A stretch of 27,023 bases of DNA from a virus. Under the pieces are notes generated by a model. That model was not told where the DNA came from. It searched no databases and worked only from the letters and a program-made list of their open reading frames with translations. Numbering within the stretch: position 1 is the stretch's first letter; the number at the start of each line of letters is the position of its first letter. The position numbers were made by a program, and so were the translations under genes. Positions 1 through 27,023 of this stretch are shown one piece after another. The stretch covers positions 1 to 27,023 of IMG/VR virus record IMGVR_UViG_3300023184_000447. The stretch is one strand, 5' to 3'.

Positions 1-556
1 TTACGGATGAGCCGCTAATACTGCTAGCAGTTCCATTCCCGCCAGCCCCGCCTATATAAGATGCTGGGCCACCGCCAGCGCCGCCAACTGCGCCAGCACC
101 ACCACCGCCAGCACCCCCATAGAGCGCGCCAGGACAAGCCCCGCCAGTGTTACCCTGACCAGATGGGGATGCTGCCCCTCCTGCTGCAACTACGTTACCC
201 CTAGCGCCGCCGCCAGAACCGCCAGCGCGTCCAGGGTATATACCCGGAGAACCACCACCACCACCACCGCCACCACCAGTTGAAGTAATGGTAGAGAAAG
301 CAGAGTTACTGCCATCAGTTCCAGCGCCATAGGTAGGCGCTCCAGCACCAGCAGCCCCGCCAGCACCAACAGTTACTGTAATAGGTGTACCAGACGCTAC
401 TGCAAAACTTGCAGCGGTTCTATATCCTCCAGCACCGCCGCCACCAGCAAGATCATTACCTCCCCCCGCGCCACCCGCCACGACAAGATATTCAATGAAA
501 GATGGCGCAACAAGCGCCGCAGTACCAGCCAAAAAAAAGTTCTTCGCGGCGAACAT
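1..556 (-). CDS. Glycine-rich tail protein (partial, C-terminus beyond window)
   Basis: The gene starts with ATG at 556, whose A is the last base of the upstream stop (TAATG), and is read for 185 codons without a stop to the window edge. It begins MFAAKNFFLAGTAALVAP, then has IEYLVVAGGAGGG near residues 22-34. That last motif is the hallmark of phage glycine-rich tail domains, where a YLVVAGGGGGG strand leads into a polyglycine II-like sandwich. After it, more than half the residues are Gly, Ala or Ser, with runs of up to nine Gly near residue 100. Such domains are usually distal receptor-binding parts of tail fibres. Its position directly behind the tail-fibre-like gene fits this. The family call is from the motif; the receptor role is inferred. 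The true C-terminus is not visible. Confidence 0.8.
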   Translation of the reverse strand, partial: MFAAKNFFLAGTAALVAPSFIEYLVVAGGAGGGNDLAGGGGAGGYRTAASFAVASGTPITVTVGAGGAAGAGAPTYGAGTDGSNSAFSTITSTGGGGGGGGGSPGIYPGRAGGSGGGARGNVVAAGGAASPSGQGNTGGACPGALYGGAGGGGAGAVGGAGGGPASYIGGAGGNGTASSISGSSV

Positions 557-1527
557 TAAGGTGTATACCCCTGAGCGATGCTGCCGTACCAATTTGTGCC
601 GTCAGCAATAAAGGTAAGGATGTCCATCTTTCCAGCGGTTGCGGTTATAGTTGGCGCACCAGCAGCACCAAACTTTACTCCCGTAAATGTCGCAGTTCCG
701 TTGCCGGTAGAAGCCGCTTGTTTAAGCAACAACACAAAAGACTTGCCAGCAGTAGCGGTAGGCATTGTGAAGGTGCAGGCCGTGGAAGCGGTCAAGGTTG
801 CGGTTTGTACTGTTCCGCTTGTAAGCGACAAGGTGGAGGAACTTGTTACCGTTCCAATCGCAACCACCGATTCAACGTAGTTTGTAACGGTAGGGTTATT
901 AACTGTTGGGCTAGTATCCAGCACCATCTTGCCTGTGCCGGTAACTGCGTTCGTTAGCGTTACGCCGCCATAAGTCAAAGCACCAGAAATCAGCAGGTCG
1001 GTGAAGGCGTTAGGGTCGAGCAGTTGGAACCTAGTCCCGTCATACTCAACTAAAGCGACTTGACCTGTAACCATGCCGCCAGCAACCAAAGCTATTGCAC
1101 CCGTCCGGGTAACTGCTTTTGCGCCCAGGCCATCAATGTTAAGCGTCACCGCGCCCGTATTGGTAGCGCCTACAACAAAGCTAAATATCTGCCCCGCCGT
1201 GTAAGCGGTAAGACTAGGCGATACGGTTCCTGTGATCGTATCAGTCCCTGCAACCGTTATAAGCGTGCTGGTGCTGAAGTTCTGGAGCTGGCCTAGCCTA
1301 ACTGCGTCGGTTGCTACCGTACCTGCGCCCAATCCTGTGATTTTGTAAGTCCCCATAGGGATATTGGCGGTCGGCGTGGTCTGCCCGTCTTTGGTCAGAG
1401 CTGTGGTTAGCCCAGTCCCAAGGTCAGCCGTTAGCGCGTTGAACGCGGTTGAGCTGATGACTGTTCCAGAAACTACGGGTTGCCCCGCGCTGTTTATGTT
1501 GAATGTGCCGCTTCCATTGTAAGACAC
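556..1527 (-). CDS. Tail fibre-like protein
   Basis: This is a 323-residue protein with a GTG start at 1527, preceded by a strong GGAGG six bases upstream. The N-terminus MSYNGSGTFNINSAGQPVV, followed by VISSTAFNALTADLGTGLTTALTKDGQ and then NIPMGTYKITGLGAGTVATDAV, is the standard opening of tail-fibre/appendage proteins in many proteobacterial podoviruses; the repeated 'G..KITGL..GT...DAV' block is typical. The rest is rich in Thr, Ser, Ala and Gly with beta-strand periodicity and no enzyme motif. The protein ends TNWYGSIAQGYTP, like other fibre proteins with a 'NW.' end. It is cotranscribed and translationally coupled to the glycine-rich gene downstream. It is probably a fibre subunit attached to the tail. 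The structural class is well supported, the receptor unknown. Confidence 0.75.
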   Translation of the reverse strand: MSYNGSGTFNINSAGQPVVSGTVISSTAFNALTADLGTGLTTALTKDGQTTPTANIPMGTYKITGLGAGTVATDAVRLGQLQNFSTSTLITVAGTDTITGTVSPSLTAYTAGQIFSFVVGATNTGAVTLNIDGLGAKAVTRTGAIALVAGGMVTGQVALVEYDGTRFQLLDPNAFTDLLISGALTYGGVTLTNAVTGTGKMVLDTSPTVNNPTVTNYVESVVAIGTVTSSSTLSLTSGTVQTATLTASTACTFTMPTATAGKSFVLLLKQAASTGNGTATFTGVKFGAAGAPTITATAGKMDILTFIADGTNWYGSIAQGYTP

Positions 1528-1590
1528 TAGCCACCTCCATCGATATGGTATATGTTTTCAGAATAAAAAGTGGTCATAACAGAAAGTAAC

Positions 1591-3225
1591 CTACCTTTCG
1601 TTTTTTGTTTGCTGTTGTTCTGCCAATACTCTAGCCAATTGAGCGTTTATCATTGCACTTTGTTCCGGTGTATTTTCTGGAATAGTAGCCAACATTTTAG
1701 CCATTTGTCCTGGTTCATAATTAGGTTGAGCCATTAAACGCTGATATGGTTTTGACAAAACAAACGAACGAGTAGGCCCACTAAGAAGCGGTAATGCAGC
1801 CCCAATTGCTCCAGCTACAGGGCCACCAGCAAGCAATCCACCGCCGCCAAGTAACGTAGCTGCAAGTGCTTCGCTTTTACTTACGCCTGGGGAAGGAACT
1901 TGTGTTGCTTCTCTTGTGTATGGAGAAAATGCTTCTGAAAATTTTGCTACAGTTGATAAATCACCCGTAAGAGGCGCGCCCTTATCTAAAGCAGACCCTA
2001 AAACTCTAGCATCAACATTGCCATTTGCTACATTTAACGCATCTTCTACGTTATAAGATTTAGCAATCAACATTCTTGCTTCTTTAAGTTTATCAACCAA
2101 TTCTGGTTTATTAGCTCTTGCAGCTTGGTTTTCTATAACTGTTTCCAACATATCAGCTTTATTTTTTAACTGATTAGCCGCCTCTAAAATTTTAGGATCA
2201 CCTTGCATATTGTAATGTTTCATTGTCGTTCTTGCGTCAAACCTAGCTTGTTTTAGCTTTTCTAATGCTTGTTCCGCAATGGGCGACAAATTGGCTATAT
2301 TTTGATAAGCGGTTCCTGCTTTAGCCCTAACATTGTTTAATTCTTTTATAGATATTGCTGTATTTTCTGGAATGCCTAAATCAGAACGAACCAATGCGTT
2401 TGTAGCTTCTTGATTTCTTATTTGAGATTCTTGCGTTGTGGCTGCTTTCCCGCCAATGCTTTCTAATCGTTTATTTATAAATGATGGATTTATGATTGAA
2501 GGAGGAACTACATACCCCGCTTTTTGTCCGGCATTTAATACTTCATCACGCAAAGCATTTCTTGATTGCTGGTCTTGTAAAGATTGGATATTTTGCCTGC
2601 TCATTGCACCTAATTTTGATGCAGCCATTGGCGTTGCTAATCCAGCAGCCATAGACCCTACATCACTTCCTGTTAGCTCTTTTACACCGCCAGCAGAGGA
2701 ACCAGAAGCACCACCAATAGCTAATGCTTTTATAAGATTTGATACGGATGATTGCGGATTTATCGCAGCTCCTGTTGCTCCTTGCACCCCAATATCTAAT
2801 ATGCGCTGCCCTGTTGTTACAGGTTCAAATTGCGGTTTAATAAACCCCATTGCAGACATTGCTTTGCGAGCATAGTCAGGGTTTTCAGTTAGTTCTGGCG
2901 CTAAATCTGACCGACCTAAAGCAGTTGCCGCAGTTCCATAAGCAGCTTTACCAAGATTTATTAAACTATTAGGTGTGTTTAACAAAAAATCAGGGACACC
3001 CGCTATCCCTTTGTTTGCCGCGTTTATGCCAACTTGCAAATTAGATGGAATTGGTTTTACTTCTTCTTTTGGTAAAGATTTTCCACCATCAACATTTGCA
3101 ATTGTTTGATTGGGAAATTCTTGCGTAGCACGTTTAATTATTTCATCAGCCGTTACGGTATCAGGTGCATTTTGATAAACATGATTTGTTCCATCTCCAA
3201 AAGTAATTGTAATATTTTTTGACAT
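1591..3225 (-). CDS. Putative internal virion / DNA-ejection protein
   Basis: The 544-residue product begins MSKNITITFGDGTNHVYQNA. I chose ATG 3225, which overlaps the previous stop (TAATG) and has AAGGAG nine bases upstream; the TTG at 3231 would leave only three bases of spacing. The first 50 residues look like a small domain seen at the start of other phage virion proteins. After that come two hydrophobic Gly/Ala-rich stretches (about residues 165-215 and 450-480) flanking a long charged, probably helical middle. Large Ala/Gln-rich proteins with amphipathic segments at this place, between tail tube and fibre genes, are usually ejected with the DNA. No lysozyme motif is visible. The gene is clearly more AT-rich than its neighbours, which suggests recent exchange. 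The exact function is unknown. Confidence 0.6.
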   Translation of the reverse strand: MSKNITITFGDGTNHVYQNAPDTVTADEIIKRATQEFPNQTIANVDGGKSLPKEEVKPIPSNLQVGINAANKGIAGVPDFLLNTPNSLINLGKAAYGTAATALGRSDLAPELTENPDYARKAMSAMGFIKPQFEPVTTGQRILDIGVQGATGAAINPQSSVSNLIKALAIGGASGSSAGGVKELTGSDVGSMAAGLATPMAASKLGAMSRQNIQSLQDQQSRNALRDEVLNAGQKAGYVVPPSIINPSFINKRLESIGGKAATTQESQIRNQEATNALVRSDLGIPENTAISIKELNNVRAKAGTAYQNIANLSPIAEQALEKLKQARFDARTTMKHYNMQGDPKILEAANQLKNKADMLETVIENQAARANKPELVDKLKEARMLIAKSYNVEDALNVANGNVDARVLGSALDKGAPLTGDLSTVAKFSEAFSPYTREATQVPSPGVSKSEALAATLLGGGGLLAGGPVAGAIGAALPLLSGPTRSFVLSKPYQRLMAQPNYEPGQMAKMLATIPENTPEQSAMINAQLARVLAEQQQTKNER

Positions 3226-4766
3226 TACCAATTACTCCTTCCTGGAGTGACTGTAGTATTCAATTTAATAATTGGGCTATATGGAAATTTAACACCTCTT
3301 TGAACGGCTCCTTGTACTTCATCATTATGCAATGATATTTTTTGCCTCATTGAATCTGCGTATGCGTCAAGAATTTTAGGCAAAGCGTTAGGATCGGTTC
3401 CAAGATTACCAAGAGATTCTTGCATAATAGCTTGTTGACTTTGGCTAGGTGAAGCATCCATTTTCTTTAAATTATCCATAATATTAAAGAAAATTCTAGT
3501 TCTCAAAGTTTCTGCGTCCGTTACTCCGGTTGTTGCTATATTTGTTCCTAATCTGTTGTTTAACAATTTAGCGGCGTTTAACAATGGTTCGCCTCCAGGC
3601 CCCATAAATTGTTTAGCATTAGGAATAAGTTTTTTAGCTTCTTCAATATTTGCAAGTAAAGTTGGAGCTTGTTTTAACTGGTCATACGTTGCTCTTGTAC
3701 TTTTCATAAAATCTTTTTGCGCTTCTTCACTTGCAGGAAGGTAAGCGGCAACATTAGTTATATTTTTGTTTGGTTCTGGATGCGAAACTAATTTTGCAAT
3801 TTGAGCATTAAATATTGCTTTACCTTGTGGGCTATTTGGATCAATACCAGCACCTGAAATAGCAGAATTTAACGCCCTTGTTTGTTCTGGAAGCTCTGGA
3901 GGTTTTTCGTAGGGCTTATTTCCTTCTCCCATTGGTCTTATTATTTCACGACCAGAAGAATCTCTAATTATTTTCACAAATGAACCATCTTTTAATTGTT
4001 GTATTTCTGCATGACCAGTTCCGAATGTTGGTTTATTTACTTCTGAAAAATCTTTTGCTAGTTGTTCTGTATAAGATTTGCCAGTTGGATCAGAAGCTAA
4101 CCATACGTTCATTGGTTGACCGCCTGCTGGCCCGCCAAACAATGACGTTGCCTTAGCTAAATTTGCAGGCGTAGTAGTTGAAGCAACAGGACTTGTCGCA
4201 GCAGAAGCCATTCCTTGCATTGGTGCAGCAGGTTGATTTGCGGTAGGTGCAACGCCTAATCCACCGGCTGTTTTAAACGCGTTTATTTGTGCTTCGCGTT
4301 GTAGTTGTTGCATACCCATTGGAGCAAGGGCTGGATGCTTAAAGTATTCCATTGCGCCAGCTTGAGGATTGGGAGCAACAGCAGGCGTAGCAGCCACAAC
4401 AGGCATTGGATAGCCTTCATCATCAACCCGCGTAACTGGTTGTTGTTCTGCAACAGCAGGTTTACCTGCCGTTAATTCCGCAGATCGTCCGAGCGTTGAT
4501 ATAAGGTCGGATTGATATTTATCACCCAACGCCTTTTCTTCCTCCAGCCCCTTTTTCTGCATCATCATGCCGGTAAAACCTTGCAGCATTTTAGCAAGCC
4601 CTGCCGTAACCGGAGTGCGAGCCTCTATGCCGTTATAACTAAACCGTTCGTTAGGCTGCATAGATTGCGCTTGGAGCATTTCAGCCATCTTCTGCTGTTG
4701 CTGAATACGCCGCTGCTCCGTCTGGTACGGACTCGGGACGTTAAAATCAACCGTAGTATTTGCCAT
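3225..4766 (-). CDS. Putative internal virion protein (Gln/Ala-rich)
   Basis: This 513-residue protein starts at ATG 4766, four bases after the preceding stop. The first 60 residues are Gln- and Met-rich (TEQRRIQQQQKMAEMLQAQS), likely a coiled coil. They are followed by a Pro/Ala-rich linker to about residue 210 and a helical C-terminal half (for example DFMKSTRATYDQLKQAPTLL). No catalytic motif is seen. Its place between two other probable ejection proteins suggests that it is packaged in the head and leaves with the DNA. Composition changes inside the gene: the first 90 or so codons are GC-richer like the phage average, the rest AT-rich, so a recombination joint may lie near 4450-4500. I do not recognise a named family. 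Confidence 0.55.
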   Translation of the reverse strand: MANTTVDFNVPSPYQTEQRRIQQQQKMAEMLQAQSMQPNERFSYNGIEARTPVTAGLAKMLQGFTGMMMQKKGLEEEKALGDKYQSDLISTLGRSAELTAGKPAVAEQQPVTRVDDEGYPMPVVAATPAVAPNPQAGAMEYFKHPALAPMGMQQLQREAQINAFKTAGGLGVAPTANQPAAPMQGMASAATSPVASTTTPANLAKATSLFGGPAGGQPMNVWLASDPTGKSYTEQLAKDFSEVNKPTFGTGHAEIQQLKDGSFVKIIRDSSGREIIRPMGEGNKPYEKPPELPEQTRALNSAISGAGIDPNSPQGKAIFNAQIAKLVSHPEPNKNITNVAAYLPASEEAQKDFMKSTRATYDQLKQAPTLLANIEEAKKLIPNAKQFMGPGGEPLLNAAKLLNNRLGTNIATTGVTDAETLRTRIFFNIMDNLKKMDASPSQSQQAIMQESLGNLGTDPNALPKILDAYADSMRQKISLHNDEVQGAVQRGVKFPYSPIIKLNTTVTPGRSNW

Positions 4767-4769
4767 GAT

Positions 4770-5018
4770 TTATCCCGGAGAGTAACCGCTGTTTAAGTAA
4801 TCCGCATTGCCAACGGGGGAGGTTTGCCCTTCAAATACCGGCGCTTGCGAAAACGGGTTTTTCTTTTTCATCATATTAACCATGTCCATTAACCCCATAC
4901 CGCTTGCAGGAGTTCCTGGCATCTTAAAAGTATCTTGCGGCATTTGTTCAGGATTTTGCAGCAGAGCAGCCAATGCCATGCGCTTTTCGTCAGGGTTAAA
5001 GTTGTGGTATTGGTTCAT
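4770..5018 (-). CDS. Small Met-rich phage protein of unknown function
   Basis: This 82-residue protein starts at ATG 5018 inside the preceding stop (ATGA overlap), so it is translationally coupled to the gene before it. The N-terminus NPDEKRMALAALLQNPEQ suggests a short amphipathic helix. The middle is unusually Met-rich (GMGLMDMVNMMKKKNP) and the C-terminus is polar. Short Met-rich proteins of this shape are common among ejection-protein clusters of podoviruses. The overlap on both sides and conserved spacing support it as real. Function is not recognised. Confidence 0.6.
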   Translation of the reverse strand: MNQYHNFNPDEKRMALAALLQNPEQMPQDTFKMPGTPASGMGLMDMVNMMKKKNPFSQAPVFEGQTSPVGNADYLNSGYSPG

Positions 5019-5929
5019 GCGAAACCAAACATTTTAGGATTATAAGCAGCAGCCCCAAAACCAGCTCCGGCAAGACCATACAACCCCGCATTTTGTGCGT
5101 TTGCGTTAGCAGATTGAATACCGTAGTTTTGCATTGCGTTTTGCCCTTGCGCCATAGCGCCTTGCATAACGGGAGCCGGTGCGACTGATTGCCCTTGATA
5201 ACCTTGAAACTGCGGCATCTGAATCTGACTGCCAGACATCAGGCCGGTTATTTCGTTCAAAGGTTGTTGGCGCAAAGCAAGTTGCCGTTGCAGTTCGGCT
5301 TGTTGCGCTGCGTTCTGCGCCCCCATTTGCTGCGTTGCTTGTCCAAAACCTTGCGCTTGTGCGCCTATGTCAAGATTAAGACCCTGCAAAGCGGCTTGTG
5401 AAAGCATATCGTTTTTCTGCTGGTTCACGTCCAGCATTGCATTCTGGTACGCTTCGCCTCCAGGCACTAAACCCTGATTTGCAAGCCTAGTCCTCGTCTG
5501 CGCGTCCATCCGTTGTATCTGCGGCTCCAATCGCGCCATAATCGCAGCTTGTCCCGTAGTGCCAGCATTGACCGGCATCCGCGCAACATTGGACAAATCC
5601 ATCTGCGTTTGCAGAGGCCCGCCAGTAGGAGCAAAAGCAGTACCGAGAACACCGCTTGCAGTAGCCGCGCCACGCTCGCCAAGGTTAGCCAATGCCCCTT
5701 GAACGCGTTGCTGCGCTTCTAGTGTTGATTGCGCGGTAGGGGTAAGGTTCTGGGTTACGGTAGGCTGGTCGCCGTTCCAACTCACCGTTTGACCGCCAAG
5801 AGGCCCAACGATATTGGGGTTATTCATGCGACCGGCAACGCGAGCAGCTTCTACGTTAGCTGCGCCTTGTGCTACCGCTGCACCAGCATAATCAGGTGCT
5901 GGTGGTGGCGAGGGTGCGTCTTTACCCAT
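5015..5929 (-). CDS. Putative tail/ejection protein, Gln/Ala-rich
   Basis: The 304-residue protein begins MGKDAPSPPPAPDYAGAA, with ATG 5929 preceded by AGGAGA. A short charged start followed by a Pro stretch and 'APDYAGAA..QG..N..AAR' is a recurring N-terminus of podovirus virion proteins that sit next to tail tubes. The centre (about residues 120-225) is helical and heptad-like (RLEPQIQRMDAQTRTRLANQ). The last third is Gln/Met/Asn-rich with many 'QNA' repeats and ends in a small hydrophobic AGLYGLAGAGFGAAAY segment that could touch the membrane during ejection. There are no enzyme motifs. A DNA-transfer role is inferred from context and composition. Confidence 0.6.
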   Translation of the reverse strand: MGKDAPSPPPAPDYAGAAVAQGAANVEAARVAGRMNNPNIVGPLGGQTVSWNGDQPTVTQNLTPTAQSTLEAQQRVQGALANLGERGAATASGVLGTAFAPTGGPLQTQMDLSNVARMPVNAGTTGQAAIMARLEPQIQRMDAQTRTRLANQGLVPGGEAYQNAMLDVNQQKNDMLSQAALQGLNLDIGAQAQGFGQATQQMGAQNAAQQAELQRQLALRQQPLNEITGLMSGSQIQMPQFQGYQGQSVAPAPVMQGAMAQGQNAMQNYGIQSANANAQNAGLYGLAGAGFGAAAYNPKMFGFA

Positions 5930-5931
5930 TG

Positions 5932-6360
5932 CTATCTCCTAAGTCGTGAAGCATATCGTTCTCCGATATACCGGCAGTTTTTATGTGCCAGCGTCAAAAA
6001 TACAATGTCACCATCCGGGCGACCGTCTTTAATTCTAGCTTCCTCTGCAAAGCCCATTTTCTTCACCAATCGAAGGCTTTCTTCATTCTCGCTTCCCACC
6101 GGCACTATAATCTTTTCAACTTGACAAGTATTAAACGGGTAATCAAATATCGCCGCCAAATACTCAGGGGTTAAACGCCCCTCTATCGCTATGTGACACC
6201 AAATGCTTTTATGGTTCCAGTTCTCATAAATGACACCAGCAACCAGCTCTCCATCCCGTTCTAATCCTATCGCTTCTGAGCGTCCTTCAAAGTAACCGCC
6301 CCTAATCCTTTTTGCTACCCATTGGCCCACTTCGGAGCCTTTGGCTATATTCCAGCCCAT
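5932..6360 (-). CDS. GNAT-fold protein of the tail region
   Basis: This 142-residue protein has ATG at 6360, overlapping the end of the tail gene by 16 bases. Its pattern fits a GNAT acetyltransferase fold: a central strand pair (ERDGELVAGVIYENWN), then IWCHIAIEGRLTPEYLAAIF, then VEKIIVPVGSENEESLRLVKKMGF, the latter matching the GNAT motif 'N..s.rl.eklGF'. The usual Q/RxxGxG/A acetyl-CoA loop is not clear, so binding may be weak or changed. GNAT-like genes of about this size are found between tail and ejection genes in several podoviruses, where their role is unknown. They may acetylate a virion or host protein. The fold assignment is fairly secure; activity is not shown. Confidence 0.7.
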   Translation of the reverse strand: MGWNIAKGSEVGQWVAKRIRGGYFEGRSEAIGLERDGELVAGVIYENWNHKSIWCHIAIEGRLTPEYLAAIFDYPFNTCQVEKIIVPVGSENEESLRLVKKMGFAEEARIKDGRPDGDIVFLTLAHKNCRYIGERYASRLRR

Positions 6361-7892
6361 CCGGTCTGATACACAACGTCAGTTGCCGCCCACTCCAATT
6401 GGATACCTGAACTGCTGCTTTTAAGTTGTATGCCGCCGCAGTAGCCTAATCCTGTTATGCCCTGCCAGTTGTTTGTGATCTGTAGCCCCGCACCCCACAA
6501 AGCAGTATCCCAAACGCCTGTATCCCATAGACCAACAGTCGTAGGACTAAATGACAAACTGGCAGTCTGATCTGCCACGTTAAAGTCTACGTTCATGCCA
6601 ACAAATACAGCAGGAGCGCCGTCAGTAAAGATGCTTGGTCGTGCGCGGGTAAAGTATTTCTTAACGCCGCGGCTCTCGTAGTAATTAAAGGCTTGCAATA
6701 CGTTTGTTTGGATGTTGCTTGTGCCATCTACATAGGTAGAATCCCACGCCTTACAAACAACGCCATTGCCGCCAAAATAGGGATTGTCGTTGAAAGTTTC
6801 CCAACAATTAGCATTCCAGCCTGTAAAGTTGCACCAGCTTTTAGTAATGTTGTTCATCACCCATTGTTCTTGCTGGCCTTCCGCAACGGGTACGTTTATC
6901 CACAAGGCGTTATTTTTGGACGAATAGAGTAATTCCCACCCAAAATTAGAACCGTAATTGGTTGTTGCGGCTGTAATCGCGCCCTGTATCTTATTACTCA
7001 AAGCTACGCGAGGATCAAGCCTGGAGCTTTGCAAAGCCGAAGCTAAAGGCAAAAGACCGTCTAAAGTAATTATTAGCAGGTCACCGGAATACTTCAACAT
7101 ACAGCGGTTGCCAACTGGAGCGCCTAGCTTCCACACGCCAGCCAGCGCCCAGGTTGCATCGCTTGAAGGGTCTGTGCCGCGCCAAACTATGACCTCGCCG
7201 TTAGAGGTAACAAACACTAGGTTGTCATCAGCGCCATAACCCGCATCTAGCGTCCAAGTATCGAGATCAACCAAAGAGCCGCCGTACTTAGCTATCTGAC
7301 TCATATCTAAGACCTGCGCCGCGCCGCCAACCGCACCTGTCGGCAGATACCACGCCTTTAGCGTGTCTTTCTGGATAAACCACACACGGTTTTTAAACAG
7401 CGAGATATTGCTTAAAGTCGTTGTCGTAACGCCGGTGATAGCTATGGTTGAAATGCCTGTGATACTTGCCCATGTTGAATTGTTGTAAAGCAACGGAGCA
7501 TCTACCCCATTAACGCAGTACAGATAGCTTCCAGCGGCGGTGGTGACGTTTATATGCTCCCACTTGGCGTTAGATAGCCCCGTCTTAACAGCGGCTCCTA
7601 CAGCGCCCTGTGTCGTTACGTCATATATAGAACCGCCAGCCCAAGCAAACAACTTTTCAACCGTTCCTGTTGAGTAATTGACCAGCGTCTGCACTTGCCC
7701 GGATATACCCGTAACCCAATTAACAAACCCGCCGCGCAATACAATATTGCTTACAGACGGGAAGAAATTAGTTAGCTGAACCGCATCCATCGGCTCCATG
7801 TTGGCAATGGAATCGCGTGCATTCCAACCGCCAACGGGAGAAGGAATAGAGGCAACCCTTGCTGCTGTACGCTGGACGAGAGGACGCGCCAC
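6345..7892 (-). CDS. Tail tube/nozzle-like structural protein
   Basis: The 515-residue protein uses GTG 7892, which overlaps the previous TAG (TAGTG). After ASIPSPVGGWNARDSIANM the N-terminal third holds LTNFFPSVSNIVLRGGFVNW, a conserved block in podovirus tail proteins ('a..l.N.fP..g.v..R.G'). Repeated strand-turn units follow (residues about 60-400), such as KLFAWAGGSIYDVT and DNLVFVTSNGEVIVWRGTD, resembling propeller blades. This is the pattern of the T7 gp12 / P22 gp10 functional class, a ring closing the head-tail connector. It lies immediately downstream of the probable adaptor gene, as in related genomes. The tail assignment is strong; the exact ring is inferred. Confidence 0.75.
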   Translation of the reverse strand: MARPLVQRTAARVASIPSPVGGWNARDSIANMEPMDAVQLTNFFPSVSNIVLRGGFVNWVTGISGQVQTLVNYSTGTVEKLFAWAGGSIYDVTTQGAVGAAVKTGLSNAKWEHINVTTAAGSYLYCVNGVDAPLLYNNSTWASITGISTIAITGVTTTTLSNISLFKNRVWFIQKDTLKAWYLPTGAVGGAAQVLDMSQIAKYGGSLVDLDTWTLDAGYGADDNLVFVTSNGEVIVWRGTDPSSDATWALAGVWKLGAPVGNRCMLKYSGDLLIITLDGLLPLASALQSSRLDPRVALSNKIQGAITAATTNYGSNFGWELLYSSKNNALWINVPVAEGQQEQWVMNNITKSWCNFTGWNANCWETFNDNPYFGGNGVVCKAWDSTYVDGTSNIQTNVLQAFNYYESRGVKKYFTRARPSIFTDGAPAVFVGMNVDFNVADQTASLSFSPTTVGLWDTGVWDTALWGAGLQITNNWQGITGLGYCGGIQLKSSSSGIQLEWAATDVVYQTGWAGI

Positions 7893-8800
7893 TAGTTTGC
7901 CCCGTAACCAGAATCAGGAATGTTATCGTACCCAATTAGCACAGTTCCCGGACGCGGTGCAAAACTCAAGTTTGCCGAGGACATATCAAGCGCCATAGCT
8001 GCTTCCAACTCGCTAGAATAGTTCCGGTACATTGCGGTCGTATCAAAACCTTTGCCCTCAAAGTATTTTAGCTTTGTGAACAGCACCATTAGGCGCGAAG
8101 GGTAAATGCAGGTGTCGGTATCTGCCGTAAAGCTAGTCTTTACAGTACCTGTGGAGCTTGCCGCCCATCCATTAGAACGGTACTCGTAGCCTAGAAGTTC
8201 AGCGTTAGAAAAGCCAGGCCATATCTGGAAATACGAACCAAGCAAACGCCAGCGGACGCGAGGGCCGGTAGAGATATAACCCGACAATAGCCATTCCCAT
8301 TGCTGCGCGTCCTCTGGCCCTAGCATTTCCCAATGCTTGCTCTTGTCCCACATAGTACGAGGCACAAGGCTTTCGTAATCGCTAGGTAGGTCGTACTTCA
8401 TTTTTTGAAAGTAAGCCGCAGCAGCAGTACCAGCCGCCGCGAAGTCTTGATTTACCGTAACTTGGGTGGAGGAATCAACCGAGCTTATAAACGTGTTTTG
8501 GTTGATGCCTGTGCCGGTCACCATGTACGTTGTATCAAGTCCAGCGGTCGTAGGTATGCCGGTAATCGTCCTTGCCGCCGTTGTCCATGTCCCAGTTGTT
8601 GTCAGGAACTCGGTGCTAAACAACTTCTGTTTAGTCATCTCGCGCCAGTCAAACTTACGCAGCAGCTCGTAACCGCAGGCATTCATCAAAGCAAGAATTT
8701 GAATCACGTCCTGATTCGTGTTGCCTACTACCGAAGTAGGAGTAGAAACTCCCAACTCGTTTGTTACTTGCTGCACCAACTGGAGCATGGTACTCGACAT
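7892..8800 (-). CDS. Head-tail adaptor / tail tubular protein A-like
   Basis: This 302-residue protein has ATG 8800, two bases after the previous stop, with AGAGG upstream. The N-terminus MLQLVQQVTNELGVSTPTSV, followed by IQILALMNACGYELLRKFDWREM, is the standard helical start of podovirus adaptor proteins of the T7 gp11 / P22 gp4 functional class. An inserted Thr-rich beta segment spans about residues 70-125. The C-terminal half returns to helices (IYPSRLMVLFTKLKYFEGKGFD). The protein bridges portal and tail and is placed right before the tail nozzle gene, as expected. Family level is confident. Confidence 0.75.
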   Translation of the reverse strand: MSSTMLQLVQQVTNELGVSTPTSVVGNTNQDVIQILALMNACGYELLRKFDWREMTKQKLFSTEFLTTTGTWTTAARTITGIPTTAGLDTTYMVTGTGINQNTFISSVDSSTQVTVNQDFAAAGTAAAAYFQKMKYDLPSDYESLVPRTMWDKSKHWEMLGPEDAQQWEWLLSGYISTGPRVRWRLLGSYFQIWPGFSNAELLGYEYRSNGWAASSTGTVKTSFTADTDTCIYPSRLMVLFTKLKYFEGKGFDTTAMYRNYSSELEAAMALDMSSANLSFAPRPGTVLIGYDNIPDSGYGAN

Positions 8801-8802
8801 AA

Positions 8803-9330
8803 TTACGCCTCTTTTTTAGGTCTGCCTGCCTTACGTTTTTCGCTCAACAGTTCTGCCATTTGTGCCTTCAATTCGTCCAACTCGTTTCTAGTCTTTGCCA
8901 GTTCCGTAGAGCTTTCCGTTTGATTCTTACTAAGCAGGTAAGCCCTTGCTCTATCCCGCAAGCCCGTCCCGCCCATTCCAACCCTTTGCAATTGCCCGTC
9001 AGATGCGGTAGCAACCTGCTCTACGGTCTGAAACTTAAGAATCTGCAATTCAGCCATTTGGTAATCGGTGAACTCCTCCGGCTGGTCTTTATTCCAGTCT
9101 GGAAGGCTTGTACCTATCACTAGACCAGTATCAGATTTCATCTGGAAGTGCAGCCATTGACGCGGAAACCTAGCCTTATGATCTTCACGTACAGGTTGAT
9201 CTATCACATTGGTTTTATCGCCAGGAACAATGATTCGCACAAAAGGCCGGTCTTTGTACGGTTCTTTTTCATAGTTATAAAACTCAACGTGCAAGTGCTG
9301 ATCTCCATTACCAACGTCGCTGTCTAGCAT
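8803..9330 (-). CDS. Conserved phage protein with coiled coil and AT-hook-like tail
   Basis: This 175-residue protein starts at ATG 9330 behind GGAGAAGAAA. The first 120 residues form a compact domain (HLHVEFYNYEKEPYKDRPFV; FPRQWLHFQMKSD). This type occurs between capsid and tail genes of related podoviruses without known function. Residues 130-165 are heptad-like (TELAKTRNELDELKAQMAEL). The last residues, KRKAGRPKKEA, contain a GRP core flanked by lysines like an AT-hook, suggesting contact with DNA or an acidic partner. The context suggests a head-completion or minor virion role. Function not recognised. Confidence 0.6.
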   Translation of the reverse strand: MLDSDVGNGDQHLHVEFYNYEKEPYKDRPFVRIIVPGDKTNVIDQPVREDHKARFPRQWLHFQMKSDTGLVIGTSLPDWNKDQPEEFTDYQMAELQILKFQTVEQVATASDGQLQRVGMGGTGLRDRARAYLLSKNQTESSTELAKTRNELDELKAQMAELLSEKRKAGRPKKEA

Positions 9331-9348
9331 TTTCTTCTCCTGTGGGGA

Positions 9349-9714
9349 TTAGGTTCGTGTACCGCTTAAGCTGTACCACTTTGTTGCAGATACCGCAAAA
9401 AATATGCTGCTGTAATTACTTGCAATTGAGGCCGACGTGGTTTGATTGATCGTCGATCCTGTGTCATACGGATAAACCTTGATCGTGTTAGCGCCGGAAT
9501 TGGCAATAAATATTGTTTCTCCCATTTGTGTAGGAGGAAGCAATACGCCAGTCCCAGAAGCGGCGGTGTCAACAGAGTTATAAATCCGCGTCAATTGCAA
9601 CGCATCAGCCCTTGTCGAACCCACCGCAGTCAACCCGTCAACACCATCGCCGCAAATAGCAACAGTCATCAGGGGAGTTGCCCCTGCGCCCATTACCCTT
9701 GACGGAATAGTCAT
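9349..9714 (-). CDS. Small structural protein, paralogue B of a tandem pair
   Basis: The product has 121 residues. I chose ATG 9714, which overlaps the stop of the upstream gene (TAATG) and gives MTIPSRVMGAG, matching the neighbour's MAIPSRVLASG; the ATG at 9738 would add eight unmatched residues. It shares with the upstream gene the blocks ICGDG, AVGST.ADALQL, TGV.LPP, then YP and GSTIN, with a final SATKW. The protein is Thr/Ser/Ala/Gly-rich and probably all-beta. Lying between capsid and tail genes, it may be a head decoration or spike subunit. Function is inferred from position only. Confidence 0.65.
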   Translation of the reverse strand: MTIPSRVMGAGATPLMTVAICGDGVDGLTAVGSTRADALQLTRIYNSVDTAASGTGVLLPPTQMGETIFIANSGANTIKVYPYDTGSTINQTTSASIASNYSSIFFAVSATKWYSLSGTRT

Positions 9715-10073
9715 TACGCAGTCAGAACAGATGCCCAAGTTGTTGCGCTAGTGGCAAACAAAATGACTGTTTTTGCCGTTGCTACAGTCAATGTTGACGC
9801 ACCCGCGTTGATCGTTGAACCAGATTTTGGATAAATGGTAACGGTCTGACCGGAATCGTTACGGATGCCAATCATTGCGCCCACTTCGGTCGGAGGCAAA
9901 ATAACGCCGGTGGATGCCGAGCTGGTGGTAATCGTGTTCCAAACCGCCGACAGTTGCAACGCATCGGCAATAGTAGAACCAACGGCAACAAGCGCGGTTG
10001 CGCCATCGCCACAAATGCTTGTAGTCGAAAGCGGGGAGTTACCAGAAGCCAAAACTCGTGAAGGAATAGCCAT
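9714..10073 (-). CDS. Small structural protein, paralogue A of a tandem pair
   Basis: This 119-residue protein has ATG 10073 with AAAGGA eight bases upstream. It reads MAIPSRVLASGNSPLSTTSI, then CGDGATALVAVGST.ADALQL, LPPTEVGAMIGIRNDSGQTV, and YPKSGSTINAG. Related small beta-rich proteins occur next to podovirus capsid genes. It is clearly homologous to the gene directly downstream along its whole length, so one arose by tandem duplication. A virion surface role is plausible, but nothing in the sequence proves it. Confidence 0.65.
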   Translation of the reverse strand: MAIPSRVLASGNSPLSTTSICGDGATALVAVGSTIADALQLSAVWNTITTSSASTGVILPPTEVGAMIGIRNDSGQTVTIYPKSGSTINAGASTLTVATAKTVILFATSATTWASVLTA

Positions 10074-10076
10074 TTT

Positions 10077-10871
10077 TTAAATCCTTTGTGTTAATGGAAA
10101 AGTCATGGCTTTCGCCATTGCGTGTAACAAGCCGGGGCCACAAACTTCTATTACTACATCTTCCTCCACGAATTCTCGCGCAAGGTTTTGGAAGTCTTTT
10201 ACTTGCTGGCACATCCACGGAGCCGCTTGGAACTTTTGCTCGTGAATTGTAGCCGTTATTATATTCTCACCATCGTTACTTTCTTGCTTGTAAACGTGGT
10301 GTTTATCGTCGGAGTAACTACTGTCCATGCCAAACAGGTAAATTCTGCGATAACCCTTTAGCTTGGCAAGAATCATTGCCAACATACCGACCGTAGTAAA
10401 ACCGCCCATAAGATGCACAGGACGGTCTTTTTCGCTCTCTAGGTACTCGTAGACACCTTCAGTCTGAACGTGGACTAGATCGACGTTAAAGCCTTCTAGC
10501 GCATCAAATATGCAAGGGTCGCATTGCGAGGCGATGTAGAACTGGGTTTCCTTACGCGGATGCTGCAAAAACCTGACGTTTTCAGGTCTGGCATCCAACA
10601 TTACATGACCGTCTGGGACTATGCCGCGCTCTATCAACCAGTCATAAGTGCCGTTCATTGACCAGACTTTAGCGCCATTCTGATACCGCGCTTTTAGCTG
10701 CGGAAAGGACTCATCAAGACTAGGCGCACCGCCAACAATACAAATACTTTCTTCGTTTGACTCCGTATCAAAATCAAACCAAGAAAGCTGCCTTTTGCAA
10801 GACAGCTCCACATTCCCAAGCATTACGCCTGGGGATGTGTTTCCTACAACATCTAATACTGCTTCGACCAT
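10077..10871 (-). CDS. MptE-like / DUF115 Rossmann-fold protein
   Basis: This 264-residue protein starts at ATG 10871 in a TAATG overlap. Residues 43-55 (ICIVGGAPSLDES) carry the nucleotide-sugar-binding style loop VGGGPSL of the DUF115/MAF_flag10 family (6-hydroxymethylpterin pyrophosphokinase MptE-like). Family features continue: W(S)MNG around residue 70, PDGHVMLDARPEN near 87-98, then HLMGGFTTVGMLAMILAKLKGYRRIYLFGMD with the conserved GMD, followed by a His/Tyr-rich loop. In bacteria relatives are linked with flagellin or surface glycosylation. In phages they appear among structural genes. Here it probably modifies a sugar or virion component; the substrate is unknown. The family call is strong, the reaction inferred. 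Confidence 0.75.
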   Translation of the reverse strand: MVEAVLDVVGNTSPGVMLGNVELSCKRQLSWFDFDTESNEESICIVGGAPSLDESFPQLKARYQNGAKVWSMNGTYDWLIERGIVPDGHVMLDARPENVRFLQHPRKETQFYIASQCDPCIFDALEGFNVDLVHVQTEGVYEYLESEKDRPVHLMGGFTTVGMLAMILAKLKGYRRIYLFGMDSSYSDDKHHVYKQESNDGENIITATIHEQKFQAAPWMCQQVKDFQNLAREFVEEDVVIEVCGPGLLHAMAKAMTFPLTQRI

Positions 10872-11422
10872 TAGGTGATCTGGCCTTGCAGGTGCGGACG
10901 GTTAATCGTTACCGTAACCGTCGAAACGGTCGAGGCAATCGTAGCCAAGTTAGCCGAGCGAGCGCCAAGAATCTGGAGACCCGCAGAAGCAAGAACTTTG
11001 ACCCGACCAGCAGTACCGGACAAAAACAAGGTAACTTGCGGCGTAACGGCAACTGCCGTTTTCTTGATCACCGCATTGCCGTCGATTTGATACCAGCCGA
11101 ACGTGCCAGCCAGATTAGCCGACATAGCGACTGCTACGGGGCAAGCCTGATTACCAGTATTCGGGACAAGTACCGTTTGGTAGGTCGTTGAGTTATAAGA
11201 AACCAACGAACCGACCACCGTCGAAGCAACGCCAACCAGCAGGATAAACTCACCCTCGCCATAGGTCGGATCGTCAGCACGCACGATCTTACCGAGGACG
11301 TTTGGAGGCGTAGGAATGACTGAAGTCGTACCAGTCGAAACGCCACTAGGTGAAGTTACCCCGGTGTCAATGGTTGCGATCTGAAGCAGACCGGCTTGAT
11401 TTTCTACAATAGTGTAAGCCAT
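10871..11422 (-). CDS. Head decoration / capsid-associated protein (putative)
   Basis: This 183-residue protein follows the capsid gene with ATG 11422 and a strong AAAGGAG. It is mostly Thr, Val, Ser, Ala and Gly with alternating strand patterns (QIATIDTGVTSPSGVSTGTT; GEFILLVGVAST). A short segment at about residues 85-110 (GNQACPVAVAMSANLAGTFG) resembles phage head-fibre or stabilisation proteins in which 'G.A......a...G.fGWvQ..G' recurs; here it reads TFGWYQIDGNAVIK. That FGWYQI.G block is common to capsid-adjacent decoration proteins. It probably coats or stabilises the capsid. No catalytic residues are visible. Confidence 0.6.
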   Translation of the reverse strand: MAYTIVENQAGLLQIATIDTGVTSPSGVSTGTTSVIPTPPNVLGKIVRADDPTYGEGEFILLVGVASTVVGSLVSYNSTTYQTVLVPNTGNQACPVAVAMSANLAGTFGWYQIDGNAVIKKTAVAVTPQVTLFLSGTAGRVKVLASAGLQILGARSANLATIASTVSTVTVTINRPHLQGQIT

Positions 11423-11434
11423 GTTTTTTCTCCT

Positions 11435-11509
11435 TTAGGCGATCAACACGCCGCAGAATTGCGGCCCGCTGCTCGTCAAATTACCGGCCCACCCAATAAG
11501 CTTAACAAC
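11435..11509 (-). CDS. Major capsid protein, exon 3 of 3
   Basis: These are the last 24 codons and TAA of the coat protein: VVKLIGWAGNLTSSGPQFCG then VLIA. Podovirus coat proteins of this family end with '..NQDA.VK.I.WAGNLT....QGV..A'. Exon 2 stops at NQDA, and this stretch continues it exactly in phase. Without splicing, the same bases would be read as the tail of an intron-derived ORF beginning near 11737, which has no homology-like features upstream of the VVKLIGW block. The next gene follows after 12 bases containing its Shine-Dalgarno. The exon starts with GTT immediately after the terminal G of intron 2. Confidence 0.88.
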   Translation of the reverse strand, partial: VVKLIGWAGNLTSSGPQFCGVLIA

Positions 11510-11757
11510 CATTCTATTACTTTCAGCCTTGCGGCTTACTGACCATTTCTGGCGGGGAAACTTCTTCGAATCTCCCTCACTCGCTTCTTTTGTTATACGA
11601 GTGTTTAGACTATCGCATCCGTTATTCACGGTTTTCTCACTTAGTCGTTCACGCTGCACGCTTACGCTGCTTGCGCCCTGTTGCCCACTTCTGGGTTTCC
11701 AAGTCAATAAGAGAAAATTTATAGACGCCATTTGCAAGCTTAATGCAAAGTAGGTTT
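11510..11757 (-). ncRNA. Group I intron 2 of the capsid gene (ORF-less)
   Basis: This is a 248-nt intron between codons Ala309 (GCT) and Val310 (GTT) of the coat protein. The last exon base is T and the last intron base is G, as group I splicing requires. P1: exon GACGCT pairs with intron GGCGTC (11724-11729) with the terminal T-G wobble; a hairpin TTTGCA/TGCAAA sits in its extension. P3: TTTTCTC (11711-11717) pairs with GAGAAAA (11632-11638). P7: GACTA (11642-11646) pairs with TAGTC (11608-11612). P8: CCGT/ACGG between them. P9: CACTCG/CGAGTG; a further hairpin AGCC-GCAA-GGCT precedes the 3' end. All core helices are present and the size is near the lower limit for self-splicing. Sequence shows the pairings; activity is inferred. 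Confidence 0.9.
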
Positions 11758-12603
11758 AGCGTCTTGGTTGACAGCCTGACGCTCGCCGCCAATCGGAACA
11801 AAGTTACGGTCTGCGTGCGGCCTGAACATCATGTACTTGGTGTTCAGAAACCACATATGGCTAGCAGTAGCCGCCGAACCGATACCACCGTCCAGCACCA
11901 CGTCAGAAGCCATACCCGCGCCATAGTATTTCAGCGAGGCAAAACCAGCACCGGCAGTTGAATTGCCGCTGTCAGAAATGCGTTGAATTGACTGCAAGGA
12001 CTGAAGGTACAGACGATAGAAAATATTGTCTGCAACGATCAGATCAGGCTTATCGGTTCCGCGAATCAACTGAACAGCAAGCGAATCCATGTATTGCTGG
12101 ATGTTGGAAGCAGTAACAGCAGCACCACCGTTCGTCACGCCCGAATAAGCTACGGACTGCCAGAACGTATAGGTCGCGCGGTTAATACCACCATAGGTTC
12201 CAGAGGTAGGCGCATCAGGAACGGCAGCGCCGAGGCCCGTGATGTTCTTTCCGCTGTTGCCGGTTCCGTCCAGATAAATATCCGATCCAATACGGTTAGC
12301 TAGTTGCGCTTCAGCCACATTCATACGACCGTCCAGCAGGTCAATAATGGCCTCTTTGCCGCTGTTCTGGATCATTTCCAGACCGCTAATCGAAACAGCC
12401 GAAGCGTACTGGGTGATACCAAACTGCGCCGCCGAGATGGGGCTGTTTTGCGACACGTTCAAAACTTCATAGCCACTATAGCTGTTAGTGTTATTGGTCG
12501 TGCTGTCATTGTACATAATCTCTTGCAGGATTACGTTACCGCCGGAGAACGTCTTGACGTTTCCACGTTCCTTTAGGCGGCGCAAGAGCGCGTTGTTATT
12601 TGT
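11758..12603 (-). CDS. Major capsid protein, exon 2 of 3
   Basis: This exon gives 282 codons (residues 28-309) of the HK97-fold coat protein. It starts TNNNALLRRLKERGNVKTF and ends PIGGERQAVNQDA. Family markers are the N-arm ..LADNV.NNALL.RL..RG, SGG.VILQE (residues about 48-56), the helix-rich middle with GKEAIIDLLDGRMNVAEAQL, and FLNTKYM.FRPH..RNFVPIGG near the end. The 331-residue ORF that covers it (11740-12735) has a false N-terminus: its first 40 or so residues come from intron 1 and its last few from intron 2. With exons 1 and 3 the protein is 333 residues, a usual length for this family. It forms the capsid shell with the scaffold encoded just upstream. Confidence 0.92.
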
Positions 12604-13302
12604 CCTATCGTTATGTTTCGGCTCTTTATCCGAAACCTGCACATTCCTTTTATGTGCAGAGCAGACTATCTCATCGCAAGTTTTTCGCTTGCTTGGTGGC
12701 ACTAATCTTTGCGCCATGACCTTTCGGCTTTCCAAGCTGCGCCAATCTACGTTTCAAGTTGCTTTCAGGTGATTGCGTAAAAGTTCCCGCCCTCGCCTTT
12801 GTCGCTAATCGTCCTCTGGCAATAGCATAAGGCGTTGGTTGAAACGAAACTTCATTTTCGTTTAGCAACAAGCCTTGCGCCCTGTAATGCTTCATCCAAG
12901 ACAACTCGCGCTCACGCTTCTCAATCACCGAAACTTCTGCTGGCATCGTTTCAAGCACCCGCATCTGAAACTGTCCAGCGTGATCGTTCCACGCTTCTTG
13001 CAACTTTGTAGAGCTATGCTTTCCCGTTTTCAGCAAACTTCTATGCTCTCGCATTCGCTTGCCAGGCTTACCTGCTGTGCAACCTATGTAAGCCGCGCCG
13101 GTACTTGCATCTTCTAATCCGTATATTGTCACCATTTGGGATACCCCTCTGTGGTTGATACTTACGCTTCGCGCTCGTGGGACTCAGCTTCCGCTTTGTC
13201 CTAGTCGTTACACCTTCAGCAACCTTTTAACTTTGCCGCTTGGCTCGGTGTTGGCATCGCAGCTTTTCACCGAATTCACGAAGTTTTTTAACGTCTAATT
13301 TA
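12604..13302 (-). ncRNA. Group I intron 1 of the capsid gene, encoding a GIY-YIG nuclease
   Basis: This 699-nt intron follows Val27 (GTT) of the coat protein; the first intron bases TAA would be an in-frame stop. P1: exon AACGTT pairs with intron GACGTT (13290-13295), with the terminal T-G wobble at the splice site. The 5' core has GAATTCGGTG...CACCGAGCC (P4/P5 region) and GGTGTAACGACTAG, typical of IB-like bacterial and phage introns. P7: GACTA (13202-13206) pairs with TAGTC (12664-12668). Two perfect 3' hairpins follow, CTGCACAT/ATGTGCAG and GTTTCGG/CCGAAAC, then GATAGG with a terminal G. The nuclease gene lies between the two P7 strands, so it occupies the P3/P8 region. I could not settle P3. 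Confidence 0.9.
12671..13135 (-). CDS. GIY-YIG homing endonuclease (intron-encoded)
   Basis: This 154-residue protein starts at ATG 13135 after GAGGGG. The N-terminal nuclease domain has TIYGLEDASTGAAYIGCTAG (residues 3-22, the GIY and YIG elements with Tyr5 and Tyr16), catalytic Arg27 region KRMREHRS with His31, and a downstream Glu in EKRERELSWMKHY (Glu75 or Glu77), then LNEN near 91-94. The C-terminal third is basic (RRLAQLGKPKGHGAKISATK) and likely contacts DNA. It lies inside intron 1, and its TGA ends two bases before the 3' strand of P7, an arrangement in which ORF and ribozyme share sequence. Such enzymes cut intronless alleles and drive copying of the intron. Target site is presumably the capsid gene near codon 27. 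Confidence 0.9.
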   Translation of the reverse strand: MVTIYGLEDASTGAAYIGCTAGKPGKRMREHRSLLKTGKHSSTKLQEAWNDHAGQFQMRVLETMPAEVSVIEKRERELSWMKHYRAQGLLLNENEVSFQPTPYAIARGRLATKARAGTFTQSPESNLKRRLAQLGKPKGHGAKISATKQAKNLR

Positions 13303-13383
13303 AACGTTGTCTGCCAGCTCACCGGAGCGACTTTGAATGTTGGTCGCAATGATGTCACTAACAGAACTATTGGCAAATGCCAT
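13303..13383 (-). CDS. Major capsid protein, exon 1 of 3
   Basis: These 27 codons start at ATG 13383 with AAGGAG nine bases upstream. They read MAFANSSVSDIIATNIQSRS then GELADNV. This is the conserved N-arm of BPP-1-type podovirus coat proteins (MAFAN..S.II...I..R...LADNV), which in intronless homologues runs straight into T.NNALL.RL. Here a stop (TAA) follows at once, and the matching TNNNALLRRL resumes 699 bases later. The exon is too short to be called by itself, so automated annotation would likely miss the true start of the coat protein. The assignment rests on the family pattern plus the P1 pairing at its 3' end. Confidence 0.9.
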
Positions 13384-13405
13384 GATTTAGCTCCTTAAAA
13401 GTGAA

Positions 13406-14383
13406 TTAAAGCCGGTCACTCATGCTCTCAAACTGCTCAGCAAGTAATGCCCGACGATCTTGCGCTTTGGATTGGGTCGCTGCTCCGGGTGTGGAACCTC
13501 GCACACTCACCGCTGCCGCCTTTGCAGCTTTCGCTGCCCTATCGGCTACAGTTCTTTTCGCCGCGTCTGCCGTAGCTTGTTGGCTTTGGTGGACGGTTTC
13601 AAAAAGACCTGCATCAAGGCGTATAGCTTTCTCATAAGCATCTTGCAAATCGGTCGCCACGCCACTCTGTAGGAGTTGGATCATGACAGGCCGCGCTTCT
13701 TCAAAATGCTCTGCTTTTTGGGAGAATTGATTTATTTCTCCCAATAAAACCTGATTCTGTTGTTGTTCCTGCTGCTGCTTCCAGTTTTGTACCTCGCCAC
13801 GAACCGAATTAAGCTCGTTTTGAAGTGCATAAAACTGCGGATCAACAGGGGCTTGTTGTTGCAAGCCGCCTACATCGTTTAAATTTATACCATAACTCTG
13901 AGCGAGTCTAGCGAAATATTGCTGCTTTTCATGGGGTTGGCTAGTCCGTAGGATATGGTCAGCCTCCATCAGAGCCTTGACCGCTTTTGGCGCATCAATC
14001 CCCAGGCCGGTGATCGTCTGCATATACGGCGCGATGACCTCTTGCATCTGGTCGGCGTACTGCGCTTTAGACTTTAGCGGCTCAATGCCTGCTTTCATCT
14101 GTTCTTCGCGCTGGAAAGCGTATTCTTTGAGCCTATCGTCAGCACCCTGCCAGACTTCGTGATAATCCTTTTTCCAGCTTGCGGGGGGACGCTTCCAGAC
14201 TGGTTCTTCAACCGCTTCTATTTCTGCTGGAACCGCTTCAGGAGCGGGTTTCGCATACTTACCCGTATCGTCGCGTGCGCGTGCGGGTTCAGGAGCCGCA
14301 TCTACTTCGTCAAACTGTTGTGCAAGCAAATCACGCCTTGCATCTGCATTCTCTACCGGAACAATCTCATTTAGGTCTGCCAT
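13406..14383 (-). CDS. Capsid scaffolding protein
   Basis: This 325-residue protein is encoded directly before the capsid gene, with ATG 14383 after GGGAG. It is acidic and Pro-rich at the start (residues 25-65), then has the block PASWKKDYHEVWQGADDRLK (about residues 67-87) that is conserved in scaffold-like proteins of podoviruses. The middle is Gln-rich and strongly helical (EVQNWKQQQEQQQNQVLLGE) and the last 70 residues are basic and Ala/Lys-rich. A charged, coiled-coil, Gln-rich protein between portal and coat genes is the usual scaffold. The two ends carry similar peptides: ARRDLLAQQFDEV near residue 16 and DRRALLAEQFESM near residue 310. Function is inferred from context and composition. 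Confidence 0.75.
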   Translation of the reverse strand: MADLNEIVPVENADARRDLLAQQFDEVDAAPEPARARDDTGKYAKPAPEAVPAEIEAVEEPVWKRPPASWKKDYHEVWQGADDRLKEYAFQREEQMKAGIEPLKSKAQYADQMQEVIAPYMQTITGLGIDAPKAVKALMEADHILRTSQPHEKQQYFARLAQSYGINLNDVGGLQQQAPVDPQFYALQNELNSVRGEVQNWKQQQEQQQNQVLLGEINQFSQKAEHFEEARPVMIQLLQSGVATDLQDAYEKAIRLDAGLFETVHQSQQATADAAKRTVADRAAKAAKAAAVSVRGSTPGAATQSKAQDRRALLAEQFESMSDRL

Positions 14384-14387
14384 TTTC

Positions 14388-14720
14388 TTACTCCCTGTGG
14401 GGGTTAGTGAAACGAATATCGTCGCGCAACTTGTTAAGTATTTTGTTTGCTTGCGAATGCGTCATGTTTGACAACTGAGCTTTTAATACTTCTTTGCGAG
14501 TGTCTTTGACGGGTATAGGCTTGCTCTCCATACGTTCATTCCCAACCTCAAAGCAGTTATGCTCCCGCAGGTGTTCACGGTGCTTGCTGCGGCTGGTAAT
14601 CATGCTGCCATCAACCATAGACTGATACGGCTGGATGTCAGGCATAACATAGTGGTGATCTGGCGTGTAATCACCCTTTTCTATCGCAACGCCATCAACG
14701 TAAATCCAGCTTTTTCTCAT
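14388..14720 (-). CDS. Conserved phage protein between portal and scaffold
   Basis: This 110-residue protein has ATG 14720 in an ATGA overlap. The N-terminus MRKSWIYVDGVAIEKGDYTP, followed by HHYVMPDIQPYQSMVDGSMI and SRSKHREHLREHNCFEVGNE, is a pattern repeated in podovirus genomes with this portal type: 'I..G.....S.DIqPYkSvvDGs.I.SRS.HReHLr.H.c.EvGNe'. The end is basic and helical (AQLSNMTHSQANKILNKLRD). It is thought to be a small head-associated protein. The exact function is unknown; possible RNA or DNA binding is a guess. The family pattern is convincing. Confidence 0.7.
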   Translation of the reverse strand: MRKSWIYVDGVAIEKGDYTPDHHYVMPDIQPYQSMVDGSMITSRSKHREHLREHNCFEVGNERMESKPIPVKDTRKEVLKAQLSNMTHSQANKILNKLRDDIRFTNPHRE

Positions 14721-15061
14721 AGCAGGGCCAATACATCCTCGTCATCAAGTTCAATGTGCAATTCCCATATCCGTTGCACTCTGTCCAAATCCTCTAGCAT
14801 CCGGTCGTAATCTATTGCTGGCAAAGTAGCTGCTCTGGTTTCCATAAACGGCGCGGCTATTTCCTCCGCAACGTCTGGCCTACCCTCTACAATCTTTTCA
14901 AACGCATAAACAATCTCGGCCTTACGCCGTGCTTTATCTGCAATTTCCTTTGCAAATTTCTTTTTAAGGTAATCGCCGTCATGGGTGTCAACCTCAACAA
15001 GGGGCGTTACATAGTCCCAGGTTGCATCATTCCAAGTGCCGGTGTCCCAACCTCCATTCAT
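14717..15061 (-). CDS. Small phage protein of unknown function
   Basis: This 114-residue protein starts at ATG 15061 in an ATGA overlap with the portal stop and overlaps the next start by four bases. It begins MNGGWDTGTWNDATWDYV, a Trp-rich 'GWDTGTW....W' motif seen also in tail and fibre proteins of phages. It then turns charged and helical (KKKFAKEIADKARRKAEIVY) and ends in acidic ELHIELDDEDVLALL. A charged helix pair suggests an oligomer or chaperone of head assembly. Nothing specific is recognised. Confidence 0.6.
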   Translation of the reverse strand: MNGGWDTGTWNDATWDYVTPLVEVDTHDGDYLKKKFAKEIADKARRKAEIVYAFEKIVEGRPDVAEEIAAPFMETRAATLPAIDYDRMLEDLDRVQRIWELHIELDDEDVLALL

Positions 15062-17406
15062 TGCACAACTTCAACGCCAATAGCTTTACCGTCAGGGCCG
15101 CGAATAATCCGCTTTTTAGCGGTTGCAGCCGACATAACATTGTCCATTTTCTCCATTGTTGCGTTTTGCATATCGTTCATGTTTTGGTGCATTGCTGCTA
15201 TAGTTTGCAAAGCGTTTTGGACATTATCGCCAAGCTCCGAGGCTATACGGTCACTTGCTGCTGTAGCTGCCTCAACCAAAGGCACATCCACGCCCGGATT
15301 TGCACCGATCCGCGCAACCAATACCTTAGTCGCAGCCTCCAGCTCTGCTTTCCAACGGTTAAACTCGTCCTCTGCCGCTGCGGTCTGCGCCTTCATCGCC
15401 ATTTCGTGCTGCATTTTCTGATCTTCGATTTGAGCTTGCATTTGCGCCAGTTGCATCTCGGCTTGAATCTTGGACTGGTGCATTTGCCCATCGAGCTGCG
15501 CCTTCATCTGCGCGGCTTGAGCGTCTGCCTGCATCCGCATCTGGTCGGATTGCGCCGTGGCTTGCATTTTGGCCTGCTCTAGCTGTTGTTGAGCCTGGAG
15601 CTTCATCATTTCGGGGTCGGGGCGCTGTTGCGGGTTCTGCTGGCTTGCAGCGGCTTTTTGCTTAATCTGCTCCAGCGCCACGTCTAGCGTGCCTTCTATT
15701 GCTTTGGCTTGCTTGAACCCGCCAACGCCAAACTTCATTAACTCCACAAGCATGGGCACAAGCTCTGGCGATTGCTGGCCTACAGGTAAAGCCTCCCGCA
15801 TGAAAGAACCAAACGCGGTCAGAAACTCCACGCGATCTTTCTTGTTTTGCTGCTGGTCAAGTTGAACAAGCGAATCCGCATCCACCTCAATCCTAAAGTT
15901 TCGCAACGGACTATCTTGCAGCAGCATCAAGGCTTGCGGCACTAGAGCTTGATCTGCCTCACTCATCTGCTCAGCCGCGGCGTATTGAAGGATGGTTTTG
16001 GGTTGAAACTTAGAGCAAATTACCTGCGCTTTTAGCCTGATAAGCTCGGAAGCAAATAGAGCTACTTCCTCCTGCATACTACGGAGCCTTAGACCGGCAT
16101 ACTGGCCTTTGATCTGCTGCGCGGTAGCGGTTTCGGAAGCGGCAGTCTGGCCTCGAATAATGTCCGATATGCCGGTAATCTCGTAAATCTGCCCTTTAAT
16201 ATCTTCTCGCGCTCGATAGCATTGGAGCAAGGCGTTTGACAGCACATCAAGCGGCAATAGGTCAATGCTGCCCTTCAGACCGCCCTTCTCCGAAAATGCC
16301 ATCCACTTATCAACAGGGATCAGCGCGTTGTTCTCGCCCTCTGTCAAAAGCCGTTGCAAGCTAGGCTGGCTGGCGTCATACACACCCCGAACCCGGAGAG
16401 CCTTTACCAGCCCGTCAATGCGGTCGGAAAGGATGTCTAATTCATTTGCTTGGTCTTGGTACAGGATGAAGTCAGGAACCGGAACTAAGGTGTCCGAGGT
16501 CATCGTTGCGTACAAAGGTGTGGCGCAAGGGAAGAAACCTTCTAACTCTAGCGGATCGTCGCGCTCATCAATTAAGGTAGGATTGTTCTTGGACAGCCAG
16601 TAGACCTTGCCGGTTTCCTTGTCCCAAAGCTCACATATCTTGGCGCGGGTGCGCTCTTTTGTAGACTGCCCGTAATTGGTAAGCGTTTCTGGGCCAGAAT
16701 CCAGCGCAATAGTCTTAGCGGTTTTCTCGCCAAATCGCTCAATTAGAGCTTCGCGGCTCATGTACACCCAACGCCAGACGCACGTTACTTCTTCCCAAGT
16801 GCGAGCGACAGAATGCCCAAAATCCTTCCAATGAACGTAGTCGGTAGGGGCGCATTCGTACTCAATTTCTTCTTGAGGTTCGGTTTCGCTCGCGGTGTAA
16901 TCCTCTCCTTCAGGGGCAGGCGCACCCTCTGGGGTTTGACCTTCGGCTCGCTCATTTTCAACGTCCTCCGTAACCTGCAAACCATCCTCAGGAATGTCCT
17001 GCTGCCGAACGTGCGGTTCGTACCGTACCCAAGCAACGCCACGACCACCGAGGAACCTATCCTCGACCGCGTGTTTCATCGTTGCCCGAAAGTCAGGGTA
17101 ATGCTCAATCTCAAAGTCTAAGGCGCGTTCAATAAGCTGCCCTGCCACCCGTCCTACTTGGTCATTGTCGCCAAACCGCCGTTCAGCCACCGCTTTAGGG
17201 AGCTTGGCATAAACCGCGGGGATAAGCGTCTGGACGTTAGACCAAAGGATATTAAACTTCGCGGTTTCGTTCGTGTGCTGGCTGCGGTTATCGTCGCGGT
17301 AACGCTTAACAATCTTAGTTGTACGCGCTTCCCACTTCTTAAACTCGTTGTCATAGCTTGAAATGACGTTAAGCCATTTCTGTACACCGGTGCTGGTCGG
17401 TTCCAT
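15058..17406 (-). CDS. Portal protein (P22-like)
   Basis: This 782-residue protein has ATG 17406 in a TAATG overlap. N-terminal SSYDNEFKKWEARTTKIVKR, then FNILWSNVQTLIPAVYAKLP near residues 49-68, is the typical start of P22-type portals. Further markers are the YDASQPSLQRL region, IYEITGISDIIRGQTAASET (about residues 397-416, the conserved 'EITGISDi.RG') and ATAQQIKGQYAGLRLRSMQE next to it. Residues about 570-700 are Gln/Met/Ala-rich helix that fits the long barrel inside the head. The dodecameric portal is the entry and exit for DNA, docking terminase and tail. The order ADP-ribosyltransferase, portal, two small genes, scaffold, capsid is consistent. High confidence. Confidence 0.9.
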   Translation of the reverse strand: MEPTSTGVQKWLNVISSYDNEFKKWEARTTKIVKRYRDDNRSQHTNETAKFNILWSNVQTLIPAVYAKLPKAVAERRFGDNDQVGRVAGQLIERALDFEIEHYPDFRATMKHAVEDRFLGGRGVAWVRYEPHVRQQDIPEDGLQVTEDVENERAEGQTPEGAPAPEGEDYTASETEPQEEIEYECAPTDYVHWKDFGHSVARTWEEVTCVWRWVYMSREALIERFGEKTAKTIALDSGPETLTNYGQSTKERTRAKICELWDKETGKVYWLSKNNPTLIDERDDPLELEGFFPCATPLYATMTSDTLVPVPDFILYQDQANELDILSDRIDGLVKALRVRGVYDASQPSLQRLLTEGENNALIPVDKWMAFSEKGGLKGSIDLLPLDVLSNALLQCYRAREDIKGQIYEITGISDIIRGQTAASETATAQQIKGQYAGLRLRSMQEEVALFASELIRLKAQVICSKFQPKTILQYAAAEQMSEADQALVPQALMLLQDSPLRNFRIEVDADSLVQLDQQQNKKDRVEFLTAFGSFMREALPVGQQSPELVPMLVELMKFGVGGFKQAKAIEGTLDVALEQIKQKAAASQQNPQQRPDPEMMKLQAQQQLEQAKMQATAQSDQMRMQADAQAAQMKAQLDGQMHQSKIQAEMQLAQMQAQIEDQKMQHEMAMKAQTAAAEDEFNRWKAELEAATKVLVARIGANPGVDVPLVEAATAASDRIASELGDNVQNALQTIAAMHQNMNDMQNATMEKMDNVMSAATAKKRIIRGPDGKAIGVEVVQ

Positions 17407-18839
17407 TACTTTTCCTGTGCGAGTAGGTCAGGCGCGGCAACGCCGAGGGCTGCTGCTAATGCGGCATTTCTGCGAAACGGATCAAAGACGGCAAATTTAG
17501 AACGAACTTGCTCTGGGTTAAACATAACTCCAACATCTATCAACTTTGATGCCCCTGCACCGGGATCAAAAGTGTTTTTTAAAATCAATGCATCGTTTTT
17601 GTTTGCTAATGCTTTATCTACCAAGTCTGAGTAAGTTTGTTCTCTGTATGCGTTGCCGCCAAAATCATGCACTAATGGATTTTTGTATGACAAAGCAACA
17701 GGCATTACATTGCCGCCTTCTTGAGTGTGTTCGGCTAACCGTCTTTCATTTAAAACAGATTGATATTTGTCTATTTGTTGCAATGCAGGTTTAGCGGATT
17801 TTTTACCAACCATGCTTGTTAATTGGTTTTTTGCATTGTTAAATTGTGCATCGTTATAAAAATTGTACCAACCACTAGGAAACAATTGTTTGTATTTTTC
17901 ATCTAGCAATACCGATTCTGCTTGCGGTAAAGTTTTGTTAAATACAGTCTTTTGTATTGAATCAAGCATTGCATCCCTTGCGTCACCATGTTTAGCGGTT
18001 AAGGATTGCAAATAATTCATTCGGTTAATTTCTGCATCTTCAGCAATTTGTGATTGTTTTTCGTATTCGTTCCAATCTTTTCTTTTTTCTGCTGACTTTG
18101 CTTTGCGCGTTGCTTCTCTGTATTCCCGTGATCCACCAATCTGAGCATAACCTGATGCGGTTTCTGCACCATGTCCTTGCATAGATACTGCGTTCAGTTT
18201 GGCAATTTCTTCATCAGATATGCCTAATTTTTTGAGCATATCAATAAATGATTCATCTGTTGTCCTTTGCATCATTGCCGCTGGTGGATTTTGCGGATCG
18301 CGTGCAAAAAAGAATCCTTTTTTAGCACTAGCCGCACCTGTAGCTTCTCCAAGCAAATCAGGTCTGAAGTTTGTAATATCTCCGGTAGAACCGTGATACC
18401 AACCATGCTCAAACCCTTGCTGCAATGATCTTTCTAATGGATTAACAGATTGCTCCTTTTCTACCGCACGTTGCGCAGCTAAACGCAATGCTTCTTCTTG
18501 TGGAGCAACATTTAACGTCATGCCTGTTCTGCCCATGTAATTCTCAAGCCCACGCGCTAATTCTGGCCCTGCATACCGTCCAGCAGCCATTACCGCGCCC
18601 TTAGCCAACGGTGCAAACGGCAAAGCGCCAGCCAATATATCAGCGCCAATCAGGAAGTTTTCTGTTTCCCTAGACCTGCGCTCATAATCCCTTGAACGCG
18701 GATCCATTACCGAAGTAGGGGGAGCCATGTTTGCCCTGCCCTTTCTACCCTGTTCGGCAATGTTTTGGTTCATGGTTACCGGCCCTTCCATGTCCTGCTG
18801 GTAACGTAAAGCAGCGGCAAGTCGGTTAGCGTCAGCCAT
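17406..18839 (-). CDS. ADP-ribosyltransferase-like virion protein (putative)
   Basis: This 477-residue protein starts at ATG 18839 (TAATG). Residues 147-155, WYHGSTGDI, then KKGFFFARDP (173-182) and, at the C-terminus, KNPLV (386-390), DALILKNTFD (416-425) and VMFNPEQVRS (438-447) followed by FAVFDP, match in order the ART fold of the phage ART-PolyVal-like type ('YHGs..i..F', 'GfFF..dp', 'kNPlv.D', 'DgvIikN..D', 'FnPeQIkS'). The family is thought to transfer ADP-ribose from NAD, with the first motif's His binding NAD and the late Glu/Gln acting in catalysis. A hydrophobic stretch lies at 62-90. Positions about 17520-18500 are AT-rich, unlike the ends. Enzymatic identity is inferred from motifs, not proven; a host-takeover role is likely. 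Confidence 0.6.
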   Translation of the reverse strand: MADANRLAAALRYQQDMEGPVTMNQNIAEQGRKGRANMAPPTSVMDPRSRDYERRSRETENFLIGADILAGALPFAPLAKGAVMAAGRYAGPELARGLENYMGRTGMTLNVAPQEEALRLAAQRAVEKEQSVNPLERSLQQGFEHGWYHGSTGDITNFRPDLLGEATGAASAKKGFFFARDPQNPPAAMMQRTTDESFIDMLKKLGISDEEIAKLNAVSMQGHGAETASGYAQIGGSREYREATRKAKSAEKRKDWNEYEKQSQIAEDAEINRMNYLQSLTAKHGDARDAMLDSIQKTVFNKTLPQAESVLLDEKYKQLFPSGWYNFYNDAQFNNAKNQLTSMVGKKSAKPALQQIDKYQSVLNERRLAEHTQEGGNVMPVALSYKNPLVHDFGGNAYREQTYSDLVDKALANKNDALILKNTFDPGAGASKLIDVGVMFNPEQVRSKFAVFDPFRRNAALAAALGVAAPDLLAQEK

Positions 18840-19129
18840 TATTTATTCCGCGCCGAAATAGCACGCGCCTTTGCCTGTGCGTCCTCTTTGCTACTAGCAC
18901 CCCATGCCTTTAGAGCAAGCGCCAGACGGGTAGGATCGCCATTAGGTTTCTGCATTGGCCCCGGCATATTGCCCATCCTCGCAAGAAATGATGCTCTGCG
19001 CGGGTTATCGCCCGCTTTTACCGGTGCTTTAAGCGTCCCGCCGGTTTCAGCCTTATAACTAGCGCGACCAGCCGCATTTAGCCCTCCCGCAGGGTTCTTA
19101 CCTTCTTTTCGTGTCCAGGCTGCGCTCAT
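18839..19129 (-). CDS. DUF6321-like basic phage protein
   Basis: This 96-residue protein has ATG 19129 in an ATGA overlap. It begins MSAAWTRKEGKNPAGGLNAA, then GRASYKAETGGTLKAPVKAG, and RRASFLARMGNMPGPMQKPN. This set, 'aWtRkEGKN..GGLN..GRaSY..etGg.LK.PV......RR.SF.ARM.GMPG', is a widely found small phage protein (DUF6321). It is basic, low in hydrophobic residues and seemingly unfolded alone, so it may coat nucleic acid or act in the capsid. Function is unknown in the family. Family assignment is from recalled pattern and is confident. Confidence 0.8.
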   Translation of the reverse strand: MSAAWTRKEGKNPAGGLNAAGRASYKAETGGTLKAPVKAGDNPRRASFLARMGNMPGPMQKPNGDPTRLALALKAWGASSKEDAQAKARAISARNK

Positions 19130-19734
19130 CGTGTGAATATAACGTCCCTGTTAACTCGGTCAGCTATCTTGTAACCCATAAACTTTAACCAAGTGATTGT
19201 GTTCTCATCGGTATACCCATATCGCTCGCCCAAACCTTTAAGCTCTAGCGTAATAACAGGCCAGCCTGCCTCAATCGTGGCAATTGCGCCTAGCAACGCC
19301 TCATGCTCCGACCCTTCGACATCGAGCTGGAGGAAGTCGCAATCAACCACGCCCAGGCTATCAATCGGGATAATCGCAAACTCGTTACCCTGCTTGATTT
19401 GATGAGCGCCGATGTTGTCAGGATAAACCCTATCTATAGCCGCCCTGCCATGTACCCGTCCAAAGGCTGCGCGTCTGCTTACAATATTCCTTGCGTTGCA
19501 GGTGTTAGCTTCCAACGCCTCGTAGTTATCCACATCCGGCTCGACCGTATAGACAGTTTTGAACTTCTGCGACAACGCCAGCGGATAAACGCCTACGTTC
19601 CCGCCAGCCTGTATAACTGTGCGGAAGTCCTTGCACAAATCCAAACTAAAACCTAGATCACCCACTTCATCAAGCGCCGCAGCTAGGCAATGCTCGTCGG
19701 CCTCTGGAACAAAATACCCTTTATACGCACGCAT
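19126..19734 (-). CDS. FkbM-family methyltransferase
   Basis: The 202-residue form starts at ATG 19734, with AAGGG six bases upstream; the upstream ATG at 19782 lacks this and would overlap the previous gene by 62 bases. SAM-binding motif I is TVIQAGGNVGVYPLAL (about 39-54), motif II VYTVEPDVDNYEALEAN follows, and FLQLDVEGSEHEALLGA is the FkbM block 'lKiDvEGaE...l.Ga'. The fold is class I methyltransferase; relatives O-methylate sugars or polyketides. Next to a glycosyltransferase, it may methylate a glycan on the virion or host surface. The substrate is not visible. Starts and ends overlap neighbours, so it is in the late operon. Confidence 0.85.
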   Translation of the reverse strand: MRAYKGYFVPEADEHCLAAALDEVGDLGFSLDLCKDFRTVIQAGGNVGVYPLALSQKFKTVYTVEPDVDNYEALEANTCNARNIVSRRAAFGRVHGRAAIDRVYPDNIGAHQIKQGNEFAIIPIDSLGVVDCDFLQLDVEGSEHEALLGAIATIEAGWPVITLELKGLGERYGYTDENTITWLKFMGYKIADRVNRDVIFTR

Positions 19735-20317
19735 ACTGAACCCTTGTCTGCTCCCACGGCCGAGGTTTCCCGTGAAACACAATCACCTTATCCCGCGCTC
19801 TTACGCCATGTTCCAGCACGTCAGCCTTGAAGCTGCACACACCGTCCGTAATGTCTTGCCAATAAGTAACGGGTTCGTTCCGGAGTGCGTGTTCAAGGTA
19901 GATTTGGTCACCTCCTTCGCAGTACCGTTCGCCAGTCTTAAACTCATCGTATAGGAACTCATGCGGCTTTGACCACCACATCAAGCTGCTTTGCATTGCC
20001 AACGGGTTACGCTTGCCTCTGTATATGTCGCGCATAATCACAAAGTCATGCGGTCTTGCTGCTTCTAGCATCTCGCTGCAATCGCCCACCAGAACCGTGT
20101 CCAAATCCATGTACAACGCGCTTGGCAGCCTGAACAACTCTAGCTTTGACCACCAGCCCTCCCACCCGTGAATCAGCGGGATAGTGGCGCAATCTAACGT
20201 CATATCGGTCAGGCAAACAAAATCCTCGTTCGGCAAGTATTTAGCGCACATTTCTTGCAGCGCATAAACATGAGCCGGTTTGAAGTCACCACCTGACTTT
20301 AGGACGCAAGCAATCAC
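19721..20317 (-). CDS. GT-A fold glycosyltransferase (GT8-like)
   Basis: This 198-residue protein uses GTG 20317, overlapping the preceding TGA (GTGA). It has a nucleotide-sugar domain with LYMDLDTVLVGD at residues 69-79, where DLD is the DxD metal/UDP-sugar motif. It also has GWEGWWSKLELFRLP before it and CEGGDQIYLEHAL after it, a usual phage/capsule GT8-like layout ('W.KLe.f.....iY.DLDtvv..d' and 'GDQ.fl'). It ends with VIVFHGKPRPWEQT, the 'ivhFHG..KPW' motif. Sugar and acceptor are unknown. It may glycosylate a phage structural protein or a host polymer. High confidence in the fold. Confidence 0.85.
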   Translation of the reverse strand: MIACVLKSGGDFKPAHVYALQEMCAKYLPNEDFVCLTDMTLDCATIPLIHGWEGWWSKLELFRLPSALYMDLDTVLVGDCSEMLEAARPHDFVIMRDIYRGKRNPLAMQSSLMWWSKPHEFLYDEFKTGERYCEGGDQIYLEHALRNEPVTYWQDITDGVCSFKADVLEHGVRARDKVIVFHGKPRPWEQTRVQYACV

Positions 20318-20469
20318 TTCTTAGCAGGCTTTGCAGTCTTTGCCGACTCACGGAAGGCTTCAGCAGTTGGTGCGCCGGGGGTTCCAGGCTTACGCATCTT
20401 CTCGTTAGAACCTTGTTTTATGCGTTCCTGTTTTGCAAGGATATTTGCATAAAGTCCGGGCTTGTTCAT
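20314..20469 (-). CDS. Small conserved basic phage protein, 51 residues
   Basis: This short gene lies between the glycosyltransferase and the 107-residue protein: ATG 20469 overlaps the previous TGA (ATGA) and its own TGA overlaps GTG 20317. It reads MNKPGLYANILAKQERIKQG, then SNEKMRKPGTPGAPTAEAF. That pattern, 'nkPGLYaNIhAKR.RI..GS.EKMRkPG..GAPTa.aF', recurs in many phage and cyanophage genomes near terminase and structural genes. It is Lys-rich and likely disordered; function unknown. The overlaps on both sides and the family pattern make it convincing despite its size. Confidence 0.78.
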   Translation of the reverse strand: MNKPGLYANILAKQERIKQGSNEKMRKPGTPGAPTAEAFRESAKTAKPAKK

Positions 20470-20789
20470 ACGCTGAATATGCCAATTGCCATTACTTCAA
20501 CCCCTGCGCCGGTCGTGATCTTCCACGCACCGTCTTGGCTAACCGCGTTCAGCTCGACGTTGTAGACGTTCACGCCCGTACCTGCAAGCGCAGGGAGGAT
20601 GGTATGCGTCAGAATGCCCGTTCCCGACCCGTCCACAATGACCACGTTGCCAGTAGCAGAGGTGCTGACAGTACAAACGATGCGATGCAGATAGTCGCCT
20701 TTTGCGCCTGCCGTACCTAAAACCTGTGCGGTTGCGCTCGCTGCGACGTGCTCATAAGAATACCTATACGGATAACTAACGCCACTCAT
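20466..20789 (-). CDS. Small virion-like protein after terminase
   Basis: This 107-residue protein starts at ATG 20789, overlapping the terminase stop. It reads SYPYRYSYEHVAASATAQVL then GAKGDYLHRIVCTVSTSATG, followed by NVVIVDGSG and a final MAIGIFSV. The pattern 'Y.h...s.taqvlg..GaaGDyLhriv..p' is common for short all-beta proteins near podovirus terminase or capsid genes, presumed minor virion proteins. The Gly-rich strands fit a small jelly-roll or Ig-like fold. No catalytic residues are seen. Confidence 0.65.
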   Translation of the reverse strand: MSGVSYPYRYSYEHVAASATAQVLGTAGAKGDYLHRIVCTVSTSATGNVVIVDGSGTGILTHTILPALAGTGVNVYNVELNAVSQDGAWKITTGAGVEVMAIGIFSV

Positions 20790-22120
20790 AATCGTTTCCT
20801 TTTGTTAAATTGTTGATGCGTTGCCCACATATCGTCCAAAGTGACCTCGTTGCCGGGGCCAACTATAAGAGGCTTTACCCTATCCGGTGGCTTAACTGCT
20901 GGTTCCTGCCGCCAGACTATAGCTAGCATCCGCATGGCATCGGCTGGATGGCTGCACCAGTCGTGGCGAGGCGTCTGCCTGAAAGCCTTTTTGTCTTCGT
21001 CATACTCCCGTTGATACTGGCGTAACGCTTCCATGCCTTCATCGCAGCGCTCAGCGTCAAACCATGTATTAGGCAGCATCTGGCGCACCGCTTGTATGCC
21101 GTCCTGCACGCTTAAATCAGGAACAATCGCAAGGTTGTTGATACCCAGATACTCAGCCATTTGCTCAATTATCGACTTGCCTTGCGCCGCTAGAGTCTTG
21201 GCGCGAGCGTCATGCGGTAAGTAATGTTTGCCGTAATTGTAAGGTTTGCTTGTAACGGTAGAGCATATCTCGGCTATGTTAGCGCCCGATACCGCGTGGT
21301 AATCAATGACGTGTATTTCGCCACGAATGACCTGATAGAACCAGATAGCCGTATCGTCCCTATAACCGAGGTCAAACGCCGTATTTACCTTAACTTCAGG
21401 CTGGTAGTCCACGCGGCATATTCTGCCCTGCTCTGCTGCCTCGCGCATCTCAACCCCGTAGAATGCGCCGAGGATGCTGGCCTCAAAACTGCATTCATAC
21501 TCTTGGTCGTATTGGTCTTTGGAAAGCTGCGCCCTTGCTGCGGATAACTCGCCATCAGGAAGCAATCCAGACTTGCTTGCTGGCAGCTCCAATAAAAACC
21601 ATTCATCCCTAAGCCTCGCCGCGGTCTGCTTTATGTCCCAAAACTGGTTTTTACCCTTTGGAGTGCCACCAAACACCGCCCACCCCTGCCGGTCTGAAAG
21701 TGAAGGACGAATGACGTTACCCCAAACGCTAGGCTTAAAGTCACCGTACTCATCCATAAAGATACCGTCAAAGCCCAAACCACGCATGGCATCTGCGTTA
21801 TCGGCTCCAAATAGCCTTACCTTTGACCCGTTAATCATATCCACGGTCAACTCTGACTCATTGGTGCTGGCTGCCGCAGTAGCCGAGAAGTGCTTGAGGT
21901 AGTCCCACGCCACGGATTTAGCCTGGCTACGAAAGGGAGCTATGTAGGCAAATTGGGGCATGGGACTTTTACTTGTGACCGCTGCCCGGATAAGGTCATT
22001 TATTGCCGCCACAGTCTTTCCAGCCCGTCTATGAGCCACAAGGCATGACCACCGCTTGGTACGGTTATGGAACGGCAGGAACGCCGGACGAGGCTTATAG
22101 GGTATGACGTGGAGCGTCAC
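20786..22120 (-). CDS. terL: Terminase large subunit
   Basis: This 444-residue packaging motor starts at ATG 22120, overlapping the small subunit stop. ATPase domain: adenine/Walker A loop VAHRRAGKT (28-36), Walker B IFMDEYGD (120-127, catalytic Glu124) and coupling motif GTPKGKN (152-158). Nuclease domain: DLGYRDD (250-256) with the first metal-binding Asp, HYLPHDAR near 297-304 and HPADAMRML near 402-410. It cleaves concatemeric DNA and pumps it through the portal into the procapsid. Length is typical. The only unusual point is the Arg-rich RRAGKT start of Walker A, normal for this clade. The head-full versus cos mode cannot be told from this alone. Confidence 0.93.
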   Translation of the reverse strand: MTLHVIPYKPRPAFLPFHNRTKRWSCLVAHRRAGKTVAAINDLIRAAVTSKSPMPQFAYIAPFRSQAKSVAWDYLKHFSATAAASTNESELTVDMINGSKVRLFGADNADAMRGLGFDGIFMDEYGDFKPSVWGNVIRPSLSDRQGWAVFGGTPKGKNQFWDIKQTAARLRDEWFLLELPASKSGLLPDGELSAARAQLSKDQYDQEYECSFEASILGAFYGVEMREAAEQGRICRVDYQPEVKVNTAFDLGYRDDTAIWFYQVIRGEIHVIDYHAVSGANIAEICSTVTSKPYNYGKHYLPHDARAKTLAAQGKSIIEQMAEYLGINNLAIVPDLSVQDGIQAVRQMLPNTWFDAERCDEGMEALRQYQREYDEDKKAFRQTPRHDWCSHPADAMRMLAIVWRQEPAVKPPDRVKPLIVGPGNEVTLDDMWATHQQFNKRKRL

Positions 22121-22383
22121 TCAAGCCACCGGAAGGTATGGTCTACAGGCCCACCGTCTTTGCCCGTAGTTTCTGACCGCGCTAACTTGGGAATATGGTA
22201 CTCAATAGCCTTCAGGTACAGATCAGCGGCTTTACCCGGGTCTTCAGCCGCTACCTCGTTAAGCCAGCGGGCAAAGTTACCTGCGTTGTCCTGAGCTATC
22301 AGCGCAATTGCATTACGCACGTCCACCGTAGTCTTGTTACCGACTCCGGCTTTGCGCCCGCCTGTTTTAATACCTTTTGCCAT
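22117..22383 (-). CDS. Terminase small subunit-like protein
   Basis: This 88-residue protein directly precedes terL with a four-base overlap. Its N-terminus, MAKGIKTGGRKAGVGNKTTV, is a DNA-binding style segment seen in phage small terminases ('GGRkkGtpNKtt..vr.ai'). The rest is helical: RNAIALIAQDNAGNFARWLN then KAADLYLKAIEYHIPKLARS, ending near the interaction point. It would recognise the packaging site and load TerL. It is shorter than many TerS, but common among related phages. The start is supported by CGGA upstream; the region just before it has repeats that may be its target. Assignment is by position and pattern. Confidence 0.7.
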   Translation of the reverse strand: MAKGIKTGGRKAGVGNKTTVDVRNAIALIAQDNAGNFARWLNEVAAEDPGKAADLYLKAIEYHIPKLARSETTGKDGGPVDHTFRWLE

Positions 22384-22404
22384 CTATTTCCGTCTGAAGT
22401 GGAC

Positions 22405-22434
22405 GCTTACTTACATTTGTAAGTGCTTACTTAC
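22405..22434 (+). repeat. Direct repeat and hairpin just upstream of terS
   Basis: The ten-base unit GCTTACTTAC occurs at 22405-22414 and again at 22425-22434. Between and overlapping them is a perfect inverted repeat ACTTAC-ATTT-GTAAGT at 22409-22424. The element spans the end of the preceding small gene and lies 22 bases before the terS start. Small terminases often bind repeats within or just beside their own gene, so this could be a packaging recognition site; it might equally be an mRNA hairpin affecting terS translation. Only the repeats are seen; function is a guess. Confidence 0.4.
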
Positions 22435-22591
22435 GTTCCATTTGCTGCATTGCCGCTGCCAACCGTTTACCTTTGTCAGCTTGGTTGAAGTCTTTAGCCA
22501 CGCTTACAGGAACGCCAACCTTTTTTGCAAACTTGGGGTCATGTGCGGCTGCTGCCATCAATCTAGCTTGTGCGGGTGAAGTGGAAGGCAT
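22427..22591 (-). CDS. Small conserved phage protein, 54 residues
   Basis: ATG 22591 overlaps the preceding stop (TAATG) and TAA ends at 22427. The product is MPSTSPAQARLMAAAAHDPK, then FAKKVGVPVSVAKDFNQADK and a basic Gln/Met-rich end. 'MPSkSpAQaRLMaAaAHdp.FAkKvGvPqsVakeF..aDkg' is a frequent small-protein pattern in phages of Gram-negative bacteria, often near terminase. Its role is unknown; one helix and a flexible basic tail suggest a DNA- or protein-binding accessory. It is too short for many gene callers, but coupling and family pattern make it credible. Confidence 0.75.
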   Translation of the reverse strand: MPSTSPAQARLMAAAAHDPKFAKKVGVPVSVAKDFNQADKGKRLAAAMQQMERK

Positions 22592-22824
22592 TATTTAAGA
22601 TTCTTCAATCTTAACAAAAGCGCATTGTTTGCTTCTATTTGCGCTATCAATTGAGGTGTTCTAGCGCGCATTGTGTTTCTAATTATTTCTTGTAAAGTTA
22701 AGTTAATTTCACCGGAAATGTTTGGCGCAATTGATTCCAAAGCATTTGATATTGCTTTCCACGGCAACGCTGAAGTTACTGGCGCGGCAATTAGGAAAGC
22801 TAAAAACCCTCTGCGGTTTGTCAT
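22591..22824 (-). CDS. Small protein with Tat-like signal and capsid-arm-like C-terminus
   Basis: This 77-residue protein has ATG 22824 in an ATGA overlap with the preceding gene. Residues 3-21 read NRRGFLAFLIAAPVTSALP, with RRxFL plus a hydrophobic core and ALP as a possible cleavage area, as in twin-arginine signals. Its C-terminal third, TLQEIIRNTMRARTPQLIAQ then ANNALLLRLKNLK, resembles the N-arm of this phage's coat protein (SDIIATNIQSRSGELADNVT, NNALLRRLK). A Tat-like exported phage protein would be unusual. It may instead be a small helical protein with a membrane anchor. The gene is AT-rich. Function unknown. Confidence 0.55.
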   Translation of the reverse strand: MTNRRGFLAFLIAAPVTSALPWKAISNALESIAPNISGEINLTLQEIIRNTMRARTPQLIAQIEANNALLLRLKNLK

Positions 22825-22835
22825 TTAAGATTCTT
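22593..22835. repeat. 13-base direct repeat at two gene ends
   Basis: The sequence ATTTAAGATTCTT (plus strand) occurs at 22593-22605 and again at 22823-22835. Each copy covers the last codons (..LKNLK) and stop of a minus-strand gene, just before the next start. The repeats bracket the 77-residue Tat-like gene almost exactly, as if that gene entered or was duplicated by recombination between them. They could also simply reflect similar peptide ends. Only the identity is certain. Confidence 0.45.
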
Positions 22836-23183
22836 TAACTTGTAACAGGTTGAATCAAGCAATTCTGCTATCTCGTCAATGATGTTTTGCAGCTGAGTGT
22901 CTTCTGGCAACACCTTACGAATCTTATCTACAAAGTCTTTGAGCTGCTCAATGTACTCCACCGGCTTCTTAGCTATGTGGTAATCAGAAGGATAGTTAGC
23001 GATTACTTCATACCGGCCTTGATAGGCTTCTGCCCACCGATCTGTCAGGTCAATAATGTTTTCGTAATACCGCTGCAACGCCTTATGCTCGGAATAGCTC
23101 TTGGTTTGCAGGTGCATAAAATGAGCATTAGTTCCTGAATGGAACATCACGCTTACAAAAGTCGCTGCGTTCTTGCTATCCAT
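22821..23183 (-). CDS. DUF5856-like phage protein (Dps/ferritin-like helix bundle)
   Basis: This 120-residue protein is the first gene of the late operon, with ATG 23183 preceded by GGAG. It reads FVSVMFHSGTNAHFMHLQTK then SYSEHKALQRYYENIIDLTD then RWAEAYQGRYEVI, and ends NIIDEIAELLDSTCYKLKNL. The conserved 'H.mHLqT.SYaeHkAL..YY..iidl.D..aEayqG.yg.I' layout is that of a family (DUF5856) common in marine and freshwater phages and likened to Dps/ferritin helix bundles. The His/Glu residues could bind metal. A role in DNA protection or host control is only inferred from the fold. Family call is confident. Confidence 0.78.
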   Translation of the reverse strand: MDSKNAATFVSVMFHSGTNAHFMHLQTKSYSEHKALQRYYENIIDLTDRWAEAYQGRYEVIANYPSDYHIAKKPVEYIEQLKDFVDKIRKVLPEDTQLQNIIDEIAELLDSTCYKLKNLK

Positions 23184-23290
23184 AAAAAGCTCCGAGGGCT
23201 ATAGGCGTACTGGCAGACACCAGCCCCCGGCGCGAACGTGCGCTATGCGACACGACCAGTTCATTCACCGAAGGGGGAGGACGGTGAGTT
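23184..23290 (-). promoter_or_regulatory. Structured 5' leader of the late operon
   Basis: Transcription from the promoter at 23296-23324 would give a leader of about 105 nt before the first late start at 23183. On the minus strand it has TCACCG/CGGTGA, GCGC-ACGTTC-GCGC, a stem GGGGGCT/AGCCCTC (7 pairs, one G-T) enclosing CTGG-TGTCTG-CCAG, and the ribosome site GGAG just after. It is GC-rich, in contrast to the AT-rich flanks. This looks like a regulatory RNA, perhaps an antitermination or translation-control leader. No known riboswitch motif is recognised and it holds no ORF of note. Confidence 0.5.
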
Positions 23291-23295
23291 CGAGA

Positions 23296-23324
23296 ATTAT
23301 ACATTTTTTAAGATTAAACTTCAA
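23296..23324 (-). promoter_or_regulatory. Probable late promoter (sigma70-like)
   Basis: On the minus strand a -35 TTGAAG (23319-23324) is separated by exactly 17 bases from a perfect -10 TATAAT (23296-23301). The -35 lies within the last codons of the 65-residue early gene. The expected start, around 23288-23290, begins the structured leader. It is the best consensus promoter seen in the late-strand direction and lies exactly between early and late genes, so it probably drives the structural operon. Inferred from sequence only. Confidence 0.65.
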
Positions 23325-23511
23325 TTTTTTCAATGTCAATCGGTATTTTTTGCTTCCAAAGTCGCCGATATTCAGCTTCTAGGTTTTGGTAATGCAAAGC
23401 CAAAGTACCCGCCGCAATCATTGCAGCTTGAAAATCCTTCTTGTGATCGCAATCCAACATTGCCTTATTCCTGTTGTAAAGCAAACTGGTAATCTCAGCT
23501 CTATCGGTCAT
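23314..23511 (-). CDS. Small protein at end of early operon
   Basis: This 65-residue protein starts at ATG 23511, overlapping the nuclease stop (ATGA). It reads MTDRAEITSLLYNRNKAMLD, then DCDHKKDFQAAMIAAGTLAL and ends with charged residues. It is helical with an even hydrophobic pattern, typical of small phage DNA-metabolism accessories. I do not recognise it. It is the last gene of the early block, and the promoter for the late operon overlaps its 3' end. Confidence 0.55.
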   Translation of the reverse strand: MTDRAEITSLLYNRNKAMLDCDHKKDFQAAMIAAGTLALHYQNLEAEYRRLWKQKIPIDIEKIEV

Positions 23512-23810
23512 ACCATTCCCCTTAAATGTTTAGATTGTGCCGCCATTGTTTTAACCGTGACGATAACCCCCTCGATATCCCTTACGACTGCCCTGCAACC
23601 CAACCAGGAGGCCGCCCACGCCGTTTGTAACGGGTTCTCCTTACCTCTACCTGCCTTGATCTCAACTAGCCAAGTGATACCCCCAAGCGAAACCATGATG
23701 TCTGGAACGCCGTTGCCGAGGGCAGCTAGGGATTGGACAGAGCATCCCAACTTGCGGAATGCGTCTACTATTTCCGTTTGATTCGCGTCTACTTTGGCAG
23801 CGCGGCGCAT
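23508..23810 (-). CDS. VRR-NUC domain nuclease
   Basis: This 100-residue protein has ATG 23810 with GGAGG inside the preceding gene about ten bases upstream. It carries the PD-(D/E)xK core: VDAFRKLGCSVQSLAALGNG, then VPDIMVSLGGITWLVEIKAG with Asp in PDI and Glu-x-Lys in VEIKAG. The early helix includes NQTEIVDAFRKLG, with its conserved Gln/Glu. It is a short VRR-NUC endonuclease, which often acts on branched or other structured DNA. Its company (Ref-like and NinB-like proteins) suggests recombination or DNA processing during replication. Confidence 0.85.
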   Translation of the reverse strand: MRRAAKVDANQTEIVDAFRKLGCSVQSLAALGNGVPDIMVSLGGITWLVEIKAGRGKENPLQTAWAASWLGCRAVVRDIEGVIVTVKTMAAQSKHLRGMV

Positions 23811-24079
23811 AGTTTTTTGACCTCCTCCAGCAAGTAAAGTTCTGTCCCATAGCGTGCCTCAAACCTCCGTTGTGATTGGTCACGGCTAACCACTTCGTCA
23901 TTCCTGCCAGACCTATGATGTTGTTGGCACAAAGGTAAAACAAACATCTCGCCCCGCCTGCGTCCCCCTGACAACATATGATGGATTTCGGCAGGACTAT
24001 CTATCTTTAAATCTAGCTTGCAAACAATACATCCCAGATCACGGAGCTTTGCTTGCCACGCCGCTTCTGCTTTGTTCAT
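23789..24079 (-). CDS. Ref-like RecA-dependent HNH nuclease
   Basis: This 96-residue protein overlaps the VRR-NUC gene by 22 bases. It has CIVCKLDLKI (a CxxC pair near residues 17-20), HHMLSGGRRRGEMFVLPLCQ and QHHRSGRND, and DQSQRRFEARYGTELYLLEE. This is the pattern of the Ref/DUF-type phage HNH nuclease ('C..C......eiHHil.gGRr.gh....PLC..HHr......vS......F...yG'). In P1, Ref cuts DNA where RecA has formed a D-loop. The His pair and Cys knuckle are present, so it is probably active. Ribosome site AAAAGGAGGGC lies upstream of ATG 24079. Confidence 0.82.
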   Translation of the reverse strand: MNKAEAAWQAKLRDLGCIVCKLDLKIDSPAEIHHMLSGGRRRGEMFVLPLCQQHHRSGRNDEVVSRDQSQRRFEARYGTELYLLEEVKKLCAALPK

Positions 24080-24185
24080 AAGCCTTTGCCCTCCTTTTAG
24101 CGTTTATCTTTGTTTTATGCTTTTGCCGGTAACGCAGGTTTTGTTGCGCCACCAGCTTCTTATTCGCTGCTCGCCACGCTCGCAT
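24039..24185 (-). CDS. Tiny basic peptide between ninB and ref genes (putative)
   Basis: A 48-codon frame starts at ATG 24185 within the end of the NinB-like gene and ends in TGA at 24039 within the Ref-like gene. The product is very basic, MRAWRAANKKLVAQQNLRYR then QKHKTKINAKRRAKAYEQ. It resembles the short 'AN..K....YR..hk.k..a..RA' repeats of phage proteins next to HNH genes. It fills an otherwise 80-base gap in a region where every gene touches its neighbour. Translation is not proven; it may be only the ref ribosome-site region. Confidence 0.4.
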   Translation of the reverse strand: MRAWRAANKKLVAQQNLRYRQKHKTKINAKRRAKAYEQSRSGVASKAP

Positions 24186-24498
24186 GGGCCGGTATCCTTA
24201 TTCCCGCATGATGACTCGCTGCATTAAGCCACTCCAGCCACTCCGAAAACCTTTTCTTTCCATACCGGCTTGTCCTTCTGCCTAGCATCACAACCCCGCC
24301 CTCAAGCCCTGGCGCAAGTCTGGGTGCTGTTTCGCCCTCAAAGGTCGCAGTCAGTACGTCTTTCCATTCCTCGTCGTTCAGCCAGCACATAACCCCGTTT
24401 ATAGGCCATTGTTTTTGTTCAGCCCATGCTCGCAAAATAGGCCATTGCAAAGCGTTTTGCCCTGCGTTTCTACGTTCCTCGCAAACTGGGCAAATCAT
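24160..24498 (-). CDS. NinB/Orf-like recombination protein with CxxC N-terminus
   Basis: This 112-residue protein starts at ATG 24498, overlapping the previous stop (ATGA). The core RRNAGQNALQWPILRAWAEQ then NDEEWKDVLTATF then VVMLGRRTSRYGKKRFSEWL matches lambda Orf/NinB (R...QNA.yW.ll......, dWK......., T..ls...f). In lambda, Orf helps load recombinase onto SSB-covered DNA. Unlike usual relatives, the first beta domain of about 35-40 residues is absent and replaced by MICPVCEERR, a CxxC start. The protein is therefore short. Whether this is a real small form or a truncation cannot be told here. Confidence 0.75.
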   Translation of the reverse strand: MICPVCEERRNAGQNALQWPILRAWAEQKQWPINGVMCWLNDEEWKDVLTATFEGETAPRLAPGLEGGVVMLGRRTSRYGKKRFSEWLEWLNAASHHAGIRIPAHASVASSE

Positions 24499-25127
24499 AC
24501 GGATTCCAATTCACACAACTTATTGACGTTGCCCCATTGCGTTGCCATTGCGTCTGCGATGCCTTGAAATGTTTTAGACCTTTCCATCCAGCGTGTCGGA
24601 CTGGGTGGTAGATTGTGGAGCCGCTGTTCGCGTTCTGGCGGTGTTTCTGCGGCAAACATATCTCCATCAATGTGAGTAGGGATAAGGCGCGGCAAACCTT
24701 TGAGCCAAAAACAAGTTGCTTTTGTTTCCCCATGTCCAAACATCCACGGTTGCACAACTTGATCCGGCTTGCGGTAACGGCTTGATATAACGCCTATTGG
24801 GTTTTCTACTGCAATTTGTTTAACCGGCGCATTCATTAGCGCCATAAAGAATTCAATAGCATCTTCGCGGTGCTGTGCGCGATTTGGAAACCGCTTTGCA
24901 AATTCAGGCCGCATCCACTTGTTAGCAGCAACAGTTAAATATGTACAAGGCGGGTGCGCCACCATCAAATCCCACCGCCCGTTATAAGCCACCCGCAACG
25001 CGTCATCTTGCAAGTGCTGCCCCCCCCTATCGCTTGGCAGAATGTCGCAACTCCAGGCGTCATGTCCAAGCCGCGCAAAGGCATCGCGCACCGTTCCGCT
25101 AAATTCGCAAGCAACAAGTATTTTCAT
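24495..25127 (-). CDS. C5-cytosine methyltransferase-like protein
   Basis: This 210-residue protein begins at ATG 25127 in an ATGA overlap. Residues 1-32 MKILVACEFSGTVRDAFARL, GHDAWSCDILPS match motif I/II of C5-MTases ('fsG.g.l..al...Gh.....D'). Motif IV is AHPPCTYLT (about 57-65), with the nucleophile Cys in PPC. Motif VI is IAVENPIGV (ENP). The end RSKTFQGIADAMATQWG resembles motif X. The target-recognition region is minimal. It may methylate cytosine in phage DNA for anti-restriction. The family is clear; target unknown. Confidence 0.8.
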   Translation of the reverse strand: MKILVACEFSGTVRDAFARLGHDAWSCDILPSDRGGQHLQDDALRVAYNGRWDLMVAHPPCTYLTVAANKWMRPEFAKRFPNRAQHREDAIEFFMALMNAPVKQIAVENPIGVISSRYRKPDQVVQPWMFGHGETKATCFWLKGLPRLIPTHIDGDMFAAETPPEREQRLHNLPPSPTRWMERSKTFQGIADAMATQWGNVNKLCELESV

Positions 25128-25342
25128 ATAAGCATTTCTTGCTGGCCTTGCGGAATTGAATACTTTGCAACCCGTTTGCCAGACGGTACGGTAATCATCT
25201 CAACTTTTACCGGATGACCCTGTTTAATCAATTCGCCGCACCTTTGACTTAACGCATAAACCCCGTATTTACCCAAAGCATCAGCCACCGTCAGGCTTTC
25301 GCCACGCTTCATTGCCTCCAAAAGTTGCTCGCATTGCGTCAT
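25124..25342 (-). CDS. Small winged helix-turn-helix protein
   Basis: This 72-residue protein has ATG 25342 in ATGA overlap with the gene before it. It reads MTQCEQLLEAMKRGESLTVA, then DALGKYGVYALSQRCGELIK, then GHPVKVEMITVPSGKRVAKY. The layout, helix, short loop, recognition helix (VYALSQRCGELIKQG), and a beta wing ending in AKYSI, matches a common phage helix-turn-helix domain ('L..g.siT..dAl..YGv.rLs.ri.eLr..Gh.I....v....g..yaeY.l'). It probably binds DNA and modulates early genes. Confidence 0.75.
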   Translation of the reverse strand: MTQCEQLLEAMKRGESLTVADALGKYGVYALSQRCGELIKQGHPVKVEMITVPSGKRVAKYSIPQGQQEMLI

Positions 25343-25512
25343 TTTTCTTCCCCCAAAAAGTTAACAACGTCCAAAGCTGTGGATAAATTTAACGACTTCA
25401 AAACGCTTGGCAATAACTTTGGTTCTGTTTTTTTAATGCCAACCAGCGTCATTGCTTTCGACTGCACACCGCAATTCTCCAAACACCTAACCCAATCCTC
25501 AACCCTGTTCAT
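25339..25512 (-). CDS. Small early protein, 57 residues
   Basis: ATG 25512 overlaps the DUF1376 gene stop (ATGA) and its TGA overlaps ATG 25342. The product is MNRVEDWVRCLENCGVQSKA, MTLVGIKKTEPKLLPSVLKS, LNLSTALDVVNFLGEEK. It is helical and slightly acidic, with no recognised family. Coupled start and stop codons on both sides and a coherent amphipathic helix support a true gene. It would fill the only gap between the replication protein and the winged-helix gene. Confidence 0.6.
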   Translation of the reverse strand: MNRVEDWVRCLENCGVQSKAMTLVGIKKTEPKLLPSVLKSLNLSTALDVVNFLGEEK

Positions 25513-26297
25513 CTCTTATCCCAACACGTTCCACACATCTTTCCCTGACTTGTTTCCGTAAAGCCGCGCAGGATACCCCCGCAAACGCAACAGGACAGCT
25601 TAGGCGGGGTGAACGAAGGCTTCCCCTGCCCTACCCCTTGCTTGACCTCGAAAAGCCCACTCCAGCCGTTCTCGACGCTTTGCGTGATTATTGCGGCAAT
25701 GTCTTTTCCTTCGGCTTTCCAGCGTTCAAGTTTATTTATGGCGGCGGTTTGTGCCGTTGCGGTTAGGGGTTTGCGCGATTCTTTCCGATGCTGCGTGTAG
25801 GTTTGCCAGCTTGCAGGAAGCCATGCCGGTGCTTCAGCACCTGCGGGTTTGACTTTAGGTTTTATTGGTTCTGGTTTTAGGTTCTGGTTCTGGTTCTGGT
25901 TATGGTTACTTGAAGCAAAACTCAAGTCCACTTCAAGTCCACTTAAACCACCGTTTAACGGACGTTCAATTAGCTTTGATTTTGCGCGAGATTCTGCCGA
26001 AGCCTTACCGCCCCTGGAAGCCGCTTCAAGGCGTGCGTGGTAAAACTCGATCTCTTTTTCGGCGCGCTTGTTCACCCAACCATCATCAGTTTGTACAAAA
26101 AACTCTTGTAAAACCGCATCGACTTCCGCTACCTGTTCGCGCATCCCGATCAAACGGGAAATAATTGGCGCGTCAGGTAACGGCTTTTCAGTTAGGTAAT
26201 ATTGGTCTAGAAGCAGCCTGTAGGCTAGATTTTCAAATAGCGACAGGTGGTGCGTATGGGCAATGTAATCGCCGATATGAAACGGGAAGTAATGCAT
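25509..26297 (-). CDS. DUF1376 (YdaU-like) replication-associated protein with Zn ribbon
   Basis: The 262-residue product starts at ATG 26297 with GAGGAG seven bases upstream; the ATG at 26318 would add seven residues but lacks such a site. It begins MHYFPFHIGDYIAHTHHLSL, FENLAYRLLLDQYYLTEKPL, the DUF1376 pattern ('yyp.h.gDY...T.hLs..E.gaY..Ll...y'). Residues about 130-148 are Asn/Gln repeats (NHNQNQNQNLKPEP), then a helix-rich part. The C-terminus has CCVCGG....MCGTCWDKR, two CxxC pairs that could bind zinc. Such proteins take the place of helicase loader or initiator in temperate phage. No helicase or primase is seen nearby. Function is inferred. Confidence 0.75.
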   Translation of the reverse strand: MHYFPFHIGDYIAHTHHLSLFENLAYRLLLDQYYLTEKPLPDAPIISRLIGMREQVAEVDAVLQEFFVQTDDGWVNKRAEKEIEFYHARLEAASRGGKASAESRAKSKLIERPLNGGLSGLEVDLSFASSNHNQNQNQNLKPEPIKPKVKPAGAEAPAWLPASWQTYTQHRKESRKPLTATAQTAAINKLERWKAEGKDIAAIITQSVENGWSGLFEVKQGVGQGKPSFTPPKLSCCVCGGILRGFTETSQGKMCGTCWDKR

Positions 26298-26404
26298 TTT
26301 TGACTCCTCAACGAGCATTTATCTGGTCGGGTAGTCTTGGTTGAGCAAGACAGGCGCGATCAACGCCGTTCCCCGGTTGCAGCCGCTTTCGCGGTAAAAA
26401 CAGT
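26298..26404 (-). other. Leader between repressor and DUF1376 gene, with hairpins
   Basis: This 107-base stretch separates the repressor stop and the DUF1376 start. On the minus strand it has CCGC-GAAA-GCGG and GTCTTG-CTCAAC-CAAGAC stems. It has no clear promoter or U-tract terminator. One frame is open without a start codon (DCFYRESGC...). The hairpins may regulate expression of the replication gene as an attenuator, but this is only inferred from pairing. Confidence 0.35.
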
Positions 26405-26590
26405 CTACGTCTTGTACACGGATGAATCAACCAATAGTTTTTGCTCTGTCAGCACCTGGAGCCGGTAAGCCTGGCCCCGCGGGACAGCTCCCTTTTTTAC
26501 CCAGTAGGCCACGGCCTGCACCGAGATATTAAGAGCCTGCGCCAATTGACGCCGACCACCGAAGAAATCTACCGCTGTTTGTGTTTTCAT
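26405..26590 (-). CDS. Cro-like small repressor
   Basis: The 61-residue protein starts at ATG 26590; an earlier ATG at 26638 would need 16 residues from the promoter region and is unlikely. The sequence MKTQTAVDFFGGRRQLAQAL, then NISVQAVAYWVKKGAVPRGQ, AYRLQVLTEQKLL is a Cro/YdaS helix-turn-helix (helix 2 RRQLAQALN, turn IS, recognition VQAVAYWVKKGAVP). The pattern 'yFGg...lA.aLgis..AV..W...g.iP..rA..ie.lT' is standard. It heads the early operon and is divergent from the plus-strand gene, as in lysis-lysogeny switches. The -10 ends close to the start codon, so the mRNA may be leaderless. Confidence 0.85.
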   Translation of the reverse strand: MKTQTAVDFFGGRRQLAQALNISVQAVAYWVKKGAVPRGQAYRLQVLTEQKLLVDSSVYKT

Positions 26591-26596
26591 TCTGGC

Positions 26597-26624
26597 AATA
26601 TACCATGACAATTTATTTGTGCAA
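26597..26624 (-). promoter_or_regulatory. Promoter for the Cro-like gene (minus strand)
   Basis: On the minus strand -35 TTGCAC (26619-26624) is 16 bases from -10 TATATT (26597-26602). The predicted start falls at or just before ATG 26590, so translation could start without a leader, as for lambda cI from its maintenance promoter. An AT-rich octamer ATATTTAA (26627-26634) lies right upstream and may be an operator. Sequence-based prediction. Confidence 0.55.
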
Positions 26625-26626
26625 CA

Positions 26627-26690
26627 ATATTTAATCATAAATAGTTGGGCGGAATCTTTTCGCCCAGTTTTAAATATATTTGTTAAATAT
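26627..26690. repeat. Repeated octamer TTAAATAT: candidate operator sites
   Basis: TTAAATAT occurs at 26670-26677 and 26683-26690 (13 bases apart), and its reverse complement ATATTTAA at 26627-26634. They lie between the two divergent promoters. A stem GGGCG/CGCCC (26648-26665) separates the outer copies. Such spaced sites in a promoter gap are typical of repressor operators, and AT-rich boxes can also serve replication origins. The repeats are seen; the binding protein, maybe the Cro-like protein, is inferred. Confidence 0.4.
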
Positions 26691-26693
26691 CGC

Positions 26694-26722
26694 TTGACAA
26701 CCTATTTGACAAGGAATATTGT
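26694..26722 (+). promoter_or_regulatory. Promoter of the plus-strand gene
   Basis: A consensus -35 TTGACA (26694-26699) is 17 bases from -10 TATTGT (26717-26722). A second TTGACA (26706-26711) lies in the spacer, giving a repeated TTGACAA. It points to the plus-strand gene at 26763 and is divergent from the repressor promoter. Its repeat and the neighbouring octamers could make it a control target. Inference from sequence only. Confidence 0.6.
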
Positions 26723-26731
26723 GGTTTCAGA

Positions 26732-26746
26732 CGCACCGCCGGTGCG
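26732..26746 (+). promoter_or_regulatory. GC-rich hairpin in leader of plus-strand gene
   Basis: CGCACCG-C-CGGTGCG is a perfect inverted repeat (7 pairs) between the promoter and the AGGAG ribosome site at 26751-26755. It could stabilise the leader, regulate translation or bind a repressor. There is no following T-run, so it is not a terminator. Confidence 0.4.
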
Positions 26747-26762
26747 GTAACAGGAGATAAAC

Positions 26763-27023
26763 ATGAGCAGCCAAAACGAAGCACACGGTGACGAGGACTG
26801 GAAAAAGCCCGCCGACGAAACAGCCGTAGCCGAAGTTGTGACCGAGATTGTTGAAGATGCCAATCTTCTTGCGGAATACATCATTCCCGAACACGCGTTC
26901 ATAGCGGAGGATTTGGCAGACCTGATGCAAGCGGTGGACGGTGCTTGTGTCGGAAATCCTTTGTACATTGCCAAACTGATCCGCGCCGCCAGCGACTTGC
27001 AAAAAACGCTTAAGCGTGAAGCG
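26763..27023 (+). CDS. Acidic early protein (partial, runs off window)
   Basis: This plus-strand frame starts at ATG 26763 with AGGAG seven bases upstream and stays open for 87 codons to the window end. It begins MSSQNEAHGDEDWKKPADET, AVAEVVTEIVEDANLLAEYI. The first third is strongly acidic and disordered; from about residue 38 the pattern is helical (IIPEHAFIAEDLADLMQAVD, then LYIAKLIRAASDLQKTL). It is the first gene of the rightward operon divergent from the Cro-like gene, hence an early protein. I do not recognise a family. The C-terminus lies outside the window. Confidence 0.65.
   Translation, partial: MSSQNEAHGDEDWKKPADETAVAEVVTEIVEDANLLAEYIIPEHAFIAEDLADLMQAVDGACVGNPLYIAKLIRAASDLQKTLKREA

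Follow-up and report, generated by a model that had tools for sequence, protein, structure and literature searches.

Introns in phage capsid genes have already been published for Tuc2009 and LittleE (PMC3706429) and for zeta-group crAss-like phages (PMC7886860). In the Cluster J mycobacteriophage LittleE, the major capsid gene is interrupted by an intron of some 819 bp that contains a putative homing endonuclease gene, and its splicing was demonstrated by RT-PCR and by N-terminal protein sequence (PMC3706429). The zeta-group crAss-like capsid ORF of OLRF01000054 is broken into five parts, and three of the four gaps contain group I domains (PMC7886860). Small group I introns (mean about 206 nt), many of them without an endonuclease, occur in the Jug phages, where metatranscriptome reads support the splicing of 37 of 76 (PMC12363816).

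This study examined a stretch of viral DNA of 27,023 nucleotides from an IMG/VR record (the window). Judged from its sequence, the major capsid gene almost certainly contains two group I introns, each from a different family, the removal of which would yield one normal 333-residue coat. The whole gene lies on the minus strand at 13383-11435, and the insertions fall exactly between codons 27 and 28 and between codons 309 and 310:

13303-13383, minus strand: major capsid protein exon 1, 81 nt, codons 1-27, with the end ACAACGTT; the joint is backed by intronless alleles
11758-12603, minus strand: major capsid protein exon 2, 846 nt, codons 28-309
11435-11509, minus strand: major capsid protein exon 3, 75 nt, codons 310-333 and the stop

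The exons (81, 846 and 75 nt) join in phase to give 333 aa and a stop. A preliminary description of this DNA had read three coat pieces as one product of 333 residues, and all of its coordinates held, in agreement with the 80 intronless orthologs. The spliced protein matched phrog_9953 (major head protein) over residues 4-333, against 5-328 of 329 (E=1.2e-102), and aligned from end to end, across both joints, with the uninterrupted orthologs at the 80 IMG/VR loci (residues 1-333, 89-98% identity). Relatives of the coat among isolates, at about 50% identity, were found in phages of Stenotrophomonas, Myxococcus (Mx8, Mx9), and Bradyrhizobium.

The locus resembles LittleE in having a capsid intron with a putative endonuclease, an exon ending in U and an intron ending in G (PMC3706429), but LittleE is a phage of another type with one intron, whereas the window has two unrelated introns in a gene family that has been invaded repeatedly. 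With the zeta-group crAss-like phages it shares a capsid ORF split by several group I insertions (PMC7886860). Those phages, from the gut, are large and have introns in many of their genes, detected by way of endonucleases, whereas here the contig is 27 kb, the capsid gene is the only one in which an interruption was seen, and small introns lacking an ORF are involved. Short introns, many without an endonuclease, are also a trait of the Jug phages (PMC12363816), but the genes that hold them there, terL and nrdD among others, belong to huge phages.

The insertion at codon 27 is the longer of the two and contains an open reading frame:

12604-13302, minus strand: intron 1, group I, class A family, 699 nt, phase 0, starting with TAA in frame and with G as its last base
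13290-13295, minus strand: intron 1 IGS GACGTT, pairing with the exon end AACGTT, U-G at the splice site
13202-13206, minus strand: intron 1 P7 5' strand GACTA, from the RF00028 match
12664-12668, minus strand: intron 1 P7 3' strand TAGTC
12671-13135, minus strand: ORF for a GIY-YIG homing endonuclease, 154 aa, between the P7 strands (P8 region) of intron 1

The endonuclease ORF scored 28.2 bits with Pfam GIY-YIG (PF01541), above the cut-off of 22.6, and also matched phrog_5123. A search with its protein retrieved 51 loci, and intron 1 was present at the identical codon 27 in 48 loci, on independent contigs. An alignment of 20 class A introns had 98% of cells paired and showed compensatory changes in 17 of the 28 predicted pairs. 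Members of the class A family lie at capsid codons 21, 27, 72, 83, 109, and 145, and at 21, 72, 83, 109, and 145 there are introns without an endonuclease. One relative (L125, 1300-3183) carries the codon-27 intron together with another insertion, about 1 kb long, close to codon 69 and with a class A core towards its 3' end. We take the class A core (GAAUUCGGUGAAA..ACCGAGCCAAGC..GGUGUAACGACUAG) to resemble that of the Azoarcus-type (IC3) group I introns. Introns of that type are located in tRNA genes, whereas those of class A are in capsid genes and one of them holds a GIY-YIG endonuclease.

The insertion at codon 309 is shorter, without an ORF of its own, and belongs to a separate family:

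11510-11757, minus strand: intron 2, group I, class B family, 248 nt, phase 0, with G as its last base
11740-11745, minus strand: in-frame CAT TAA of intron 2, the stop of the unspliced capsid frame (...NQDA-KPTLH-stop)
11724-11729, minus strand: intron 2 IGS GGCGTC, pairing with the exon end GACGCT (7 bp once the adjacent pair is counted), U-G at the splice site
11711-11717, minus strand: intron 2 P3 5' strand TTTTCTC, from class B covariation
11642-11646, minus strand: intron 2 P7 5' strand GACTA, from class B covariation
11632-11638, minus strand: intron 2 P3 3' strand GAGAAAA, from class B covariation
11608-11612, minus strand: intron 2 P7 3' strand TAGTC, from class B covariation
11579-11602, minus strand: intron 2 P9 hairpin, from covariation and the covariance model

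The preliminary description had looked to the Rfam model RF00028 for both insertions. It matched intron 1 at 28.3 bits (E=0.0014), which is under the gathering score of 50, and gave no match to intron 2 up to E=10. This does not disqualify intron 2, since RF00028 is a model for detection and not a definition, and the structural features are in place. A class B covariance model, built from 27 relatives with the window left out, found intron 2 at 141.1 bits (E=3.7e-26), and its only further match in the window, a weak one that overlaps intron 1 at its 3' end, scored 19.6 bits (E=0.016). Across 28 aligned class B introns, helices P3-P9, including the P3/P7 pseudoknot, P4-P6, and P8, held up, with 97% of cells paired; two-sided changes were seen at 29 of the 43 pairs, and pairing fell to 38-44% once the partners were slid. 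Intron 2 was found at codon 309 in 28 loci, and its class B relatives at codons 53, 60, 151, and 309 of the capsid family as well as at many sites in P22-type coat genes.

For both introns, the features that had been picked out earlier (T before the intron, G at its end, an IGS, and P7 strands GACTA/TAGTC) were recovered, and the T and the G were present in 48/48 genes at codon 27 and 28/28 at codon 309. Intron-bearing genes all use GTT as codon 27 (48/48) and GCT as codon 309 (28/28), as against 6/80 and 20/80 intronless genes, respectively, a bias expected if the U-G pair of the group I 5' splice site constrains the synonymous third position. At codon 27 the IGS and exon pair over 6-8 bp, at codon 309 over 7-8 bp; across 20 site lineages, the contiguous match averaged only 5.0 bp versus 3.7 bp for mismatched combinations, and several sites are weak. 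A P10 pairing, judged by eye, was not convincing. Guanosine-dependent RNA splicing of both introns is proposed from these sequence features, each presumably leaving the capsid mRNA by a guanosine-initiated two-step reaction.

Intronless alleles exist, and the mobility of the introns is read from their presence and absence among alleles. Intron 1 would be a homing element, its GIY-YIG endonuclease cutting intronless codon-27 alleles and repair copying the intron in. The family of intron 2 occupies many sites, the majority of them in head-protein genes, and may spread by reverse splicing or with the help of trans-acting endonucleases. Two introns in a structural gene of a podovirus had at first seemed unusual, a view that did not hold up given the published capsid introns and the close relatives of this phage: when loci were picked by their portal gene rather than by the capsid, 14 of the 25 complete capsid genes were intronless and 11 had one to three introns (codons 27, 53, 72, 83, and 309), so that capsid introns are common here, not exceptional. 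Pattern searches with both intron types returned mostly head-protein genes (the window capsid family, P22 coat, phrog_1357, phrog_1328, and phrog_1005), a capsid share that is biased because the patterns were derived from capsid introns, and also some introns in tape-measure, portal, NrdD, and ribonucleotide reductase genes. Some P22-coat sites (40, 48, 50, 375, and 396) were misplaced by spliced alignment, and these and truncated loci were left out as independent sites.

Two of the relatives have three-intron capsid genes, one at 2753-4977 of L083 (L083/L321), with introns at codons 27, 72, and 309, and one at 2722-5034 of L126, with introns at codons of about 28, 72, and 109; these genes mix or repeat the two intron families. 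The podovirus ctn9Y15 (MW202674.1) has a class B intron in its P22 coat gene that is 82% identical to intron 2. At this locus (L318, MW202674.1 16569-18084), GenBank lists two coat CDS with a hypothetical protein between them, which are one intron-split gene, and the first coat CDS ends in the tag-like YFLLAA. In Roseobacter phage CRP-118 (L319, 3976-4377), an unannotated class B intron lies between two CDS named ribonucleotide reductase, with the read-through GTNP-stop.

In many class B relatives, the unspliced host frame runs into the intron and ends in a peptide resembling the tmRNA (ssrA) degradation tag. Real tags, taken from bacterial genomes with ARAGORN, include ANDERFALAA, ANDETFALAA, ANDEQYALAA, and ANDENYALAA, and among the intron tails are ANDEKFALVA, ANEEQFALAA, and SNDAVFALAA, each followed by a stop; the difference is that the intron tags are encoded in cis and added by ordinary translation, not by trans-translation. 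At P22-coat site 387, the tails are ANDSSFALVA, ANDQSFALVA, and ANDEKFALVA, at site 392 ANDKMFAMVA, near 371 ANEEQFALAA (L462) and MNDAEFKVAA (L297), near 365 VNDCGYLQAA, and at site 85 YQDAYFLLAA, TYQEAYLLAA, and ANSAFFALTA. An SU10-type capsid gene gives SNDAVFALAA (L267), another capsid-like gene SNDELFALVA (L282), and an N4-type capsid gene AQAEQFALAA (L281). For L462 and L267, the tags are read-through tails and not natural protein ends, since the two exons match consecutive parts of the P22-coat and SU10-capsid profiles, respectively. Tag-like read-through ends of class B introns in head-protein genes were recorded at the following loci:

L292, 263-541, minus strand
L198, 1752-2029, plus strand
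L253
L317, 3625-3905, minus strand
L462, 3-437, plus strand
L267, 4718-5659, minus strand
L282, 10290-10655, plus strand
L281, 2228-3331, plus strand
L407, 4057-5163, plus strand

Tape-measure genes of three loci (L202, L203, and L228) have class B introns after MLDNL, with the tails NNMGALAA, NTMGALAA, and SIAGALAA before the stop.

The tails were also recovered by a blind screen of the class B and other later-added loci, in which all stops preceded by ten open codons, in six frames, were ranked by similarity to ANDENYALAA. Among 113,285 stops, the two true tmRNA genes ranked first and the 13 best distinct peptides after them (score at least 21) were all class B read-through tails, while 65,324 stops in other loci and the window gave no tag score above 22. 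Exact single-peptide p values for the AND-type tails were 1e-6 to 1e-8, and a fresh sample added two tagged sites, those of ANEEQFALAA and the VNDCGYLQAA group. It is probable, on the strength of these peptides, that the tag mimic in the family of intron 2 hands truncated coat or tape-measure protein to ClpXP-type proteases, sparing virion assembly.

Part of the tag signal is structural, which raises the question of whether the endings are unselected by-products of RNA structure, with the IGS GGTGGCC giving LVA and the core GCAGCGTGA giving AA-stop. At P22-coat sites 387 and 392, VA does come from the IGS, and a hairpin overlaps AND..FA; likewise, the core spells AA-stop in one frame, and frames entering it often finish in this way through the conserved GCAGCGTGA. 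The notion that every AA-stop ending is a selected tag was rejected for this reason, and the tag argument rests on stops that come before the core and on similarity to the tag over its full length. Such tags, of the AND..FALAA type, occur where neither the IGS nor the core can supply them (L267, L282, L462, and P22-coat 85), and the codons used for the terminal LAA differ between lineages (TTA GCA GCT, CTA GCT GCT, CTC GCT GCC, CTA GCG GCG, and CTC GCC GCA), which argues for selection on the peptide. Together with the outcome of the blind screen, this makes an origin as a mere by-product unlikely, and selected tags are the preferred reading.

Alternatives to splicing itself fare worse. The window is a 27 kb metagenomic contig and splicing is deduced from DNA, so that the three ORFs could in principle be a truly broken gene, in decay or joined by a chimeric assembly; yet contigs from other samples (L083, L085, and others) show an identical arrangement, the catalytic cores of both insertions covary, and the exons are intact and in phase in dozens of loci, leaving this very improbable. 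Exons in phase would also suit inteins or programmed frameshifts, dealt with at the protein level, but this is scarcely credible, as it is already contradicted by the in-frame stops at the start of both insertions, and, in addition, the RNA helices are conserved and no intein domain was present among the families searched. An origin of both introns from a single element, duplicated within the capsid gene, is about as improbable as a broken gene. Both families do move among sites of the same gene, but their cores differ, the class B model separates intron 2 (141 bits) from intron 1 (only 19.6 bits), and relatives carry either intron without the other, in line with the separate entries suggested in the preliminary description.

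Introns in essential, highly expressed genes must not poison the host with truncated protein. The two families appear to use several kinds of capsid gene as preferred homes, and in the class B family proteolysis tags encoded in cis appear to have arisen to deal with failed splicing; if true, this would be a new way for a selfish element to pay its keep, connecting group I introns, trans-translation, and ClpXP. In the open-access literature, no report was found of a group I intron family concentrated in the capsid genes of small phages, nor of intron-encoded tmRNA-like degradation tags. There is a practical side also, as many capsid genes of environmental phages will receive a broken or truncated annotation unless such introns, which can be missed by the Rfam model, are recognised.

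The read-through ends of the window differ from those of its tagged relatives. The unspliced frame gives a 27-residue stub at intron 1, where a stop follows immediately, and residues 1-309 plus KPTLH at intron 2; neither window intron has a tmRNA-like tag, the KPTLH-stop tail scoring -1 (p=0.13). The in-frame stops near the 5' end of each intron would curtail translation of unspliced mRNA, and the tag-like end, which the window copy lacks but many relatives of intron 2 have, would lead to removal of the truncated coat protein. An early stop within an intron shields the ribozyme core from ribosomes, as described for the T4 td intron, and such shielding may be all that the window copy needs. Within the KPT[LIF]H tail, third codon positions vary at 4 of 5 and the other positions at 1 of 10 (Fisher p=0.017), which hints at a coding constraint.

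Endings of a hydrophobic residue, His, and stop (LH, VH, or IH) close the unspliced frame in many introns of both classes (window 11740-11757, W53, W60, W72, W83, W145, W151, and P109), and they do so in the frame of the exon at sites of phase 0, 1, and 2 alike. A role as a second degron was considered, with nothing for it but this recurrence. The ending is partly the hairpin-loop CATTAA, and in W145 the same ending is made from a different part of the fold.

What the first reader, a model, noticed from the sequence alone, without database searches (positions are those of the whole stretch)
11510..11757. Very compact 248-nt ORF-less group I intron near the capsid C-terminus
P1, P3, P7, P8 and P9 helices can be matched by eye in under 250 nt, close to the lower limit of known group I introns. 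It separates the last 24 codons of the coat, so unspliced RNA would yield a coat with a wrong tail (KPTLH). It could be a mini-intron mobilised in trans by the nuclease of intron 1 or be an old immobile one.
Basis: partly seen in the sequence, partly recalled or inferred. Interest (0 to 1): 0.72.

Follow-up and report, generated by a model that had tools for sequence, protein, structure and literature searches.

The report
Compact ORF-less group I capsid-gene intron
A 248-letter piece of RNA that can probably cut itself out interrupts this phage's coat-protein gene; it belongs to a large, apparently uncatalogued family of small introns that has settled repeatedly in coat genes of phages and seems to spread between phages although no DNA-cutting enzyme was found with it.

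Summary
On the minus strand, 11757-11510 is a 248-nt group I intron after codon 309 of a 333-codon coat gene, leaving 24 codons downstream. All 80 intronless IMG/VR relatives examined carry the predicted joint NQDA|(V/I)VKL uninterrupted. The P1 to P9.3 architecture, with P9.0 and a short P10, is present. On 46 homologous introns, 39 of 55 pairs show compensatory change (covariation 0.50 against 0.16 shuffled).

Neither proposed origin is supported. Intron 1's GIY-YIG nuclease is in only 2 of 29 contigs carrying this intron. The intron does not look old and immobile: copies over 96% identical sit in coat alleles whose exons are under 88% identical, and exon identity rises close to the intron. 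This suggests recent transfer with co-conversion, probably by a nuclease in trans or by recombination during co-infection.

The intron belongs to a family that Rfam's group I model missed in every locus tried. It occupies at least eight precisely resolved sites in two coat families (PHROG 9953 and 283), up to three per gene, and also other head, portal, tape-measure and RNR genes. Splicing itself is untested. At 248 nt it is compact but not extreme.

The parts
11510..11757 (-). Intron 2: ORF-less group I intron, 248 nt; 3'-terminal omega G at 11510
   Evidence: Exon joint from 80 intronless relatives; covariation on 46 homologues; model R1 212 bits
11758..12603 (-). Coat exon 2 (codons 28-309); its last six bases GACGCT (11763-11758) are the P1 partner
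11435..11509 (-). Coat exon 3 (codons 310-333 and stop); first bases GTT are the P10 partner
11740..11757 (-). Intron 5' end, read in frame from exon 2 as KPTLH-stop (TAA)
11724..11729 (-). Internal guide GGCGUC, pairs with exon GACGCU to form P1; U.G pair at the splice site
   Evidence: sequence
11730..11732 (-). AAU, candidate P10 partner of the 3' exon RUU
   Evidence: 3' exon begins RTT in 28/28 carriers against 26/80 intronless alleles
11711..11717 (-). P3 5' strand UUUUCUC
   Evidence: all 7 P3 pairs covary
11632..11638 (-). P3 3' strand GAGAAAA
11677..11703 (-). P4-P5 domain (CUUG/CAGG enclosing CCCA/UGGG)
11651..11676 (-). P6 and P6a
   Evidence: P6 covaries CG/GC/CG types
11642..11646 (-). 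P7 5' strand GACUA (guanosine-binding helix)
   Evidence: invariant in 46 introns
11608..11612 (-). P7 3' strand UAGUC
   Evidence: invariant in 46 introns
11619..11631 (-). P8 hairpin CCG/CGG
11578..11603 (-). P9 hairpin CACUCG/CGAGUG
11555..11576 (-). P9.1 hairpin
   Evidence: 8 covarying pairs
11525..11553 (-). P9.2 and P9.3 hairpins
   Evidence: P9.3 less consistent (64% of cells paired)
12604..13302 (-). Intron 1: 699-nt group I intron after codon 27, with GIY-YIG ORF 13135-12671; a different intron family
   Evidence: Rfam 28.3 bits; Pfam GIY-YIG; exon joint ADNV|T
13303..13383 (-). Coat exon 1 (codons 1-27)

Best explanation
The element is a genuine, compact, ORF-less group I intron. 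Inferred mechanism: the transcript folds into the group I core, GACGCU pairs with the guide GGCGUC to form P1, exogenous guanosine bound in P7 attacks after the U.G pair, and exchange at omega G 11510 joins codons 309 and 310. Ribosomes that enter before splicing stop after KPTLH, short of the catalytic core. It moves between phages by DNA recombination at the same coat-gene site, most likely trans homing by a nuclease it does not encode, or recombination in co-infected cells; intron 1's nuclease is not needed. Structure, exon joints and family membership are shown by sequence. Splicing and the transfer step are inferred.
For: Uninterrupted relatives with exactly the predicted joint. Strong covariation, including the P3 pseudoknot helix. 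Each precisely joined intron has a guide matching its own 5' exon. GACGCT in 29/29 carriers against 20/80 intronless alleles and 3' RTT in 28/28 against 26/80. Introns over 96% identical in alleles with exons under 88% identical, third positions as low as 58%, with exon identity raised within about 60-90 nt of the intron compared with intronless pairs. Intron 1's nuclease in only 2 of 29 carriers.
Against: No RNA evidence for splicing. No candidate trans nuclease was identified: HNH_3 is in 5/29 carriers and 4/20 intronless contigs, LAGLIDADG_1 in none; many contigs are fragments, and the GIY-YIG profile search missed the window's own gene. The pairs in the flank comparison are not independent, part of the upstream signal is P1 constraint, and the downstream side is affected by differing gene content.
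Confidence: 0.85

Rival explanations
1. The intron is mobilised in trans by the GIY-YIG nuclease of intron 1 in the same gene.
For: The nuclease is present in the window, inside the same gene, and in L206. T4 MobE trans homing is a precedent (PMC2988022).
Against: It is absent from 27 of 29 carriers of intron 2. It lies about 850 coding bases from the intron 2 site, and its own intron belongs to another family. Absence from a carrier does not exclude an earlier trans donor.
Confidence: 0.06
2. An old, vertically inherited, immobile intron.
For: Intron and exon identities correlate across pairs (r 0.81), and the same-site introns are compatible with a single clade (AU p 0.115).
Against: Introns up to 99% identical in alleles with 58-68% third-position identity, patchy presence, and the flank gradient.
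Confidence: 0.08
3. New sites are reached by reverse splicing: the excised intron inserts into a transcript with a 4-6 nt match to its guide, followed by reverse transcription and recombination. This would explain spread between sites, with recombination then spreading each site between alleles.
For: P22-type coat sites 40, 52, 110 and 384 share CCGU with a matching guide, and 388 and 393 share CCAU; CCGT is 1.9% of T-ending tetramers in these genes and exists in some intronless alleles at these sites. The family sits in several unrelated head genes.
Against: Noticed after the fact; guides could instead have adapted after insertion. Needs a reverse transcriptase, and reverse splicing alone would not carry exon flanks. 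The window's own site uses a different target (CGCU).
Confidence: 0.25
4. The intron is domesticated: incomplete splicing makes a useful minor coat form ending in KPT(L/I)H.
For: The tail and stop are kept in the 28 same-site introns read through although codons change and the stop is TAA or TGA.
Against: Most relatives lack the intron. Early in-frame stops are common in related introns (38 of 41 distinct 5' regions against 21.6 expected) and are explained more simply by keeping ribosomes off the ribozyme core. Few independent changes underlie the pattern.
Confidence: 0.05

Closest known systems
Mycobacteriophage Cluster J introns: LittleE capsid intron (about 820 bp, with endonuclease ORF) and BAKA/Optimus 265-bp minor-tail intron (PMC3706429)
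   Same: Group I-type introns in virion structural genes, spliced in infected cells; a small insertion in one gene shares 156 bp at 98% with a larger ORF-bearing intron in another gene.
   Different: Only two examples in six phages of an actinobacterial host; here the family is found in hundreds of matches at many sites and is mostly ORF-less in the two main coat families. No sequence comparison between the two was made.
ORF-less introns mobilised in trans: T4 nrdB intron by MobE, and collaborative homing (reviewed in PMC2988022, PMC3984707)
   Same: Introns without a working nuclease of their own that can spread by DNA cleavage and repair directed by a separate nuclease.
   Different: No candidate nuclease could be tied to the intron here; the target is a coat gene.
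Rfam RF00028 Intron_gpI
   Same: Same core architecture (P3-P9, invariant P7, omega G).
   Different: The model does not report this intron or any family member in five sampled loci.
MW202674.1 (podovirus ctn9Y15) intron, deposited as a split P22 coat gene
   Same: 81.6% identical over 211 nt of the core; 8-bp P1 match to its own exon.
   Different: Different coat family (PHROG 283) and site (residues 85|86), with a different P1-P2 region.

Membership tests
Group I introns | Conserved core P3, P4, P5, P6, P7, P8 with P3 pseudoknotted | tested here: met
   55-pair structure, 94.6% paired, 39 compensatory pairs
Group I introns | P1 formed by an internal guide, with U.G at the 5' splice site | tested here: met
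   GACGCU/GGCGUC; guide matches own exon at all precisely joined sites
[quoted passage not shown]
   G at 11510; the joint is fixed by intronless relatives
Group I introns | Self-splicing with a guanosine cofactor | not testable with these tools
   Needs in vitro transcription or RNA reads
Rfam RF00028 (curated model) | Score at or above gathering threshold of 50 bits | tested here: not met
   No report for intron 2 at gathering or E 10; none in five family loci at E 0.1. This limits the model's reach, not the class assignment.
Mobile (homing) group I intron | Encodes its own homing endonuclease | tested here: not met
   248 nt, no endonuclease ORF
Mobile (homing) group I intron | Transfer between alleles with co-conversion of flanks | tested here: inconclusive
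   Intron identity far above exon identity and a flank gradient, but pairs are not independent
Trans homing by intron 1's GIY-YIG nuclease | Nuclease co-occurs with the intron | tested here: not met
   2 of 29 carriers
Group I subgroup (IA, IB, IC, ID) | Diagnostic peripheral elements | not tested
   Only noted that no P7.1/P7.2 or P5abc-like extension is visible in alignment A1; subgroup not assigned

The most novel reading that the evidence does not exclude
A nuclease-free lineage of compact group I introns that colonises new sites in phage head genes by guide-directed reverse splicing and then sweeps through alleles by recombination, making capsid genes of these phages recurrent targets of nearly autonomous RNA parasites.
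Probability: 0.2. Interest if true: 0.75.

Novelty: new member of a known kind. Interest (0 to 1): 0.5.

Why it matters
The element itself is an ordinary kind of ribozyme. The family around it appears unrecognised: covariance matches number in the hundreds, yet Rfam's group I model reports none in the loci tried, and the one annotated relative was deposited as a broken coat gene. Coat genes called from such genomes are therefore probably mis-annotated. The family also offers a natural system, with many sites, guides and intronless alleles, for asking how introns that carry no endonuclease spread.

Tried and rejected
Rfam at gathering and permissive thresholds: no hit for this intron and no group I hit in five family loci. 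A chance fold was rejected by covariation and by conservation at the same site. Core swapping between lineages looked possible in a quick tree, where the window's core grouped with P22-coat site-86 introns, but a careful tree did not keep it and monophyly of the same-site introns is not rejected (AU p 0.115), so it is not claimed. Family searches for GIY-YIG, HNH_3, HNH and LAGLIDADG_1 in carriers showed no association: HNH_3 in 5 of 29 carriers and 4 of 20 intronless contigs. The GIY-YIG profile search missed the window's own nuclease, so its negatives carry little weight. Some 5' joins (residues 48, 56, 206, 356) were not resolved by the script and are not counted as resolved sites.

Full report
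Observation. The window is a virus record of 27,023 bases. The coat gene lies on the minus strand and is interrupted twice: exon 1 13383-13303, intron 1 13302-12604 (699 nt, with a GIY-YIG ORF), exon 2 12603-11758, intron 2 11757-11510 (248 nt), exon 3 11509-11435. Splicing gives a 333-aa protein that matches PHROG 9953, major head protein, at E 1.2e-102.

Exon joint. All 80 best IMG/VR relatives match residues 1-333 of the spliced protein in one uninterrupted stretch, and the site tally found 80 intronless alleles with NQDA directly followed by mostly IVKL or VVKL. The closest, L003, is 98% identical in protein and 89.3% in DNA.

Structure. A single-sequence fold is more stable than shuffles (z -3.1). 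An 82%-identical core was found in MW202674.1, and a pattern scan for P7 plus J8/7 returned many more loci. From 46 dereplicated cores a group I structure with 55 pairs was tested: 94.6% of cells pair, 39 pairs show changes on both sides, and the covariation score is 0.502 against 0.159 in shuffles and at most 0.106 when partners are slid. P3 covaries at every pair, P7 is invariant, and P8, P9 and P9.1 covary. RNAalifold independently recovered P3, P4, P5, P6, P8, P9 and P9.1. In P9.0 the single A-U row among G-C rows is the window's, from reading the alignment. P1 is GACGCU with GGCGUC, with U.G at the splice site; a short P10 (AAU with RUU) fits, since the 3' exon begins RTT in 28 of 28 carriers and 26 of 80 intronless alleles.

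Same-site distribution. Twenty-nine IMG/VR contigs, the window included, carry an intron at exactly this joint, 231-248 nt long where both ends are held. The window's extra length is partly a hairpin in the P1 loop shared with L204, L206 and L219. All 29 have GACGCT at the end of the exon, against 20 of 80 intronless alleles.

Wider family. A covariance model of the cores gives 171 matches in the window and 99 other loci, 57 in 40 further loci and none in 80 intronless coat loci. The loci were found by patterns from the family and many sequences helped build the model, so the counts are not a prevalence estimate, and the lower-scoring hits include parts of larger introns. Of 180 hits examined, 54 high-scoring ones lie in the PHROG 283 (P22-type) coat and 28 in the window's coat family. 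In the P22-type coat, seven sites are resolved precisely (before residues 40, 52, 86, 110, 384, 388, 393) and four more are located by their 3' exon only; L091 and L133 carry three introns in one coat gene. Eighty intronless P22-type coats confirm the uninterrupted gene. Sampled exons of other hits match PHROG major-head families 1357, 1328 and 4523, portal 156, tape-measure proteins and ribonucleotide reductase; several had no match. Larger relatives in other coat genes carry LAGLIDADG-type ORFs on the opposite strand. Three matches in bacterial assemblies include two Burkholderiales MAGs, a weak hint at hosts. Rfam's group I model reported nothing in five sampled loci.

Mobility. Pairs such as L205/L209 (intron 99.2%, exon 80%, third positions 58%) and L163/L207 (99.1, 86.5, 68) show introns far more alike than their host alleles. 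Structural constraint alone is a poor explanation because introns at this site differ by up to about 23% between groups. In 58 pairs with introns over 96% and exons under 88% identical, exon identity is 97, 90, 81% going upstream in 30-nt bins and 92, 90, 87% downstream, against 81, 78, 81 and 78, 67, 71 in intronless pairs. The first upstream bin is partly P1 constraint and the downstream side is confounded by gene content, so I call this co-conversion-like, not proven.

Which nuclease? Intron 1's protein is found only in the window and L206's contig among 29 carriers. HNH_3 is in 5 of 29 carriers and 4 of 20 intronless contigs; LAGLIDADG_1 is in no carrier while four positive loci ring. Four carrier contigs of 33-36 kb (L205, L213, L220, L087) show none of the families searched. 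The GIY-YIG profile search failed to see the window's own gene, so that negative is weak. Trans homing has precedent (T4 MobE; collaborative homing; PMC2988022, PMC3984707).

New sites. Sites 40, 52, 110 and 384 of the P22-type coat share CCGU before the intron and a matching guide, and 388 and 393 share CCAU; 356 is a probable fifth CCGU site. CCGT is 1.9% of T-ending tetramers in these genes. This is what reverse splicing predicts (route described in PMC3984707), but it was noticed after the fact.

Stop codons. In 38 of 41 distinct 5' regions an in-frame stop precedes P3, with 21.6 expected; a few of those joins are unresolved. Introns in other coat families read through the P3-P4 region without a stop, so this is not universal.

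Verdict. The feature is real and is a group I intron; the class is known and splicing was not tested. What is notable is the apparently uncatalogued family, its repeated presence in head genes and its spread without an evident nuclease.

Noticed in passing
L219 around 2129-1875, L206 4859-5142, L171 3078-2801: The same coat gene carries further compact insertions (about 250-280 nt) near residues 22, 72 and 83-94 whose core motifs resemble intron 1's family rather than intron 2's: ORF-less relatives of the nuclease-bearing intron.
   Followed up: partly
L192, L182, L132, L112, L183: Larger relatives of intron 2 in other coat genes carry a LAGLIDADG-type endonuclease ORF on the strand opposite to the coat gene, between P4 and P7.
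   Followed up: partly
window 11757-11740 and same-site loci: The read-through tail KPT(L/I)H-stop is kept in all 28 same-site introns read, with synonymous changes and TAA/TGA alternation.
   Followed up: partly
L002 3692-5207 (MW202674.1): The public record annotates the intron-split P22 coat gene as two separate coat proteins plus a hypothetical protein inside the intron.
   Followed up: yes
L259 and L261 (IMGVR_UViG_3300031759_000072): One 38-kb contig yields a P22-type coat match near both ends; repeat, redundancy or two copies not resolved.
   Followed up: no
L208 8314-8508; L157 1117-1251: Model hits next to residues 281 and 68 of the window's coat family suggest additional sites of the intron-2 family in that gene.
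   Followed up: no
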